64,000 nucleotides of DNA. Source: Phycisphaerales bacterium. GTDB taxonomy: Bacteria; Planctomycetota; Phycisphaerae; Phycisphaerales; UBA1924. The notes under the pieces are model-generated. The model saw nothing but the letters and a program-made list of their open reading frames with translations. It ran no database searches and was not told the origin of the DNA. The position numbers were made by a program, and so were the translations under genes. Every line of letters begins with the position of its first letter. Positions within the stretch are counted from its first letter, which is position 1. The stretch covers positions 248,001-312,000 of the forward strand of contig JAJDDJ010000018.1 of NCBI GenBank assembly GCA_029260395.1, read 5' to 3'. Positions 1 through 64,000 of this stretch are shown one piece after another.

Positions 1-353
1 TCGCGGGGGTTGTAGGCATCGAACGCTCGCAGCTCCGGCTGAATGGGGCTCGAGGTTTCGAGCACGTCCTGGTCGTGGTCCACGTTGTACATGCCGCTGA
101 GCCCGGCCGTCGATCGCACATCGATAAGCCCCGGCATTGCGAACGCGCACTCGTGCACGGTAATCCTGTCGGGGATAGGCGTGGAGGCAGCCGGGCCGAC
201 GGCGGTGATCTTGCCCTCGGCGTTAATAACTACCACGCCGTCCGTGATCGGCTCGCCGTCCATCGTGTACAGCGTCTGCGCGCGCACCGCACTCTGCGCC
301 ATCGCCGCCGTCGCGATGAGCACGCCACACACGCCCGCAATCTTGGTAAGCAT
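1..353 (-). CDS. amidohydrolase-like secreted protein, N-terminal part (runs off the window)
   Basis: The first 117 codons of a minus-strand gene; the rest lies left of the window. It opens with a signal peptide (MLTKIAGVCGVL, then a hydrophobic stretch ending AMAQS) and continues with a strand-rich region containing GVVVINAEGKITAVGP and AFAMPGLIDVRSTAGL. That layout is the usual N-terminal beta-sandwich and first metal-site region of amidohydrolases. The normal D-x-H-x-H after PGLID is replaced by DVRSTA, so the first metal site appears degraded. The ATG lies 2 bases after the stop of the upstream amidohydrolase, so the two are probably one operon. A degenerate paralogue is plausible, but the C-terminal half is not visible. 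Confidence 0.75.
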   Translation of the reverse strand, partial: MLTKIAGVCGVLIATAAMAQSAVRAQTLYTMDGEPITDGVVVINAEGKITAVGPAASTPIPDRITVHECAFAMPGLIDVRSTAGLSGMYNVDHDQDVLETSSPIQPELRAFDAYNPR

Positions 354-355
354 GC

Positions 356-1702
356 TCACTTCGCACCTCCGGTCTCGGCAGCCTGCACTTCGGCGTCGTA
401 GCAACAGAAGTAAGGCTCCGTGTCGTTGGCCGCCCCGTACCCACCTACAGCAAACAGCCGGTCCTCGTCACTCGACCGATCAAACGCAAGCTCACCCTCA
501 ACCCACGTCTGCTCGACCACCGTGTACACGCTCAGCGGATCACCGCTCAGCACCACCACGTCCGCGTCCTTGCCCACCGTCAGCGATCCGATGCGCTCAT
601 CAAGGTCTAGCAGCTCAGCGCCCGTCAGCGTGATCGCCCGCAGCGCCCCCTCGCGCGTCATGCCACCTCTCACAGCAAACGCCGCCATCCGCATGAACAG
701 CCGGCTATCGACAATCCAGTCGTCCGTGTGCACCACCGTCTGCACGCCCGCACGCTCTAGTATCCCCGGAGTCTCGAACCGCAGCCCCACCGCCTCGTGC
801 TTGCCGCCGGGCGAATCGACGAGAATCGCGCTCACGCCAACCCCCGCCTCCGCGATCTCGTCGGCGACCAGCCAGCCGTCACTCACGTGGTGCAGCACAA
901 CGCGGAACCCGAACTCCTTGGCCAGCCGCATCACCGTGATGATGTCATCGTGCCGGTGCGTGTGATGGTGCACCACACGCTTGCCCTCGAGCACCTCCAC
1001 CAGCGTTTCCATATCCAGGTCCCGCGCGGGCGCTTTGTCAGGATCATCCTCGGCCTTGGCAAGCTTGACCTGGTACTCCTGCGCCTTGATGAACTTCTCA
1101 CGCACCAGGAACGCGCTGCGGCCGCGCGTGCCCGGGAACGCCCCTTCGCTCGCGCGTTGGCTGTTGGTCCCGTTGGCCATCTTGAGCCCGCCTGTGGGCT
1201 CGCCGTCGGCATCGAAGATCGTCACATCATCGATCGTCTTGACATCGCCCCCGTAACGCAGCTTCAGGTACGCCGTCTGCCCGCTCGACAGATGCCCCGA
1301 CCCCGGCATCACGTTGATCGTCGTCAGCCCGCCCGAGAGCGCCCGCTTGAACCCGCTGCTCAGCACGTTGAGTGAATCACGAATCCGCACGCCGGGCTGG
1401 ATCGGCCCGCTGCCGTCCGCGCCGCCAAACCCGCCGATGTGGCTGTGCGTGTCCACCAGCCCCGGCATGACCACCTTGCCCTCGCAGTCGATGGACGTCA
1501 CATCGTCCGCGATCGGCGCAGGCCCCGAGCCCACCAGCCTGATCTTGCCGTCCTGCATCACCACGTGGCCCCGCTCGATCTCGGGCCCGTCGATCGGGAT
1601 GATCCGAGCGTTATGCAACACCACCGGCGTCGCCTGAGACCACGCCACAGACGCACAGCAACAGGCAAATACCGCCGAACAGATTGAAGCAAGTCGTTTC
1701 AC
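356..1702 (-). CDS. secreted metal-dependent amidohydrolase (imidazolonepropionase-like)
   Basis: A 448-residue amidohydrolase-superfamily protein carrying a signal peptide (KRLASICSAVF...SVAWSQA), so it is probably periplasmic. The beta-sandwich part (HNARIIPIDG, DGKIRLVGSG) leads into MPGLVDTHSHIGGFGG, with the metal-binding H-x-H. Later come VVHHHTHRHDD, VVLHHVSDGW and VVHTDDWIVDSR, which match the remaining metal-ligand His/Asp sites of the TIM barrel. The C-terminus has GSLTVGKDADVVVLSGDP, typical of the family. I chose the GTG at 1702 because GGAGGTG (1709-1715) sits 6 bases upstream and the signal peptide starts there; a start 27 bases further upstream lacks such a site. Substrate unknown. 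It is followed at 2 bases by a second amidohydrolase-like gene. Confidence 0.88.
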   Translation of the reverse strand: MKRLASICSAVFACCCASVAWSQATPVVLHNARIIPIDGPEIERGHVVMQDGKIRLVGSGPAPIADDVTSIDCEGKVVMPGLVDTHSHIGGFGGADGSGPIQPGVRIRDSLNVLSSGFKRALSGGLTTINVMPGSGHLSSGQTAYLKLRYGGDVKTIDDVTIFDADGEPTGGLKMANGTNSQRASEGAFPGTRGRSAFLVREKFIKAQEYQVKLAKAEDDPDKAPARDLDMETLVEVLEGKRVVHHHTHRHDDIITVMRLAKEFGFRVVLHHVSDGWLVADEIAEAGVGVSAILVDSPGGKHEAVGLRFETPGILERAGVQTVVHTDDWIVDSRLFMRMAAFAVRGGMTREGALRAITLTGAELLDLDERIGSLTVGKDADVVVLSGDPLSVYTVVEQTWVEGELAFDRSSDEDRLFAVGGYGAANDTEPYFCCYDAEVQAAETGGAK

Positions 1703-1804
1703 GGGCAGCACCTCCGAGCCGGCGAGCACCGCCAGCGGTCCGCCAGTCTAACCAAACCCGCTCCGGGACGGCCGAAACTCGACCGAAACCAGCCCGCCGC
1801 GTGG

Positions 1805-1810
1805 TAGACT
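1805..1810 (+). promoter_or_regulatory. -10 box of a probably leaderless promoter
   Basis: TAGACT, preceded by GG, ends 6 bases before the ATG of the lipoprotein gene at 1817. A transcript starting 6-7 bases downstream would begin at the start codon. No clear -35 element is seen. The same arrangement recurs at many genes in this window. Confidence 0.55.
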
Positions 1811-1816
1811 CCGCAT

Positions 1817-2071
1817 ATGAAGATCAAGCCCGCCGTCGCTGCCATCGCAGCCGTCACCCTGCTCGCACTCACCGGCTGCTCCGAGGTGCAGACCCTGCGG
1901 ATCACCAACACCTCGGCCGTGCCGATGGCCTACACCCAAGCCGCGGGCGATGACGACTTCAAGGCCGCCACCGGCACCCTCCAGCCGGGCCAGTCCATGA
2001 CCGTCACCATCCAAGAGGGCGAGTCCATAACACTGCCGGGCGCGATGACCATCGAGGTGCTTGGGGATTGA
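1817..2071 (+). CDS. small lipoprotein of unknown function
   Basis: An 84-residue protein with a lipoprotein signal: KIKPAVAAIAAVTLLALTGC, where LTGC is the lipobox and Cys20-21 the likely lipid anchor. The remaining ~60 residues are polar and beta-like (LRITNTSAVPMAYTQ, GQSMTVTIQEGESITLPG). They resemble a small immunoglobulin-like or surface-exposed beta domain, but no family is recognised. The ATG follows a TAGACT box by 6 bases and has no Shine-Dalgarno sequence, so the mRNA is probably leaderless. It is the only gene in a short unit, followed by a hairpin at 2073. Confidence 0.7.
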   Translation: MKIKPAVAAIAAVTLLALTGCSEVQTLRITNTSAVPMAYTQAAGDDDFKAATGTLQPGQSMTVTIQEGESITLPGAMTIEVLGD

Positions 2072-2072
2072 G

Positions 2073-2095
2073 AGGCCGTCTGGTAGACTCGGCCT
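2073..2095 (+). terminator. possible stem-loop terminator
   Basis: AGGCCG (2073-2078) and CGGCCT (2090-2095) can pair around an 11-base loop just after the lipoprotein stop. There is no T-tract. The loop contains TAGACT, which could instead be the -10 box of the next gene, so the role is uncertain. Confidence 0.3.
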
Positions 2096-2131
2096 AGCCG
2101 GGCTTGCCCCGTACCCCAGGAACACACCACC

Positions 2132-3082
2132 GTGACGAGCATCAGAGTCCAGACCTTGCTCGCCGCCGCCGTGTTGTGGTCGACCAATTCCGCTTCGGCA
2201 CAGTTCGTGCTCGGCTACAGCGATAGCACAAATGCCGGAGCGCTGTTCAATGCTGCCGACGGGTCGCTCGTCGATCCGACGTTCATCGAGGACGCCGCTC
2301 TTCGAACGTACGTCACCTCTCGAAAGACCATCGAAGTTGGCGACGAACTCTGGGCCGCTGACATTTCTAGAGATCGGATATGGAGATTCGATCGAAACAC
2401 ACGCGCCTTGAAAGGCGAGATCCTCGGCGGTAACGAGAGTACGGTCGGCCAACTGCCCGGCATGCGTGGCCTCACACAAGTGGGCTCCACTGTCTACGGA
2501 ACGCTCTCCGATTCCAACGATACGTACCAGCAAGGAATTGTTGCGATCGATGTGAATACGCGGCAAGTAAACTGGAGCGTCCCGCTGCCCGTAACGGTTG
2601 GCTCTTTTGTGCTCGATGTTGTTCAACACCAGGGCGAGTTGCTGGTGAGCCGCACATTTGATGAGACGTCACACGTCATCGACCGATACGACCTCGATGG
2701 CAGTTACCTAGGGGTGTTTGCGGAGTCCAACGGCTCTGGCAACTTCAACTTTCCGGCGCAATTGGCAGTGGCAGACGATGGAAGCGTGTTCGTCACCAGC
2801 CCCATGGGCGACGCGACCGGTATCTACAAGTTCTCCGCGGACGGCACGCCGCTTGGGATCGTCGAGGCGGCGGGGCAACTCGCGTACGGCGTGGCAGTGC
2901 TTCCCGACGGAAGGCTCATGTGGAATCAGGGCGAGTTCCCCGGCGAACTGTACCTCGACGACTCCCTCGTCCAATCGCTCGGCATTAGGCGCATGCTCTC
3001 GCCTCTAACGGTTCCCTCGCCGGGCGCGCTGGTCCAGTTCGGTGCTGCGTTTGCCCTCCCGAGGGCCAGGAGGCGCTGCTAG
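2132..3082 (+). CDS. secreted beta-propeller-like protein with PEP-CTERM-like tail
   Basis: A 316-residue protein starting at GTG, 11 bases after AGGA. The N-terminus is a signal peptide (TSIRVQTLLAAAVLWSTNSASA). The body has repeated blade-like strands (ELWAADISRDRIWRFD, GLTQVGSTVYGTL, VFVTSPMGDATGIYKF, YGVAVLPDGRLMWNQG), suggesting an NHL/SMP-30-type propeller. The start of the body (NAADGSLVDPTFI, WAADISRDRIWRFD) resembles the dockerin-tailed protein at 26572 (DGSVTNPSFI, WISDQFADRIWRFD), so the two are probably related. The C-terminus (VPSPGALVQFGAAFALPRARRRC) has the order Pro-rich motif, hydrophobic stretch, Arg cluster that defines PEP-CTERM-type sorting signals, here ending in an unusual Cys. 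Function unknown; probably surface-displayed. Confidence 0.75.
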   Translation: MTSIRVQTLLAAAVLWSTNSASAQFVLGYSDSTNAGALFNAADGSLVDPTFIEDAALRTYVTSRKTIEVGDELWAADISRDRIWRFDRNTRALKGEILGGNESTVGQLPGMRGLTQVGSTVYGTLSDSNDTYQQGIVAIDVNTRQVNWSVPLPVTVGSFVLDVVQHQGELLVSRTFDETSHVIDRYDLDGSYLGVFAESNGSGNFNFPAQLAVADDGSVFVTSPMGDATGIYKFSADGTPLGIVEAAGQLAYGVAVLPDGRLMWNQGEFPGELYLDDSLVQSLGIRRMLSPLTVPSPGALVQFGAAFALPRARRRC

Positions 3083-3131
3083 CAACCGACGGGTTCGTGT
3101 TCGCGTATCGACCTGTTGAAGGTGGTACGCC

Positions 3132-4178
3132 GTGACAGATAACACCGCCAAGAAGTTCAAGATCAGCAGCAAGGGCGCGATCAAACGCCTCGCGATTCTC
3201 TTCGCCATCATCGCCATCGCACTAACCGCGTTCCTGCAATTCGCCGTCAACATGCCCGGCTCGGGCCATACCGGCCCTTTGCCCGCCCTCACTGATGCAC
3301 AACGATCAGCGGCCGACAGGCTCGAACGCGATGTGCGATCGCTCGTCGAGAACCACCCCGGCCGCAGCCACATGGCGCCGGCGAGATACACCGCCGCAGC
3401 CGACTCGCTGAAAGCCGCGCTGAATCAAGCCGGCGTGCCGAGCGACCTCGAAGTCTTCGAGATGACCAACCGTAAAGGCACCGCCGCCAACGTGGTCGGT
3501 GAAGTACCGGGCACCAGCCGCCCCGAGCGCATCGTCGTCGTCGGTGCGCACTACGATGCTCATCTGGGCATGCCCGCAGCCGACGACAACGCCTCGGGTG
3601 CCGCGGGCCTGCTCGAACTCGCCAGGCGTTTCAGCGTCTCGCCTTCAGCATCAACCGTGCGATTCGTGCTCTTCGCCAACGAGGAACCGCCGCACTTCAT
3701 GACCGGCGACATGGGCAGCTACGTCCACGCCGCTGGCTGCAAGCAGCGAGGCGAATCGATCGCCGCCATGCTCTCCGTCGAGATGATCGGTTACTTCGAT
3801 ACCGCGCCCGGCAGCCAGGACTACCCGTTCCCCCTCAGCCTGTTCTACCCGGACACCGGCGACTTTGTCGCGTTCGTGGGCAATGTCGGATCGGGCGGCA
3901 TGGTCCGACGGGCCGTGCGCACGTTCCGCGACACAACCCCCTTCCCAAGCGAGGGCGTCGCCATGCCCTCGGGCATCCCCGGCATCGGCTACTCCGACCA
4001 CTGGTCGTTCTGGGAGCACGGCTACAAGGCGATGATGGTCACCGACACCTCGTTCTACCGCAACCCCCACTACCACACCTCGCGCGATGTGCCCAGCACC
4101 CTCGACTACGAACGCATGGCCCGCGCCGTCGACGGCATCGAACGGGTCGTCCGAAACCTGGCGTCAGTCGCCGATTGA
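3132..4178 (+). CDS. membrane-anchored M28-family zinc aminopeptidase
   Basis: A 348-residue protein with an N-terminal membrane anchor (RLAILFAIIAIALTAFLQFAV) and a periplasmic peptidase domain. M28 metal-ligand motifs appear in order: VVGAHYDAH (His), PAADDNASGAAGLLELAR (bridging Asp), FANEEPPHF (catalytic Glu and Glu ligand), and near the end YSDHWSFWEHGYKAMMVTDT (late Asp and His). The GTG start is preceded by GAAGGTGG. M28 enzymes release N-terminal residues from peptides; the exact substrate cannot be told. No partner gene is adjacent. Confidence in the family is high. Confidence 0.92.
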   Translation: MTDNTAKKFKISSKGAIKRLAILFAIIAIALTAFLQFAVNMPGSGHTGPLPALTDAQRSAADRLERDVRSLVENHPGRSHMAPARYTAAADSLKAALNQAGVPSDLEVFEMTNRKGTAANVVGEVPGTSRPERIVVVGAHYDAHLGMPAADDNASGAAGLLELARRFSVSPSASTVRFVLFANEEPPHFMTGDMGSYVHAAGCKQRGESIAAMLSVEMIGYFDTAPGSQDYPFPLSLFYPDTGDFVAFVGNVGSGGMVRRAVRTFRDTTPFPSEGVAMPSGIPGIGYSDHWSFWEHGYKAMMVTDTSFYRNPHYHTSRDVPSTLDYERMARAVDGIERVVRNLASVAD

Positions 4179-4193
4179 ATAAGCCCCTCTCCG

Positions 4194-5399
4194 CTAGTCA
4201 GTTGCAGGTGCTTGGGCCCGATCCGCAACCATCCCATCAAGCTCATCGAGCGTGAACCGCACGCTGAGGATCCAAGGCGATTCGCCCTGGGTCCAATGGC
4301 CGTAGGTCGTCGCGAGGATCGTCCCATCGGGTAGCGCCACCACGCCCGGGTACGCGCAGTCCCAGCGGTGGTGGTTGTCCTCCAGCCGAACGCGGTACGC
4401 GCCCTCACGGCCATTGGCGATATCGTCCCACTCCCCGACCCAACCGACCCAATCTCCCTGCGTGGGTGTCTCGCGCGCCGTGTCTCGGAAACTAATGAAC
4501 AGCCTTCCATCGGGCGCGTACACCGCGGAGTGCCGATCGCCCGTCAACGCCGCGGGCAGCTCGCGCGGCTCGCTCCATGACGCGCCATCGTCCTCGCTGA
4601 ACACCACAAACGAGTTCCGCGACCGCGAGTTCTCCCGAAGCAGCAGCGCCCACGTCTTGCCATCCGGCGAGATCACGAGCCCCGGCTCGCACAGGTGTAC
4701 CTCGGGCCTATGCACGATCGCGCGCGGCTTCGTCCACGTCCGGCCCGCATCGACGCTTTCGATCTGGTACACAACAAACCCCTCGGACCAGCCCGCGCCC
4801 GCTGCGGCCTCCCGCCCCCCCGGTTCGATGAAGCGGCCGTCGTCGTGAAACCAGCCCACGAGCGTGCCGTCATCTCGCTGGGCAAGCGAAGCGTTGGCGA
4901 CTATGCCCCCGAACGCGCCGATCGGTTCGAGCTCGCTCCAGGTCTCGCCTGAGTCATCCGAGCTGGCCATCCGCACTGGGCAGAGCCCGCTGAACATGAT
5001 GAGCCGTTCCCCGCCAAGCGCACCCCCGCCTTGTTCGCCGAGCGTGTCGCGCACGCGGTAGAGCGTTGGCGTCTCCTTGCTGGTCGCCCAGCTCACGGGA
5101 GTTTCGAGCCTGCCGCTCCAAGTCACGCCGCCGTCGTCGCTGCGCTTGAGCAGCACCGGCCCCTTGCCGTGCCCTTTCGGATAGACGCAAAGCACCGTCC
5201 GCCCATCGGCCATCAACACCGTCGTCGGGTGGCCCAGATACTGCCCCTTCTCTCGGTCGACCACGACCTGCCGGTGCGTCTGCCCCGCGAGATCGATCTG
5301 CGGGATCGTGAAACCCGCGGGCTCGGGCTGCGCCGTAGCGAAGCTGGCGACGACGGCGTAGCAGACAAGGAGGCCGCGAGCAAAGCACGTCATCAGCAT
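4194..5399 (-). CDS. secreted sialidase-like BNR-repeat protein
   Basis: A 401-residue protein with a signal peptide ([23 protein letters not shown]). At least four Asp-box motifs of the sialidase fold are visible: [24 protein letters not shown] and SEDDGASW. This marks a six-bladed exo-sialidase-type propeller (BNR repeats). Planctomycetes carry many such proteins, often in glycan degradation, but the catalytic Tyr-Glu pair cannot be confirmed by eye. The ATG at 5399 was chosen over one 75 bases upstream because TATTCT (5406-5411, minus strand) ends 6 bases before it and the signal peptide begins there. It ends 15 bases from the convergent M28 peptidase. Confidence 0.85.
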
Positions 5400-5405
5400 G
5401 AGATC

Positions 5406-5411
5406 AGAATA
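5406..5411 (-). promoter_or_regulatory. -10 box of a probably leaderless promoter
   Basis: TATTCT on the minus strand, 6 bases upstream of the sialidase-like ATG at 5399. It supports that start over the longer reading. Confidence 0.5.
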
Positions 5412-5579
5412 CGGGACAATGAAATGCTGGGCACCCCCAACCACGAACGCACGGCACGCACGGTCGTTGGGCATCGGACAGGTGGCGCCGGCGACCGCAG
5501 CGGTTCGCTGAGTCGCCCACCGCTGGGCCCGGTCGCCCTAGCATCCCATTCGCGCGCACCGCACGAGGGAGATCCACCG

Positions 5580-6824
5580 ATGACCGCCAACGAATCCGCT
5601 GCCCCCATCACCATGGCAGGCGGCAGCCTCAACGTCCCGAGCCACCCCATCGTCCCCTTCATCGAAGGCGATGGCACAGGCCCTGACATCTGGGCCGCCT
5701 CTGTGCGTGTCTTCGATGCCGCGGTCCAAAAAGCCTATAGCGGTCAGCGCAAGATCCACTGGCGCGAAACCCTTGCGGGCGAGAAAGCCCACAACCAAAC
5801 CGGTGAGTGGCTCCCCGAGCAGACACTCGAAGACTTCCGCACCTTTCTCGTCGGCATCAAGGGCCCCCTCACCACTCCCACCGGCGGCGGCATCCGCTCC
5901 ATCAACGTCGCCCTCCGCCAAAGACTCGACCTCTACACCTGCCTCCGCCCCGTTCGCTACTTCAAGGGCGTCCCATCACCCGTCAAACAGCCCGAGTTGA
6001 CCGACATGGTCATCTTCCGCGAGAACACCGAGGACATCTACGCGGGCATCGAGTTTGAAAGCAACTCACCAGACAACGCCAAACTCAAACAGCTCCTCGC
6101 CGACAACTTCCCCGACCGCTTCGCCAAGATCCGCTTCCCCGATACCGCTGGCCTGGGCATCAAGCCCATCAGCCAGGAAGGCACCGATCGCCTCGTCAAG
6201 GCCGCGATCCAGTACGCCATCAACCACGACAAACCCTCGGTCACGCTCGTCCACAAGGGCAACATCATGAAATACACCGAGGGTGCGTTCATGAAGTGGG
6301 GCTACGAAGTCGCAGCCAAGCACTTCGGTGCGAGCCCGCTCGACGGCGGGCCATGGCACATCCTCAAAAACCCCAACACCGGCGCCACCATCACCATCAA
6401 GGACGTCATCGCCGATGCCTTCCTCCAGCAGATCCTCACCCGCCCCGCTGATTACTCCGTCGTCGCCACTATGAATCTCAACGGCGACTACATCTCCGAT
6501 GCACTCGCAGCATGCGTCGGAGGCATCGGCATCGCCCCAGGTGCCAACATCAACTACGACACCGGACATGCCATCTTCGAAGCGACCCACGGCACCGCTC
6601 CCAAGTACGCAGGCCAGGACAAGGTCAACCCAGGCTCGCTCATCCTCTCGGGCGTGCTCATGCTCGAACACATGGGCTGGCAAGAAGCCGCAGATCTCAT
6701 CGTCAAAGGCCTGGAAGGCGCGATCGAGGCGAAGACCGTCACCTACGACTTCGAGAGGCAGATGCAGGGTGCCACACTGCTCAAGTGCTCAGCGTTCGGC
6801 GAAGCGATCGTGAAGCACATGTGA
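5580..6824 (+). CDS. icd: NADP-dependent isocitrate dehydrogenase
   Basis: Isocitrate dehydrogenase converts isocitrate and NADP+ to 2-oxoglutarate, CO2 and NADPH in the TCA cycle. The 414-residue length fits the E. coli-type enzyme (416). Visible signatures are [20 protein letters not shown] (Ser107, equivalent to the serine phosphorylated by IDH kinase in E. coli), [23 protein letters not shown] and [25 protein letters not shown] also appears, with Lys342-Tyr343 in the positions that select NADP. The ATG at 5580 follows GAGGGAGA; upstream in-frame codons look non-coding. It is transcribed away from the sialidase gene. Confidence is very high. Confidence 0.97.
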
Positions 6825-6959
6825 CGCAGGGGCACACGCATCAGACAAGACCGCCACCATGCACCTGACCAGACCAGATCAGATCAGAGAGCAGAATGAG
6901 AAGCCGCTCGCTCGCTTGCCGCTGGGGACGCATGCTATCGACGTTCACTCGAGCCACCC

Positions 6960-7856
6960 TCACCGCCCGATCGGCGCGACGAACTGCTTGCCCACGTCCA
7001 GCCCTAACGGCGCTCGATCGACCGTATCCGATACAAGCCAGCCCCGGCACTCATGCTCCCCAACCTCGGTCAGCGTTACTTCGCCGTAGCCCCAGCCGTG
7101 CAAGCTCGTCACCGTCAAGCCCACGTACGCCCCGTCCGCGCTACCGCCTGTGAACTCGACATCCCATTGATAGCCTCTGAAGGTTGCAAGCTCGGGCTTC
7201 CGCACCGATGCGACCGTCAGCCGCACCGGCCTCGTCAGCAGCAGCTTCGCCCAGCGCTCCGGCAGCTCCGGCGCGCTGGCGGGCTTGCTATCTGCCCGAC
7301 CCTCGCCAACGTACCGTTTGAGCGTTGAGAACAGATACTCCCGCGCAGTACCGCCCTCGTTGATGTCGTTGACCAACCGCATCATCCCGCGCTCGGCGAC
7401 CAGCAGCCGCCAATCTCCCCACCGCACGAAGTACAGCCGCTCCCCCATAATCTGTCGCCGCTCTGTCGCCGGATCAATCGCCAATCGCACACGCAGCCCA
7501 TCCTCCAGAACTTCCACAATCTCGCCGTAGTTGAAGTCGCCGCTGCCGATCAAGCACGAGGCCTCTTGGCTCGCGACACCCGATTCCGGCGCGATGACGA
7601 AACGAACCCCGCGGTGGCTGGTGTAGTACTCCCCCGCCCACTCACGCGCCCAGTGGTCCTGCGGCAACGCTTCTCTATCCAGCGCCCGCAGCTCTGATTC
7701 AATCGCAACCCGCTGAACGTGGAACACTTCCCGCAGCGCCTCGCGCTGCTCCCACATCTGTCGCGTCATCCGCTCCTGTGCGCGCGCCGGTAGCACGATA
7801 CCGCCCACCGCTGCTCCGATCGCAATCACCCAGATCGCCGTCGCGAGTCTCTGCAT
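6960..7856 (-). CDS. secreted protein of unknown function, tandem paralogue A
   Basis: A 298-residue protein with a signal peptide (RLATAIWVIAIGAAVGG...LPARAQ). It shares a conserved core with its neighbour at 8004-8924: LDREALPxDHWAREWAGEYY, GERLYFVRWG, NEGGxAR, ELPERWAKLLLT, GGSADGAYVGLTV and QFVAPIG at the C-terminus. No catalytic motif is evident and no family is recognised. Both genes point the same way with a 147-base gap, which is typical of a recent tandem duplication followed by divergence. Probably periplasmic or surface-associated. Confidence 0.75.
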   Translation of the reverse strand: MQRLATAIWVIAIGAAVGGIVLPARAQERMTRQMWEQREALREVFHVQRVAIESELRALDREALPQDHWAREWAGEYYTSHRGVRFVIAPESGVASQEASCLIGSGDFNYGEIVEVLEDGLRVRLAIDPATERRQIMGERLYFVRWGDWRLLVAERGMMRLVNDINEGGTAREYLFSTLKRYVGEGRADSKPASAPELPERWAKLLLTRPVRLTVASVRKPELATFRGYQWDVEFTGGSADGAYVGLTVTSLHGWGYGEVTLTEVGEHECRGWLVSDTVDRAPLGLDVGKQFVAPIGR

Positions 7857-8003
7857 GCATCACCCCCAAAGGCTGGTTCTTTCCCTTTATACCCCATCGG
7901 CCCCACCGGTCCAACCTTCGTTCTCGCACTTTCGGGCTGCAGCACTCCCGAGCTACGCCCATGCCTCTTGCCCCCCACTCGCCCGCCACAAAATTCGTGG
8001 CCC

Positions 8004-8924
8004 TCACAGCCCGATCGGCGCGACAAACTGCTCGCCAACGCCCAGTTCCGGGGGTGTGCCCTCGCCCATGTAGAAGTTCAGCCATCCCCGGCATCCGTGC
8101 TCATCCACGTGCGTGATCTCCACCGTGCCATGCATCATGCCACGCGCGTTCGTCACCGTCAGACCTACATACGCACCGTCCGCACTTCCCCCGGCGAACT
8201 CCACCTCCCACTTCTGAAAGCCCGACGGCATCAACGCGGGGCTTCGTTCCCCCACCGCTGTGACTTCCAGTTTCACCAGCTTGGTCAGCAGCAGCTTCGC
8301 CCAACGCTCCGGCAGCTCCGGCACACCCGCTGGAGCATCGCCGTTGAACATAATGCCCGAGTCCAGCCGCGGCGCGCTATACAACCCTGACCGCGCATAA
8401 CCGCCCTCGTTGAAGTTGTTGACCAGGTCCATCATCTGCCGCTCGGGCACCAGGTACCGCCGCTCACCCCACCGTACGAAGTACAGCCGCTCATCCATAA
8501 ACGGCCGCGTCTTCTCATCCGGGTCGACCGCTAGCTGCAGCAACAGCCCATCGTCCAGCACCTCAACGATCTCGCCGTGGTTGCTGTCGTACAGCCCGAG
8601 GCAGCCCCGCCACGTGTACGCGGCACCCGACTCCGGCGCCACGACGATCGTCACGTTCATACCAGTGCCGTCACCGACGTAGTACTCCCCCGCCCACTCG
8701 CGCGCCCAATGATCTTCGGGCAGCGCTTCGCGATCAAGCGCCTCGAGCTCCTCGAGGATCCGATCCCGACGCGCGTACACCGCCGCTTCAGCGGGATTCC
8801 GCGCCGCCCAGTGCGCCTCCACCATCGCCTCGGCCTCGGCCTCCGACAGCTCCGCAAGCGGCGCATCCTGTGCCATCACCCCGCTCGCCAGTCCCGCCAC
8901 CATGACCATCGCCAGATTGCGCAT
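8004..8924 (-). CDS. secreted protein of unknown function, tandem paralogue B
   Basis: A 306-residue paralogue of the gene downstream. It starts with a signal peptide (RNLAMVMVAGLASGVMAQ). After a short acidic helix (ELSEAEAEAMVEAHW) it carries the same blocks as its neighbour: ALDREALPEDHWAREWAGEYY, DERLYFVRWGERR, NEGGYAR, ELPERWAKLLLTK, GGSADGAYVGLTVT and VGEQFVAPIG. The ATG at 8924 has GGAGG with a 6-base spacer; an in-frame TTG directly before it is less likely. No known domain is recognised. Confidence 0.78.
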   Translation of the reverse strand: MRNLAMVMVAGLASGVMAQDAPLAELSEAEAEAMVEAHWAARNPAEAAVYARRDRILEELEALDREALPEDHWAREWAGEYYVGDGTGMNVTIVVAPESGAAYTWRGCLGLYDSNHGEIVEVLDDGLLLQLAVDPDEKTRPFMDERLYFVRWGERRYLVPERQMMDLVNNFNEGGYARSGLYSAPRLDSGIMFNGDAPAGVPELPERWAKLLLTKLVKLEVTAVGERSPALMPSGFQKWEVEFAGGSADGAYVGLTVTNARGMMHGTVEITHVDEHGCRGWLNFYMGEGTPPELGVGEQFVAPIGL

Positions 8925-8961
8925 CAAGCACCTCCTGAGGTTGAGCTTACACCCTTATACC

Positions 8962-9666
8962 TCACCGGCCCAGCAGCCCCCACACCTCAAACTGAGCCCC
9001 GTTGTTGCCCGCATCCAGCCCCACACACCCGCTCAGCGGCTCCTCAAACACGCTCCGATGAACAAACGAAACGCCCCCATCCCCGTACAGCACGTGCACC
9101 CCGTCCCCGTGCCGAGAATCGATACGCGCACCAAGCCCAACACCATCCGCAAGCAGCGGCGCAAACCCAAGCTCGTGCAGCCGGGGCATCCGAACCGGAG
9201 CAACCGGCACCGCCGCAAACCCCCAGTCGATGAACGGGTAGCTCGCGTACCCGCCCTGCACATCAACCCCCGGTGTCCCCGGCGGCCACGGGTTCGCATC
9301 CGTGTTGTACGACTGGTCAGCCGCACGCTCAGCCGGGCAGTACAGGCTCTCACCCGTCGCCAGCAAGCCGTGCGCATAAAGCCGCCCGAACAGCACCAGC
9401 TTGTTGCTCGTCCCCGAGTGAACCATCGTGTTCCACTGCACACGCCCGCCCCGATACCCAAGCGGCAGCTGCCCATCAAAGTCGCCCGCGTACAGCGACA
9501 CCACCTGATGCGTCGAACGCAGATTCGCCTGGCACTGCACACGCCGGGCCGCGTCACGAGCCCCACCCAGCGCCGGCAGAAGTATCCCGATCAGCAGCGC
9601 GATGATCGCGATGACCACCAAGAGCTCGATCAGCGTGAAAGCGCGGGATGGGGGGTTTGTGCGCAC
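8962..9666 (-). CDS. prepilin-like (type II pseudopilin) H-X9-DG protein
   Basis: A 234-residue protein with a class III/prepilin leader: [20 protein letters not shown], cleaved before F of FTLIE with the Glu5 typical of pseudopilins. The helix then runs into [23 protein letters not shown]. Near the C-terminus [18 protein letters not shown] fits the H-X9-DG signature of a very large planctomycete prepilin-like family (with DUF1559). The start is GTG at 9666. These proteins are presumed to form or decorate type II secretion or pilus-like fibres, but their roles are undefined. No secretion genes are adjacent. Confidence 0.9.
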
Positions 9667-9844
9667 GGGAGGGCCTCTAGGAGAGGGTAGCGGAGGGCAG
9701 CCCTTGCGATACCGCCCAGAGCCGTGGCGGTTGGGAAGGGTTTAGCGTGCAGATGACACGGAGGTGTTGCGGGAAGGGGGGCACACGCTCAACTTGATCC
9801 GTACGGGGTCCCGGATCTGGATGCCCACAATGTGGTGCCTGTGG
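9667..9844. other. intergenic, edge of the low-GC defence locus
   Basis: 178 bases between the prepilin start and the HerA stop. GC-rich on the left, turning lower-GC at about 9800. No gene, repeat or attachment-like sequence is evident. Confidence 0.4.
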
Positions 9845-11578
9845 TCACTCTGGAACGATCATCCGCTGACATCTGAGCGAATGCACCGCACTTGCAATAT
9901 CTACCTTAGCATCTACTCGTTGCCATTCATCCCAGAATTCAATCGTCCCACTCGCGGGCTTCATTGGCGGTTCTGCAATCCTAATACGGCTCGGCAAGAG
10001 ACACGCATCGCCCACCATCACGGCTTCGCCCGTGTCCAGGATGGGCAACAAGTCAGCGAATCCGCCCAAGCTGTCCGGCAGCAATCGCCGAATCACCGCC
10101 TGATCCTCAGCATTGGTCAATCGCATCGCCACAAAGTTATTACACTGACTCAGAACCGTACGACTCACTTCAGAGGGCCGCTGGCTAATAATCACAAGCC
10201 CCACACCATACTTGCGTCCTTCTTTCGCAATTCGCCCAAAAACGCTGGTAACTGCCCCACCACTCTCATCCTCTTGCGCTCTCGCCGGAATATACAGGTG
10301 CGCTTCTTCGCAGATCAATGCAATTGGATGACGCAACTCTTTGGGTGTCCACTGCTGAACAGCAAGAACCAAGCGACATATCGTACCAATCACCATGGGA
10401 ACAAGATCAGACGGAACTTCAGAGCAGTCAATGATCTTCACACTGCCGGGTGCCATTAGCTTCGTAGCTTGCTCCGCGAGCCACTCAATTTTCGTTGAAT
10501 GCTCGGGCGCAGCATACATGAACCCTACCCGGCGATCAGCGGCCCTGCCTTTAATACGACCGACGAGACGAGTGAGCTTACCAAAATAAGGCCCCTGCTT
10601 CTCCGAATTCGCTCGGGCCCCGGACACCATCTCGGTATCAAGCTGCTCTAATCGCTCTATAAGATCAGTGAGCCGGAACGGAACCGGACTATCGAGCGTG
10701 AAATTGGCCAAGATGTCAGAATGCCCACCAGCTTCCAAGTACTCCTTTTTTAGTTCGGTCACTATCTTCGCAATTAGCATTGCCTGATTTGGAGCGTTTT
10801 GATCCGACCGATCAATTAAGAGCCCACTAAGCAACTCATAGCTCAACATCCAGTACGGCGTAAATAGAATAGATTCGCCCCCAGATTCGCCTAGATCACC
10901 ACTTCCCGCTACACGACAGTGATCAACTCCAGCAGTGACAATTTCTGAGTATTCTCCATGAAGATCGAATAAAATTCCGCTCGCAGACTTCAACAAAGAC
11001 GCCTGCCCCAGAAGAGTAGCCGTTGTCCACGATTTCCCTGATCCAGTGCTGCCCACAATGACAGCGTGGCGCTGAAAGAACCTATTGCCATCGATGAATG
11101 CGTCGGCCTGTTCATCCAGCGTGTACTTTCCGAGACACATCGACTCCTTGCCTGACGATGCGGCTCTCGACACAACCCTCATGAACTCCGATAGCTGTTC
11201 CCCTTCAATCTTGGTGCATTTAGCGTCGATCTCAGGAACAGATTCTAATGTTCGTCTGAACACACTTCGTTCGTCTCCAGTGCGCCCAATAATGGTGCCT
11301 ACCAGCGCGACACGAACGCTGTTCTCCTCCGTTCGCTGTTCTTCTCCTTCTTCGCCAAGCTCATCGCGAATCATCGCCGATCCCACCCCTGTTCGGACGA
11401 TTCGCTGGACAATTCCGACGAGATTCTGACCTGGTTTGGAACTGCGAATGGCGACAAGTCGATTGACTTGAAGTGTCCGAAGTTGATCAATGTCATCGAC
11501 TCGTATTCGAACTGTGCTTGTATCTACAGCACTGACACGACCAAAATACGATGCCTCATCGAATTGAAACTGTGTCAT
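9845..11578 (-). CDS. HerA-like ATPase of a SIR2-HerA defence operon
   Basis: A 577-residue DUF87/HerA-family ATPase. The N-terminal part is a beta-barrel-like HAS region (SYFGRVSAVDTSTVRIRVDD). Walker A is VGSTGSGKSWTTATLL (about residue 170), followed by LFDLHGEYSEIV. Walker B is ALICEEAHLYIPARAQ, and GLVIISQRPSEVSRTVLSQCNN carries the sensor and arginine-type motifs of HerA. It starts 11 bases after the stop of the SIR2 gene, so the two are cotranscribed. HerA assembles as a hexamer and in known SIR2-HerA (Nezha) systems forms a complex with SIR2. Base composition is clearly lower in GC than the flanks, indicating horizontal acquisition. Confidence 0.92.
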   Translation of the reverse strand: MTQFQFDEASYFGRVSAVDTSTVRIRVDDIDQLRTLQVNRLVAIRSSKPGQNLVGIVQRIVRTGVGSAMIRDELGEEGEEQRTEENSVRVALVGTIIGRTGDERSVFRRTLESVPEIDAKCTKIEGEQLSEFMRVVSRAASSGKESMCLGKYTLDEQADAFIDGNRFFQRHAVIVGSTGSGKSWTTATLLGQASLLKSASGILFDLHGEYSEIVTAGVDHCRVAGSGDLGESGGESILFTPYWMLSYELLSGLLIDRSDQNAPNQAMLIAKIVTELKKEYLEAGGHSDILANFTLDSPVPFRLTDLIERLEQLDTEMVSGARANSEKQGPYFGKLTRLVGRIKGRAADRRVGFMYAAPEHSTKIEWLAEQATKLMAPGSVKIIDCSEVPSDLVPMVIGTICRLVLAVQQWTPKELRHPIALICEEAHLYIPARAQEDESGGAVTSVFGRIAKEGRKYGVGLVIISQRPSEVSRTVLSQCNNFVAMRLTNAEDQAVIRRLLPDSLGGFADLLPILDTGEAVMVGDACLLPSRIRIAEPPMKPASGTIEFWDEWQRVDAKVDIASAVHSLRCQRMIVPE

Positions 11579-11588
11579 TCTTGCCTCG

Positions 11589-12617
11589 TTAGCTCAGAAA
11601 CTCGTCAACAAAATACGGCAATTCCCAAAGGGGCTTGGACACTTGCAACTCTCGCCCGCTCCCCCACGACACCTGTGCATCCCTGTCGCATTCACCTCGC
11701 TCGATGGTGACCACCTGTCCCGGTCCGCAGGACCCGACTACCGCTTGAGCCGCCGGGGTCAAATTTCGAGCCACAATGATCAGCGACATCTGGCCGCCTT
11801 GCACCAGTTCATGGATGACCGGATGAATATGTTCATCATTAAATCCATAGCCAATGCAGATCGCAGTCTTAGCGGCTCTGACCGAAGCATCTGAAGTTTG
11901 CAGAACAGTCCGAAACGGCTCTTGATGCGTTTGTTGATACTTTTCTATGCCCGGTGTAACGATCATCGGGACAAGCGATTGCGGAGGACCGACTGCACAA
12001 GAGAGCGCCTTTACTATATTATCCTGCCCCCTAAACCAGTCGATCGAACCATGAACCTTGGACAACCGCAAGCCACTTCCTCGAGATGCTTGTGGCAGCG
12101 GCACAACACTCGGCCCCATTCGGCGACGTACATACGTGCCGCGGAATCCAGTGCAGCAGTTGAATCCAGCGGATTCTGCCGCATACTCGATCAAGCAGTC
12201 ATAATTCGTCGTTACTACGTTGATCGTTCGCTCTGTCGCGTTAAAGAGGTGTGCCAGCAATCGAGTCAATGCGAGCTGTCGGCCCTTTGCAACAATATCG
12301 AGGTAGATCTTGCGATCTTCTTCAGCAATTAGCCTCTGAGTCGCACGGACGATTTGTTCCTTGAGCGAGTCAGATACAGCGGTAGCTGTGAGGGCTGACT
12401 CAAGCCCACCGTCTTTCATAGAATCACAGACTTCTCTCCAAGTCGCTTTATCACCTGTAGCGGCAACAACGTCTCGTTCAAGTGCCTCAGCCAGTTCGCC
12501 CATCCCACTCATGCCCTCGTGGACGGACAGGCCACTACCGACGACGACTAGAGGCGGCGCTGCGTGGTTCACAAGGCGTTGGATAAGCGAGGTGACCGAG
12601 TCATGGTCGGATTTCAT
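11589..12617 (-). CDS. SIR2-like NAD-consuming effector of a SIR2-HerA defence operon
   Basis: A 342-residue SIR2-fold protein. The nucleotide-binding motif is PLVVVGSGLSVHEGMSGM near residue 22. TTNYDCLIEYAAE holds the Asn-Asp pair, KVHGSIDWF the candidate catalytic His, and ICIGYGFNDEHIHPVI is the late SIR2_2 block. In characterised SIR2-HerA systems the SIR2 partner degrades NAD+ on phage infection, stopping growth. It is the first gene of the operon, directly ahead of HerA. On the minus strand TAGTCT (12623-12628) ends 5 bases before the ATG, so translation is probably leaderless as in host genes. Low GC marks it as acquired. No third gene is attached. Confidence 0.9.
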   Translation of the reverse strand: MKSDHDSVTSLIQRLVNHAAPPLVVVGSGLSVHEGMSGMGELAEALERDVVAATGDKATWREVCDSMKDGGLESALTATAVSDSLKEQIVRATQRLIAEEDRKIYLDIVAKGRQLALTRLLAHLFNATERTINVVTTNYDCLIEYAAESAGFNCCTGFRGTYVRRRMGPSVVPLPQASRGSGLRLSKVHGSIDWFRGQDNIVKALSCAVGPPQSLVPMIVTPGIEKYQQTHQEPFRTVLQTSDASVRAAKTAICIGYGFNDEHIHPVIHELVQGGQMSLIIVARNLTPAAQAVVGSCGPGQVVTIERGECDRDAQVSWGSGRELQVSKPLWELPYFVDEFLS

Positions 12618-12882
12618 GCTCTAGACTACCCAACTCCGAGGACGGACGGGGTTGGCGGTGCTTGTCTGCTAGTGATTTGTATCGTCCGAGTGGTTGATCT
12701 GCGAATCGAAAAGTGTTTACAGGCTCTTGCTATTCCCCACACCCCCGAACAACTCAGACTCTGGCGGATCGACCGGCTGCGGCAGAGTTTGCAGGCTCTT
12801 GCAGCGCCGGCGGCTGTTCAGGTGGCTCGTTTCCCCAAGTTTGTGGCAAACGCCCATCCAATGCCCCGGATTGGTGGAACGA
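12618..12882. other. intergenic upstream of the SIR2-HerA operon
   Basis: 265 bases with no gene. They hold the minus-strand -10 box TAGTCT (12623-12628) of the defence operon and a 16-base direct repeat with one mismatch, GTTTACAGGCTCTTGC (12715-12730) and GTTTGCAGGCTCTTGC (12787-12802), 72 bases apart. The repeat could be a regulatory or integration scar; no copy was found at the other edge of the island. Confidence 0.4.
12623..12628 (-). promoter_or_regulatory. -10 box of the SIR2-HerA operon
   Basis: TAGTCT on the minus strand, 5 bases from the ATG at 12617. It fits the TAnnnT leaderless pattern of the window. Confidence 0.45.
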
Positions 12883-13215
12883 CTAGCGGCCCGACATGCC
12901 GCCCAGGATCGCGGCGCTTCCAAACAGGAAGATGATCACAAACCACACGACCAGCACGGAAATGAAGTAGAACCAGACGCCGAGAGCTACAGCGAATGCC
13001 ATCTGAACGATGCCCATGGGCTGGCGGCGGTGGCGGCTGATCAACTTGTGGAGGAGGGCGTTGGACTGAGCAAGTTCGGAGGCGCATCGCTCCGTCCAGC
13101 CCACGAGAGCCTCGTTGTGCTTGACAAGCGCGAGATTGAGCTTGCGAAGGGAGGCAAGTTGGGCAGCAATTTCCTGCTCGGGGGTGATATCCGGTCCGGA
13201 TTGATCCTCGCTCAT
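12883..13215 (-). CDS. small membrane protein of unknown function
   Basis: A 110-residue protein with GAGGACC just upstream of its ATG. The first ~70 residues are helical and charged (EQEIAAQLASLRKLNLALVKHNEAL, probably coiled coil). The C-terminal third is one long or two close membrane helices (IVQMAFAVALGVWFYF, LVVWFVIIFLFGSAAI). Likely orientation is a cytoplasmic coiled coil with a C-terminal anchor. No family is recognised. Its GC matches the host, so it marks the right boundary of the acquired locus. Confidence 0.65.
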   Translation of the reverse strand: MSEDQSGPDITPEQEIAAQLASLRKLNLALVKHNEALVGWTERCASELAQSNALLHKLISRHRRQPMGIVQMAFAVALGVWFYFISVLVVWFVIIFLFGSAAILGGMSGR

Positions 13216-13301
13216 GGCATGGTCCTCTGTGCGGCGATCTGGCCGCGGCGGGTTAGGTTACCCAAAACGCGGGTTGTCGCGAAGTTGGTATTCTGAACCC
13301 C

Positions 13302-13628
13302 ATGACTAGATGGCCATTTCTCTATGAACGAACGGATGCGATGATCACCGCCAAGCGGATCATCGAGGGCAAGTCTTCCGTGCTGTACGTCACGCACGAT
13401 CCCGAGGAGGGGTACCAGTTTCTCGACGGCGGCGAGGTAACGGACGACGACGCCGCGATGGTGGCGCTGGAGGCCATGGTCAAGCTCGACCCCACCCTGA
13501 TGGAGATCAGCGTGCTCGCACCCGGCTGGGTCGCAGCCCGCGAAACCCCCGACGGCCCGTGGACCGTCTTCCCCATGGACGACGACGATGACAGCGACGA
13601 CGACGACATCGACGACCCATCCGCCTGA
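13302..13628 (+). CDS. small acidic protein of unknown function
   Basis: A 108-residue protein with the pattern AKRIIEGKSSVLYVTHD, then YQFLDGGEVTDDDAAMVALE, then LDPTLMEISVLAPGWVAARE. I recall similar small bacterial proteins built as YVTHD...QFLxG...DPxLxE...GWxAxR, but no function is assigned to them. The tail is a run of Asp/Ser (MDDDDDSDDDDIDDPS). The ATG follows TATTCT (13289-13294) by 7 bases and has no Shine-Dalgarno, so it is probably leaderless. The divergent neighbour is the small membrane protein. Confidence 0.72.
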   Translation: MTRWPFLYERTDAMITAKRIIEGKSSVLYVTHDPEEGYQFLDGGEVTDDDAAMVALEAMVKLDPTLMEISVLAPGWVAARETPDGPWTVFPMDDDDDSDDDDIDDPSA

Positions 13629-13679
13629 CTGAACAGATCCGCCTGTTCCAACCGACCCGCCCTCACGCCAGCGCTTCTC

Positions 13680-13752
13680 CCCCATTGCCCATTGCCCATT
13701 GCCCATTGCCCATTCCCCATTGCCCGTTCCCCACTGCCCGTTCCCCACTGCC
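13680..13752. repeat. heptanucleotide tandem repeat
   Basis: About ten units of CCCATTG or close variants (CCCATTC, CCCGTTC, CCCACTG), the first four almost perfect. It lies between the acidic-protein gene and the HTH-like gene. Short tandem heptamers of this kind (STRR type) are known from cyanobacterial genomes. No coding role is likely. Confidence 0.85.
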
Positions 13753-13845
13753 TACTCACCCCCGGCGCGCGCAACTTCCCGTCTCTGTCATCCATTTCTC
13801 CACTCCACTCTTCCGCTGCGCATCCCGCCGCCACACAATGCCCCC

Positions 13846-14436
13846 ATGGCAGCGGACACCATCAACCAGGCCAACACCCTGAGCGACCACGACCACGCCC
13901 TGCTGCTCGAACTCTGGCTCGAGGGCCTCTCGCCGCTCCACCTCTGCGAGCGCTTCGACCTGAGCCTCTCCAAGCTCCTCGCCTGGGCCGAGTCCCCCCG
14001 CACCCGCCGCGAGCTGGCCCTGCTCGAATCCGTCTCGCGCAAGCAGGCCGCCGACCGCGCGCCCGCCCAGCAGCGCCTCGCCCTCCGCGCCCTCGAGTCC
14101 GCCGCCGCTTCCCACGGCTGCGACCTCACCCCCGATGAACGGCTGATCAACGAATCCGCGCGCCGCGCAGCCACCACACTCCTCCGCGAACTCCGCGCGC
14201 CGACCCAACCGCGCAAGCAAACGCCCCGCCCGCGCAACCACGCGCCCCGCTCCTCCCCCGCGTTTGTGGGGCCGGGTGAGGTGGCGAGCCCCGCGAGCCG
14301 AAGGGGGGCTCGCCGTCCGTACCGCGCACACGCGCCTTCCAACGCAACGGCCCCGGCATCAACCCGCCCCACCACCCGAACCAGCCCGATCCCCCGCCGC
14401 CACGGGTACACTCGCTCCAAGGAGCAGCCCCCATGA
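13846..14436 (+). CDS. probable helix-turn-helix protein with low-complexity tail
   Basis: A reading of 196 residues. Residues 1-120 look like a real protein: DHDHALLLELWLEGLSPLHL, CERFDLSLSKLLAWAESPRT (an HTH-like pair of helices), then two long helices ending AARRAATTLLRELRA. Beyond about residue 122 it becomes Pro/Arg/Thr-rich and unlike a folded domain. It also runs through a perfect hairpin at 14283-14314, so the true C-terminus or integrity is doubtful. Its stop overlaps the next ATG as ATGA. The start at 13846 was chosen because upstream codons translate the heptamer repeat. Function unknown. Confidence 0.5.
   Translation: MAADTINQANTLSDHDHALLLELWLEGLSPLHLCERFDLSLSKLLAWAESPRTRRELALLESVSRKQAADRAPAQQRLALRALESAAASHGCDLTPDERLINESARRAATTLLRELRAPTQPRKQTPRPRNHAPRSSPAFVGPGEVASPASRRGARRPYRAHAPSNATAPASTRPTTRTSPIPRRHGYTRSKEQPP
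14283..14314. repeat. perfect inverted repeat (10-bp arms)
   Basis: GGCGAGCCCC (14283-14292) and GGGGCTCGCC (14305-14314) pair perfectly around a 12-base loop. The repeat lies inside the low-complexity 3' part of the HTH-like gene, about 120 bases ahead of the alcohol dehydrogenase. It may be a REP-like element or a terminator/attenuator; there is no T-tract. Confidence 0.65.
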
Positions 14437-15446
14437 CCACCGTCCATGCGTATGCCGCGGCGAGCCAGGGCTCGCCGCTAGAACCCTTCGAGTACGACCT
14501 GCCCGGCATCGGACCCGATGATGTGGACATCAAGGTCACGCACTGCGGCATCTGCCACTCTGATCTTTCGTGCATCAACAACGACTGGGGCATGACGCAG
14601 TACCCGATCGTGCCCGGCCACGAAGTAAGCGGCATCGTCGAAGCCGTCGGCGAGCACGTGCCCGAGGCCAAGGTCAAAGTCGGCGACCGCGTCGGCCTCG
14701 GCTGGTACTCGGCAAGCTGCATGCACTGCCAGCACTGCATGAGCGGCGACCACAACCTGTGCCCGACGAGTGAGGCCACCGTCATCGGCAGGCACGGCGG
14801 GTTCGCTGACCGCGTCCGCGCGCACTGGGGCTGGACCGTCAAGATCCCCGAGGCCATGGACCCCGCCGCGGTCGGCCCCATGCTCTGCGGCGGCATCACC
14901 GTCTTCAACCCGCTCGTGCAGCTCAACATCAAGCCCACCGACCGTGTCGGCGTGATCGGCATCGGCGGACTCGGCCACATGGCCCTGGCGCTCTACAACA
15001 AGTGGGGCTGCGAGGTGACGGCGTTTACCTCGAGCGAATCCAAGATGGAAGAAGCCAAGAAGCTCGGCGCGCACCGCTGCGTCAGCTCGGTTGATGCCGA
15101 CGCCATCGCGGGCGAGGCGGGCCGCCACAACCTGATCCTGAACACGACCAACGCGGACCTCGACTGGGACGCGTACGTGGCGGCGCTCGCGCCCAAGGGC
15201 GTGCTGCACATGGTGGGTGCCACGCCCGGACCGATCTCGCTTTCAGCGTTCCCGCTGATCGTGGGCCAGCGCTCGATGGGCGCAACCCCGATGGGCAGCC
15301 CGGCGACCACCGCCCAGATGCTCGACTTTGCGGCCCGCCACGGAGTTGCACCCGTCACCGAGCGGTACAAACTGAGCCAGGTGAACGACGCGATGGAGCA
15401 CCTCAAGGCCAACAAGGCTCGGTACCGCATCGTGCTGGAGGTCTGA
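14433..15446 (+). CDS. zinc-dependent alcohol dehydrogenase (cinnamyl-alcohol dehydrogenase type)
   Basis: A 337-residue MDR-family enzyme that interconverts alcohols and aldehydes using NAD(P)H. The catalytic zinc site is seen in CGICHSDLSC and PGHEVSGIVEAVG. The structural zinc lobe is SCMHCQHCMSGDHNLC (C-x2-C-x2-C-x7-C). The Rossmann motif is GVIGIGGLGHMALALYNKWG, followed by FTSSESKMEEAKKLGAH. This matches the YahK/cinnamyl-alcohol dehydrogenase branch. AAGGAG precedes the ATG, and a GGTACACT box lies about 25 bases upstream. The next gene (SUI1-like) follows within 4 bases, suggesting cotranscription. Confidence 0.93.
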   Translation: MTTVHAYAAASQGSPLEPFEYDLPGIGPDDVDIKVTHCGICHSDLSCINNDWGMTQYPIVPGHEVSGIVEAVGEHVPEAKVKVGDRVGLGWYSASCMHCQHCMSGDHNLCPTSEATVIGRHGGFADRVRAHWGWTVKIPEAMDPAAVGPMLCGGITVFNPLVQLNIKPTDRVGVIGIGGLGHMALALYNKWGCEVTAFTSSESKMEEAKKLGAHRCVSSVDADAIAGEAGRHNLILNTTNADLDWDAYVAALAPKGVLHMVGATPGPISLSAFPLIVGQRSMGATPMGSPATTAQMLDFAARHGVAPVTERYKLSQVNDAMEHLKANKARYRIVLEV

Positions 15447-15450
15447 AGCC

Positions 15451-15801
15451 GTGGGCCTGTTCGACGGAACGTCACTTGAACAGCCCGTCACGTGCGCGCG
15501 CTGCAGGCAGGCCATGGCCGCCTGCGAGTGCCCCCGAGATGCGCACGGCGAGGTCTGCGCGCCGAGTGATCAATCGCCGCGGGTGCGCCGCGAGAAGCGC
15601 CGCGGCAAGTGGTGCACGGTCATCGCCGATCTGGACCCCGCCGCCACCGACATGAAGGCGATGCTGAAGGCCCTGCGGACCGAACTCGGCACCGGGGGCG
15701 GCGAGAGCAACGGGGAACTTGTGCTGCAGGGCGACCACCGCGACGCGGTCGTCGATCGGCTCATTGCACTGGGCTACAAGGCCAAGGCCTCGGGCGGCTG
15801 A
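15451..15801 (+). CDS. SUI1/eIF1-like (YciH-type) protein
   Basis: A 116-residue protein starting at GTG. Residues 45-115 carry the SUI1 fold: RREKRRGKWCTVIADL (basic patch and first strand), MKAMLKALRTELGTGGGE and ELVLQGDHRDAVVDRLIALG, close to bacterial YciH. The N-terminus has a Cys cluster (CARCRQAMAACEC) that could bind zinc and is commoner in archaeal-type relatives. YciH-like proteins influence initiation-codon fidelity on the ribosome. It lies 4 bases after the alcohol dehydrogenase stop. Confidence 0.85.
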   Translation: MGLFDGTSLEQPVTCARCRQAMAACECPRDAHGEVCAPSDQSPRVRREKRRGKWCTVIADLDPAATDMKAMLKALRTELGTGGGESNGELVLQGDHRDAVVDRLIALGYKAKASGG

Positions 15802-15809
15802 GCGGCGCG

Positions 15810-16208
15810 TTACTTCTTGCCGAACATGCCGCCGAGCTTGCCGAGCACGTCGCCGACGGCTTGTCCGCCGTCTTGTCCGGTGAGGTTGCCGAGCATCGCG
15901 CTGAGGTCGCCCTGGCCTGCGAGCTTGTCCTTGAGCGGGCCGATCATGGCATCGAGGCCGGACTTGGCCTTGTCCTCTCCGCCGCCGAGCATGGAGCCGA
16001 GCGAGCCGAGATCGAGCGCGGAGGTGAGCGCTGAGAGATCGCCCTTGAGCAGGGTGTTGATGTCGAGCTTGCCTGATGCGATGGCCTGCTCGATCATGGA
16101 AATGGCTTTATCGAGGAAGCCTCCAGCTTGGGACTCGGAGGCCCCGACCTTTGAACTGATGGCCGAGATGATTTTTTTGGCGTCACCGCCGAGCAGTTCC
16201 TGAATCAT
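15810..16208 (-). CDS. small Gly/Ala-rich DUF2780-like protein
   Basis: A 132-residue helical protein: MIQELLGGDAKKIISAISSKVG, GGFLDKAISMIEQAIASGKLD, LKGDLSALTSALDLGSLGSMLG and a lysine-ended tail GGMFGKK. Repeated amphipathic helices with LxSxL patterns recall DUF2780/DUF937-type bacterial proteins, but that assignment is weak. The ATG at 16208 is preceded by GGAGA; a start 75 bases further upstream would add an unlikely leader. It is convergent with the SUI1-like gene (8 bases between stops). Confidence 0.72.
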   Translation of the reverse strand: MIQELLGGDAKKIISAISSKVGASESQAGGFLDKAISMIEQAIASGKLDINTLLKGDLSALTSALDLGSLGSMLGGGEDKAKSGLDAMIGPLKDKLAGQGDLSAMLGNLTGQDGGQAVGDVLGKLGGMFGKK

Positions 16209-16313
16209 GATCGTTCTCCGGTAGGGTGATGCCGTTGATCTCGGCGGAGCGTGCAGCGTACCGGCTTGACTCGCATGAACCAAGCCAAACTGCCCTGCTG
16301 CTATGATGAAGGT

Positions 16314-16865
16314 ATGGCACGCTCCCGCGCACGATCGTCGATTGTCTCTCGGATCATTCGCATCGCGGTGATCCTCGCTGTGGTGGCGGTTGCGAGCTAC
16401 TTTGGCGTGGACCTGCGGGGAGAGCCCTCGCCCGACGGAGTAGCGACCGCGACATCGCGCGCTCAGCCGCGATCCACTCCTACCGGGAGCAGGACTGCTT
16501 CATCGACAGCGGACCGTGCGGGCTCGCAGCAGGCCGTTGTGGAGTTGATGCAGGCCAAACAATCGGGAGAGATGGTGACGCTGGTAGCCACGGTTGTAAA
16601 GGTGCTTGCGGACGACAACGACGGCTCGCGGCACCAGCGGCTGCTGCTGGAGATCGAGACTCGCGGTGCGCCGTTTGATTCGGTGCTCGTGGCGCACAAC
16701 ATTGATTTGGCGCCTCGTGTGCCCGCAAGCGAAGGCGACGAGCTAACGGTGCGGGGGCAGTACGAGTTCAACGACCGGGGCGGTGTGCTGCACTGGACAC
16801 ACCACGACCCGAAGGGCTGGCGCGAGGGCGGCTGGATCGAACTGAATGGCGAGCGGTACGAGTGA
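16314..16865 (+). CDS. membrane-anchored DUF3465 protein
   Basis: A 183-residue protein with an N-terminal anchor (RIIRIAVILAVVAVASYFGV), a Ser/Thr-rich linker, then a C-terminal domain matching DUF3465. That domain shows LVATVVKVLADDNDGSRHQR, VLVAHNIDLAPRVP, EGDELTVRGQYEFN, LHWTHHDPKGWREGGWIE and NGERYE. The DxDGSRHQR...AHNIDLAPR...HWTHHDP signature is diagnostic. The domain is small and OB-like; its function is unknown. TATGAT (16302-16307) ends 6 bases before the ATG; GAAGG overlaps the spacer. It stands alone. Confidence 0.85.
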   Translation: MARSRARSSIVSRIIRIAVILAVVAVASYFGVDLRGEPSPDGVATATSRAQPRSTPTGSRTASSTADRAGSQQAVVELMQAKQSGEMVTLVATVVKVLADDNDGSRHQRLLLEIETRGAPFDSVLVAHNIDLAPRVPASEGDELTVRGQYEFNDRGGVLHWTHHDPKGWREGGWIELNGERYE

Positions 16866-16875
16866 GACGGAGTGC

Positions 16876-18567
16876 TCAACGCCAGAAGTAGTGCCACTCA
16901 GCGGTGCGGGTCAGTGACTCGCCGGGTTCAAGCTCGACGGTCCATGTGAAGCGTGACACGCCGTTGAGGCGGTGCCACCACCAGGGCCAGCCGTAGTTGG
17001 TCCACCAGTGATGCGGCGATCCGTTCCAGAGAGAACTGTCCTGGAACATGCCGAGTGCTGCTGCTTCACCGCCGTCGGAGGCGCTGGTGGGCAGGCCGAA
17101 GCTGTGCTTGGTGATCTCGACTGTGACGGGGTATGCCTTGCGGTTGGTCAGCTCGATGGATGCTGAGAAGTCGATCCGGGCGTACTGGTTGCTGTCCCAA
17201 ACGAGCGCTTTGGGGTCGCGGCCCGACTCGCGTTCGTCGACTTCGATCTGAATATCAACTGCGTCGGTGACTTCGAGATCGGTGGTTCCTTTCTTGGCGG
17301 TGTAGGTCATGAGCCCTTGGGCGAGGGGCTTTCCGTTGCGGACGATGAGTGCGGGCGCGGTGGTGAACGGATGGTCGGTGGTGTTGGTGAGACGGAGCAC
17401 GTGGCGGGCGAGTGGGCGGTCGAGCAGATCGGCGATCTGCCTCTGTTGATCGGTTGAGAAGTTGCTCCATGCGTTGGCGGGCGGGGCTGCGGGCAGCGTG
17501 AGCTTGTAGACCGCTTCGACGGGTACCTCGGCGACCGAGATGGGCAGGATCATCCGCTCGCCGACGCCGAGGGTGACGTGGTCGATGGAGAAGACGTAGA
17601 GGTCCTCGTTGCTCTCGGCGCCCGTGAGTTCGGGTGGCATCGCGGGCTCGGCGTTCGGGCGGCCGCCGGCGTAATCGCGGGACTCACTCATGCGCGCGGA
17701 CTGGGCCATGAGCGCGTTGGAGAACGCGCCTGCTGTGCCGGCTTGACGCTGGAAGTACCCGCCAAGTTGGGCGAACTGGTCGTTAAGGGCGATGGGATCG
17801 GGCGTGTGGTCGAAGGCGAAACGTGGCACGCCGACGACAAGATGGACGGTTGCGTCGTCGAGCTCGATGAGGTCGTTGACGAGCGAGGCCTGCATTTCGA
17901 TACGCGCGGTTTTGCCGTCGTCGAGCAGTGTTACGCGGTAACTGGGGATCCAGCGGATGCCTTTTTGAAGGTACATGACGCCGACGTGGGCTTTGCCAGC
18001 GGGTTCGCGTGGCTCGTCCCACGCGAGTTCGAGTGTGAGGCGGTTGGCCCGGCTTGGGGTCGTGATGGGTGCTTCGGGATCGACGCCTTCGATGAAGCGC
18101 ACGCTGTAGAGCTGTTCGAGCGGGACGGCTTCTCGGCCTCCCTTGTCGTGCTCGATGAGCGCGAGCTTTGGGTCCGTTGGGTTAGGCAGCAGCGCGACGA
18201 GCGTGCCGGTGGTCTCCTGATTTCCACGATGGAGCCAGACGATGCGCTTGCCGACGGAAAGTGCGAGCAGGTCCGCGAGCGTCTGGGCCGTGCGTTCGAG
18301 GTCGACATCGACCGCCCCGGCGCGCACGGCGCTAAGCGATGCTCCGGGTTCGTTTTCGAACGCCCAGAACGTGCCGAGGACGGGTTGGGGAAGGTCGTCC
18401 AGGACGACCGCGCCCGCAGGAGTGGTTCGGAGCGAGCCTTCGCGATAGACCATCGCGTGTCCATCTTTGAATACGGTGACTTCTCGCACCGGGAGGTCAT
18501 CTCCGCTGTGAGTGGCGGACGCGACAGAAGCGATGATCGAGAGAGCGGCGGGCAGCAGCGTGCGCAT
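16876..18567 (-). CDS. secreted DUF4139-like protein
   Basis: A 563-residue secreted protein with a signal peptide (MRTLLPAALSIIASVASA). The first block, VREVTVFKDGHAMVYREGSL, matches the opening strand of DUF4140/DUF4139 (mucoidy-inhibitor-like) proteins. The middle contains LELAWDEPREPAGKAHVGVMY and IRWIPSYRVTLLDDGKTARI, typical of DUF4139. The C-terminus (FTWTVELEPGESLTRTAEWHYFW) closes with the family's beta structure. The role of these proteins is unclear; envelope association is likely. It is convergent with the DUF3465 gene, stops 10 bases apart. Confidence 0.78.
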   Translation of the reverse strand: MRTLLPAALSIIASVASATHSGDDLPVREVTVFKDGHAMVYREGSLRTTPAGAVVLDDLPQPVLGTFWAFENEPGASLSAVRAGAVDVDLERTAQTLADLLALSVGKRIVWLHRGNQETTGTLVALLPNPTDPKLALIEHDKGGREAVPLEQLYSVRFIEGVDPEAPITTPSRANRLTLELAWDEPREPAGKAHVGVMYLQKGIRWIPSYRVTLLDDGKTARIEMQASLVNDLIELDDATVHLVVGVPRFAFDHTPDPIALNDQFAQLGGYFQRQAGTAGAFSNALMAQSARMSESRDYAGGRPNAEPAMPPELTGAESNEDLYVFSIDHVTLGVGERMILPISVAEVPVEAVYKLTLPAAPPANAWSNFSTDQQRQIADLLDRPLARHVLRLTNTTDHPFTTAPALIVRNGKPLAQGLMTYTAKKGTTDLEVTDAVDIQIEVDERESGRDPKALVWDSNQYARIDFSASIELTNRKAYPVTVEITKHSFGLPTSASDGGEAAALGMFQDSSLWNGSPHHWWTNYGWPWWWHRLNGVSRFTWTVELEPGESLTRTAEWHYFWR

Positions 18568-18839
18568 GGACGGGACTCCTGATCGGCACCGGCGCGGCGT
18601 GCGCGGTTGCCAATGGGAGTACCACCGAGGGCTTGCCCAGGTTGGTCACGGGTGTGTCACGGAGTGTTGGGGAGGCTCGAGCACACCGCGCAAGAGAGCC
18701 GGCGGCTGTTGCCATGGCCTGCTCGGTGCAACAAGCCAAGAAGAAACGCGGGTGTGCCTCAATGTAAAAAAGCGCGCTCCCTCACGGTCGCGGCTCGTCC
18801 GAAAAGCAGTTCGTCGGCATCTGATCGTTCAATCAGGAC
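18568..18839. other. intergenic between two minus-strand genes
   Basis: 272 bases with no supported gene. On the minus strand a GC-rich stretch is followed by TTTTTT (complement of 18766-18771), a possible terminator for the small gene at 18840. The part next to 18567 should hold the promoter of the DUF4139-like gene; no clear box is seen. Confidence 0.35.
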
Positions 18840-19184
18840 TCAGAAGACCATCGCGGTGGTGCGGACCAGGACGCCGGTCCAGAGATCGTGGCGGCGTGGC
18901 ACGAAGAGGGGGGCCTCGTCGTCAGTTTGGTATGGCGATGCCTGATCGCCTTGAGCGGGCATCGCTGCGGGGTGGGCGATCGGGCCGACGGCGAGGCCGC
19001 CGAGTTGGTCCGTTTCGAATGGGCTCCCAGCGCTGACACTCCCGTGCGAGCGTGCGCCATGGATGGCCTCGGTGGAATCCACGAAGCCGCGGGAATCGCG
19101 GTAGTCGCCGAAGGCAATGACATCGCCGCTCGCGATGGTGGCAAATGCAGCGACGGTCAAAATGATCAGCTTGGTTGAGCCCAT
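18840..19184 (-). CDS. small secreted protein, hypothetical
   Basis: A 114-residue reading with a good signal peptide (GSTKLIILTVAAFATIASG) and a polar body (VIAFGDYRDSRGFVDSTEAIHG, PLFVPRRHDLWTGVLVRTTAMVF). The start at 19184 was chosen because the signal peptide begins there; GGAG lies about 12 bases upstream. No relative is recognised and coding evidence rests mainly on the signal peptide, so it could be spurious. Confidence 0.45.
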   Translation of the reverse strand: MGSTKLIILTVAAFATIASGDVIAFGDYRDSRGFVDSTEAIHGARSHGSVSAGSPFETDQLGGLAVGPIAHPAAMPAQGDQASPYQTDDEAPLFVPRRHDLWTGVLVRTTAMVF

Positions 19185-19278
19185 CCCACGAATCTCCGAA
19201 CCCATAGCCAGCCAGCCTGGGAGTAGTCCGAGGTCAGCATGCGCCCCGATCGGCTGCTGGCTAGGAAAAACTAGTTTA

Positions 19279-19306
19279 GCTGAGCAGAAAGCCGGTTTTT
19301 CTCAGC
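19279..19306 (-). terminator. possible terminator after the OsmC gene
   Basis: GCTGAG and CTCAGC pair around a 16-base loop. On the minus strand the stem is followed by TAAACTAGTTTTT. The position, 14 bases after the OsmC stop, fits a terminator, but the stem is short. Confidence 0.35.
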
Positions 19307-19319
19307 CAGTGACCCCGGG

Positions 19320-19733
19320 TCAAACCCTGGCGATTTGGACCTCGATGCCCCCCGATAACACCTTGTGGACGGGGCATTTATGGGCGATGGCTTCGAGGGC
19401 ATCGGCCTGTTCTGGGGTCAAGTCGCCCTGCAGGGTCAGGCTGAGGGCGAAGTGCTCAGATTGATCAGCCGACTTGGCGAGGTGCTCGACCGCAGCCGAG
19501 ACCGTTTCCAGCGGCCACTCCTTACGGCTGGAATAGGACCGGACGGTCATGGTGGTGCAGGCGGCAAGGGCTGCGGTGAGCAGGGCCATGGGGGATGGGG
19601 CGGCGTCCTGGCCTCCCAAGGCCAGTGGGACATCCGAGATGAACTCGTGCCCGGGGACGGTGACCTGGGTGAGGAAGGAATCGCCGGGGGTGGAGGCGGT
19701 GGCTTGGTGGAGGGGGGGCTTGGTGGGTGGCAT
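19320..19733 (-). CDS. OsmC/Ohr-family peroxidase-like protein
   Basis: A 137-residue OsmC-family protein. These cytoplasmic dimers reduce organic peroxides using two reactive cysteines. The first is in LTAALAACTTMTVRSYSSRK and the second in AIAHKCPVHKVL, both in the expected places. Other family features are ALGGQDAAPSPMALL and the EVQIARV C-terminus. The ATG at 19733 was chosen because upstream codons are His/Arg-rich and implausible. The gene diverges from the DCC-family gene. Confidence 0.88.
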   Translation of the reverse strand: MPPTKPPLHQATASTPGDSFLTQVTVPGHEFISDVPLALGGQDAAPSPMALLTAALAACTTMTVRSYSSRKEWPLETVSAAVEHLAKSADQSEHFALSLTLQGDLTPEQADALEAIAHKCPVHKVLSGGIEVQIARV

Positions 19734-19870
19734 GGTTCTTGTCCGATCGCGATGGAGGCGGGTGGTTAGGCTTGGCGTCAAGTTGGAACCGAGCCTGGGG
19801 TGGTGGCTGCGAATCTGCGGGCGGCGGTGATGCGAACGGTGCATGGGGGGTGAAACCCTCTGGAGGTACC

Positions 19871-20284
19871 TTGACCAAGCAAGTTGGCCAATCCAATCCC
19901 GCGGACGCTCTCGAAGTGCTGATCGATGGCCTTTGTCCGTTGTGCAAGCGTGAGGCTCGGTTCTTGGAACGGCTCGACAAGGGCCGAGGCCGACTGGTGA
20001 TGACAGACATTACCGCTCCGGGCTTTGATGCGAGCGACTACGGCAAGACCTTTGACGACCTAATGGGCGAGATTCATGCGGTTCGTCCGGGGGGCGAGCT
20101 GGTCACGGGCGTCGAGGTCTTTCGCGAGGCGTACAGCCGGGTCGGGTGGGGCTGGCTGCTTGCTTGGACTCGGTGGCCCGTGTTGCGACAGGTTTCGGAT
20201 GCTGCCTACCGATGGTTCGCAAGGAACCGGCTTCGGCTGACGGGTCACGCGGATCGGTGTGAAGAGGGCCGATGCAAGGTGTAG
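19871..20284 (+). CDS. DCC-family (DUF393) thiol-disulfide oxidoreductase-like protein
   Basis: A 137-residue thioredoxin-fold protein of the DCC/DUF393 family. The hallmark is LIDGLCPLCKREARFLERLD, with the C-x2-C pair near the N-terminus. MTDITAPGFD, LMGEIHAVRPGGELVTGVEV and a C-terminal WFARNRLRLTG...C...C follow family order. A TTG at 19871 with GGAGG 4 bases upstream is the best start; a GTG at 19850 is an alternative. Readings from further upstream overlap the divergent OsmC gene. The redox partner is unknown. Confidence 0.85.
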   Translation: MTKQVGQSNPADALEVLIDGLCPLCKREARFLERLDKGRGRLVMTDITAPGFDASDYGKTFDDLMGEIHAVRPGGELVTGVEVFREAYSRVGWGWLLAWTRWPVLRQVSDAAYRWFARNRLRLTGHADRCEEGRCKV

Positions 20285-20323
20285 CCAAAGGCCTGTCACG
20301 CTCGCACGCGCCGCCGAACGAGG

Positions 20324-20329
20324 TACGCT
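20324..20329 (+). promoter_or_regulatory. -10 box of a probably leaderless promoter
   Basis: TACGCT preceded by GG ends 6 bases before the ATG of the LysR-type regulator. There is no Shine-Dalgarno. Confidence 0.5.
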
Positions 20330-20335
20330 GGCCGG

Positions 20336-21217
20336 ATGGAGTTGACGCCGCTGCGGTACTTTTTGGAGGTGGCCCGGACGGGGCACATCACGCGCGCTGC
20401 GGAGCGGCTTGGGATGTCGCAGCCGGCGCTTTCGTCGGCGATCAGGAAGCTGGAGGACGAGGCGGGAGCCCCGCTGCTGGACCGCACCGCCAAGGGCGTT
20501 GAGCTGACCGAGGCGGGCCGGGTGTTCGCGGAGTACGCGAGGGAATCGCTTCAGGCAGCGGACGACGGCGTGCGCGCGGTGCGCGAATTGGTGGGGCTCG
20601 AGAGCGGGCTGATCCGAATCGGTGGCGGTGCGACGGCGGTGGGATACCTGCTGCCGCCTGCGATCTCGGCGTTCCGCGCGCAGCACCCTGCGATTCGGTA
20701 CTACATCCGCGAGGCGGGCTCGGGGGCGGTGGGCGAGGCGGTGCTCGCGGGCGAACTTGATCTTGGCATCGTGACGCTGCCGATGCGTGTGCCGGGCGTT
20801 GGCGACCTGTTGACGCTGCCACTCGTGACCGATGAGCTTCGGCTGATTGTGCCCGCGGAGCACCGGCTCGCGGGGCGCAAGAGCTTTCGATGGTCTGATC
20901 TTGACGGTGAGGCGATGGTCGGCTTTGAGGCGGGCAGCGCCGTGCGCGACGTGATTGACCGCGAGGCGCGCGAGCACGGAGCTGAGCTTCGGGTAGTAAT
21001 GGAACTGCGGTCGATTGAGTCGATCCGTCACATGGTTGAAGCGGGAGTCGGGATCGGGTTTGCGAGCCGGTTTGCGCTCCAAGACCCGCAGGTCGGACTG
21101 GGCTGCGACGACGGTTCGTTGAGCCGCTCGCTTGCGATTATTCGGCGCACGGATCGTGTGCCGTCACCGGCGGTGGCGGCGTTCGAGCGATCCTTGTTCG
21201 CGATCCACGGCTCGTGA
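20336..21217 (+). CDS. LysR-family transcriptional regulator
   Basis: A 293-residue LysR-type regulator of standard length. The N-terminal winged HTH reads LRYFLEVARTGHITRAAERL, GMSQPALSSAIRKLEDEAGA, LLDRTAKGVELTEAGRVF. The C-terminal half is the periplasmic-binding-like co-inducer domain (RIGGGATAVGYLLPPAI, GELDLGIVTLP). LysR genes usually control a divergent neighbour. Here the DCC gene runs in the same direction and the PEP-CTERM-like gene is convergent with no gap (TGA directly followed by TCA), so the target is not obvious. Confidence 0.93.
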   Translation: MELTPLRYFLEVARTGHITRAAERLGMSQPALSSAIRKLEDEAGAPLLDRTAKGVELTEAGRVFAEYARESLQAADDGVRAVRELVGLESGLIRIGGGATAVGYLLPPAISAFRAQHPAIRYYIREAGSGAVGEAVLAGELDLGIVTLPMRVPGVGDLLTLPLVTDELRLIVPAEHRLAGRKSFRWSDLDGEAMVGFEAGSAVRDVIDREAREHGAELRVVMELRSIESIRHMVEAGVGIGFASRFALQDPQVGLGCDDGSLSRSLAIIRRTDRVPSPAVAAFERSLFAIHGS

Positions 21218-21829
21218 TCAGCGTCTACGACGGCCAGCCATGCCGAGACCGAAAGCACCCAGGGCCAAGGCGGCGGACGGCGCAGGTGTCGCGACGCGGT
21301 CGGAGCCGCCGTTATCCAGTCCACGGAAGCGGGCGATGAACGCTTCGGCATCGGGGAAGAAGCTGCTGTGTGTGAGCGAGGCGCTATCGGTTGCGGTCAC
21401 ATCGAATACGAACGTCTCGGTATCACCCGATGCGATTCCACGGTTGGGGTTGCCGCCACCGAGGAAGTTTCCGTCGAGCGCCGCGCCGGCGTGGTAGGTG
21501 GTGTCGGCGAATATTCCGGTGCCTCCGACTCCGGTCGATCCGATGGTCGCGAAGTCAGCGTGCGCCGTGGTCATGGACATGGTGACGACCGCGCCGGGAT
21601 CGGATGAATCAAAGCGGAACGCCAGACCCGTGAGGGCCCCACCCACCGAACCGGGCGTGGTGTTCGTGATAGAGATGCTCAACTTGGCGAGCGACGCGTT
21701 GTAGTCGAGCGTGGCGGCGAAGGTCGAGCCGGTGTTCTCAGTGCTGACGGCTCCGTTGCCGAACACGTTTATCTGGGCTGCGGCGGGAAGCGCAGCCATG
21801 GCCAAGGAAATCATTGCGATTCGCAGCAT
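21218..21829 (-). CDS. secreted protein with PEP-CTERM-like sorting signal
   Basis: A 203-residue protein with a signal peptide (LRIAMISLAMAALPAAAQ) and a beta-rich body (FAATLDYNASLAKLSISITN, GTGIFADTTYHAGAALDGNF, DTETFVFDVTATDSASL). The C-terminus TPAPSAALALGAFGLGMAG ends in RRRR, a clear PEP-CTERM-like signal (P-rich motif, hydrophobic helix, Arg cluster) for exosortase-type sorting. The ATG at 21829 follows GAGGAGACAAGAC. The body is of unknown function, probably an exported matrix or envelope protein. Confidence 0.82.
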   Translation of the reverse strand: MLRIAMISLAMAALPAAAQINVFGNGAVSTENTGSTFAATLDYNASLAKLSISITNTTPGSVGGALTGLAFRFDSSDPGAVVTMSMTTAHADFATIGSTGVGGTGIFADTTYHAGAALDGNFLGGGNPNRGIASGDTETFVFDVTATDSASLTHSSFFPDAEAFIARFRGLDNGGSDRVATPAPSAALALGAFGLGMAGRRRR

Positions 21830-22125
21830 GTCTTGTCTCCTCGATGTGCCGCGTGGAGCGGCGGTGCTTATCAGGATGTCTCGTGGGCGTTTCCGCCCGT
21901 CCTGTACCACCTGAAAATACCAGTAACTGTCTGTGATTTCTAGAGATATCAGCAGTTTTTTGTTCTGCGGGCTGATCGGGAGGGCGGCAGAATCGGGGAG
22001 TTGTGCCTGATAACGTTATCCATTATCTCACTGCACATCAGCAATATTATTGATTTGATTTATGCCGATGCCTGTCCGATGCTGTTATCTAGTTCAGATC
22101 CGCTGTCCCAAGCCAAGGAGATCCC
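21830..22125. promoter_or_regulatory. divergent promoter region of aconitase, with operator-like palindrome
   Basis: 296 bases between divergent genes. The central part (about 21920-22060) is AT-rich. GATAACGTTATC (22009-22020) is a perfect 12-base palindrome and CATTATCTC follows it, so it may be a regulator-binding site for acnA or for the PEP-CTERM-like gene. AAGGAGATCCC lies directly ahead of the acnA ATG. Confidence 0.5.
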
Positions 22126-24900
22126 ATGACCAGCGCCAATGCCTTCAACAGCAAGAAGACACTCAAGACTTCGCAGGGTGAAGTGGTGTATTTCGACCCG
22201 ATGGCCTTGCAGGCGGCGGGGCTGGGCAAGATCGACACGATGCCGTATTCGATCCGGGTGCTGCTGGAAGCGATGCTGCGGAACCTCGATGGGTTTGTGG
22301 TGACGAACGACGACATCGCGGGCCTGGCTGGGTACGACGCAACGAACGTGAAGCCGGTGGAGATGCCGTTCATGCCGGGGCGGGTGGTGCTGCAGGACTT
22401 TACGGGCGTGCCTTGCGTGGTGGACCTTGCGGCGATGCGCGACGCGATGAAGCAGCTCGGGGGCGATGCGTCGGCGATCAACCCTGCGGTGCAGTGCGAT
22501 CTGGTGATCGACCACAGCGTGCAGGTGGACGACTTTGCGACGCGGGTGTCGCTGACGATTAACGCGGAGCGCGAGTTCGAGCGGAACAACGAGCGGTACC
22601 GGTTCTTGAAGTGGGGCCAGCAGAGCCTGAGCAACTTCCGGTGCGTGCCGCCGGCGACGGGCATCGTGCATCAGGTAAACCTTGAGTACCTGGCACGAGG
22701 CTGTATTACGCGGACCGTAGACGGCGAGCTTCAGGTGTTCCCCGACAGCCTTGTCGGAACGGACAGCCACACGACGATGATCAACGCTCTTGGCGTGCTG
22801 GGCTGGGGCGTTGGCGGGATCGAGGCCGAGGCGGTGATGCTCGGCCAGCCGGTGTACATGCTGACGCCGGAGGTGGTCGGGTTCAAGCTGAAGGGTGCGC
22901 TGCGCGAGGGTGTGACCGCGACCGACCTGGTGCTGACGGTGACTGAGATGCTCCGCGAGCACGGCGTGGTGGAGAAGTTTGTGGAGTTCTTCGGACCGGG
23001 GCTCGCGGACCTGAGCATTCCGGACCGGGGGACGATCGCGAACATGGCACCCGAGTACGGCGCCACGTGCGGATTCTTCCCGATCGATGCCAAGACCATC
23101 GATTACCTTCGGTTCACGGCGAAGACCGAGCAGGAGGTCGAGCTGGCCGAGGCCTGGGCGAAGGCCAGCGGGTTCTACTGGACGCCCGATTCGCCCGAGC
23201 CGGTGTTTACGGATGTCCTTGAGCTGGATATGGCGAGCGTGCAGCCTTCGCTTGCGGGACCGAAGCGGCCGCAGGACCGCATCGAGCTTGCAGCGATGCA
23301 GACGACGTGGAAGAAGACGCTCGTCGCGCCCAACGGGCCGCACGGGCTGGGGGTGGATCCTGAGAAGCTCACGGTGACCGCCAAGGTTCAGCACACCACG
23401 GAGCGTCCGGGCGAGAAGCCTGGGATGACAAGCACGCTCACCCACGGCAGCGTGGTCATCGCGGCCATCACCAGTTGCACGAACACGAGCAACCCGGACG
23501 TTATGGTCGCGGCGGGCTTGGTGGCGCGGAAGGCGCGGGCGCTGGGGCTGACCCGCAAGCCGTGGGTCAAAACGAGCCTTGCGCCGGGCAGCAAGGTGGT
23601 GACCGAGTACTACGACAAGGCAAACCTGACGGCTGATCTTGATGCGGTTGGTTTCTACAACGTGGGGTATGGCTGCACGACTTGCATCGGTAACTCGGGC
23701 CCGCTGCCCGACGAGGTCGAGGCGGCGATCAAGGAAGGCGACTTGGCCGTGTCGAGCGTGCTGAGCGGCAACCGCAACTTCGAGGGCCGGGTGCACGGAA
23801 GTGTGAAAGCGAACTACCTGGCGAGCCCGCCCTTGGTGGTGGCGTACGCGCTTGCGGGCACGGTGGACATCGACCTGCAGAACGATCCGATTGCGCAGAC
23901 CCCTGATGGCAAGGACGTGTACCTCAAGGACATCTGGCCGAGCAACCAGGAAGTGCGCGACACGGTCAAGCAGTGCCTGAACCGTGAACAATTCGCGGAC
24001 AAGTACGAGCATGTGTTTACCGAGAACCAGACGTGGAACAACGTGCCGGTGAGCAAGAGCGAGCTGTACGCGTGGGACGAGGCGAGCACGTACATCCAGA
24101 ACCCGCCGTTCTTTGAGGGGATGACGCCGGGGCTGCCGGCGCTTGCGAAGATCGAGGGCGCGCGGTGCCTTGCGGTGCTGGGCGACAGCGTGACGACGGA
24201 CCACATCTCGCCGGCGGGTGCGATCACTGTGGACAGCCCGGCGGGCGGGTTCTTGACCGAACGCGGCGTGAGCAAGCGGGATTTCAACAGCTATGGGAGC
24301 CGGCGCGGCAACGACCGCGTGATGACGCGAGGCACGTTCGCCAACGTGCGCATCAAGAACCGCATCGCTGCCGACGGCGGCAAGCAGCCCGAGGGTGGAT
24401 ACACACGCAACTTCACCAAAGGCGATTCGCTCGAAGCCGCGCCCGTCGAATTCATCTACGACGCAGCGATGGATTACCGCGATGCGGGCACGCCGCTGGT
24501 CGTGGTCGCGGGCAAGGACTACGGCATGGGTTCGAGCCGTGACTGGGCGGCCAAGGGCACGATGCTGCTGGGTGTGAAGGCGGTGATCGCCGAGAGCTTT
24601 GAGCGGATCCACCGGAGCAACCTTGTGTTTATGGGCGTGCTGCCTTTGGTGTTCAACGAGGGCGTGACGGCGCACACGCTGGGCATTCACGGCGACGAGA
24701 GGTTCGATGTCGATCTGCCCGATGATCTGGAGCCGCGGGCCACCGTGCGTGTGAAGGCGACGCGGACCGACGGGAGTTCGTTCGAGTTCGAATGCATGTG
24801 CCGTGTGGATACATCCGTTGAGATGGAGTACTTCCGCAACGGCGGGATTCTGCACACGGTGATCCGTAAGAAGCTGAATGAATCGAAGGTGCAGGCTTAA
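22126..24900 (+). CDS. acnA: aconitate hydratase A
   Basis: Aconitase isomerises citrate to isocitrate, the step before isocitrate dehydrogenase (icd at 5580). Length 924 residues, as for AcnA/IRP-type enzymes. The 4Fe-4S ligands are Cys451 (SCTNTS) and Cys517/Cys520 (YGCTTCIGNSGPL), with the family's 66-residue spacing. Other blocks are DSLVGTDSHTTMINALGV, GWGVGGIEAEAVML, VWP-like DIWPSNQEV, GDSVTTDHISPAG, SYGSRRGND and AGKDYGMGSSRDWAAKG. The start has AAGGAG at 7 bases. The stop TAA overlaps by two bases the stop of the convergent zinc-ribbon protein gene (shared TTAA). Confidence 0.98.
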   Translation: MTSANAFNSKKTLKTSQGEVVYFDPMALQAAGLGKIDTMPYSIRVLLEAMLRNLDGFVVTNDDIAGLAGYDATNVKPVEMPFMPGRVVLQDFTGVPCVVDLAAMRDAMKQLGGDASAINPAVQCDLVIDHSVQVDDFATRVSLTINAEREFERNNERYRFLKWGQQSLSNFRCVPPATGIVHQVNLEYLARGCITRTVDGELQVFPDSLVGTDSHTTMINALGVLGWGVGGIEAEAVMLGQPVYMLTPEVVGFKLKGALREGVTATDLVLTVTEMLREHGVVEKFVEFFGPGLADLSIPDRGTIANMAPEYGATCGFFPIDAKTIDYLRFTAKTEQEVELAEAWAKASGFYWTPDSPEPVFTDVLELDMASVQPSLAGPKRPQDRIELAAMQTTWKKTLVAPNGPHGLGVDPEKLTVTAKVQHTTERPGEKPGMTSTLTHGSVVIAAITSCTNTSNPDVMVAAGLVARKARALGLTRKPWVKTSLAPGSKVVTEYYDKANLTADLDAVGFYNVGYGCTTCIGNSGPLPDEVEAAIKEGDLAVSSVLSGNRNFEGRVHGSVKANYLASPPLVVAYALAGTVDIDLQNDPIAQTPDGKDVYLKDIWPSNQEVRDTVKQCLNREQFADKYEHVFTENQTWNNVPVSKSELYAWDEASTYIQNPPFFEGMTPGLPALAKIEGARCLAVLGDSVTTDHISPAGAITVDSPAGGFLTERGVSKRDFNSYGSRRGNDRVMTRGTFANVRIKNRIAADGGKQPEGGYTRNFTKGDSLEAAPVEFIYDAAMDYRDAGTPLVVVAGKDYGMGSSRDWAAKGTMLLGVKAVIAESFERIHRSNLVFMGVLPLVFNEGVTAHTLGIHGDERFDVDLPDDLEPRATVRVKATRTDGSSFEFECMCRVDTSVEMEYFRNGGILHTVIRKKLNESKVQA

Positions 24901-25457
24901 GCGTTCCGGTCGGCGGCAGCTGCGGGCATTGCTGCGCCGCAGGCATCGCAGAACTTGGCGTCTGAGTCCTGCGGCGCGTTGCAGGACGAGCACGCGGTAA
25001 CGGTCGGTGCGCCGCATCGGTCGCAGAAGCGGGCATCGGCATCGCACGATTCGCCGCACTTGGCGCACGCGCATCCGTCGGCTCGCAAGCCATGCCCGAC
25101 AGCGGAAGCGGCACCACGGAGGCTGCCGAGCGTGGCTGGTACGAGTCGGTTTATGCCCTCTGCGGCAGCTGGAACCTGCTCGCGGACGATGTACTTGCTC
25201 ACGGCCCCCGTGTATCCGGCCATCAGGCAGGCTGCGCCAACGAACAGCAGAGGCATGCCCACAAACGCGAGAGGGAACAGCACCGGGAACGACGGTTCAC
25301 CGTTGGAACTGAATGCACCGATGAAGCTGAACATGAAGCTGCCGATGCCCAGCACCGCCAGCAGCACCCCCAGTACCAAAGCAGCGAGGCCGACCCTCCG
25401 CAACAGCTTGCAGGTGTTGGTGTGTTCGGGGGGCGGGGCGGCCGGGTCGGTGGGCAT
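24897..25457 (-). CDS. membrane protein with C-terminal double zinc ribbon
   Basis: A 186-residue protein: a cytoplasmic N-terminus, two membrane helices (VGLAALVLGVLLAVLGIGSF and VLFPLAFVGMPLLFVGAACL), a linker, and two consecutive zinc ribbons. The ribbons are CAKCGESCDADARFCDRCG and CSSCNAPQDSDAKFCDACG, each C-x2-C...C-x2-C. Double ribbons of this kind usually mediate protein or nucleic-acid contacts; the function is unknown. On the minus strand TATGCT (25464-25469) ends 6 bases before the ATG at 25457, supporting this start over longer readings. It is divergent from the next gene. Confidence 0.82.
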   Translation of the reverse strand: MPTDPAAPPPEHTNTCKLLRRVGLAALVLGVLLAVLGIGSFMFSFIGAFSSNGEPSFPVLFPLAFVGMPLLFVGAACLMAGYTGAVSKYIVREQVPAAAEGINRLVPATLGSLRGAASAVGHGLRADGCACAKCGESCDADARFCDRCGAPTVTACSSCNAPQDSDAKFCDACGAAMPAAAADRNA

Positions 25458-25463
25458 GCACCG

Positions 25464-25528
25464 AGCATACTGGCTCTCTTGGCTTGCAGAAAGCCCCGTG
25501 GGGCGGGACGGCGCGAACGCGGTATTCT
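25464..25528. promoter_or_regulatory. back-to-back leaderless promoters
   Basis: The 78-base gap between two divergent genes holds TATGCT on the minus strand (25464-25469, 6 bases from ATG 25457). It also holds TATTCT on the plus strand (25523-25528, 7 bases from ATG 25536). Neither gene has a Shine-Dalgarno sequence. Confidence 0.55.
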
Positions 25529-25535
25529 GAGCGCC

Positions 25536-26501
25536 ATGGACAGGCCACCGCACAATCCGAGTGAACTTCTGGCTCAGCTGGAGGCGTTCGACATTGATCA
25601 GGGTTCGGTGACGCTGAGCTTTCCCAAACGGCTGGCACGCGAGAACAGCTGGTCGGTTGAGTTCTCCGAACGGGTCGTGGGTGAGTACAAGCGGTTTGTG
25701 GTGCTGTGCGTCTGCGCGGGGCACCCTTGCACACCGAGCGAGCACGTGGATCAGGCGTGGCATCTGCACATGGTGTACACGCGGAGCTATTGGGAGGCGA
25801 TGTGCGAGGAGATCCTCGGCGCGCCGCTGCACCACGGGCCGACACGTGGCGGCGAGCTTGAGAACGAGAAGTTCGAGGACTGGTATGCGCGCACGCTCGA
25901 GAGTTACCGCGTGATGTTCGGCGCTGAGCCGCCAGCGGATATTTGGAGGCCGGCATCGTCGCGATTTGGCCATGACCTGCGCTGGAAGCGGGTGATGCTC
26001 GATGACCATTGGGTCGTATGCAAGCCTCGGGCGGTCGCGTGGTGGGCGGCGGGGAGCATGGTGCTCTGCGGAGCCGTGCTGGCGGGATGCGCGGCGGGTG
26101 TTGGCAAAGCGATGAGTGATGCGGGGATCTGGCTTGGGCTTGTGGCGTTGGGGCTGGTGGTTGCTGTGGTGGGTGCTGGTGTGCGGGTGCTGATCGACCG
26201 ATCTTGGGGCTTAGGCGTTCGCCCGCGCCAAACCTTCGGGTGGGGGCTCTTGGCGGGTGGCGGGGCGGCGCTGGTTGTGCTGTTGCTCGATCGATGCCAA
26301 ATGCCGAGCCTCGGAATTCCGCAGCGGGTCAACGATCCGGCGATGTGGGTCTTTGGGGTCTCGGCGGGAATCGGACTGCTGCTGAACCTCGATGAGTTTG
26401 GGAGAGGGAGCGGCGGCGGGTGCGGCTCGGCAGGTGGCTTTGGGGGCTGCTCAGGCGGAGGGTGTGGCGGCGGAGGATGTGGCGGCGGGTGCGGCAGCTA
26501 G
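25536..26501 (+). CDS. GRDP/TIGR04222-like membrane protein with Gly/Cys-rich tail
   Basis: A 321-residue protein. Residues 1-130 contain FPKRLARENSWSVEF and PSEHVDQAWHLHMVYTRSYW, the D-x-x-WHxHxxxTxxYW signature of glycine-rich-domain (GRDP/DUF1399-like) proteins. Then come four to five membrane helices (VAWWAAGSMVLCGAVLAGCA, WLGLVALGLVVAVVGAGVRV, WGLLAGGGAALVVLLL, WVFGVSAGIGLLLNL). The C-terminus is almost only Gly and Cys with Ser (GGGCGGGGCGGGCGS), as in TIGR04222 proteins. Function unknown; the Cys-rich tail could bind metal or form disulfides. Confidence 0.8.
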   Translation: MDRPPHNPSELLAQLEAFDIDQGSVTLSFPKRLARENSWSVEFSERVVGEYKRFVVLCVCAGHPCTPSEHVDQAWHLHMVYTRSYWEAMCEEILGAPLHHGPTRGGELENEKFEDWYARTLESYRVMFGAEPPADIWRPASSRFGHDLRWKRVMLDDHWVVCKPRAVAWWAAGSMVLCGAVLAGCAAGVGKAMSDAGIWLGLVALGLVVAVVGAGVRVLIDRSWGLGVRPRQTFGWGLLAGGGAALVVLLLDRCQMPSLGIPQRVNDPAMWVFGVSAGIGLLLNLDEFGRGSGGGCGSAGGFGGCSGGGCGGGGCGGGCGS

Positions 26502-26510
26502 GAGATAAAA

Positions 26511-26534
26511 CGGCCGCCCTGTGGAGGGCGGCCG
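26511..26534 (-). terminator. Rho-independent terminator
   Basis: CGGCCGCCC (26511-26519) pairs with GGGCGGCCG (26526-26534) around 6 bases. On the minus strand the stem is followed by TTTTATCTCC, so it ends the dockerin-tailed gene at 26572. A near-identical copy sits at 27855. Confidence 0.82.
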
Positions 26535-26571
26535 CTGTGGTTACCGAAGGATTTAGAGAGGCGTTGGGCTC

Positions 26572-27714
26572 TTACGGGCAGGGACCGATGAGGCCGAGCA
26601 GCGCAAGGAAATCGCCGAAGCTGACCATGCCGTCGCCGCCGAGGTTGCCGAAGTCGTCGGCGATGTCACCCGTGCAGCCGGGAGTGCCGCCGGGGCAGGG
26701 GCCGATAAGGCCGAGCAGCGCGAGGAAGTCGCCGAAGCTCACCATGCCGTCAGCGCCGAGGTTGCCGAAGTCGTCGGCGATGTCGCCGATGCACTCCGCA
26801 CCGCCGAGGTTGAACTGGCTGATGAAGCGGAAGCTGCCTCCGGTGGCCTTGTCTTCGGTGTCGGTGGCGACGACCGAGCCGTTGGTCCAGAGGACTTCTC
26901 CATTACCGAGTCTCCAGCAGCCGCGAGTACCAGCGTCGAGCCCGGCGATGATGCCGTTGTCGTCGCCTTCGGAACTGATGCTGTAGACACCCGACGGCGG
27001 GCTGAATCCTGCGGCGAGAAGATCCGCGCCGTCGGCGCTGACCTGCTCGAGGAAGTCGAAGCTCGTGGCACCGTCTGAGGAGACGAGGATTCCGAGCAAA
27101 TTGCCAGCGAGGTCGTAGCGTTCGATGCCGTCGTTGCCGGTATCGATGTTGGGCACGAGCAGTTCGGTGCCGTTGTAGTAGACATCGAAGTAGCCGGTGT
27201 CGGCGAGGTCGCGTCCGTTGAACGAGCCGGTGACGGTGAGCGATGGCACATCGATGGTCACGATGCCGCGGAGCACAGTGCCCGCAGAATTGTCCGTGCC
27301 GATGGAGCCGTAGACGGTATCGCCGACGTACTCGATGCCGCGGATGTTGTTGAGCTGACCATCGCCCGCAAGATCAACACCGATGTCATCGATGAACGCT
27401 TGGGTGGCGAGATCAAACCGCCAGATGCGGTCGGCGAACTGGTCGGAGATCCAGATCTCGTCACCGACCTGGATGGCTTCGATGGGGGTGGTCGAGCCGG
27501 TGTAACCGACTGCGGTCGCGGCGGCGGCGATATCGATGAATGATGGATTGGTAACGGAGCCGTCAAAGGGGTCGAGCAGGAGAACGACGTCGGCCGAGGA
27601 GTCGATGGTGGCGAGCGTCTGCTGGGCCGCTGCCGAAGTGGTCAGCAGGGTGCCGGCGAGCGCGGCGAGGGACAAGCTAAGTGGTTGGCGCAGTGAGGCT
27701 GAACGCAGTTGCAT
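26572..27714 (-). CDS. secreted propeller-like protein with two dockerin-like repeats
   Basis: A 380-residue protein with a signal peptide (QLRSASLRQPLSLSLAALAGTL...SAAA). The body has propeller-like strands (TLATIDSSADVVLLLDPFDG, EIWISDQFADRIWRFDLATQ, NIRGIEYVGDTVYGSIG). The C-terminal ~75 residues are two near-identical copies of GDIADDFGNLGxDGMVSFGD + FLALLGLIGPCP, resembling dockerin type I loops (D-x-D/G-x-x-x-F). Dockerin-like tails in planctomycetes are thought to anchor or assemble exported proteins. The body resembles the protein at 2132. The ATG at 27714 follows GAGAGGAA. It is convergent with the GRDP-like gene across a strong terminator. Confidence 0.85.
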   Translation of the reverse strand: MQLRSASLRQPLSLSLAALAGTLLTTSAAAQQTLATIDSSADVVLLLDPFDGSVTNPSFIDIAAAATAVGYTGSTTPIEAIQVGDEIWISDQFADRIWRFDLATQAFIDDIGVDLAGDGQLNNIRGIEYVGDTVYGSIGTDNSAGTVLRGIVTIDVPSLTVTGSFNGRDLADTGYFDVYYNGTELLVPNIDTGNDGIERYDLAGNLLGILVSSDGATSFDFLEQVSADGADLLAAGFSPPSGVYSISSEGDDNGIIAGLDAGTRGCWRLGNGEVLWTNGSVVATDTEDKATGGSFRFISQFNLGGAECIGDIADDFGNLGADGMVSFGDFLALLGLIGPCPGGTPGCTGDIADDFGNLGGDGMVSFGDFLALLGLIGPCP

Positions 27715-27854
27715 GGGGGGTTCCTCTCGTAAATGGATCTCTCTGTACCCCTCAGGCGGGGGCATCACGAATCAGACACTGGTCCCGAGTCTACCGGGAT
27801 TGGCGCGAGCGTCCAATCCTGATTCGATCGCCGCGAGGCTTGCAAAATCAGCAA

Positions 27855-27878
27855 CGGCCGCCCGGTGAAGGGCGGCCG
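27855..27878 (-). terminator. stem-loop, duplicated terminator
   Basis: CGGCCGCCC (27855-27863) and GGGCGGCCG (27870-27878) with a 6-base loop. It follows the gene at 27918 on the minus strand. The 9-base arms are identical to those of the terminator at 26511; the T-tract here is weaker. Confidence 0.7.
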
Positions 27879-27917
27879 CGGCCGTAGAGGATTCGAGTCT
27901 CGATGTCAGAACCGCGC

Positions 27918-28913
27918 TTAGGGGCAGGGACCGATGAGGCCGAGCAGGGCGAGGAAATCGCCGAAGCTGACCATGCCGTCGCCGCCGAGGTTGCCGAAGT
28001 CGTCGGCGATGTCGCCCGTGCAGCCGGGCACGCCTCCGGGACATGGGCCGATGAGCCCGAGCAGCGCGAGGAAGTCGCCGAAGCTGACCATGCCGTCAGC
28101 GCCGAGGTTGCCAAAGTCGTCGGCGATGTCGCCCACGCAGGAGCCGCCATCGATCGGCATGCGGAAGCTAAGCGCCGAGACGTTGAAGCCGACGTCGCCG
28201 GCGGCGGTGAACCCGCCGTCTTCGGTATCGACGATGAAGAGCACATCGGAACCGTCGGCGAGCAGAAGGATGGATCCGTCAGCGTTAAAGTCCATACCGC
28301 CGATGGACGCGACGGATTCACCGCTCGCGCCGATGAGCGTGGCGCTGGCATCTGTGGTCGAGATGAGATAGAGCGCCTCGGAGCTCGTGTCGTAGCCGTA
28401 CATCAGGCCTGTAGCGGGATTAATCGCCAGGCCGATGAGCTGACCGAGGCCGGTCTCACCGATCTCGACGAATGAGACAGCGCCGGAGAGGTTGGTGAAG
28501 GCGTAGATGGAGTCGCCGGCGATGCCATCGTCGTCGGTGAGCGCGACGTAGAAGGTCTCTCCGTCGTTGCTGAGCGTGGCATCGCCATCGCCGGAATCGC
28601 TGAATGGGATGGTGAGAACTTGCACACTGAGACCCTCGGACCAGTACCACAGGCCGCGGTCGCCCGGGTCGTTGAGCGCATCGGTGCTGACGAAGTGGTA
28701 GAAGGAATCGGGGGTGTCGAAGTCCATGCCGCGATTGAAGTTGCCGTCAACAAATCCCAGGCCGGTGGCGCTGCCAGCGGGGTCCGCGAGATCGAACACG
28801 ATGATTGGATCGGGGTCACCAGACGGGGTGATCAAGCCCCAATCGAGCGTTTGAGCGGACGCGGAACCGGCGAGTGCCAGCAAGCTGGCAGCGGCGAGAC
28901 AAAGCTTGGACAT
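27918..28913 (-). CDS. secreted protein with two dockerin-like repeats (second copy)
   Basis: A 331-residue protein with a signal peptide (SKLCLAAASLLALAGSASA). Its body differs from the neighbour (PDPIIVFDLADPAGSATGLG, NDGETFYVALTDDDGIAGDS, LIGLAINPATGLMYGYDTSS), with the look of a beta-propeller. The C-terminus carries the same pair of repeats, GDIADDFGNLGADGMVSFGD and GDIADDFGNLGGDGMVSFGD, each followed by FLALLGLIGPCP. The DNA of these tails is nearly identical between the two genes, so the module was duplicated recently. Probably a surface or cell-wall protein of unknown role. Confidence 0.85.
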   Translation of the reverse strand: MSKLCLAAASLLALAGSASAQTLDWGLITPSGDPDPIIVFDLADPAGSATGLGFVDGNFNRGMDFDTPDSFYHFVSTDALNDPGDRGLWYWSEGLSVQVLTIPFSDSGDGDATLSNDGETFYVALTDDDGIAGDSIYAFTNLSGAVSFVEIGETGLGQLIGLAINPATGLMYGYDTSSEALYLISTTDASATLIGASGESVASIGGMDFNADGSILLLADGSDVLFIVDTEDGGFTAAGDVGFNVSALSFRMPIDGGSCVGDIADDFGNLGADGMVSFGDFLALLGLIGPCPGGVPGCTGDIADDFGNLGGDGMVSFGDFLALLGLIGPCP

Positions 28914-29039
28914 GAGAGACTCCCTCTAGAGTGGCTGTTTATAACGCGAGCAGTCACGAACGCTGCTCCGGCCGCAGCTTACCAGAGCGGGGCGAAAGCT
29001 CCAACAGGCAGGTCGCGAGTACACCGCTGTTCGCGGAAA

Positions 29040-29819
29040 TCACTCCCCCGACTGAAGCACAAACAACCGGTAGCAACCGTCGACGGGAACCGCATCCAGT
29101 CCCTGTTCATCGACCACACCGACGATCCGGAATGGGGAGCGTCGAACCAGTGATTCCCACTGCCGAAGGCTGTATGACCGCAGTGCGTACGCCGAATCGC
29201 GGTGCTCGGTGCGGGATGGGCGCTCGATCATGAGGTGGCTGAACACGCGCTCGTCTCGATTAGGTAGCGAGGAGGGCTCGAACTGGACAATCTGCGTGAC
29301 CTTGAGCGAGCCGCGGGTGGCTGTCCATACGTCTTCGGTCGGGCCCTCGTGGCCGTAGTGCGCGAGGCTGAGGCCGACGATGTAGAGGCCGCCGGGCTTG
29401 AGGCAGAGGGCGGTTTGTTGGAGATGGTCGAGCATGGTTCGATCGCTCGGAAGGTGGCGGATGGTGTTGATGGTGTTGAAGGCAAGGGCAAATCGGCGGT
29501 GCCAACGCTCACACGCGAAGCTGCGCATATCGGCGACGCGAGCATCGACGCCCGGCTGACGGGCGCGAGCGAACTCGATCATGCGCGGATTGAGATCGAG
29601 GCCGGCGATGTGGATGCCGAGCTTGGCACCAGCGCGCATGAACCGCCCTGAGCCGCAGGCGGGTTCGAGCCATCGGGATGTGCCTCTGGACGCAGGGCCA
29701 AAGCGCCGTTCGATCTTGGCAAGGCCCCGGACCTCTGCGGCTGTGCCGGGTGTGTGGAGCACGTCGTATACGAGGGGATCGTCGTAGAAGCCAGCCGGTT
29801 CTGAGTGGGCGTTGGACAC
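29040..29819 (-). CDS. class I SAM-dependent methyltransferase
   Basis: A 259-residue methyltransferase. Motif I is WLEPACGSGRFMRAGAKLG, followed by HIAGLDLNPRMIEFARAR (acidic loop binding the SAM ribose), ADMRSFACE (motif II) and FALAFNTINTIRHLPSDRTM (motif III/IV). LKPGGLYIVGLSLAHYGHEG belongs to the UbiE/Methyltransf_11-like fold. The substrate cannot be inferred. The start is uncertain. I chose GTG 29819 because a TAACAAT stretch on the minus strand ends 6 bases upstream, as in other genes here, and upstream codons are Arg/Pro-rich. It diverges from the DinB gene. Confidence 0.85.
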   Translation of the reverse strand: MSNAHSEPAGFYDDPLVYDVLHTPGTAAEVRGLAKIERRFGPASRGTSRWLEPACGSGRFMRAGAKLGIHIAGLDLNPRMIEFARARQPGVDARVADMRSFACERWHRRFALAFNTINTIRHLPSDRTMLDHLQQTALCLKPGGLYIVGLSLAHYGHEGPTEDVWTATRGSLKVTQIVQFEPSSLPNRDERVFSHLMIERPSRTEHRDSAYALRSYSLRQWESLVRRSPFRIVGVVDEQGLDAVPVDGCYRLFVLQSGE

Positions 29820-29911
29820 TGGTGCATTGTTACGGGGCTGGACCCAGGGGAGGGGCCGGGACGGTGGCAGGTCTCGGGGCAGGTCTCGGGCCAGGGCGGT
29901 AGGCTGATCGC

Positions 29912-30415
29912 ATGACTGCATCACCCTCAACGGCTCCCGCAATGGTCCTGCTCGACTTTGACCGCTGGGCCAACGGCCAGCTATTCGATGCTTGCGAGCG
30001 GCTCACCGATGCTCAACTCGACCGCGAGTTCGAGATGGGCCTAGGCACGATCCGCAAGACACTGACGCACATGCTCGGGGCGATGCGGGGGTGGACGGAT
30101 GTGATGCTCCGCACCGAGCAGTGGCGGCCGAGGCTCGAGCAAGACCCGCCGAGGTCGATCGCCGAGCTGCGCGTGCTGCACGAGGAGATCGCGGCGGAGT
30201 TCCGCGAGAACGCCACACAGGGCAGCCACGACGAGGTGTTTACGCCCAACCGTGGCGGCAAGACGTTCGGCTTCAGCTGTGGCGGCGTTCTCACCCACGT
30301 CACCACGCACAACGTTCACCACCGGGCGCAGTGCTTGAACATGCTGAGGCATCTGGGCCATGAACAGCCGCAGAGCAGCGTGATGCACTGGATGATCGCC
30401 CACCCGCCGCAGTGA
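29912..30415 (+). CDS. DinB-family metal-dependent hydrolase-like protein
   Basis: A 167-residue four-helix-bundle protein of the DinB superfamily. The three metal-binding histidines are in TIRKTLTHMLGA and LTHVTTHNVHHRAQCLNML, the THxxHHRxQ pattern being diagnostic. The N-terminus (MVLLDFDRWANGQLFDACERL) is the usual first helix. DinB-like enzymes use nickel or zinc for thiol-transfer or mycothiol/bacillithiol chemistry; the true substrate is unknown. TAGGCT (29900-29905) ends 6 bases before the ATG, so the message is probably leaderless. Confidence 0.9.
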   Translation: MTASPSTAPAMVLLDFDRWANGQLFDACERLTDAQLDREFEMGLGTIRKTLTHMLGAMRGWTDVMLRTEQWRPRLEQDPPRSIAELRVLHEEIAAEFRENATQGSHDEVFTPNRGGKTFGFSCGGVLTHVTTHNVHHRAQCLNMLRHLGHEQPQSSVMHWMIAHPPQ

Positions 30416-30434
30416 TACCTCACGGACTCTCACC

Positions 30435-31301
30435 ATGATGACGCGCCATGTTGCGGTTTGCGTCGCGCTCGCCGCGTGTGCTTGGCTTGTTCCTACGCTG
30501 GCGCGGGCGCAGGCGGAAGAGCCCTCGCGGCTCATCGCCGATCTGCGCAGCGACGATGTAGAGTGGAACGCGATCCACGCGTATCGCATTCTCTACAGCT
30601 CGGCCGACCCCCCGCTCGCGGAGCTCGAATCGGCGCTCGAATCGGATGACTGGCAGCAGCGACAGCTCGCGGCAGCGGTGCTGTGGTACCACTACGACCC
30701 GCCCGAGTGGCGACGCGCGCGGGGCGCAGCGCCTCGGGGCCACCTCACGGCCCGACTGATGGAGGTCACTGTCGAGGGGTTGCGAAGCGATGACTTGCCC
30801 ATTGAGCGGGCAACGGGGCGGTGCGTGACGATCTTCAATGCCCGTGAAGGCTTCAGCCGGATCAGGCGGCATCCAAAGCTGGCTATCGAGGCGCTTGCGA
30901 ATGGTCTTGAAAGCGAGGACCGCCAGCAGCAGCTGCTGTGCGCCTTGTTGCTGGGCTTTGCTGGGGCCGAAGCGCACGCGGATCGGGCGGTTCCGATCCT
31001 GCTCCCCCACCTCCGCGACAACGAGATACCTGAGGATGCGAAATGGGCGGCCCCGGCGCTGTACCGGTTCGGGCCGGTCGCCTTGCCGCAGTTGGAGGGG
31101 GCGTTGGCGGATGCCGACGATCAGCAGCGGGCGCTGCTGAAACTGATAATCGATCATCTTCGCGCCAACGGTCAGCAGGGGGTCGTTGAGGTGGCTGGTC
31201 GTAACACGATCACCGCTCTGGTAGCGGACCCTGTGCTCCAGCCCCCGTGGGTCACGGCGACGTACTGGCTCTACGAGCTGGAGCACGACGGAAGTCCCTA
31301 G
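30435..31301 (+). CDS. secreted HEAT-repeat-like protein
   Basis: A 288-residue protein with a signal peptide (TRHVAVCVALAACAWLVPTLARAQA). The remainder is alpha-helical with HEAT/PBS-lyase-like repeat pairs: SRLIADLRSDDVEWNAIHAY, LAELESALESDDWQQRQLAA, AIEALANGLESEDRQQQLLC, AVPILLPHLRDNEIPEDAKW and ALPQLEGALADADDQQRALL. Such repeats usually mediate protein contacts. It lies 19 bases after the DinB gene and may be cotranscribed, but shared function is not evident. Confidence 0.78.
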   Translation: MMTRHVAVCVALAACAWLVPTLARAQAEEPSRLIADLRSDDVEWNAIHAYRILYSSADPPLAELESALESDDWQQRQLAAAVLWYHYDPPEWRRARGAAPRGHLTARLMEVTVEGLRSDDLPIERATGRCVTIFNAREGFSRIRRHPKLAIEALANGLESEDRQQQLLCALLLGFAGAEAHADRAVPILLPHLRDNEIPEDAKWAAPALYRFGPVALPQLEGALADADDQQRALLKLIIDHLRANGQQGVVEVAGRNTITALVADPVLQPPWVTATYWLYELEHDGSP

Positions 31302-31326
31302 ATCCCACAGATTCGACCTGAGCGGG

Positions 31327-31362
31327 TTGACAGCGTGACTTTAGGTAACTATATTGTTACCA
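31327..31362 (+). promoter_or_regulatory. sigma70-type promoter overlapped by ArsR operator
   Basis: TTGACA (31327-31332), a 17-base spacer and TATATT (31350-31355) form a near-consensus promoter. GGTAAC (31344-31349) and GTTACC (31356-31361) are inverted arms flanking the -10 box, an operator-like palindrome. The ATG begins at 31363, about where transcription should start. The layout implies a leaderless, autorepressed ArsR operon. Confidence 0.85.
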
Positions 31363-31743
31363 ATGAGGCAGCCGCGGTCCATTCCGAGCGAAGCACCCGA
31401 CCCCAAGGCGGATGCGGTTTTTTCGGCTTTGGCTCACCATGAGCGGCGGCGGATACTCGACCTGCTGAAGGGCCATCCGGGGATGACGGTCGCGGCGCTG
31501 GCGTCGCATTTCTCGTGCAGCCGCATCATGGTGATGAAGCATCTGGAGACGCTGAGCCGCGCGGGGCTGGTGCTCAGCGAGAAGGACGGCCGAAGCCGTC
31601 ATCTGTTTTTCAACATCGTTCCGATTCAGCAGGTGTACGACCGCTGGACGGACCAGTACAGCCAGTTCTGGGCGAGCCGGGTCGTGGACCTGAAGGCCTC
31701 GGTGGAGTCGGCCCAGCAAGCCAAGGAGTCGCGTCGTGCCTAA
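31363..31743 (+). CDS. ArsR-family transcriptional regulator
   Basis: A 126-residue ArsR/SmtB-type winged-helix repressor. The domain reads ADAVFSALAHHERRRILDLL, KGHPGMTVAALASHFSCSRI (recognition helix), MVMKHLETLSRAGLVLSEKD and GRSRHLFFNIVPIQQVYDRW. No obvious metal-binding Cys pair is present, so the signal is probably not arsenic or zinc. It is paired with a SRPBCC/AHSA1 gene, a very common arrangement, and overlaps it by 8 bases. The ATG at 31363 was chosen over TTG 31354 because the operator palindrome ends one base before it. Confidence 0.93.
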   Translation: MRQPRSIPSEAPDPKADAVFSALAHHERRRILDLLKGHPGMTVAALASHFSCSRIMVMKHLETLSRAGLVLSEKDGRSRHLFFNIVPIQQVYDRWTDQYSQFWASRVVDLKASVESAQQAKESRRA

Positions 31744-32275
31744 AGCCGTTTCGGTCGAACAACTCGGGGCCACTAAGGCCAAGTTCCAGGTGCAGATCGA
31801 CGGGCCGATCGAGGCGGTGTGGAAGGAGATCACGCGGACCGATGCGCCGATCGCTGCGTTCTTCAATTCGCAGATGCACGTCGGGGCGTTTCAGCCGGGC
31901 TCGAAGCTGGCGATGCGCTCACCCGATGGCAAGTACACGGGCGTGGTCGGGGAGATTCTGGAGTTCGATCCGCCGACCGTGTTTGCGCACACGTTCAAGT
32001 TCACGAACTACGACGATCCGGCGTGCGTGGTGCGGTACGAACTTGAGGCTTGCGACGGCGGCACGCTGTTCACACTCACGATCAGCGATCTGCCCACGGG
32101 CACGAAGACGGCCAAGCAGATGCTTCAGGGCGGCGTGATGATCTGTGGCACGCTGAAGGCGGTCATCGAGACGGGCTCGCCGAGCGCGGGGACAAAGCTG
32201 CTGTTTACGTTGTTCAAGGTGATGGCACCGATGACGCCTAAGAAGTGCCGCAGCGAGCACTGGCCGGTCGACTAA
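31736..32275 (+). CDS. SRPBCC/AHSA1-like protein
   Basis: A 179-residue START/SRPBCC-fold protein of the Activator-of-Hsp90-homologue-1 type. Seen are FQVQIDGPIEAVWKEITRTD (first strand and helix), FQPGSKLAMRSPDGKYTGVV, EILEFDPPTVFAHTFKF and RYELEACDGGTLFTLTISDL. Its GTG overlaps the end of the ArsR gene by 8 bases, so translation is coupled. These proteins bind hydrophobic ligands and are often the regulated target of the partner ArsR. The C-terminal ~50 residues (GGVMICGTLKAVIE...MAPMTPKKC) extend the usual fold. Confidence 0.9.
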   Translation: MPKAVSVEQLGATKAKFQVQIDGPIEAVWKEITRTDAPIAAFFNSQMHVGAFQPGSKLAMRSPDGKYTGVVGEILEFDPPTVFAHTFKFTNYDDPACVVRYELEACDGGTLFTLTISDLPTGTKTAKQMLQGGVMICGTLKAVIETGSPSAGTKLLFTLFKVMAPMTPKKCRSEHWPVD

Positions 32276-32320
32276 CCCCACCACCATCCAGGACCCCATA
32301 CACGTTTCAGGGAGAATCTC

Positions 32321-32713
32321 ATGCTGCGTCTCATCATCGGTGTCATTGTCGGCTACATGGTCTGGACTGTGATTTGGCTTGGCGGCAACGCTTTCATCTT
32401 CGCGGGCGCTGGCGAGGCCATCGCCAACGGCGAGCGGTTTGACGACTTTGGCCCGCTCGCGGGCGCACTCGTGCTCAGCGTGGTGTGCTCGCTTGCGGGC
32501 GGAGCGGTCGCGGCCGCGATCGGTGCTGCCAAGGGCGCACTCGCGGCGATGATTACCGCGATCTTGCTCTTGCTGACGGGTATCGGGGTGCAGGCGGGCG
32601 CGTGGGACCAGATGCCTGTCTGGTACCACCTGAGCTTTCTCGTGCTGCTCGTGCCGATGACGCTGCTCGGGGGCAAGGTGGCCATGCGGAAAGCCGGTGC
32701 GACGGCTCCGTAG
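32321..32713 (+). CDS. small four-helix membrane protein
   Basis: A 130-residue protein with four predicted membrane segments: LRLIIGVIVGYMVWTVIWLG, LAGALVLSVVCSLAGGAVAA, LAAMITAILLLLTGIGVQAG and LSFLVLLVPMTLLGGKVAMR. Charged residues are few. CAGGGAGAATCTC lies ahead of the ATG. It is 45 bases after the SRPBCC gene, so it probably belongs to the ArsR-controlled operon. The function is unknown. Confidence 0.75.
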   Translation: MLRLIIGVIVGYMVWTVIWLGGNAFIFAGAGEAIANGERFDDFGPLAGALVLSVVCSLAGGAVAAAIGAAKGALAAMITAILLLLTGIGVQAGAWDQMPVWYHLSFLVLLVPMTLLGGKVAMRKAGATAP

Positions 32714-32770
32714 CCAGGTGGCAGGGCAACAACGCTGCGGCCGCTGGCGGGCCTCTACACTGTCATGAAA

Positions 32771-32850
32771 CGCACGGGGCGTCGATCGTGTCGATCGGCT
32801 GAGAAGCACCCGTAATCACCTGATCCGGGTCATACCGGCGGAGGGATGCG
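32771..32850 (+). promoter_or_regulatory. TPP riboswitch (THI element)
   Basis: Conserved pieces appear in order: ACGGGGC, GGCTGAGA, ACCCGTAATCACCTGATCCG and GGTCATACCGGCGGAGGGA, the hallmark of the thiamine-pyrophosphate aptamer. CGCA and TGCG at the ends can form P1. It lies directly ahead of thiC. The terminal GGAGGG (32840-32845) is also the only Shine-Dalgarno for the ATG at 32855, so ligand binding should hide it. Confidence 0.95.
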
Positions 32851-32854
32851 CACC

Positions 32855-34804
<1,950 letters not shown>

Positions 34805-34825
34805 GCACCCCTCACCACCCGCCGC

Positions 34826-34831
34826 TATCTT
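34826..34831 (+). promoter_or_regulatory. -10 box of a probably leaderless promoter
   Basis: TATCTT ends 7 bases before the ATG at 34839 of the methyltransferase-nuclease gene. It lies just 21 bases after the thiC stop, so the gene has its own promoter. Confidence 0.45.
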
Positions 34832-34838
34832 GAACGCC

Positions 34839-36212
34839 ATGGCAAAGAAAAAGACCGTCACCGGCAAGAAGCCCGCGAACAAGGTCACTAAGAAGACCAC
34901 CAAGAAAACGGCCGAGAAGAAGACCGATACCAAGAAGGCTGCGCCTTCGCGGGCCGCGACCACACGCAGCCGCCCTTCATCGCTGCTTGATACGCGGGTG
35001 GTCTATTGCGGTGACAACCTCGAACAGCTCGCCAAGCTCCCGGACAACTGCATCGATCTGATCTACATCGATCCGCCATTCAACAGCAACCGCAACTACG
35101 AGGTCTTCTGGGGCGAGACGAAAGAGAAGCGGGCGTTCGAAGACCGCCACGCCAGCACGCAGGCGTACATTGACTACATGCGACCGCGCTGCGAGCAGCT
35201 CAAACGCGTACTCAAAAATACCGGCAGCTTCTACTACCACTGTGACTGGCACGCAAGCCATTATGTCAAGGTGATGCTTGATCAGATATTCGGCGCCAAC
35301 AATTTTCTCAACAACATTGTCTGGATGTATGGGCTTGGAGGAAGTTCAAAAAGGTATTTTCCGCGAAAGCATGACGATATCTTTTTCTATGCAAAAAAAG
35401 ATAGTGAAGCGCGTTATTTCGAACCTCCCATGACACCTGCAACTTCAAATCGTATGCAAGGACAGCTAAAAAAATGCCCAGATTACTGGGATATTCCTTC
35501 GCTCAACAACATGTCAAAAGAGAGATTAGGATACCCGACGCAGAAGCCGCTTGAATTACTTGAACGCATTGTGCAGGCCTCCAGCAAGCCAAATGATATC
35601 GTGCTCGACGCCTTCTGCGGCTGCGGGACGGCGCTGGTCGCAGCGCAGCAACTCGACCGGCAGTGGATCGGGATTGATATCTCGCCCACCGCCTGCCGGG
35701 TGATGGCTAAGCGGCTGCGCGATGTGTGCAAGATGCGAGAGAGCGAGCCCAACTGGCTTGCGCACAAGACCGATGCTTTTGTCGTCCGCGACCTGCCTTG
35801 GACGATCGAGAAGCTCCGCGAACTCCCGCCATTCGAGTTCGAGAACTGGGCGGTCATCGCGCTGGGCGGCATCCCAAACACCGTGCAAGTGGGCGACATG
35901 GGGATCGACGGGCGAATCTTTCCGGTCGGGACCAAGCCGGAAGACCACAAGTCGAACCTCGGGGCCAACATGTTCGCGGGCGACTGGTTCCCGGTGCAGG
36001 TCAAGCAGAAGGACAGGGTTGGCCGACCGGACATCGACCAGTTTGAGGCCGTCATGGAGCGAGAGGACCGCCAGCGGGGGTTCTTCGTCGCCTTTGGTTA
36101 CACCAGCGATGCGGAGCAGGAGACCGCGAACTTCCACAAGCGGAGCGGACGCATCATCAAGCTCATCACGGTTCAGGAGATACTGGACGAGCAGCACGTA
36201 CAGAAGATGTAG
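34839..36212 (+). CDS. beta-class DNA methyltransferase fused to an Mrr-like nuclease
   Basis: A 457-residue protein in three parts. Residues 1-48 are a Lys/Thr-rich basic tail (KKTVTGKKPANKVTKKTTKK). Residues ~52-290 are an N4/N6 amino-methyltransferase (PF01555-like): DTRVVYCGDNLEQLAKLPDN, IYIDPPFNSNRNYEVFWG (motif IV DPPF, residues 78-81), PTQKPLELLERI (motif X, residue ~234) and DAFCGCGTALVAAQQL (motif I, residue 257), i.e. the beta order. Residues ~330-457 look like an Mrr-type PD-(D/E)xK nuclease: VGDMGIDGRIF (Asp357), WFPVQVKQKDRVGRPDIDQF (Gln387, Lys389), GFFVAFGYTSDAEQE. The central segment (about 35205-35590) is much lower in GC than the ends. A restriction-modification role in one chain is inferred. 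Confidence 0.88.
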   Translation: MAKKKTVTGKKPANKVTKKTTKKTAEKKTDTKKAAPSRAATTRSRPSSLLDTRVVYCGDNLEQLAKLPDNCIDLIYIDPPFNSNRNYEVFWGETKEKRAFEDRHASTQAYIDYMRPRCEQLKRVLKNTGSFYYHCDWHASHYVKVMLDQIFGANNFLNNIVWMYGLGGSSKRYFPRKHDDIFFYAKKDSEARYFEPPMTPATSNRMQGQLKKCPDYWDIPSLNNMSKERLGYPTQKPLELLERIVQASSKPNDIVLDAFCGCGTALVAAQQLDRQWIGIDISPTACRVMAKRLRDVCKMRESEPNWLAHKTDAFVVRDLPWTIEKLRELPPFEFENWAVIALGGIPNTVQVGDMGIDGRIFPVGTKPEDHKSNLGANMFAGDWFPVQVKQKDRVGRPDIDQFEAVMEREDRQRGFFVAFGYTSDAEQETANFHKRSGRIIKLITVQEILDEQHVQKM

Positions 36213-36250
36213 CGGGCTTGCTGCACGAAGAAACTCGCTTGCCACCCCAC

Positions 36251-36337
36251 CTGCGCCATGCTGCGGTCATCGCCTCGGCCTGTGAGCGGTCCAAGCTGGT
36301 CTGCACCGAGGCGCTGGGGCTGACGGTTTTCGGCAGG
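36251..36337 (+). pseudogene. remnant of a VOC (glyoxalase-like) gene
   Basis: Reading the plus strand in frame from 36251 gives LRHAAVIASACERSKLVCTE, then ALGLTVF. This aligns with [20 protein letters not shown] and LGLRVV of the intact VOC gene at 39152, with long exact DNA matches such as GAGCGGTCCAAG. Only about 29 codons remain, with no start or continuation. It is best explained as a decayed partial copy left by a duplication. It lies in the 209 bases between the methyltransferase-nuclease gene and the next gene. Confidence 0.82.
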
Positions 36338-36421
36338 CATGAGCCTCAGCGGGGGCTGGGCCGGTAGCTCTGACCCGCCCGAAATAGGTAAGCTCCGGCG
36401 ACCCGGACCAGGAGCCAAGCG

Positions 36422-38236
36422 ATGCCGCGACAGTACAAACCATCCGGACGGATCGGCCCAGCCTGCGCGGTCACGCTGCCGGTGGGGCTGGGGCTCGTTG
36501 CCGCGTCCGGGTTCGGGTATGGGGCGGTGGCGGCGGTCAACCCGTGGGGCATCGCTAACTCGGCCGCGTACCTTGCGGCGGTGGTCGCGGGGGCGATCGG
36601 ACTTCATTGGATGGTCAAGCTCGGCAAGCTTCGCAGCGTTGGGTGGGGCTGGCTCTACGGCCTCGCAGCAACGGGGGTGTTCGTGGGCGGCGGGTTTGTG
36701 GGCATCTGGCGGATCGAGTCGCCGGGTGATGCGTTCATGGCGTTCCACAGCGCGCGGCTGGGGACCGGGGTAACGATGTTTGGCGCGGGCTCGTGGGCGC
36801 TCGCTGGCTGGATGCTGGTGGCGGCGTGGGTGCTCGCGATATTGCTGGCGCTATTGGTGTGCGTGGGTGTGCCTTCCACGCATGCGGGCCGCCCGTTCTG
36901 CGAGTCGTGCGGTACGGGGGCGGCTGGCAAGCGGTGGTCGGGCAAGCTCACGAATCCATCGGCGGGCGGGATCGCTCGTGCGCGCAGCGAGAAGTCGCTC
37001 GATGCTGTGCTCGCGGTGATGCCCGGCTCGAGCGGGGCTTCGGAGCATCATTTGGTTGTGCGGATCGGGGCGTGCCGGTGTCTCGGGATGGCGACGGTGA
37101 CCGCCAAGGTGCTCGAGGCCAGCAACTCGACTGACCCGGGCACCGAGGTGGTCGAGGAGATGGCGGTGAGCCGGGGCGATCTGGAGCGGATCGAGGCCTG
37201 GCGTGCGCGCGCCCTTCCCCATTCGGCGGCGGTGCCGCAGCTTTCGATCAGGGTGCGCGAGCACACGCCGCTGGAGATCACGCCGGAGCTGCCCGCTGGC
37301 GAATCGCACCAGTGCTCGGTGCGTTGGGGCGGCGGGCCCTCGATGGATTCGTTTGCGGACAACGAGTACACCAAGGCGCTTCGCAAGCGGCTGGCGGACG
37401 GCGACTACCTCGCGGCGGAAGCGGCGATCCAGCAGATGCGGCACCCGTCTGACCGGGCGTATGTCGCTGAGGCGTGCGCGGACTGGCCCGAGCGGCCGAC
37501 GTGGCTCGATGAGTGGATCGAGGAGCGGCCCGACAGCGGGCTTGCGTACCTCGTGAGCGGTATCGGTCGGGTGCAGCAAGGCTGGAAGGCCCGGGGTGCG
37601 GGCTGGGTGCCCAAGAACTACGAGCAGTTTCAGGCCCACCTGCGCGATGCGGAGGCTCATCTTGTGCGCGCAGCAGAACTGCTGCCCAAGGACCCGACGT
37701 GCCGGGCTTGGATGCTCTACGCGGGCAAGGGCTTGGAATTGGGCATCGAAGAACAGCGGGCGCGGTTCGAGGAGGTGGAGCGCTGCTGCCCACGGCACCG
37801 GTCGGCGAACACGTTCATGCTTGATTCGCTGCTGCCTAAATGGGGCGGCTCGGAGGAGGATTCGCTGCGGTTCGCCCGCGAGCAGGCTCGATCGGCGCGC
37901 GCGGGCTCGGTCGCTCTGAGCGTGGTGGCGGAGGCTCACCTGCACGTTGGCTTTGATAAGGAGAAGGAGGCTGCGACGTACTGGGCCAAGCCGGACGTTG
38001 CCAGAGAGGTGCGCGAGGCCAACTCCAAGCTGTTCGGCAATAACGCGCACAAAGAGAACATGGACTCGCCGCGGACCCGCTCCATGTTTGCGTACATGCT
38101 CTGGAAAACCGGCCAGACGGATCTGGCCCGTCCGCATCTGGAGCGACTCGGTAAGTCCACGGCGTGGGGGCCGTTCAACCCGATACCGGGCACATCGGAC
38201 TCCTATGGCCGCGCTCGCAAGGCAGCGGGGCTTTAG
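36422..38236 (+). CDS. membrane protein with C-terminal TPR-like region
   Basis: A 604-residue protein. The first ~170 residues hold four membrane segments (ACAVTLPVGLGLVAASGFGY, SAAYLAAVVAGAIGLHWMV, WLYGLAATGVFVGGGFVGIW, LAGWMLVAAWVLAILLALLV). A short cytoplasmic part follows with CESCG and ACRC motifs. The C-terminal ~300 residues are helical and TPR-like: DYLAAEAAIQQMRHPSDRAY, AHLRDAEAHLVRAAELLPKD, TGQTDLARPHLERLGK. AGGAGCC precedes the ATG and a GGTAAGCT box sits about 30 bases upstream. No family is assigned; DUF4034-like helical domains are a possibility for the C-terminus. Confidence 0.78.
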   Translation: MPRQYKPSGRIGPACAVTLPVGLGLVAASGFGYGAVAAVNPWGIANSAAYLAAVVAGAIGLHWMVKLGKLRSVGWGWLYGLAATGVFVGGGFVGIWRIESPGDAFMAFHSARLGTGVTMFGAGSWALAGWMLVAAWVLAILLALLVCVGVPSTHAGRPFCESCGTGAAGKRWSGKLTNPSAGGIARARSEKSLDAVLAVMPGSSGASEHHLVVRIGACRCLGMATVTAKVLEASNSTDPGTEVVEEMAVSRGDLERIEAWRARALPHSAAVPQLSIRVREHTPLEITPELPAGESHQCSVRWGGGPSMDSFADNEYTKALRKRLADGDYLAAEAAIQQMRHPSDRAYVAEACADWPERPTWLDEWIEERPDSGLAYLVSGIGRVQQGWKARGAGWVPKNYEQFQAHLRDAEAHLVRAAELLPKDPTCRAWMLYAGKGLELGIEEQRARFEEVERCCPRHRSANTFMLDSLLPKWGGSEEDSLRFAREQARSARAGSVALSVVAEAHLHVGFDKEKEAATYWAKPDVAREVREANSKLFGNNAHKENMDSPRTRSMFAYMLWKTGQTDLARPHLERLGKSTAWGPFNPIPGTSDSYGRARKAAGL

Positions 38237-38257
38237 CGGTGCGGGTACGCTCGTTCG

Positions 38258-39103
38258 ATGCCCCGCCTTCGGCACAAGACCGCACTCATCACCGGAGCTG
38301 CCCGCGGTATCGGGCTTGCCATCGCTCAGGCGTTCGCCCGCGAGGGGGCCACGGTCTGGATGACGGACACCCGCGACGAGGCGGGCCGGCTTGAAGCGGG
38401 AGCGATCGGCGCGCGGTACGAGCGGCTCGATGTACGCGAAGAAGTCGACTGGGAGCGGGTGACCGGGCTCATCCGGGAGCGCGGATCGCTCTCGATCGTG
38501 GTGAACAACGCGGGCATCACCGGGTTCGAAGCCCAGACCCCCCAGACCCCCCAGACCCCCCCCACCCCCCCGCCTCTGCAGGACCCCGAGCACGTGGACC
38601 TGCGGACGTGGCGATCGGTTCACGCGGTGAACCTGGAGGGGGCGATGCTCGGGTGCAAGCACGCGATCCGAGCCATGCGCTCGAACGAGCCCTCCGCGCC
38701 CTGCTCGATTATCAACATCGGGTCCCGCTCGGGCGTGGTGGGCATCCCGCGCGCTGCGGCGTACGCGTCGAGCAAGGCAGCGCTGCGGAACCACACGAAG
38801 TCGGTCGCGTTGTACGCCGCTGAGGAGAATCTGCCGATCCGGTGCAATGTGATCCAGCCTGCATCGATCCTCACACCGATGTGGGATGCGATGCTCGGGG
38901 AGGGACCCGATCGCATCGACGCGATGGATCGGTTTACCGCGGACACGCCCCTGCGGAGGTTTGGAACCGCCCAGGAAGTCGCAGCGCTCGCCGTGCACCT
39001 GGCATCGGATGAATCGGCGTACACGACGGGCTCGGAATTCACAATCGACGGGGGCCTGCTCGCGGGGACGGCGGCGCCACCCGCGCCGAGCCAACGGTCA
39101 TGA
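38258..39103 (+). CDS. short-chain dehydrogenase/reductase
   Basis: A 281-residue classical SDR that oxidises or reduces alcohols/ketones with NAD(P)H. Motifs: [20 protein letters not shown] (TGxxxGxG), [19 protein letters not shown] (NNAG), [16 protein letters not shown] (catalytic Ser), [20 protein letters not shown] (YxxxK) and the C-terminal [15 protein letters not shown]. The acidic TDTR after strand 2 suggests NAD(H). It differs from relatives by an insertion of Gln-Thr-Pro repeats ([14 protein letters not shown]) right after NNAG, encoded by a 9-base repeat. TACGCT (38246-38251) ends 6 bases before the ATG, implying a leaderless message. Confidence 0.93.
38532..38571 (+). repeat. in-frame 9-bp microsatellite inside the SDR gene
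   Basis: The unit CCCAGACCC is repeated about three times with a decayed C-rich tail. It keeps the reading frame and encodes Gln-Thr-Pro. It lies just after the NNAG motif codons. Confidence 0.85.
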
Positions 39104-39151
39104 GCTATGGGCCTGGCGCACGGTTGCTCGCTCGCGCGGTAGAGTCGGTCA

Positions 39152-39541
39152 ATGCCCATTGTCGGTGTTCATCATGTGGCGATCATCGCCTCGGACTATG
39201 AGCGGTCCAAGCGGTTCTACACCGAGGTGCTGGGGCTGCGCGTGGTGCGCGAGGTTTACCGCGAGGACCGCGACTCGTGGAAGCTGGACCTGGAGCTTGC
39301 GGGTGGGGTGCAGATCGAGTTGTTCAGCTTTGTGAATCCGCCGAGGCGGGTGACGAACCCTGAGGCTTGCGGGCTGAGGCACTTGGCGCTGGCGGTGAGC
39401 GATCTGGACGGGGAACTTGCGCGGCTCGCTGGGCTTGGAATCAAGTCGGAGCCGGTGCGCGTGGATGAGCACACGGGGCAGCGATTCACGTTCTTTCGTG
39501 ATCCGGATGACTTGCCGATTGAGTTGTATGAGGTGGGGTGA
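39152..39541 (+). CDS. VOC-family (glyoxalase/dioxygenase-fold) protein
   Basis: A 129-residue protein with two beta-alpha-beta-beta-beta modules: [67 protein letters not shown] and [19 protein letters not shown]. Metal ligands are likely His7 or His8, the Glu of IELF, His of RHLAL and the Glu of IELYE. It is closest in look to the YaeR-type VOC branch, whose substrate is unknown. TAGAGT (39140-39145) ends 6 bases before the ATG. A decayed partial copy lies at 36251. Confidence 0.92.
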
Positions 39542-39546
39542 ACCGA

Positions 39547-39565
39547 CACAGGTTACAAGCCTGTG
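39547..39565. terminator. stem-loop between convergent genes
   Basis: CACAGG and CCTGTG pair around TTACAAG, between the VOC stop and the META-lipoprotein stop. There is no strong T-tract. A related stem lies at 49575. Confidence 0.5.
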
Positions 39566-39580
39566 CCACCAAAAGTCCGC

Positions 39581-40099
39581 TTAGCCCGGCCTGACGAACC
39601 GCATCAATTCCTGGCCGTTGTCACCTAGAAGGCTGAGGACGCCGTCGGCGAGGCTTGCTGCATCGAAGCTGCGAACGCTCGAGAGCGCGGAGAGAAACTG
39701 CTGTTCGAGGTCCATCGATGCGGGCGGGCCCGCCATCTTGGTGGAGCCCATCGCACCGAGCGGGAAGTTGCCCTGTGCGAGTTGGCCCAGGTCGAGGTTG
39801 CCGAAGAACTGGTTGACGCCCGCGAAGCCGTTGACCTTGCCGTCTTTGGCGATGGCCATCCTGGGAGCGGCTTGGACGCCTGGCTTGCGGAGAATCTGGT
39901 TGACGCTCTCGCTGCCGAGTTTGGAGAGGTTCCAGTCGCCGGTGACCTTCTCCATGAGTGAGCTCCCGAGGTTGCTTGCAAGCGATCCACCCCCACCGCC
40001 CCCACCTGTACTGCCATCTGTCGCGCAGCCGGTGACAGCGCCCGTCACGGCGAGACAAAGGACGGACATGAGTACGACGGCGTGGCGATTGGTGCGCAT
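39581..40099 (-). CDS. META-domain (HslJ-like) lipoprotein
   Basis: A 172-residue lipoprotein: signal RHAVVLMSVLCLAVTGAVTG with Cys following (TGCATDGS), a Gly-rich linker, then a META/DUF306-like domain. Seen in it are GDWNLSKLGSESVNQIL, APRMAIAKDGKVNGFAGVNQ (VxGxxGxNxF pattern), MGSTKMAGPPASMDLEQQFL and LSLLGDNGQELMRFVR. META proteins are outer-envelope stress proteins of unclear function. The ATG at 40099 has GGAGA upstream. The N-terminal half after the lipobox includes a coil-like stretch (SNLGSSLMEKVT). Confidence 0.82.
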   Translation of the reverse strand: MRTNRHAVVLMSVLCLAVTGAVTGCATDGSTGGGGGGGSLASNLGSSLMEKVTGDWNLSKLGSESVNQILRKPGVQAAPRMAIAKDGKVNGFAGVNQFFGNLDLGQLAQGNFPLGAMGSTKMAGPPASMDLEQQFLSALSSVRSFDAASLADGVLSLLGDNGQELMRFVRPG

Positions 40100-40248
40100 A
40101 GCGGGTCTCCTTCTCGCGGGCTGTGCCCGCTGTGAGAGCATACCGCAAAGCGGCGCAAGTTTCAGGCAGGCCAACGAACCCGCGGGCGGGCAGAATCGTA
40201 CACTGGGCCAAGGTACTTGCGGAGGGACCACGGAAAGGAGTTCGTGCC

Positions 40249-40560
40249 ATGCACATCGAGATCAGCTACGGGAACATCAAGCACAGCCAAGCAGTGGACG
40301 ACCACATCAACGAGCATCTGAACGATCGGCTCTCGCGGTTCGTTGACAAACTCACGCGCATCGAGGTCCACCTTGGCGATGTCAACGCGGGCAAGGCGGG
40401 GCCTGACGACAAGCGCTGCATGATCGAGGCGCGGCCCGCTCGGCACGACCCGCTGGTGGTCGAGTCGCACCACAGCGATCTGTACAGGGCGATCAACGAC
40501 GCGACGCACAAGATCGAGCGCGTGCTCGACAAGAAGTTTGAGAAGGGCAGCCACCACTGA
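40249..40560 (+). CDS. hpf: ribosome hibernation promoting factor (short form)
   Basis: A 103-residue protein of the HPF/RaiA (YfiA) family that binds the 30S decoding region and inactivates ribosomes in stationary phase. Seen are MHIEISYGNIKHSQAVDDHI, FVDKLTRIEVHLGDVNAGKA, CMIEARPARHDPLVVESHHS and DLYRAINDATHKIERVLDKK. It lacks the C-terminal dimerisation domain of long HPF, so it would act as the short form. AAAGGAG sits 8 bases before the ATG, and a TACACT box lies about 50 bases upstream. Confidence 0.93.
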   Translation: MHIEISYGNIKHSQAVDDHINEHLNDRLSRFVDKLTRIEVHLGDVNAGKAGPDDKRCMIEARPARHDPLVVESHHSDLYRAINDATHKIERVLDKKFEKGSHH

Positions 40561-40593
40561 AGCCGGACGCAGCGTTACCGGTAAGCTGAAGAT

Positions 40594-41616
40594 ATGAACC
40601 GACTCATCCTCTCGGTGTGGACCGCCTTGGCACTGGCCGCGACGGGTTGCGGCCCATCGTTCCGCGCGGTCGAACCGAACAAGCCGATGCTCCCGAGCCT
40701 GCCCAGCCCTGATCAGGGAGGCGAGCATCTGCTCTATGCGACGTTCGACCGGGCGACGCCCGAGCTGCGATACGCATCGAGCAAGAACGGCCTGACTTGG
40801 AAGGCGGTTCAGAACGGCCGTGGGTACTTTAAGGCCAAGGCAGCATTCCGTGATCCGTCGATCGCTCGCGGCCCCGACGGGGTGTACCACTGCGTGTATA
40901 CGACGGCCAATGCGGGCTCGATAGGGTACATCTCGAGCACGGACCTGGTGAACTGGTCGGCGCCCCGGTGGCTGCCGGTGATGAAGGCCAAGCCCGCGAC
41001 CACGACCACGTGGGCACCGGACCTGCTTTGGGACAGCGAGCGGCAGGAGTGGCTGCTTGTGTGGTCGGCGGATGTCGCGGGCGAGTTCCGCGTCGACAAA
41101 GACGACGAGAAGTTCATCCACCGGATGTACGCGTGCACAACGCGCGACTTCAAGACCTTCAGCGATACCTGGCTGTACTTCGATCCGGGGCACAACGTGA
41201 TCGACCCGGAGCTTGTCGAGTACCGAGGTCGTTACGTGCTGTTCTACAAGGACGAGCGGCTCACGCCAGACCGCAAACTCGTGCTCGTGACCGAGGCAAG
41301 CGACCCGCGCGGTCCGTTTGCGCCGGGCCAGCTGACGCTGCCTCTGTCGCCGATCGAGGGCGTCAGCGCGCTGGTGTACCCCGATCGGATGGTGCTGTAC
41401 TTCGATGCGTACATCGACAACGCGATGGGCGCGATGCAATCGACCGACCTGGTCACGTGGACGAACATCTCGTCGCAGACGTGGTTCCCGCCGGGGCATC
41501 GGCACGGTTCGGTAATCCGGGTCTCGCCCGCCGAGTATGAGCGTGTGCTGACCGCACCGGCGGTTGATAACGAACCCAAGGCGGACTCGGGACGGGTCTC
41601 GATGGCCCGCGAGTGA
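40594..41616 (+). CDS. GH43-like glycoside hydrolase lipoprotein
   Basis: A 340-residue lipoprotein (LILSVWTALALAATGC, Cys19) with a five-bladed beta-propeller. The blocks match GH43/GH117-type beta-xylosidase or arabinosidase folds: KAAFRDPSIARGPDGVYHCV (first Asp), GYISSTDLVNWSAPRWLPVM, TTTWAPDLLWDSERQEWLLV, HNVIDPELVEYRGRYVLFYK and SPIEGVSALVYPDRMVLYFD (candidate catalytic Glu). The substrate is likely a plant or algal glycan, but this is inference. TAAGCT (40582-40587) ends 6 bases before the ATG, so the message is probably leaderless. A stem-loop follows. Confidence 0.85.
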   Translation: MNRLILSVWTALALAATGCGPSFRAVEPNKPMLPSLPSPDQGGEHLLYATFDRATPELRYASSKNGLTWKAVQNGRGYFKAKAAFRDPSIARGPDGVYHCVYTTANAGSIGYISSTDLVNWSAPRWLPVMKAKPATTTTWAPDLLWDSERQEWLLVWSADVAGEFRVDKDDEKFIHRMYACTTRDFKTFSDTWLYFDPGHNVIDPELVEYRGRYVLFYKDERLTPDRKLVLVTEASDPRGPFAPGQLTLPLSPIEGVSALVYPDRMVLYFDAYIDNAMGAMQSTDLVTWTNISSQTWFPPGHRHGSVIRVSPAEYERVLTAPAVDNEPKADSGRVSMARE

Positions 41617-42034
41617 TGGCTCGCGACGCGATGGCCAAAGACGTAGGGGCGGGTCGAAAACGAAAACAGCCCCGAGGGCTCTCGCCGCCGGGGCCACCTG
41701 TCTTTTTACCACTCACGCCGGGCGAACAGGGACCCAGACACTCCGAGTGCTTCTCAGCCCTCGGCTCTCAACTTGACTCTTCGCACGCCATCCGCGAATG
41801 GATGACGCTCGGCCTGCTGGGTTTCCCCAGCGGGCTATGGCTAGGCCATTGGTTGTCACCAGGCCTGTGGGCCAGTCTCTACGATTCTGCCACGCAAGGG
41901 GTTGCAGCTCAAGCCCCTAGCCGCACTTTTGCTGATAGTTCAGTCCGGCGGCGTGCCCGTTCGCACTATGATCGTGCTCTTTACGCTCCGATGGATGGCC
42001 CCCTCAGGGTCCGATAGAGCCCGCTTGGAGACTG
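41617..42034. other. intergenic ahead of aroA
   Basis: 418 bases with no convincing gene; the frames that stay open here have no recognisable domain and odd composition. The first 100 bases hold the stem-loop at 41669. No clear promoter is identified; GGAG at 42027-42030 serves aroA. Confidence 0.5.
41669..41694 (+). terminator. probable terminator of the GH43-like gene
   Basis: GCCCCG (41669-41674) pairs with CGGGGC (41689-41694). TCTTTTTA follows at 41701. An A-rich stretch precedes the stem, so it could work on both strands. Confidence 0.55.
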
Positions 42035-43459
42035 GTGGCCTTGAACGAATCACTCCGTCTGCCTCTGGATGCCCTGCCGGACCCGTTGGCGATGGAGCCG
42101 ATCGATGCTGGCTCGTTGGCCACGCCGTTTGATGTGACGATTCGCCCGCCCGGGTCGAAGAGCTTGACCAACCGGGCCTTGCTGCTGGCGGCATTGGCCG
42201 AGGGGCAGAGCACGATTCGCGGCGCGCTGACGAATGCTGAGGACGCACAGATGATGCTCGGCGCCCTCGGCCAGCTTGGGGCGACGTGCGAAGTAGGGCA
42301 AGACCACACGATCCGCGTGACGGGGGTTGGGGGTCAGTGGAAGCCGGCCACGGATGCGCGCGATGTAGAATTGCACCTTGGCAACGCGGGGACGGCGACG
42401 AGGTTTCTTGCTGCGGCTGCGTGCTTCAGCCCCAAGCCGATTGTGATTGATGGGTCGCCTCGCATGCGCGAGCGGCCGCTCGGCGATCTGACCGATGCGC
42501 TGCCCCATCTTGGCGTGACCATCGAGCATCTCGGCCAAGTCGGCTGCCCGCCGGTACGGCTTCACCCGAGCTTGTCGGGCGTGCCCGACGAGGCGATGGT
42601 CTCGCTCGCGAAGACCGCGTCGAGCCAGTTCGTCACGGCGCTGCTGCTCTGCGGGCCTTGGCTTGCCGACGGGCTGACTGTTGAGCTGACCGACACCATC
42701 ACCTCGCGTTCGTACATCGAGATGACCGTCGGCCTGCTGGATCGACTCGGCGCGTCGGTTCGGCTGGCCGAGGACCTGCGGGTGATCCGCGTGGGCCCAT
42801 CGGAGCACAGGGCGGCGAGAGGGCACAGGGGCATCGATCCGTTCGATTACGCGGTCGAGCCAGACGCGAGCGGCGCGACGTACTTCTGGGCTGCAGCGGG
42901 GCTGGTGACGGGCGGGCGGTGCAAGATTCACGGCGTTGGCCGCGACTCGCTGCAGGGCGATGCGGACTTCCCCGATGTGCTCGCCCGCATGGGCATCACG
43001 CTGCTCGAGCACACGGATGACGACGGCACGCTCGAAACGCGCGGCCCACGTTCGCTCACGGGCGTGCTCGCGGACATGGCCGACATGCCCGACGCGGTGA
43101 TGACGCTGGCGGTGCTGTGCGCGTTTGCATCCACGCCCTCGATTATCCGTGGCGTGCGCACGCTGCGGGTCAAGGAGACGGACCGCATCGCGGCGATGCA
43201 GACCGAGCTCGCCAAGATCGGGGTGACGGTCGAGGCCACCCGTGATTCTGATTCGATCACGATCACGCCGCCCGCTCGTGGGATCGATTGCTCGCCCTCG
43301 GTGCCGCCGGTCGAGTTCGATACCTACGACGACCACCGCATGGCGATGTCGCTCGCGCTGGTCGGGCTGCGGAGGCCCAACGTGTTTATCCGCAAGCCCC
43401 AGTGCGTCGCCAAGACGTACCCGGGCTTCTGGCGGGACCTTGCGAGCCTCTACGAGTAG
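42035..43459 (+). CDS. aroA: EPSP synthase AroA
   Basis: 3-Phosphoshikimate 1-carboxyvinyltransferase joins PEP to shikimate-3-phosphate, the sixth shikimate-pathway step. Length 474 residues. Signatures: IRPPGSKSLTNRALLLAALA (KS and R that bind substrate), LGNAGTATRFLAAAA (TG motif), DGSPRMRERPLGDL, VEPDASGATYFWAAAGLV (catalytic Asp), LRVKETDRIAAMQTELAKIG and FDTYDDHRMAMSLALVGL. The PPGSKSLTNR and GNAGTATR loops resemble the glyphosate-sensitive class. Start GTG 42035 has GGAG 4 bases upstream; a TTG 6 bases downstream is possible. Confidence 0.97.
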   Translation: MALNESLRLPLDALPDPLAMEPIDAGSLATPFDVTIRPPGSKSLTNRALLLAALAEGQSTIRGALTNAEDAQMMLGALGQLGATCEVGQDHTIRVTGVGGQWKPATDARDVELHLGNAGTATRFLAAAACFSPKPIVIDGSPRMRERPLGDLTDALPHLGVTIEHLGQVGCPPVRLHPSLSGVPDEAMVSLAKTASSQFVTALLLCGPWLADGLTVELTDTITSRSYIEMTVGLLDRLGASVRLAEDLRVIRVGPSEHRAARGHRGIDPFDYAVEPDASGATYFWAAAGLVTGGRCKIHGVGRDSLQGDADFPDVLARMGITLLEHTDDDGTLETRGPRSLTGVLADMADMPDAVMTLAVLCAFASTPSIIRGVRTLRVKETDRIAAMQTELAKIGVTVEATRDSDSITITPPARGIDCSPSVPPVEFDTYDDHRMAMSLALVGLRRPNVFIRKPQCVAKTYPGFWRDLASLYE

Positions 43460-43464
43460 CTCGG

Positions 43465-43875
43465 TTACTCGCTCGCCAATGAGCACGCTTCGCATCGGCC
43501 TCGCATGGATATCTCGTGGGCGGTCAGCTCGAAGCCCTTGGGCAGCAGGTCGGCGAGGCCGCCCGGGCAGCCGGTGATGTCGTACACCTTGCCGCAGACC
43601 TCGCAGTGGAAATGGTGGTGGTGCGCCTCGGCTGCTTTGGCGGTCTCGTAGCGGTCGGGCTCGCCCGGCACGTGGACGGGGACGATTCGCTCCTCGCGTT
43701 CAAGCTTTCGCAGGTTGCGATAGACGGTCGCCATGCCAAGGCCTGGGACGGCTTGCTGGGCGTGCTCGTGGATCTCGGCGGGGCTCATGGGCCTGCCAGA
43801 GGCCTTGAACGCCTGCCAGATGGCGTCGCGTTGCTGGGTCTGGCGTTGGGATCGGCCTGGAGTCTGGTGGCTCAT
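43465..43875 (-). CDS. Fur-family transcriptional regulator
   Basis: A 136-residue Fur/Zur/PerR-type metal-responsive repressor. The winged helix reads PMSPAEIHEHAQQAVPGLGM and ATVYRNLRKLEREERI. The metal-sensing part is AEAHHHHFHCEVCGKVYDIT with GC (HHxHxxCxxCG), and the structural C-terminal Cys pair is RGRCEAC. Whether it senses iron, zinc or peroxide cannot be told. On the minus strand TATGCT (43882-43887) ends 6 bases before the ATG, giving a leaderless start. It is convergent with aroA, stops 5 bases apart. Confidence 0.92.
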   Translation of the reverse strand: MSHQTPGRSQRQTQQRDAIWQAFKASGRPMSPAEIHEHAQQAVPGLGMATVYRNLRKLEREERIVPVHVPGEPDRYETAKAAEAHHHHFHCEVCGKVYDITGCPGGLADLLPKGFELTAHEISMRGRCEACSLASE

Positions 43876-43881
43876 CGCACC

Positions 43882-43887
43882 AGCATA
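43882..43887 (-). promoter_or_regulatory. -10 box of a probably leaderless promoter
   Basis: TATGCT on the minus strand, 6 bases upstream of the Fur-family ATG at 43875. Confidence 0.5.
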
Positions 43888-43988
43888 GAACGCCCTATTG
43901 TTGCTCGGCCCGCGAACCGCCCGCCCACCCCGCTACCGGCCACGCCGCACACTCCGTCTTCGACGGTGCCCACCACGGAGCCTGCCAC

Positions 43989-45998
43989 ATGACCGACCTG
44001 CGCGCCCCCGACGTTCCTGCAGCGCTGCAAGCCCAAGCCTCCCGTCTTGGCCGGGAGAACCCCGCGGATCCGTACGGCTTTGCCGATTGGGGCGCTGACT
44101 ATTTCGGCGTGTCTCCTAAAGGCACGGTCACGGTTCGGCCCGATGGCTCCGACGACGGCCCGCAGATCGACCTCCACCAGCTCATTGAGGGCCTCGCCGA
44201 GCGGGGCCTGTCGACGCCCGTGGTGCTCCGCTTCGGCGAACTGATGCGTCACCGCCTGCAGCGGATCCGCAAGGCTTTCGATGCGGCCATCGCGTCCGAG
44301 GAGTACGCGGGCACCTACTCATGCCTGTACCCGATCAAGGTCAACCAGCAACGGCATGTTTGCGAGGAGATCCGCGACATCGGTTCGGAGCTCGGCTTCG
44401 GGCTCGAAGCGGGCAGCAAGCCAGAGTTGTGGGCGGTCCTGGGGATGACCGGCGACCACCCGGACATGCCCATCGTGTGCAACGGGTTCAAGGACGCGGA
44501 GTACGTCGAGACGGTCATTCTTGCGGCCAAGCTTGGCAGGCGGATCGTGCCCGTTGTGGAGCAGGCCCGCGAGCTGGAACTGATTGTGCGCGAGGCGGAG
44601 CGTTACGGCGTGGAGCCTCGGATCGGCGTGCGCGTCAAGCCCGCGACGCCCGGCGCTGGCCGATGGAGCGCCTCGGGCGGTCAGCGCAGCAAGTTCGGGC
44701 TCTCGGCGCCCGAGCTGCTCGAAGCGGTGGAGTTCCTGCGTTCACGCGGCAAGGCCCACTGGCTCCAGATGATGCACTTCCACATCGGGAGTCAGGTCTG
44801 CGACATTCGGCAGATGAAGTCCGCGCTGGGCGAGCTCGGCCGGCTCTACGCGGCGGTCAAGCAGCTCGCTCCGGGTCTGCAATCGCTCAACGTGGGTGGC
44901 GGGCTGGGCATCGATTACGACGGATCGGGCTCGGCGGTCAATTCGAGCGTGAACTACTCGCTGGAGGAATACGCCGCCGACGTGGTCTGGCGCGTCAAAT
45001 CCGCGTGCGATGAAGCCGGTGTTGAGCACCCCAATCTGTTCAGCGAGTCCGGGCGAGCGATGGCGGCCTACGGCAGTGTGCTGGTTTTCGATGTAATGGG
45101 GCGAACCGGTCCGGCGCACTCGATCGGGCCTATCCCCAAGCTCCGCGAGGCCATTGTCAAGTTGGGCAAGCGTCCGGCTGCGGTCGAATCGCTCTTGGAC
45201 TGCGCCGAGCGACTCGGTTCCATTGGCCCGGCCGAGATCTACCACGACGCGGTGCAGGCGCGCGACGAGGCGCTCAGCTTGTTCAACCTCGGGCACTTGA
45301 GCCTGCCGATGCGGGCCGCTGCGGAGCAGATGTTCTGGGGCATCTGCAAGCAGCTGGTGGTGATCGCCGACGACATGCCCGAGGACGAACGGCCCGAGGA
45401 ACTGCTCGCGTTGCCCGATCAGCTCTCGGAGATCTACCTCGCCAACTTCAGCATGTTCCAGTCGCTGCCGGATGCCTGGGCGATCGACCAGCTCTTCCCG
45501 ATCGCCCCGATCCATCGGCTCAACGAGCCGGCCACCGTGCGCGCCGTGCTGGGCGATACCACCTGCGATTCCGATGGGCAGATCAGCCTGTTCATCGGCC
45601 GAAACCCCGCGGGCACGGGCCACAAGCGGTCGCTTGAGGTCCACCCGCTCATCCCCACTACTGAGAACGACCGCGAGTGGGAGCCTTACTACCTCGGCGT
45701 GTTTCTTGTAGGCGCGTACCAGGAGACGCTTGGCGATCTGCACAATCTGTTCGGCGACACTCACGCGGTGCACATCTCCGCCGACGGCCAGGGCAGTTGG
45801 ACCATCGACGAGGTCGTCGAGGGCGACACGGTCAAGGAAGTTCTTGAGTACGTTCAGTTCGATGTCGCCCAGCTCAAACGCTCCATGCGGCGAGAGATCG
45901 AGCGGGCTGTCACAGCAGGCAAGCTCGACGCCCGCGAGGGCCGAAGCCTGCAGTCGTTCTACGACAGCGGGCTCGAGGGCTACACCTATTTGGAGTAG
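43989..45998 (+). CDS. speA: biosynthetic arginine decarboxylase SpeA
   Basis: A 669-residue PLP-dependent fold-III arginine decarboxylase that makes agmatine for polyamine synthesis. Key blocks: YSCLYPIKVNQQRHVCEEI (PLP Lys117), LGFGLEAGSKPELWAVLG, RIGVRVKPATPGAGRW, MMHFHIGSQVCDIRQMKSAL (GS motif binding phosphate), LNVGGGLGIDYDGSGS and LFSESGRAMAAYGSVLVFDV. The C-terminus FYDSGLEGYTYLE is the usual end. Next is a deoxyhypusine-synthase-like gene, a consistent polyamine context. No agmatinase or agmatine deiminase gene is in the window. Confidence 0.97.
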   Translation: MTDLRAPDVPAALQAQASRLGRENPADPYGFADWGADYFGVSPKGTVTVRPDGSDDGPQIDLHQLIEGLAERGLSTPVVLRFGELMRHRLQRIRKAFDAAIASEEYAGTYSCLYPIKVNQQRHVCEEIRDIGSELGFGLEAGSKPELWAVLGMTGDHPDMPIVCNGFKDAEYVETVILAAKLGRRIVPVVEQARELELIVREAERYGVEPRIGVRVKPATPGAGRWSASGGQRSKFGLSAPELLEAVEFLRSRGKAHWLQMMHFHIGSQVCDIRQMKSALGELGRLYAAVKQLAPGLQSLNVGGGLGIDYDGSGSAVNSSVNYSLEEYAADVVWRVKSACDEAGVEHPNLFSESGRAMAAYGSVLVFDVMGRTGPAHSIGPIPKLREAIVKLGKRPAAVESLLDCAERLGSIGPAEIYHDAVQARDEALSLFNLGHLSLPMRAAAEQMFWGICKQLVVIADDMPEDERPEELLALPDQLSEIYLANFSMFQSLPDAWAIDQLFPIAPIHRLNEPATVRAVLGDTTCDSDGQISLFIGRNPAGTGHKRSLEVHPLIPTTENDREWEPYYLGVFLVGAYQETLGDLHNLFGDTHAVHISADGQGSWTIDEVVEGDTVKEVLEYVQFDVAQLKRSMRREIERAVTAGKLDAREGRSLQSFYDSGLEGYTYLE

Positions 45999-46069
45999 GT
46001 TGTTTGGAGTAGGTTGGCATTGTGGGCCCTCATGGCCCGACGGCGGCTCAACGTGCGTATCCTGTGCGC

Positions 46070-47188
46070 ATGACGAAGCCCACCACCACCACTGGCAAGA
46101 ACTGGACGAAGACCGAACTTTTGAGCGACTTCGTCGAGCACGTGGACCCGGCGTCGTTCGATGCTCGGCCCATCATCGACGGCTACCGGAAAGCCGCCTT
46201 CCAGGCGCGGAACACCGCGCGGGCGGCGGACCTCGTCAACGAGATGGCTGCGGACAAGGACTGTGCGATCATCTTGACGCTCGCGGGCTCGCTCGTGTCG
46301 GCGGGCATGAAGCGGGCCATCCTCACGCTGATCGAGTGCAACATGGTCGACGCGATCGTGTCCAGCGGTGCGAACATCGTGGATCAGGACTTCTTCGAAG
46401 GCCTTGGCTACCGGCACTACGCGGCGCCGGGCTCGCCGGATGCACCGCCCGTGAGCGATGAGACGCTGCGCGAGCTGGCGATCGACCGCATCTACGACAC
46501 GTACATCGACGAGGACCAGCTGCGGATCTGCGATGACACGATGGCCGAGATCATCGGCACGCTGGAAGCACGCCCCCACTCGAGCCGCGAGATCATCGAC
46601 GCGATGGGTGCGCACCTCGCGGAACATCACGGCGATGCCGAGTCGATTGTGCTCGAGTGCCACCGCCGGCGCATCCCGATCTTTGTGCCCGCGTTCAGCG
46701 ACTGCTCGGCGGGCTTTGGCCTGGTGCTCGACGCTGCGGCTCACGCGGAGCCACGGGCGTCGGTCGATTCCGGCAAAGACTTCCTCGAACTCACCCGCAT
46801 CAAGCTGGCCAACCCGCAGACGGGGCTGTTGATGCTCGGCGGCGGTGTGCCCAAGAACTTCGTGCAGGACATCGTGGTCTCGGCCGAGCTGCTCGTCGAG
46901 AAGGGCCTTGCCTCGCAGTACGGCTTCGAGAGCGACGACGTGCCGATGCACGCCTACGCCGTGCAGCTGACCGTGGCCGATGCCCGCGACGGGGCGCTCT
47001 CGGGCTCGACGCTCCGCGAGGCGTGCAGCTGGGGCAAGGTCGGCACCGCCAAGGAGCAGATGGTGTTCGGCGAGGTCACGAGCCTGCTGCCGCTGATCGT
47101 CAGCGATGCCTACCACCGTGGGCATTGGAAGGCACGCAAGGCGCGAAAGATGGCGGACGTGCTGGCGCAGCCTGTGGCGCAGAGCTGA
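46070..47188 (+). CDS. deoxyhypusine-synthase-like protein (probable homospermidine synthase type)
   Basis: A 372-residue protein of the DHS fold. Bacterial members lack an eIF5A substrate and several have been shown to make homospermidine or related polyamines using NAD+ as cofactor. Seen are KDCAIILTLAGSLVSAGMKR, IECNMVDAIVSSGANIVDQD, FEGLGYRHYAAPGSPDAPPV, PIFVPAFSDCSAGFGLVLDA and TGLLMLGGGVPKNFVQDIVV. SGSTLREACSWGKVG carries the catalytic lysine as Lys323, so the enzyme should be active. Adjacent to speA. TATCCT (46058-46063) ends 6 bases before the ATG. Confidence 0.9.
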   Translation: MTKPTTTTGKNWTKTELLSDFVEHVDPASFDARPIIDGYRKAAFQARNTARAADLVNEMAADKDCAIILTLAGSLVSAGMKRAILTLIECNMVDAIVSSGANIVDQDFFEGLGYRHYAAPGSPDAPPVSDETLRELAIDRIYDTYIDEDQLRICDDTMAEIIGTLEARPHSSREIIDAMGAHLAEHHGDAESIVLECHRRRIPIFVPAFSDCSAGFGLVLDAAAHAEPRASVDSGKDFLELTRIKLANPQTGLLMLGGGVPKNFVQDIVVSAELLVEKGLASQYGFESDDVPMHAYAVQLTVADARDGALSGSTLREACSWGKVGTAKEQMVFGEVTSLLPLIVSDAYHRGHWKARKARKMADVLAQPVAQS

Positions 47189-47189
47189 T

Positions 47190-47993
47190 TCAGGGTCGCT
47201 TGCTCGCCCGGCTGACCGTTTCGTCCGCGATCCTTGTGACTGTTTGATCTGCTAGATGAAGATCGGTCTGCCAGATACGTCTACCACACTCTGGGCAGCG
47301 AGCATCAGTAATTCCTCTACACGAGTACTGACACGCAGGGCATAGCACGTCGCGCGTTGCGAGCAGCCGAGTGATGTGCTCTACCGTCGCTTGTTCACCG
47401 ATAGCGTGCTTCTCGCAATGCTGTTGAAGGCGAATCAGGTCGGGTTCTGAGATGGCAGCCCGAGGAAGGATTGGCCCTGTCCCGTCACCGAATCGCAGAT
47501 ACACATACCTGGGAGTGGCTTCAAATCCCACCACGCTCGCCCAAGGGGTCGACAACCTGCTCGCTGATTCTGTTCCGATCGTGATTTGATCGGAATCCAC
47601 AATAAGCGTTCTACGCCCAAACCCGCTAGACCCAGCGCTGCTGGAGGCGTTGCGTACGTGCCACTGTGTGTAGCGCCTCTGCGCCGCTTTCATGGGCCAA
47701 ACGCTCGCGAAGGCACCCGCTACGCAGAAGATGAGCCCGCCGGCGAACACGAACCAGATCTCCGGCTCACGCGCCCCGATCTGAAAGTACAGGAAGAGTG
47801 CCACCAGTACCGCGCCGCCTCCGACGGCGGTCAGAGACTCGCGGAGCATTCGAAGGCGATAACGTCGGATCGCAGGACGGTGCGCCGGGGTCATCGACGA
47901 CTCCGCCACAGCCGTCAAGTAGTCCTCGACTGTAAAGTCGTACTCGATCTCAATGGTCTGCCCGACTTTCGCACTCGCATCGCAGTGTTCCAC
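47190..47993 (-). CDS. YcxB-like membrane protein with C-terminal zinc ribbon
   Basis: A 267-residue protein. It opens with IEIEYDFTVEDYLTAVAESS, the YcxB-type beginning, followed by two membrane helices (LTAVGGGAVLVALFLYFQIG, WFVFAGGLIFCVAGAFASVW). A YcxB-like cytoplasmic domain has RRTLIVDSDQITIGTESA, STPWASVVGFEATPRYVYLR and GTGPILPRAAIS. The C-terminus has a zinc ribbon, CPACQYSCRGITDARCPECG. The GTG at 47993 was chosen because TACGCT (48000-48005, minus strand) ends exactly 6 bases before it; a reading from 48029 overlaps thiL. It is divergent from thiL and ends 1 base from the DHS-like stop. Confidence 0.8.
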   Translation of the reverse strand: MEHCDASAKVGQTIEIEYDFTVEDYLTAVAESSMTPAHRPAIRRYRLRMLRESLTAVGGGAVLVALFLYFQIGAREPEIWFVFAGGLIFCVAGAFASVWPMKAAQRRYTQWHVRNASSSAGSSGFGRRTLIVDSDQITIGTESASRLSTPWASVVGFEATPRYVYLRFGDGTGPILPRAAISEPDLIRLQQHCEKHAIGEQATVEHITRLLATRDVLCPACQYSCRGITDARCPECGRRIWQTDLHLADQTVTRIADETVSRASKRP

Positions 47994-47999
47994 GTACCA

Positions 48000-48005
48000 A
48001 GCGTA
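48000..48005 (-). promoter_or_regulatory. -10 box of a probably leaderless promoter
   Basis: TACGCT on the minus strand, 6 bases before GTG 47993 of the YcxB-like gene. It lies only 18 bases from the divergent thiL start, so the two promoters must overlap. Confidence 0.5.
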
Positions 48006-48023
48006 CCGTTCACCCGGACCATC

Positions 48024-48917
48024 ATGCACGAATCCCAGCTCCTCCAGCTCATCGCACAACGCTCGGCCAGCCTCCGGGGCCTGACGACGGCTCTGGGCAC
48101 GGTCGAGACCGGGCCGGGCGACGACGCAGCGGTTGTGCGCACGGGATCGGGCGAGGCCCTGCTCATCACGGTTGACCAGCTCGTGGTCGGCCGGCATGTG
48201 GAGCCGGGTGCGCCGATTGACCTGATCGCGCGCAAGGCGGTGGCGCGAAGCGTGAGCGACATCGCGGCGATGGGGGGCGCGGGCGCGTGGGCGCTGGCCA
48301 CGGGGCTGCTGCCCAAGGACTTTGCGAATGCGGACGGGCTGTTTGACGCGATGGCAAAGTGGGCATCGCACTGGGGGTGCCCGCTGATCGGGGGCGATAT
48401 CGCGAGCGGACCCGGCGAACTTTCGCTGACCGTCACCGTCGCGGGCACGATGCTTGGCGGCGCAGCCCCTGTGCTTCGCAGCGGGGCGCGGGCGGGTGAC
48501 TTGCTGTATGTGACGGGCGAGCTTGGCGGGAGTCTGGCCAGCGGTCGGCACGCGACGTTTGAGCCGAGGCTCCAAGCGGGCCAGCGTGCAGCGGCCTTGG
48601 GCGCAAGCGCGATGATCGATATTTCCGACGGGCTGGGGCGGGACGCTGGCCGCGTGGGAAAGGCCTCGGGGTGCAGGCTGGTCATCGATGCGAAGCGGCT
48701 GCCGATGCACGCGGGCGTGAGCGGCTGGCGGGAGGCCGCGAGCGATGGTGAGGACTATGAGCTCTTGATCGCGGTGCCGCCGGAGCTTGAAGCCGAGGCG
48801 GGGAAGGCTGGATGGCTGGGCCCGATCGGGGCTATCGAGCGGGGCGATCCCGGAGCTGTCATGATGGATGAGCAGGGAGAGGTGCACGATGCAAGCCAAC
48901 TCGGATGGGACCACTAG
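48024..48917 (+). CDS. thiL: thiamine-monophosphate kinase ThiL
   Basis: ThiL phosphorylates thiamine phosphate to the active cofactor TPP, the final step of thiamine synthesis. A 297-residue AIR-synthase-fold ATPase: TVETGPGDDAAVVRTGSG (metal/ATP loop), TVDQLVVGRHVEPGAPIDLI, ARKAVARSVSDIAAMGGAGA, CPLIGGDIASGPGELSLTVT, AMIDISDGLGRDAGRV and AASDGEDYELLIAVP. It links functionally to thiC at 32855. The next gene, tsaE, overlaps its end by 29 bases. Upstream in-frame sequence lies in the divergent YcxB-like gene, so the ATG at 48024 is the start. Confidence 0.95.
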   Translation: MHESQLLQLIAQRSASLRGLTTALGTVETGPGDDAAVVRTGSGEALLITVDQLVVGRHVEPGAPIDLIARKAVARSVSDIAAMGGAGAWALATGLLPKDFANADGLFDAMAKWASHWGCPLIGGDIASGPGELSLTVTVAGTMLGGAAPVLRSGARAGDLLYVTGELGGSLASGRHATFEPRLQAGQRAAALGASAMIDISDGLGRDAGRVGKASGCRLVIDAKRLPMHAGVSGWREAASDGEDYELLIAVPPELEAEAGKAGWLGPIGAIERGDPGAVMMDEQGEVHDASQLGWDH

Positions 48918-49566
48918 CCAGATGAAACTCCACGCTACGCTCACCAGCCCGGATGAAACGGCAGCTCTCGGCAAGGCGCTCGGCGTAATCCTTACGTCGG
49001 GCGATGTGGTGGCGCTCGAAGGCGAACTCGGCGCGGGCAAGACCACCATTGTGCGATCAATCGTCGAGGGGCTTGGTGGCAAGGCCAACCACGTCAGCAG
49101 CCCGACGTTCACGATCGCGCAGGAATACACCGCCGGTGGGCGCACGGTGGTCCACATCGATGCGTACCGCCTTGATCCGGACGGGGACGAACTCGGCCCT
49201 GTGGGGTACGACCGGCTGGACGACGGCGAATCGGTGGTGCTTGTCGAATGGCCCGGCAAACTGGCGGGGCGGGTTGAGTTCTCGGCGACGGTCACCATGA
49301 CGCACGCGGGCGAGACCACGCGAGAGATAACGCTTGAACTTCCTGAGGATTGGCAGACGCGCACGGGCATGCTTGCGCTCGAAGCTTTGTGCGAACCGCC
49401 GAGGGTGGACACGGTGTGTCCGGCGACGGGCGAGCGGGTTGCTGCGGACTCGCCGACATGGCCGTTCGCCAGTGAACGCGCGCGGATGGCCGACCTGCAC
49501 GGCTGGCTGAGCGAGAAGTACACGGTGACTCGGCCGATCGAGCAGCGAGATATCGAGCAAGAGTGA
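48889..49566 (+). CDS. tsaE: TsaE (tRNA t6A ATPase) fused to a YacG-like domain lacking zinc cysteines
   Basis: A 225-residue protein, about 70 longer than ordinary TsaE (~150). Residues 12-160 are TsaE, the ATPase that with TsaB and TsaD makes t6A37 on tRNA: LEGELGAGKTTIVRSIVEGL (Walker A, Lys51), VSSPTFTIAQEYTAG, VVHIDAYRLDPDGDEL and SVVLVEWPGKLAG. Residues ~175-215 match YacG, a small gyrase-binding zinc protein: CPATGERVAADSPTWPFASE, RARMADLHGWLSEKY. Three of the four zinc cysteines are replaced (Thr180, Ala194, Ala198) and only Cys177 remains. GGGAGAGG precedes ATG 48889; ATG 48922 is an alternative start just after the thiL stop. Confidence 0.85.
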   Translation: MQANSDGTTSQMKLHATLTSPDETAALGKALGVILTSGDVVALEGELGAGKTTIVRSIVEGLGGKANHVSSPTFTIAQEYTAGGRTVVHIDAYRLDPDGDELGPVGYDRLDDGESVVLVEWPGKLAGRVEFSATVTMTHAGETTREITLELPEDWQTRTGMLALEALCEPPRVDTVCPATGERVAADSPTWPFASERARMADLHGWLSEKYTVTRPIEQRDIEQE

Positions 49567-49574
49567 CCGCCTCG

Positions 49575-49593
49575 ACAGGCCGCTAAGGCCTGT
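49575..49593. terminator. stem-loop between convergent genes
   Basis: ACAGGCC (49575-49581) and GGCCTGT (49587-49593) pair around GCTAA, just after the tsaE stop and touching the stop of the minus-strand VWA gene. There is no clear T-tract. It may end both genes. Confidence 0.5.
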
Positions 49594-51764
49594 TACAGGT
49601 ACACCTTGCGGTTGTAGACCCACCACTCGAAAAGCATGACCGCGATGGCGGCGAGCAGCAGGTAGGGCCAGAGCCGCTGGGCGGCGCGGGTGGTGCTGGT
49701 ATCGGTGGCGCTGACGGTGGTCGCAGCGAGCTTAAGCGTGTCGCGCGCGGGGATGTTGGATTCGCCCGAGTTGAGCAGGCTTACCGCGTAGGTGCGCGCC
49801 CCGCGTCCGGCCGGGCTGCCCGTGTCGGTGCCTGTGGTCGCGCCTGACCATGTGATGGAGTAGGTGCCTGTGGTGCGCACTGGGCCGAAGACGACGCGGC
49901 CATCGGCGGCGGGCTGGAGGTTGGACTTGTCGCCATCGGGGCCGGTGATGACGACGCTCGTCGAGCCGGGCGGGATGCGGTCGACCAGGACCTGCCCGGG
50001 ACGGATGACGCGGGAGCCCGAGTCGTCGGCAGCGATTGCCAGGCCCAGGTAGCGGATCGCCGCGGCGTTGAACACGGGCCACGAGATGTCGAGCGGCCAG
50101 GTCGAGCGGATGGAATCGAAGGGGACCACCAGCGCGCGCACATCTGCGGTCGAGAGCTCAAGCAGGGCCGGGCCCGCGTCGCTCTCGGCGAGGATCTGCG
50201 TCGCGGAAGTATCGGGCAACTGGATGCGCGGGATCTCGGCGATGAGCACGCTGTCAAGGTTGACGGCTCGGAGCACGGGGTGGTCGCGGCGCCAGTCGAT
50301 GAACTGCGCGCCCTGCACCATCTCGCCGACGGTCGCGCCGGCGGGCGGCGGGGGCACCGCGCCGTAGATGAGGTAACGGCCGGGGGCGAGGCTGCCCTCG
50401 GCGTCGACGGGCGGGAGGGTGCCATCCATGATGGCGACGTCGTAGCGCGCGGCTCGGCCATCGGTGATGGCGGCGGCATAGTCGGCAGGCGTAAAGAGAT
50501 CGAGCGTGGCAAGGGGCAGGCCCAGCAGCGCCTCGCGGAGGTACAGGTTGCCGCGAGCCGACACGAGCGCGACGCTCAGCCTCCGGGCGGGCGGCACGAT
50601 GAGCCAGGCGCGGTCGTCGGTTGCGAGCGCATCGGGCGCAGCGTCCGTGCTGCCCGAAGCGGGCGTGATGGAGGCCGCGAACACGCCGCCCTCGGAGCGT
50701 TCGAGCGGGAAGACGATGCCGATCGAGCCGGGCACCCAGTCGGTGTTGGCGGTGGCGCCGCCCTCCGCTGTTGAAGCGGTCACGCCTTGGGGCTGGCTCG
50801 CGGCGGGAATGGTGACATCTCGCACGCGCTCGGCCACACCGTCGATCAGCAGTGTGAGCTCGACGGTGCGCGGCTCGCGGGCAGTCGATTCGAGCCCGAC
50901 AAACACGGCGAGCTCTTGCGGGTTGTCGTAGTCACGCTCGGCGGAGAAGCCGGTGATGGCGGTGTTGACGGCCTCGGCCGAGCCGACCGAAACGAACTCG
51001 ATCGGGTGGCGGTCGCTTCCCTCGACCGCCTGCGTGAGGACCTCGGCTGCATCGGGGAGCCTGCCGTCAGAGAAGATGTGGACGGCGACGTTGCCGAGCG
51101 TTCGGCCTTCGAGCTTGATGGTCTCTGCGGAGCGATCGTCGTAGTACGTTTGGCTTGGAAGGTGCGCACGGGCGAGGGTCATGGCCTGCGACAGCTCGCT
51201 GGGCGTATCGGATGGCTGAACAGCGTTGATCGCACGGATGAGCGCGGCCTTGTCGGAGGTGAACTGCTCGACGACTTCGGCGGAGGAATCAAAGCTGATG
51301 AGCATGGTCTCATCGGCAACGCCCCCACTATCGCCGATGCCAAGGTCCAGCCCGAAAAACGAGCCTTGTCGCATCGCGCTGACGAGTTCGACGGCCTCGG
51401 CCTTGGCCTTGTCGAGGCGGCTGGTCTTGGCATCTTCGCCCGCATCGGTAGCGTTCATGGAGGCCGAGCGGTCGAGCAGGATGACCCGGCGCACACCGAC
51501 GGCTTGGTCCTGGTCCTGCCGCTGAGGCTGGGCGAGCGCGAACAGGATCGCCGCCAGCGCGATGAGCTGCAGCAGCAGCAGGATGTTCCGGCGGAGCTTC
51601 TGGAACGGGGCGTTGGCTTGCAGGTCCTGGATGGACTTCTTCCAGAGAAGCGTGGTCGAGATCTCGACGTTCTGCCGGCGCAGCTTGAGGAAGTACAGGA
51701 TAACCAGCGCCGGCACCGCAATAGCGGCGGCGATGGCGGCAAGTTGGGGAGTGAGCCAGGTCAT
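49593..51764 (-). CDS. BatA/VWA-domain membrane protein (last gene of MoxR cluster)
   Basis: A 723-residue membrane protein. The N-terminal BatA (PF07584-like) region has two helices (LAAIAAAIAVPALVILYFLK, ILLLLQLIALAAILFALAQP) and the bridging motif LRRQNVEISTTLLWKKS. A von Willebrand A domain follows with a MIDAS RVILLDRSASMNA. A long periplasmic beta-rich region and a final helix (LWPYLLLAAIAVMLFEWWVY) complete it. Partner genes are the DUF58 protein (4-base ATGA overlap) and MoxR. Such clusters are thought to act as chaperone-like complexes for envelope or enzyme maturation; the target here is unknown. Confidence 0.9.
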   Translation of the reverse strand: MTWLTPQLAAIAAAIAVPALVILYFLKLRRQNVEISTTLLWKKSIQDLQANAPFQKLRRNILLLLQLIALAAILFALAQPQRQDQDQAVGVRRVILLDRSASMNATDAGEDAKTSRLDKAKAEAVELVSAMRQGSFFGLDLGIGDSGGVADETMLISFDSSAEVVEQFTSDKAALIRAINAVQPSDTPSELSQAMTLARAHLPSQTYYDDRSAETIKLEGRTLGNVAVHIFSDGRLPDAAEVLTQAVEGSDRHPIEFVSVGSAEAVNTAITGFSAERDYDNPQELAVFVGLESTAREPRTVELTLLIDGVAERVRDVTIPAASQPQGVTASTAEGGATANTDWVPGSIGIVFPLERSEGGVFAASITPASGSTDAAPDALATDDRAWLIVPPARRLSVALVSARGNLYLREALLGLPLATLDLFTPADYAAAITDGRAARYDVAIMDGTLPPVDAEGSLAPGRYLIYGAVPPPPAGATVGEMVQGAQFIDWRRDHPVLRAVNLDSVLIAEIPRIQLPDTSATQILAESDAGPALLELSTADVRALVVPFDSIRSTWPLDISWPVFNAAAIRYLGLAIAADDSGSRVIRPGQVLVDRIPPGSTSVVITGPDGDKSNLQPAADGRVVFGPVRTTGTYSITWSGATTGTDTGSPAGRGARTYAVSLLNSGESNIPARDTLKLAATTVSATDTSTTRAAQRLWPYLLLAAIAVMLFEWWVYNRKVYL

Positions 51765-52726
51765 CGAACCAGCCCCCTCCGCCGGAAGTAGTCGAGCAGT
51801 AGCGTGTCGATGGGCGTGTCCGTCTGCACGGTCAGCAGGTTGATGTCCCGGCGTGCGCAGAATGTTCGCAGCTCATCGCAGTAGGCCGCGAGATTGGCCT
51901 TGTACTTCTTGAGCAGCGGCGCTGCGACGGTGATCTCGGCGAAGTCGCCGTCTTCGACATCGCGCAGGCGGAGGTCGCCACGGAACTTGTCCGAGCTTTC
52001 GGGGTCGACTTCCTCGGGCGAGAGGCACTGGAGCGCGAACACGTCGTAGCCCCGGCCCATGAGCAGGCGTAGCCCGTCCTGGTAGCCCTCCTTGAGGAAG
52101 TAATCGCTCAGCACAACCATGACGCCTTTGCCCCGGCGGGAGACGGAGATGCGTTTGGCGGCCTCGCCGAAGTTGCTGCCGCCCGCGGGTTCGAGGCTGC
52201 ACAGCCACTGCGCGAGCTCGTTGGTGCGGCGGCGGCCACGCAGGTCGCGGATCGAGGAGACGATTCCGGTCGAAACCGCCTTGCCATCGACCATCTCGGC
52301 GTCTTGCGTGCCGATGGCGGTCATGGCGACGCGGTTGTAGTTCACAAGGCCGATGTAGCCGAGGGCCATCGCGACCCGCTGCATGTAGAGGAACTTGCCC
52401 GGATCGCCGCAATCGCCCGAGGCCGAGCAGTCGAGCACGATGTGAAGGCAGAGATCTTCTTCTTCGAGGAAGAGCTTGAGAAACAGCCGATCGAGCCGGC
52501 CGAAGATGTTCCAATCGACATGGCGGAGGTCATCGCCCGAGACGTACGGCCGGTGGTCGGCAAACTCGACGCTCTCGCCGCGCTTCTTGGAACGGCGTTC
52601 GCCACGAAGCTTGCCGCTGAATATTTTCCGGCTGGTGACATCGAGCTGGCCGACGCGCGCGATGAGCTTGGCATCGAGCAGCTCGTCGAGCTTGGTGGGG
52701 CGCTTTGGGGTCTCGGTGCGGATCAT
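51761..52726 (-). CDS. DUF58 family protein
   Basis: A 321-residue DUF58 protein, the usual cytoplasmic partner of MoxR ATPases. Blocks: SRKIFSGKLRGERRSKKRGE (SGxxxGxxRS, typical start), EFADHRPYVSGDDLRHVDWN (YxxGDDxRxIDW core motif), FLKLFLEEEDLCLHIVLDCS (VWA-like strand with DCSASG) and RRGKGVMVVLSDYFLKEGYQ. Start ATG at 52726; the stop overlaps the start of the VWA protein gene by 4 bases and its own start overlaps the GxxExxY stop by 4 bases, so three genes are translationally linked. Confidence 0.93.
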   Translation of the reverse strand: MIRTETPKRPTKLDELLDAKLIARVGQLDVTSRKIFSGKLRGERRSKKRGESVEFADHRPYVSGDDLRHVDWNIFGRLDRLFLKLFLEEEDLCLHIVLDCSASGDCGDPGKFLYMQRVAMALGYIGLVNYNRVAMTAIGTQDAEMVDGKAVSTGIVSSIRDLRGRRRTNELAQWLCSLEPAGGSNFGEAAKRISVSRRGKGVMVVLSDYFLKEGYQDGLRLLMGRGYDVFALQCLSPEEVDPESSDKFRGDLRLRDVEDGDFAEITVAAPLLKKYKANLAAYCDELRTFCARRDINLLTVQTDTPIDTLLLDYFRRRGLVR

Positions 52727-53205
52727 GGGGAACCCCCAGAAGGCGAACGCAGAGACGCAGAGTCTGACGCAGAGGTCGCAGAGAAGGCAGAAACATGGGC
52801 AAGAGCAGCAGAGTTGACCCGGCGGAAGACGCCCTTGGTGAGCACGGGCACATTGAAGTTGATCAGTAACCCGATGGGGTAACGGCCAGCCCGGAGATAG
52901 CTCACCAGCTGCGCGAGATGAGTATCCGCCACTTGCTCGACGGCCTTGAGTTCGACCACAATCGCTGAAGCAACAACCAGATCGAGGCGATGGCCGGGCA
53001 GGACTATGCCCTTGTACTCGATCTCGATTGCTACTTCTGACGCTGAAAAAACCTCTCTCAGCGCCAACTCGTGAAGGAGTGCAAGCTGATAGCTCCGCTC
53101 AAGCAGCCCGGGTCCGAGAGCCCGGTGCACCTCGATCGCAGCACCGATGATCTGCTGCGTGAGTTCATTGAGATGGGCCGGAATGTCTTGACCCTTTGAA
53201 TCCAT
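52723..53205 (-). CDS. GxxExxY-family protein inserted in the MoxR operon
   Basis: A 160-residue protein of the GxxExxY family (PDDEXK-like fold, common in planctomycetes, function unknown). Key parts: NELTQQIIGAAIEVHRALGP, GPGLLERSYQLALLHELALR (the GLLERSY signature), IEYKGIVLPGHRLDLVVASA (R-x-D-x-x-V), IVVELKAVEQVADTHLAQLV (E-x-K) and SYLRAGRYPIGLLINFNVPV. The C-terminal ~20 residues are Ser/Ala-rich, encoded by the left repeat. ATG 53205 has GGAG 8 bases upstream. It separates moxR from DUF58, which are normally adjacent, and imperfect inverted repeats flank it. Confidence 0.85.
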   Translation of the reverse strand: MDSKGQDIPAHLNELTQQIIGAAIEVHRALGPGLLERSYQLALLHELALREVFSASEVAIEIEYKGIVLPGHRLDLVVASAIVVELKAVEQVADTHLAQLVSYLRAGRYPIGLLINFNVPVLTKGVFRRVNSAALAHVSAFSATSASDSASLRSPSGGSP

Positions 53206-53248
53206 ATCTGGCTCCGTGTGCTCTGCTTTTCTCAGCGCCTCAGCGTTC
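52745..53248. repeat. imperfect terminal inverted repeats around the GxxExxY gene
   Basis: GAACGCAGAGACGCAGAG (52745-52762) faces CTCAGCGCCTCAGCGTTC (53231-53248). The second is the inverse of GAACGCTGAGGCGCTGAG, so 15 of 18 positions match. The repeats bracket almost the whole GxxExxY gene. This looks like a mobile or duplicated cassette, although no transposase is present. Confidence 0.65.
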
Positions 53249-53252
53249 ACTC

Positions 53253-54308
<1,056 letters not shown>

Positions 54309-54357
54309 GCGTTGCTCCTGCGCAGCGCCCGCGTCAGCGGGAAGCCGCGTTCACTTC

Positions 54358-57300
54358 CTAGCTTTCGCGGTCTTCTTGTGCTCGCTTCTTGGCCTTGAGC
54401 AGGCGGCTCATGCTGTCTTCGTCGCCGCCCTCTGCTTTGATCTGCTCGCTTCTTCGGCGCTCGGCCTCCTCGCGCCGCTTGCGGACGATTTCTGATTCCT
54501 CGCTCGCTTCGCCCTTGAGCGCGACCGATCCGGTGGACCGACGGGTCTGGTCCTCGGTGGCCTCGAACTTGCGTTTGGCGACGTCGGCTGACGGGGGTGC
54601 GGCGGCGGTGCGCATGGGCCGATTCACGTCGGTATCGGCGCTGCGACCCGTGCGGGTCTGGGCCTTGGCACGAGCGGCCTGCAACGCATCGAGCTGGGTG
54701 GTCGCGGCCTGCTGGCTCTTGGCGGCGGCCTTTTTTGCGCCGCGAACGACCGCGAAGAAGTCGATCCGTACACGCCGAACCGCGACATCGAAGAGGAACA
54801 CCGCGATGCTCAGCACGGTGACGATGAGCCAGATGGGCTTGGTGCTGACTGGGAAGCCCAGGTCGGTCCGCTGCCACAAGTCGAGCGCTTCGGGCCTGAG
54901 ATTGGTGAGCACTCGGCCGCCGGTCATCTCGGCGACTTGCGTGAGCAGCGGCGCGTTGTCCTGCAGGGCTCGGAACTCGTCGGCGAATGGGCGCGTGATC
55001 GAGGCCTGTGTGCTGCCCTCGGTCATCGTGCCGTCGGCATCGGGGACCGCGTAGCGGATGGCCGCGACGTACGTGCCCGCATCGGATGAGTCGACGACGG
55101 ACTCCCAGCGTCCGGGGCCGGTCTGGCGGAAATCCACGTCCTCGCCTTCGCCGTCGGGCGTGGCGACGCGGCCCTTGAACACGCCGCTTGGGAGGCGCGA
55201 GCCATCGGAGCCGACGGCATCGATCACTAGCCTGGTTTTCTCGCCGAGGTCTTCGGTGCGCACCATCACATTGGCCGAGCCGCTCGGCCGCATCGCCCAA
55301 CGGATTTGCTGCTCCCAGAACTGCCCGAACCCGGGCCAGCCGGGCCACGCGCTCGCCCACTTGGCGGCCGCGTCGGACGTGAACGTGACGGATCGCCCGA
55401 GGCCGTACTGCCACTGCGCGCCGATGGGGTCGTTCTCGGGCCCGCCGCGAATGGTGACTTGTGCGAGACCCTCGCGGTCGGCGGCGACCACGTAGCCGGT
55501 GATCGGCGGCAGACCCGTGATGCCGCGCATGGTGTCGGTGGCAGCGGTGATCGTGGGCGTGAAAGGCCGACCCTCCCAGATGAGCGAACGCTTGACCGTC
55601 TGCGCTTCCTTGATGAAAATCTGCGGCAGGGTCGCCAGCGCGGCGTTGTTGGCGACCTCGTAGAACCGGCCGCCGGTGATGTTGGCCATCCGCTTCATGG
55701 TCGTTAGGTCGCGCGGCGAGTGCGGGAACACGCCCACCGTTGAGAGGCTCACACCCGCCGCCTTGAACTGGTTGAGCAAAGTATTTGACACGGTCGGGTC
55801 GCCATCGGAAATGACGATCGCGTGCCGCTGGCCCGCGTCGACATTCATGAGGCCCGCGAGCGTGAGCTGGAGCGAGTCGTCGAAGGTCTGCATGTCGCCG
55901 AAGGTCAGGTTGTTGATGGCCTGCTTGACCCCCCCGCCATCGCCCACGGGCGAGATGGGGTAGACCCAGTCGGTGCCGCCGAATCCCTGGTACTCGACGA
56001 TGCCCACGAGGTCGAGCCGGCTGAGGGCATCGACCGCGGCGTTGCAGACCTGCTTGCCCCAGAACACACCGCGTGGCATCTCGACCGAGTGGACGACGAG
56101 CACGAGCGCGCCGCGCGGCATCTGGCGTTTTTGTGGCGGGTCGAGGCGGATCGGCAGCGCATCTTCGAGGGGCGAACCGATCCAGCCGCCCGCGCCGAAC
56201 GAGCGGTCACCGCCGATCATGACCAGCCCGCCGCCGATATCGTGGACGTACTGCCGCATCGCCTCTTGCTGTTCGAGCGAGTACTCGAACGACTCTTGGT
56301 TGACGAGGACGATGGCGTCGTAGCTCGCCATATCAGCGACGGTGCGGGGCGCTTCCTTGGGCGAAACAACGACCGTTCCGATCTCGGCTTCGGTCAGCGC
56401 CTCGACGAGTTGCTCGGCCTCGCCGACTGCGGTGTCATCGTTCTGGATGATGAGCACCCGGCCCTCGCCCGAGACAAACGTCACACCGAGCGCGCGGTTG
56501 TTCTCCTGGATGCCGTCGTCGAGAGCGCCCGATGCGAGCTGCTCGGGCTCGAAGATCGCCTCGAACCGCTGAGCGCCTTCTTGGGGCAATTCCACGGGGA
56601 TGCTCAGCAGGTTCGGTCCCTCGCGCAGCTCGACGAACACCCCTACCGCTGGCGAATCGGGATCGAGATCGATCGGCCGATCGTTCATGAGGATGTTGAT
56701 GGTGCCACGCGACGGGCGAGTCGCGGTGACGACCACGCGGATGTTGACGGTCTCGCTGAGCCGGGCGTTGGTGGGCACGTTGACCCGCTCGACGATGACC
56801 TCGTTGGGGTAGATGTATCGAATCGGATAGACATCGATCGGTACGCCCGCGGCTTTGGCGGCCTCGGCGGCGGCGAGCAGCGAGCCCTCGGTCTCGTTGC
56901 CGTCGGTCGCGAGCAAGATGCGGTTGGCCGAATCTTCCGGCCCTGTTGCGATAGCGAGTTGAACGGCTTCGCCGAGGTTCGTGCCGTCGGTTCGGCCGAT
57001 GAACCGGCGTTCGACGGTTTCGGTGAGCCTGCTCGGGAGCTGCTGAACGAGCGAGTTGCGGGCCGCGGTGACAACCCCCAGCCGATCGCCCGGCTTCTTG
57101 AGCATGGTGGATTCGGAGATGAACTGCTCGATGGAACGCTGGGCTTCTTCGGGGACGGATCTCGACGAGTCGATGACGACCGTGACCGCGACATCCTCAG
57201 ATTCGTCGCGCGTCGAGGGCTCTGCGAGCGCGCCCGCCACCATTGCCAGCACGATGAGCCGAACCACCAGCGCCACCCAGCGCGAGGTGCCCGATGCGCT

Positions 57301-57417
57301 GGCCAGGCTCTTTCGCGAGATCAGCAGCGTGACCACCCATGTGATCGGGATCAGCAGCAGCCACGCGGGCCGCGCGAACTCGATCGGGCCCAGCACCAGC
57401 GAAGCGAGCACGCTCAT
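54358..57417 (-). CDS. large VWA / glutamine-amidotransferase-like membrane protein
   Basis: A 1019-residue membrane protein. Two N-terminal helices (PAWLLLIPITWVVTLLISRK, WVALVVRLIVLAMVAGALA) lead to a first VWA domain (VAVTVVIDSSRSVPEEAQRS). A beta-rich region follows, then a class I glutamine-amidotransferase-like domain (YDAIVLVNQESFEYSLEQQE, GGGLVMIGGDRSFGAGGWIG). Next is a second VWA domain (GALVLVVHSVEMPRGVFWGK, HAIVISDGDPTVSNTLLNQF). One more helix (WLIVTVLSIAVFLFDVAV) and a charged, Arg/Glu-rich cytoplasmic tail (IVRKRREEAERRRSEQIKAE) end it. It overlaps the NHL lipoprotein gene by 4 bases and is part of the MoxR cluster. Confidence 0.88.
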   Translation of the reverse strand: MSVLASLVLGPIEFARPAWLLLIPITWVVTLLISRKSLASASGTSRWVALVVRLIVLAMVAGALAEPSTRDESEDVAVTVVIDSSRSVPEEAQRSIEQFISESTMLKKPGDRLGVVTAARNSLVQQLPSRLTETVERRFIGRTDGTNLGEAVQLAIATGPEDSANRILLATDGNETEGSLLAAAEAAKAAGVPIDVYPIRYIYPNEVIVERVNVPTNARLSETVNIRVVVTATRPSRGTINILMNDRPIDLDPDSPAVGVFVELREGPNLLSIPVELPQEGAQRFEAIFEPEQLASGALDDGIQENNRALGVTFVSGEGRVLIIQNDDTAVGEAEQLVEALTEAEIGTVVVSPKEAPRTVADMASYDAIVLVNQESFEYSLEQQEAMRQYVHDIGGGLVMIGGDRSFGAGGWIGSPLEDALPIRLDPPQKRQMPRGALVLVVHSVEMPRGVFWGKQVCNAAVDALSRLDLVGIVEYQGFGGTDWVYPISPVGDGGGVKQAINNLTFGDMQTFDDSLQLTLAGLMNVDAGQRHAIVISDGDPTVSNTLLNQFKAAGVSLSTVGVFPHSPRDLTTMKRMANITGGRFYEVANNAALATLPQIFIKEAQTVKRSLIWEGRPFTPTITAATDTMRGITGLPPITGYVVAADREGLAQVTIRGGPENDPIGAQWQYGLGRSVTFTSDAAAKWASAWPGWPGFGQFWEQQIRWAMRPSGSANVMVRTEDLGEKTRLVIDAVGSDGSRLPSGVFKGRVATPDGEGEDVDFRQTGPGRWESVVDSSDAGTYVAAIRYAVPDADGTMTEGSTQASITRPFADEFRALQDNAPLLTQVAEMTGGRVLTNLRPEALDLWQRTDLGFPVSTKPIWLIVTVLSIAVFLFDVAVRRVRIDFFAVVRGAKKAAAKSQQAATTQLDALQAARAKAQTRTGRSADTDVNRPMRTAAAPPSADVAKRKFEATEDQTRRSTGSVALKGEASEESEIVRKRREEAERRRSEQIKAEGGDEDSMSRLLKAKKRAQEDRES

Positions 57418-58526
57418 GGCGCGCCCCCTGCCCGGTGGGCCAGCCGAACGCCCGTCGGCAGCGCGAACTCGCTGACGCGGGCGTTGCCCGAATCCAGCAC
57501 GAGCAGCCGGCCATCATCAGTGGCGATGTCCCACGGGTTGAGCAACTCGCTTGGGCCTCTTCCGGGCGAACCGAACAGCGCGAGCCGCTCGCCGGTGGCG
57601 GGATCGAGCAGCTGCACCCGGCTGTTGCCGTACTCGCCCACAAGCAATCCGCCTCCGTCAAGCATCGCAAGACTGTACGGGAACTCGAAGCGGCCGGGTG
57701 CTTTCGATGGCCCGCCCTCGCCCAGCCAGCCCAACAGCTCGCCCTCCAGCGTGAACCGCCCGACGCGGTGGTTGATCGCGTCGGCGATCCACAGCTCGCG
57801 CCTGTCGCGGTCGATCAGCAGCGACTGAGGCCGATTGAAGACCAGCCCTGTGCCCTGCTGTTCCCAGGCGTTGCCGTGCTCACCGAAGCTGAACAGAAAG
57901 TTCCAGTCCTTATCGAACACGCTGACGCGGTCGTGCCCGCCGTACTCGCTCACGTAGAACCGCTCTATGCGGCCCGCATCGTCCAGCAGCAGTTCGATGT
58001 CGCAGGGGTAGATGAACTGGCCCGGCTCGTAGCCGTAGGTGCCGATGGACGCGATGGTCGTAGGCTCTTGGCCCATCGCAGCAGGCGGCTGCTGAATGAG
58101 GATGCGGCTCTCGTGGGTATCGGCGATGTACAGCACGGGCAGCGCGGCTGGATCGTCCGGATTGAAGTGGACCGCGAGCCCGGTGGGCCGGCCTCGCTCG
58201 AAGTGAGGCGTCTTCCACAGCGTGCGGGGCCGATCGGCGTCACCCTCGAACCACTGGATCCGAGCGGCCTTGTCGATCACGAACAGATGCGGTTGACCCT
58301 GTTGGCGGACCGATTCCATGACGCGCGGGTAGGCAAACTGCCCGGGCGACGTACCTGGCTCACCGAAGGAGCGATCGGCCGAGATTGCGACGGCTGGGTC
58401 GGGCGGGCTCTCCAGACAGCCAGTGAGTTGGCACCCGACCAGCAGGCTTGCCGCCACCAGCCCTGCCATCCGATGCCCGCGGCTGGTTCTGGTGCGGGCT
58501 CGGCGGTGGATGGGTGAGAAAGGCAT
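57414..58526 (-). CDS. NHL-repeat lipoprotein
   Basis: A 370-residue lipoprotein (GLVAASLLVGCQLTGCLES; lipobox LTGC) with NHL repeats forming a six-bladed propeller: RPTGLAVHFNPDDPAALPVL, IERFYVSEYGGHDRVSVFDK, RPQSLLIDRDRRELWIADAI, FEFPYSLAMLDGGGLLVGEY and LNPWDIATDDGRLLVLDSGN. GEPGTSPGQFAYPRVM starts the first blade. NHL proteins bind proteins or ligands in the envelope. It is the first gene of the cluster and its stop overlaps the large VWA gene by 4 bases, an uncommon partner for MoxR systems. Confidence 0.9.
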   Translation of the reverse strand: MPFSPIHRRARTRTSRGHRMAGLVAASLLVGCQLTGCLESPPDPAVAISADRSFGEPGTSPGQFAYPRVMESVRQQGQPHLFVIDKAARIQWFEGDADRPRTLWKTPHFERGRPTGLAVHFNPDDPAALPVLYIADTHESRILIQQPPAAMGQEPTTIASIGTYGYEPGQFIYPCDIELLLDDAGRIERFYVSEYGGHDRVSVFDKDWNFLFSFGEHGNAWEQQGTGLVFNRPQSLLIDRDRRELWIADAINHRVGRFTLEGELLGWLGEGGPSKAPGRFEFPYSLAMLDGGGLLVGEYGNSRVQLLDPATGERLALFGSPGRGPSELLNPWDIATDDGRLLVLDSGNARVSEFALPTGVRLAHRAGGAP

Positions 58527-58585
58527 GAGGTGGTCTTGAGAGGATATCGGTAGCTGGCTGTCTGGTTTCGATCGGAGCTATCCGG

Positions 58586-60238
58586 TCACCTACGGCTTCG
58601 CCAGCCGATGACCAGCGTTAGCAGCACCACGAGCACCAGCGTGGGCGTCTCGATCAGCACGACCGCTGCCGAGAGGTCGTCGTCCCTGGCGAAGTGCAGC
58701 ATGTTCAGCAGCTTGCGGGGCAGGCTGGGCCAGCCGGGCGAGGCGACTTGCACCGCGGCCTCGATCTCGTGAAGCCCCAGTACCGCGAATAGCCCGCCGA
58801 TAGCCAGCAGCGGCCATGTGTGCGGCACGAGCCATCCTCGTGCAAACCCGTTGAGTGAACTCCCCGCGTCCAGCCGCCTGAGCGCTGCCAGCGCGCCCGG
58901 CTCGCTGGCAGCCAGCAGCACGCCCGCACCGATCGGGACCACCGACCAGCGCGCGATCATCGCAGCGAGCGTCAGCCATGGACCGTCACTGAATCCCGTC
59001 CAGCCCCAACCCGCTACCGCTGTACCCAACTGGCTGAGCGACGAGCCCACGAGCACGCCCGGGGCCATCGCGCCCGCTGCGCTGACCGCGAGAACGAGGC
59101 CGAGCAGCCAGCGGAGCGCCGGGCTGAACCGCGCGTCCGATGCCAGAGCGCCCGACGCCGCGCCCAGTGCGGTTCCGAGCACCACCATCACCATCGCGAG
59201 CAGCAACGCACCGCGCAGCTCCTGATCGGCTGATGCGATGAACCGCTGCATGATCTGCACGCCGTTGGCGATGCCGCCATCGAACAGCTCGGCTGCGAAC
59301 AATCCCAACGGCACCAGCGCGCTGAGCGCCCATACAAGCCCAGCTGCAAAGAAAGCCCACGGGCCAGCTCTGACGGCGCAGGGCGGCGGCTCGTCGTTGA
59401 GCGAGAGCGCACGGCTCGCGAACCGTGCGAGCAGAACCCCCGCTGCCATCGCGGGCAGCCATAGGGGCCAGCCCGAGAGCCAGATACCCGCAGAGCCCGC
59501 GGGACCGGTCTGGTCGAGTTCAAGCCAGATGCGCAGAGCGAAGGTCTCGACTTGTGCGACGTGCAAGGGCACCGCCGAGCCGAGCATCACCACAAGCACG
59601 AGCCCGAAGGCTGCCAGCATCGAGCCACGCAACACACGGAGCCTCGCGGCCAGCGCTCGAACGGGTGATGCACCGTCCATAGCGAGTTGTTCATCGAGCG
59701 AGCCCAGCCGCCACCGCATACTCCGCGACAGAACGGCCGCAGCGAGTGGCCAAGCCCAGCACGCGAGCCCGAGCACCGCGCACGCCCGCCCGACCGCCAT
59801 CGGCAGCCACGCCCACGCTGGGTCAGCCGACAGCCGGAAGACAGCGTCGCCTAGCCAGGTGCCCGGCGCTCGCCACAGGGTCCAGCCTGCATAAGCGAGG
59901 TATGGCGGCAGCAGCGCTGGCACGCACGCCAGCGCGGTGGCGGCAGCGGGCCATCGCGCCATCACTCTGGCCGGGGCCCACGCCAGCAGGGTTGCCAAGA
60001 GCGCGATCCCCGCTGCGTACGCAAGCGTGAGCCCCAGTGCCCGCCTGCCTCCAGCCGATGGCCACCACGTGCCATCAGCATTGGTGGCACCATCGATGAG
60101 CGTGACCGCTGTTGGCAGCACGATGACCAGCGCGAGCAGCCCCGCGATGATGGATGCAGCCATCCCAAGCCACCACCCGCCACGCGATGGCGGCGGATCT
60201 TGGCGTTCTGGTTGGCTGGCGTTGGGATCGCGTGGCAT
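58586..60238 (-). CDS. ABC-transporter-permease-like membrane protein
   Basis: A 550-residue polytopic protein with roughly 12 membrane helices in two similar halves (WLGMAASIIAGLLALVIVLP, GLTLAYAAGIALLATLLAWA; LLLAMVMVVLGTALGAASGA, IARWSVVPIGAGVLLAASEP). A cytoplasmic loop SLDEQLAMDGASPVRALAAR resembles the EAA coupling motif (E-x-A...G) of iron(III)-type permeases (FbpB-like fused dimer). The matching ATPase and binding protein are not adjacent. The downstream NHL lipoprotein is 59 bases away and could be cotranscribed. The substrate is unknown. Confidence 0.75.
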   Translation of the reverse strand: MPRDPNASQPERQDPPPSRGGWWLGMAASIIAGLLALVIVLPTAVTLIDGATNADGTWWPSAGGRRALGLTLAYAAGIALLATLLAWAPARVMARWPAAATALACVPALLPPYLAYAGWTLWRAPGTWLGDAVFRLSADPAWAWLPMAVGRACAVLGLACWAWPLAAAVLSRSMRWRLGSLDEQLAMDGASPVRALAARLRVLRGSMLAAFGLVLVVMLGSAVPLHVAQVETFALRIWLELDQTGPAGSAGIWLSGWPLWLPAMAAGVLLARFASRALSLNDEPPPCAVRAGPWAFFAAGLVWALSALVPLGLFAAELFDGGIANGVQIMQRFIASADQELRGALLLAMVMVVLGTALGAASGALASDARFSPALRWLLGLVLAVSAAGAMAPGVLVGSSLSQLGTAVAGWGWTGFSDGPWLTLAAMIARWSVVPIGAGVLLAASEPGALAALRRLDAGSSLNGFARGWLVPHTWPLLAIGGLFAVLGLHEIEAAVQVASPGWPSLPRKLLNMLHFARDDDLSAAVVLIETPTLVLVVLLTLVIGWRSRR

Positions 60239-60289
60239 GAGCGGTCGATCGGCCCGGAGCGGCGACTCAGGGTATCATCGCAACCAGTC

Positions 60290-61405
60290 ATGGCCAAAGC
60301 GAACGCCGCATCCCGTGCTCCGTGGAAAGACCGCATCGGTTCCGTCCGCCGGAGCGCGAACGAGCACAAGGTCGGCGCGCTGATCATCAGTGATCCCAAA
60401 GACGTGGGCTACCTCACCGGTTTCCTCGGCGGCGACAGCTGGTTGGTGGTTCCTGCTGACCGTCGCAAGCCGATCCTGCTGACCGACTCCCGCTACGAGG
60501 AGGACGTCGAGCCGCTCAAGGCGTTCTGCTCGATCTCGATGCGGATCGGTGCGATGACCGGGGTACTCACCGAGGTGCTCAAGGCGAACAAGATCAAAGC
60601 AGTCGGCGTGCAGGCCGAGCACACCTCGCTTGCGACGCGCGACCTGCTCGCCAAGGCGGTCGGGGCGAAAAACCTAAAAACTACGACAGGCGTGGTCGCG
60701 GGGTTGCGAGCCATTAAGGACAAGGGCGAGATCGCGCTGATCCGCAAGGCTTTGAAAATTCAGCAGGAAGCCCTGCTCGCGACGCTGCCCACGATCAAGC
60801 CGGGCCAGACCGAGCTTGCGATCTGCGCACGCCTCGAATTTGAGATGAAGACGCTCGGCTCGAGCGATCCGTCGTTCGCCACCATCGTCGCGGCCAAGGC
60901 CAACAGCTCCAAGCCCCACGCCCATCCCGGCGCGGCTAAGACCGCCAAGGGCAAGCCGCTGCTCATCGATTGGGGCGCAACCTGGCACGGCTACCACGGC
61001 GACATGACCCGCACGTTCTGCCTGGGCAAGTGGCCCAAGGTCATGAGCGAGATCTACAGCGTGGTACTTGAAGCGCACGAAGCCGCAGCGGCCATCATCG
61101 CACCGGGCGTGACCAACCACGAGGTCGATCGCGCGGCACGCAAGGTCATCGAAGACGCTGGCTTCGGCGAGCGGTTCGGCCACGGGCTCGGGCACGGCGT
61201 GGGGCTCAACGTCCACGAAGGCCCCAGCCTTGGCCAGCGAGGCCCACTTACCGAACTTCAGCCCGGCCATGTCGTCACCGTCGAGCCGGGTATTTATCTG
61301 CCGGGCATCGGCGGGGTCCGGCTCGAAGACATCTACGCGGTGACCGATCGCGGCCGAACCAATCTTTCGAGCCTGCCCAAAGACCTGAAATGGGCGACGC
61401 TCTAG
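60290..61405 (+). CDS. Xaa-Pro aminopeptidase-like M24B metallopeptidase
   Basis: A 371-residue enzyme that removes residues before proline. It has the creatinase-type N-domain (ALIISDPKDVGYLTGFLGGD, DSRYEEDV) and the pita-bread catalytic domain. Metal ligands are seen in LLIDWGATWHGYHGDMTRTF (two Asp), GERFGHGLGHGVGLNVHEGP (His), VVTVEPGIYLPG (Glu) and VRLEDIYAVTD (Glu). It is followed by accB 36 bases later. In many bacteria a pepQ/pepP-efp-accB-accC order is seen; here efp is missing from the string. TATCAT (60273-60278) precedes the ATG by 11 bases. Confidence 0.95.
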   Translation: MAKANAASRAPWKDRIGSVRRSANEHKVGALIISDPKDVGYLTGFLGGDSWLVVPADRRKPILLTDSRYEEDVEPLKAFCSISMRIGAMTGVLTEVLKANKIKAVGVQAEHTSLATRDLLAKAVGAKNLKTTTGVVAGLRAIKDKGEIALIRKALKIQQEALLATLPTIKPGQTELAICARLEFEMKTLGSSDPSFATIVAAKANSSKPHAHPGAAKTAKGKPLLIDWGATWHGYHGDMTRTFCLGKWPKVMSEIYSVVLEAHEAAAAIIAPGVTNHEVDRAARKVIEDAGFGERFGHGLGHGVGLNVHEGPSLGQRGPLTELQPGHVVTVEPGIYLPGIGGVRLEDIYAVTDRGRTNLSSLPKDLKWATL

Positions 61406-61441
61406 CGCCCTTTCAACATCCACGCGGCTAAGGAACCCTTC

Positions 61442-61918
61442 ATGATCGACATCCGCAAGCTCAAGGAACTCGTCAAGCTCATGGTCGAGAACGACCTTAC
61501 CGAGCTCGACCTCCAGGACTCCGACGAAACGGTCAACATCCGCAGGGGTGCCAGCGAGCAGACCGTCATCAACCAGCAGCCCGCGTTCTACGGCGGGGCT
61601 GCTCCGGCGCACGCTCCGCAGGCGCACGCGTCAAGCGCGCCCGACGCAGCACCGGTCGCGGCGAAGAAAGACGACGGCCTCAAGGCCATCGAATCGCCCA
61701 TGGTCGGCACGTTCTATTCCAAGCCCACGCCCGACGCCGAGTCGTTCGCGGGCACCGGCACCAACGTCGGCTCAGACACCACCGTCTGCCTCATCGAAGC
61801 CATGAAGGTTTTCAACGAGATCAAGGCCGAGACCGCGGGCACCATTGAGCGTGTGCTTGTGAAGGATGGCGACGCGGTCGAGTTCGGCCAGCCGCTGTTC
61901 ATGGTCCGACCCGCCTAG
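61442..61918 (+). CDS. accB: biotin carboxyl carrier protein AccB
   Basis: The 158-residue biotin carrier of acetyl-CoA carboxylase, which makes malonyl-CoA for fatty-acid synthesis. The N-terminus (IDIRKLKELVKLMVENDLTE) is a helical assembly segment, followed by an Ala/Pro-rich linker. The C-terminal biotinyl domain has ESPMVGTFYSKPTPDAESF and LIEAMKVFNEI, in which Lys122 is biotinylated. AAGGAAC lies ahead of the ATG. It is cotranscribed with accC, 80 bases downstream. Confidence 0.97.
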   Translation: MIDIRKLKELVKLMVENDLTELDLQDSDETVNIRRGASEQTVINQQPAFYGGAAPAHAPQAHASSAPDAAPVAAKKDDGLKAIESPMVGTFYSKPTPDAESFAGTGTNVGSDTTVCLIEAMKVFNEIKAETAGTIERVLVKDGDAVEFGQPLFMVRPA

Positions 61919-61998
61919 ACCAACGCACGTTCCCGCTCGGCGGTTATCGCCAGCGCAACCGACACCCTTCGCGGCCCTTCGCCGCGGCGCGAGATGCC

Positions 61999-63339
<1,341 letters not shown>

Positions 63340-63784
63340 GCCTGCCGCTTCACTCGATCGCAGGTTCATCACAACTTGGCCACAATCGATCGTTATCGAG
63401 GGTCAAACGATCGTCGTACCATCTGCTACGACGACCGTGCAAGGTGCTACGAGAGCCGAAGCACCTGCTGCGACAACCGTGCAAGGTGCTACGAAAGCCG
63501 TGCAACCTGCTCGGGCGGCTGTGCGCGGTGCCGGGAGCCGTTGATCGGAAACCTACAAGCGCGCGTGATCGGGCGGGTTCTTAGAAAAATCCGGAAAAAT
63601 TTTCTATTCGGAAAGCGTGTGTGCTATCGCTGGAGCACGGCCCGCCGCTCGCATGAGTCTCTCTTGAGCAAGAACGAGCTAGAAGCGCGGCAACTGCCGG
63701 TAGCATGGTGCGTGCGGCGTCGGCCCTGGCTCGGCGACGCACGGGCGTTCCGGACCGAGATCCCATTTGGGAAAGGACCAGATC
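63340..63784. other. intergenic after accC with a 21-bp tandem repeat
   Basis: 445 bases. They hold the repeat at 63424-63549 and an AT-rich stretch at 63585-63610 that could carry a promoter. The frame continuing from accC stays open from the stop codon to the window end (more than 650 bases), which is notable but unproven as a gene. Confidence 0.5.
63424..63549 (+). repeat. 21-bp tandem repeat, about six units
   Basis: Units of about 21 bases built on TGCTACGA-CCGTGCAAG recur in a 42-base higher-order pattern: two good 42-base copies, then increasingly decayed ones. Read in the accC frame they encode a 7-residue repeat C-Y-D/E-x-R-A-x. Not CRISPR: units are contiguous without spacers. Confidence 0.75.
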
Positions 63785-63985
63785 ATGCCAGCCAGCCAGC
63801 AGAATCTATCGCTCGCAAAGGTAGCGCTGCCCCTCGTGGGATCCGCGCGCTTTGTCCTTGCCGCGAGCGGCTTCCAGGAACTCGGATCACCGCCTCGCGT
63901 CGACGCCGCCCACGCGGTGAGCGGTTACGCATTCGCAGCGGCCGGGGGTGCGCACCCCCGGCGAAGCGGCAGAAAACGCGCATGA
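63785..63985 (+). CDS. small hypothetical protein
   Basis: A 66-residue reading (PASQQNLSLAKVALPLVGSA, RFVLAASGFQELGSP...HPRRSGRKRA). GGAAAGGA precedes the ATG, and its stop is followed at once by AAGGAG and the next start codon, so it sits in a plausible operon position. A perfect 20-base palindrome (63942-63961) lies inside its 3' part. No family is recognised; it may be a leader peptide or spurious. Confidence 0.4.
   Translation: MPASQQNLSLAKVALPLVGSARFVLAASGFQELGSPPRVDAAHAVSGYAFAAAGGAHPRRSGRKRA
63942..63961. repeat. perfect 20-bp palindrome
   Basis: CCGGGGGTGCGCACCCCCGG is fully self-complementary. It lies 36 bases ahead of the start of the next gene and could be a hairpin attenuator or a protein-binding site. 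Confidence 0.7.
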
Positions 63986-63997
63986 AGGAGACACAAT

Positions 63998-64000
63998 ATG
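63998..64000 (+). CDS. start of a further gene (truncated by the window)
   Basis: ATG at the last three bases with AAGGAG 7 bases upstream, a strong ribosome-binding site. Nothing of the protein is visible. Confidence 0.55.

What the first reader, a model, noticed from the sequence alone, without database searches (positions are those of the whole stretch)
34839..36212. Single-chain DNA methyltransferase fused to an Mrr-type nuclease
The protein joins a basic Lys-rich tail, a beta-class methyltransferase (DPPF at 78-81, DAFCGCG at 257) and a C-terminal region with G-D-M-G-I-D-G and Q-V-K (Asp357, Gln387, Lys389). The last is the PD-(D/E)xK pattern of Mrr_cat. This would make a compact restriction-modification enzyme without a separate specificity subunit. 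It could also be a type IV-like regulator in which the nuclease reads the methyl mark placed by the same chain. I do not recall this exact architecture as a named system.
Basis: partly seen in the sequence, partly recalled or inferred. Interest (0 to 1): 0.75.

Follow-up and report, generated by a model that had tools for sequence, protein, structure and literature searches.

The report
One-chain restriction-modification enzyme, swappable reader
This gene encodes one protein that joins a DNA-marking methyltransferase to a domain matching DNA-cutting nucleases, and it likely protects the cell by marking its own DNA and cutting unmarked DNA, with both acts predicted to follow one target-reading segment whose DNA looks foreign to the rest of the gene.

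The parts
34839..36212 (+). whole gene: beta-class DNA methyltransferase fused to a C-terminal Mrr-type nuclease domain, 457 aa
34842..34946 (+). basic Lys/Ala-rich N-terminal tail (about residues 2-36), variable among homologues and nearly absent from some
   Evidence: low pLDDT
35052..35324 (+). methyltransferase first half (residues 72-162) with catalytic DPPF motif IV at 78-81
35325..35516 (+). target recognition domain (TRD, residues 163-226), YGLGGSS type, shared with a stand-alone methyltransferase
35328..35570 (+). best-fit imported segment: GC3 0.36 inside against 0.82 in the rest of the gene (ends uncertain by tens of residues)
   Evidence: log-likelihood gain 32.1; largest of 200 permutations 10.5
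35517..35732 (+). methyltransferase second half (residues 227-298) with GYPTQKP (motif X region) and DAFCGCG (motif I, AdoMet site)
   Evidence: motif names recalled
35829..36185 (+). Mrr_cat-like PD-(D/E)xK nuclease domain (residues 331-449)
35907..35909 (+). predicted catalytic Asp357 codon
35997..36005 (+). predicted catalytic Gln387-Val388-Lys389 (PD-QxK variant)

Best explanation
This gene encodes one protein chain in which a beta-class DNA methyltransferase is followed by a domain matching Mrr-type PD-(D/E)xK nucleases, and it likely acts as a complete one-chain restriction-modification enzyme whose single target recognition domain would direct both methylation of the cell's own sites and cutting of unmethylated foreign DNA. 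Shown here: the domain order, the kept active-site residues, the predicted nuclease fold, purifying selection on both halves, no recurrent partner gene found, and a TRD that varies largely independently of the rest of the gene and in this window has a much lower GC3 than its surroundings. Inferred: the TRD came by recombination from a source with lower GC3; the target base is N6-adenine (DPPF motif and nearest solved relatives); the AdoMet-bound enzyme on an unmethylated site recruits a second nuclease domain, as proposed for FokI and Type IIC enzymes, and cuts at or near the site; a methylated site is not cut. Because both activities would read the same TRD, one recombination event in it could re-program marking and cutting together without leaving the cell with unmatched activities.
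Against: No methylation, cleavage or recognition data. Nuclease dN/dS is higher than the methyltransferase's, and synonymous sites are near saturation, so that test is coarse. TRD class is not wholly free of the backbone: nearest N half shares it in 41 of 186 (shuffles mean 9.7, max 24), and at a 60% cut the nearest backbone in 21 of 186 (mean 5.7, max 17). More distant relatives on viral contigs carry SVK (16 of 80) or EVK (2 of 80) in place of QxK, and the phage relative matches NA-iREase1, a family named inactive, better (56.7 bits) than Mrr_cat (31.2); the window's own NA-iREase1 match is below cut-off (15.4 against 27 bits). Two of five relatives scanned fall just below the Mrr_cat cut-off, and 44 of the 120 listed homologues lack a precomputed Mrr_cat label (my count). 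The nuclease profile finds no solved structure by sequence, its model has modest confidence (pLDDT 73.6), and Foldseek's own top rows were RPB5, not nucleases.
Confidence: 0.7

Rival explanations
1. Orphan or regulatory methyltransferase whose Mrr-type domain no longer cuts but helps DNA binding or oligomerisation.
For: The methyltransferase half is under stronger constraint; branches with SVK in place of QVK and matches to NA-iREase1 exist; a stand-alone relative with the same TRD type is found in related genomes.
Against: The D..QxK pattern is kept in 120 of 120 listed homologues and the nuclease half is under purifying selection; a degenerate domain would be expected to lose these residues.
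Confidence: 0.14
2. Type IV-like enzyme: the nuclease cuts DNA carrying a methyl mark, possibly the mark placed by the same chain, as a timed or regulated self-attack or an attack on DNA with foreign marks.
For: EcoKMrr and MspJI are modification-dependent enzymes with a PD-QxK site (PMC12707154, passages); MspJI and the modification-dependent AspBHI are among the closest folds.
Against: Cutting its own product would attack the host at every site (inference); the chain shows no winged-helix or SRA reader among Pfam matches; Mrr-like PD-QxK also serves as nuclease of Type ISP restriction-modification enzymes (PMC3874165, passages), so the fold does not imply methyl dependence.
Confidence: 0.1
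3. Modification subunit of a multi-gene system (Type III-like Mod) that needs a separate helicase or nuclease gene.
For: Type III Mod subunits are structural relatives (4zcf, 6k0w, 7dsu).
Against: No gene family recurs beside the gene in more than 4 loci (longest-ORF calling in GC-rich DNA can miss genes); the window neighbours are thiC and an ORF with no Pfam match.
Confidence: 0.06

Closest known systems
Type IIC/IIG restriction-modification enzymes, gamma-class (MmeI, BpuSI, Eco57I)
   Same: Nuclease and methyltransferase in one chain, both expected to obey one specificity module; the review states that a specificity change alters both at once (PMC4081073, sections 27 and 30 read).
   Different: Most of those have an N-terminal PD-(D/E)xK nuclease and a gamma-class methyltransferase, with the specificity module at the C-terminus or in a separate subunit; here a beta-class (DPPF) methyltransferase comes first, the TRD sits in its middle, and an Mrr-type nuclease comes last.
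BtgZI
   Same: Methyltransferase N-terminal, C-terminal PD-(D/E)xK variant with Q in place of E; named there as a Type IIC enzyme that differs (PMC4081073 section 27).
   Different: BtgZI has an alpha-class methyltransferase; here beta-class. No sequence comparison with BtgZI was made.
Type ISP enzymes (LlaGI, LlaBIII)
   Different: Their nuclease is N-terminal, the methyltransferase gamma-class, and there is a DNA-translocase domain, absent here.
Type III Mod TRD mobility in Helicobacter pylori
   Same: TRDs that move between non-orthologous genes by recombination at conserved methyltransferase motifs (PMC3983042, passages).
   Different: There the exchanged gene is a Type III methyltransferase; here the TRD sits in a chain that also carries the nuclease, and one holder of the TRD is a stand-alone methyltransferase family.
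Mrr (EcoKMrr), MspJI, AspBHI
   Same: PD-(D/E)xK nuclease of Mrr type; PD-QxK site for EcoKMrr and MspJI (PMC12707154, passages).
   Different: EcoKMrr pairs the nuclease with a winged helix and MspJI with an SRA-like reader (same passages); here it is paired with a methyltransferase.
RM.Eco29kI (engineered R-M fusion)
   Same: Fusing a restriction enzyme to its methyltransferase gave a working one-chain enzyme, classed Type IIC (PMC3039593, abstract).
   Different: Engineered, not natural; no sequence comparison was made.

Membership tests
Type IIC (combined) restriction-modification enzyme | Endonuclease and methyltransferase in the same protein | tested here: met
   At the level of domains only. 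Activities were not tested.
Type IIC (combined) restriction-modification enzyme | Both activities shown on the same recognition sequence | not testable with these tools
   Needs methylome and cleavage assays.
Type IIG in the narrow sense | Gamma-class methyltransferase, with the specificity module at the C-terminus or in a separate subunit | tested here: not met
   Beta-class order with DPPF, TRD internal, nuclease C-terminal.
Type IIG in the narrow sense | Cleavage stimulated by or dependent on AdoMet | not testable with these tools
   Biochemical.
Type IV Mrr | Mrr_cat nuclease with D...QxK site | tested here: met
Type IV Mrr | N-terminal winged-helix reader as in EcoKMrr | tested here: not met
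   Methyltransferase fills residues 72-289; no winged helix among Pfam matches up to E 1.
Type IV Mrr | Cuts only modified DNA | not testable with these tools
   Biochemical.
Type ISP | DNA-translocase domain between nuclease and methyltransferase | tested here: not met
   457 aa, no such Pfam match.
Type III Mod | Adjacent Res helicase-nuclease gene | tested here: not met
   Window neighbours scanned; flanks of related loci show no recurrent partner, with crude ORF calling.
Beta-class amino-methyltransferase | Motif order IV, TRD, X, I with (D/N/S)PP(Y/F/W) (rule recalled) | tested here: met

The most novel reading that the evidence does not exclude
A widespread, apparently undescribed family of one-gene restriction-modification enzymes (beta-class methyltransferase plus Mrr-type nuclease) is re-programmed by a mobile target recognition cassette that also circulates through stand-alone, chromosomally settled methyltransferases, and the family itself travels on viruses; one recombination event would rewrite both the cell's methylation mark and its cutting specificity, and could turn the specificity of a housekeeping methyltransferase into that of a restriction enzyme, or the reverse.
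Probability: 0.45. Interest if true: 0.72.

Novelty: new variant of a known kind. Interest (0 to 1): 0.56.

Why it matters
If it works as predicted, this is a compact natural enzyme (103 of 120 listed homologues are 490-560 aa) in which one exchangeable segment of 64-170 residues would set both marking and cutting, on a recognisably shared backbone found in Planctomycetes, Verrucomicrobia, Acidobacteria, candidate phyla and predicted viruses. That would give a natural panel for reading the TRD code of beta-class methyltransferases, a compact source of new restriction specificities, and a testable route by which methylomes and restriction barriers change in one step.

Tried and rejected
Mutual exclusion idea: I asked whether fused enzymes with the YGLGGSS TRD occur only where the stand-alone methyltransferase with that TRD is missing. 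Rejected: the genomes of L004 and L005, both with that fused type, also hold stand-alone relatives at 62-63% identity to the stand-alone query. In the window's genome the best match to that query is the fused gene itself, but this is a 93% complete assembly and a single case.

Neighbourhood search for a partner: no family in more than 4 loci (71 loci had a downstream neighbour). A first look at the surroundings of the stand-alone gene lost 14 of 20 loci because opposite-strand ORFs won in GC-rich DNA; it was repeated with the gene fixed. The same weakness applies.

The solved-structure search with the nuclease profile gave only chance-level matches. The whole-protein fold search was filled by the methyltransferase half, hence the separate nuclease model. 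Foldseek's top rows for that model were RNA polymerase subunit RPB5, over about 70 columns; that RPB5 has a restriction-endonuclease-like domain is recalled, from no call, and I rest on the VIA rows.

First TRD clustering (single linkage at 50%) made one cluster of 113 of 186, with 78 of 186 nearest backbones in the same cluster against a shuffled mean of 69.7 (max 90); it was replaced by average linkage, which leaves a real excess over shuffles, clearest against the N half (41 of 186; mean 9.7, max 24). TRD and backbone are mostly but not wholly uncoupled.

Site avoidance in the genome was not tried because the recognition sequence is unknown. The Lys-rich tail as a functional domain was dropped (variable, nearly absent from some homologues).

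Paper searches: (open-licence PubMed Central only; two searches were aimed at TRD movement and BtgZI). I saw listings, and beyond them sections of PMC4081073, the outline and abstract of PMC3039593, and passages of PMC12707154, PMC3874165, PMC3983042, PMC7251935 and PMC4389544. PMC7251935, the only paper holding both Pfam accessions, names them as separate table rows. PMC4389544 concerns a fragment of a Type IIG enzyme and was not used. REBASE and subscription journals were not covered.

Full report
Observation. Pfam finds N6_N4_Mtase at 72-289 (E 8.4e-52) and Mrr_cat at 347-449 (E 4.4e-7; 30.4 bits, cut-off 21). The gene follows thiC (32846-34804) by 34 bases; the adjacent downstream 604-aa ORF has no Pfam match, and the next ORFs with matches are a short-chain dehydrogenase, a glyoxalase, a glycosyl hydrolase and EPSP synthase.

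Distribution. The protein search scored 7999 candidates (capped) and 7993 passed E 1e-3; only the best 120 were listed. Of these 103 are 490-560 aa and 10 under 480; where a source names them it is as 'restriction endonuclease', 'DNA methyltransferase', 'DNA modification methylase' or the like; by my count 76 of 120 carry a precomputed Mrr_cat label. In the genome-contig collection 267 of 288 pattern matches encode a relative; of the best 80 that were kept, 74 parse as the full fusion. Their record titles include Planctomycetota, Verrucomicrobia, Acidobacteria, Chloroflexi, Calditrichaeota and candidate phyla. Among 60 relatives of the window's genome, 9 show the C-terminal part at 75% identity or more in a frame of at least 536 aa; short pieces in G039, G043 and G047 look like broken copies. 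In a phylum sample 4 of 294 genomes match the nuclease half at E 1e-10, two in long frames, one of these the window's own. In the 7 fusion-bearing relatives covered by both searches (G001, G003, G007, G015, G020, G038, G043), thiC lies on another contig or, in G015, about 124 kb away: the gene is not fixed at this place. Flanks of related loci show no gene family in more than 4 loci. So it is patchy, apparently mobile, and without a recurrent partner. Among 80 kept viral-contig loci (of 521 relatives), 40 carry a QxK nuclease tail, 16 SVK, 2 EVK, 17 no motif found by my pattern, and 5 were not parsed. Streptomyces phage Hippo gene 48 (547 aa, near a serine integrase gene) and a Megaera plasmid gene (486 aa) are distant members with the same two Pfam domains but SVK in place of QVK; the phage protein matches NA-iREase1, a family named inactive, better than Mrr_cat.

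The exchanged segment. Alignment shows a near-constant backbone around a hypervariable TRD. From 120 proteins and 84 locus ORFs (7 genes fetched twice), 203 could be parsed and 186 were distinct; TRDs are 64-170 aa. Of 17205 pairs, 3817 have both flanking halves over 80% identical, and in 2217 of these the TRDs are under 35% identical; 542 pairs share TRDs over 60% identical, 170 of them with C halves under 70%. For example P0013, P0009 and P0008 match the window at 0.87-0.90 and 0.86-0.89 in the two halves but at 0.12-0.15 in the TRD. With average-linkage TRD clusters at 50%, the nearest backbone has the same TRD class in 22 of 186 (shuffle mean 9.8, max 23); the control, C-half clusters at 80% against the nearest N half, gives 94 of 186 (shuffle mean 31, max 53). 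Against full independence: the nearest N half shares the TRD class in 41 of 186 (mean 9.7, max 24), and at 60% and 70% the nearest backbone exceeds every shuffle (21 against max 17; 20 against max 17). TRD and backbone are mostly, not wholly, uncoupled.

The window's own import. GC3 falls from 0.82 to 0.36 in one segment, best fit residues 164-244 (35328-35570), log-likelihood gain 32.1 against a largest value of 10.5 in 200 permutations; start and end are uncertain (135-167 and 220-254). Four nearby genes have GC3 0.83-0.86. Over 80 measured family loci (7 genes counted twice; L037 lacks its upstream part) the TRD has lower GC3 than its flanks in 77 (mean difference 0.157, SD 0.10); the window has the largest difference, 0.46, the next being 0.38. 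The control of 20 stand-alone methyltransferase genes with the same TRD type shows no drop (mean -0.04; lower in 2 of 20). So the TRD of the window gene most likely arrived by recombination from a source with lower GC3.

Where the TRD also lives. Related genomes carry a stand-alone beta-class methyltransferase with the same YGLGGSS TRD, mostly 240-290 aa. These loci were found with the window protein, TRD included, and kept by that motif, so the sample leans towards similar TRDs. For 20 such loci, TRD identity to the window averages 0.61, against 0.36 and 0.51 for the flanking halves, and the TRD exceeds both flanks in 20 of 20 (alignment). An earlier pass over 22 stand-alone candidates parsed 19, all of this TRD type; 3 could not be parsed. 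In two loci checked, Pfam puts housekeeping genes nearby: UDP-glucose dehydrogenase and asparagine synthase in L129, polyprenyl synthetase in L124. No stand-alone copy was found in the window's genome; the genomes of L004 and L005 have both forms. Stronger conservation of the TRD for one shared DNA target is an alternative to exchange for this comparison; the within-family mosaic and the GC3 step do not depend on it.

Mechanism. Inferred: AdoMet-dependent methylation of the cognate site protects the host; on unmethylated sites the nuclease domains of two chains come together and cut, as presumed for Type IIC enzymes (PMC4081073 section 27). A shared TRD explains how specificity can change without harm, the argument made for Type IIG enzymes (section 30). 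Methyl-dependent cutting is not excluded by fold, but would need protection from self-attack. Loss of nuclease function is opposed by the kept active site.

Comparison. The 2014 review describes Type IIC enzymes as mostly N-terminal nuclease plus gamma-class methyltransferase and names at least one exception, BtgZI, with an alpha-class methyltransferase and a C-terminal PD-QxK domain. The present enzyme would be a third layout, beta-class plus C-terminal Mrr_cat. Type III TRD movement between non-orthologous genes is known in Helicobacter pylori (PMC3983042, passages), so the exchange itself is not a new principle; its occurrence in a chain that also carries the nuclease, in this layout, is what I did not find described. 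Ten text searches gave no named match (open-licence papers only); REBASE was not searchable. Novelty: a new variant of a known kind.

Noticed in passing
L120-L139 (20 stretches from related genomes), e.g. L129:3985-4782 and L124:3991-4776: A stand-alone beta-class methyltransferase with the YGLGGSS TRD recurs in relatives and, in the two loci checked, sits among housekeeping genes, suggesting a settled orphan methyltransferase in this group.
   Followed up: partly
L118:1628-3271: Streptomyces phage Hippo gene 48, close to the serine integrase gene, is a distant methyltransferase-Mrr_cat fusion with SVK in place of QxK; similar genes in other Streptomyces phages were listed.
   Followed up: partly
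L144, L160, L188, L194-L199, L201, L204, L210-L212, L214, L219: Viral-contig relatives with SVK in place of QxK after a kept D.G.DG motif (16 of 80 loci, some near-identical): a second branch of the fusion whose nuclease activity is uncertain.
   Followed up: partly
L149-L155, L157, L159, L163-L165, L167, L168: Very compact fusion frames (385-438 aa, stop to stop) on predicted viral contigs, possibly superinfection exclusion or self-protection genes.
   Followed up: no
G039:C14, G043:C63, G047:C48: Short high-identity pieces of the fusion gene in related genomes that look like broken copies or contig-end fragments.
   Followed up: no
window 36422-38236: 604-aa ORF downstream with no Pfam match; two requests to look for it in relatives did not complete.
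   Followed up: no
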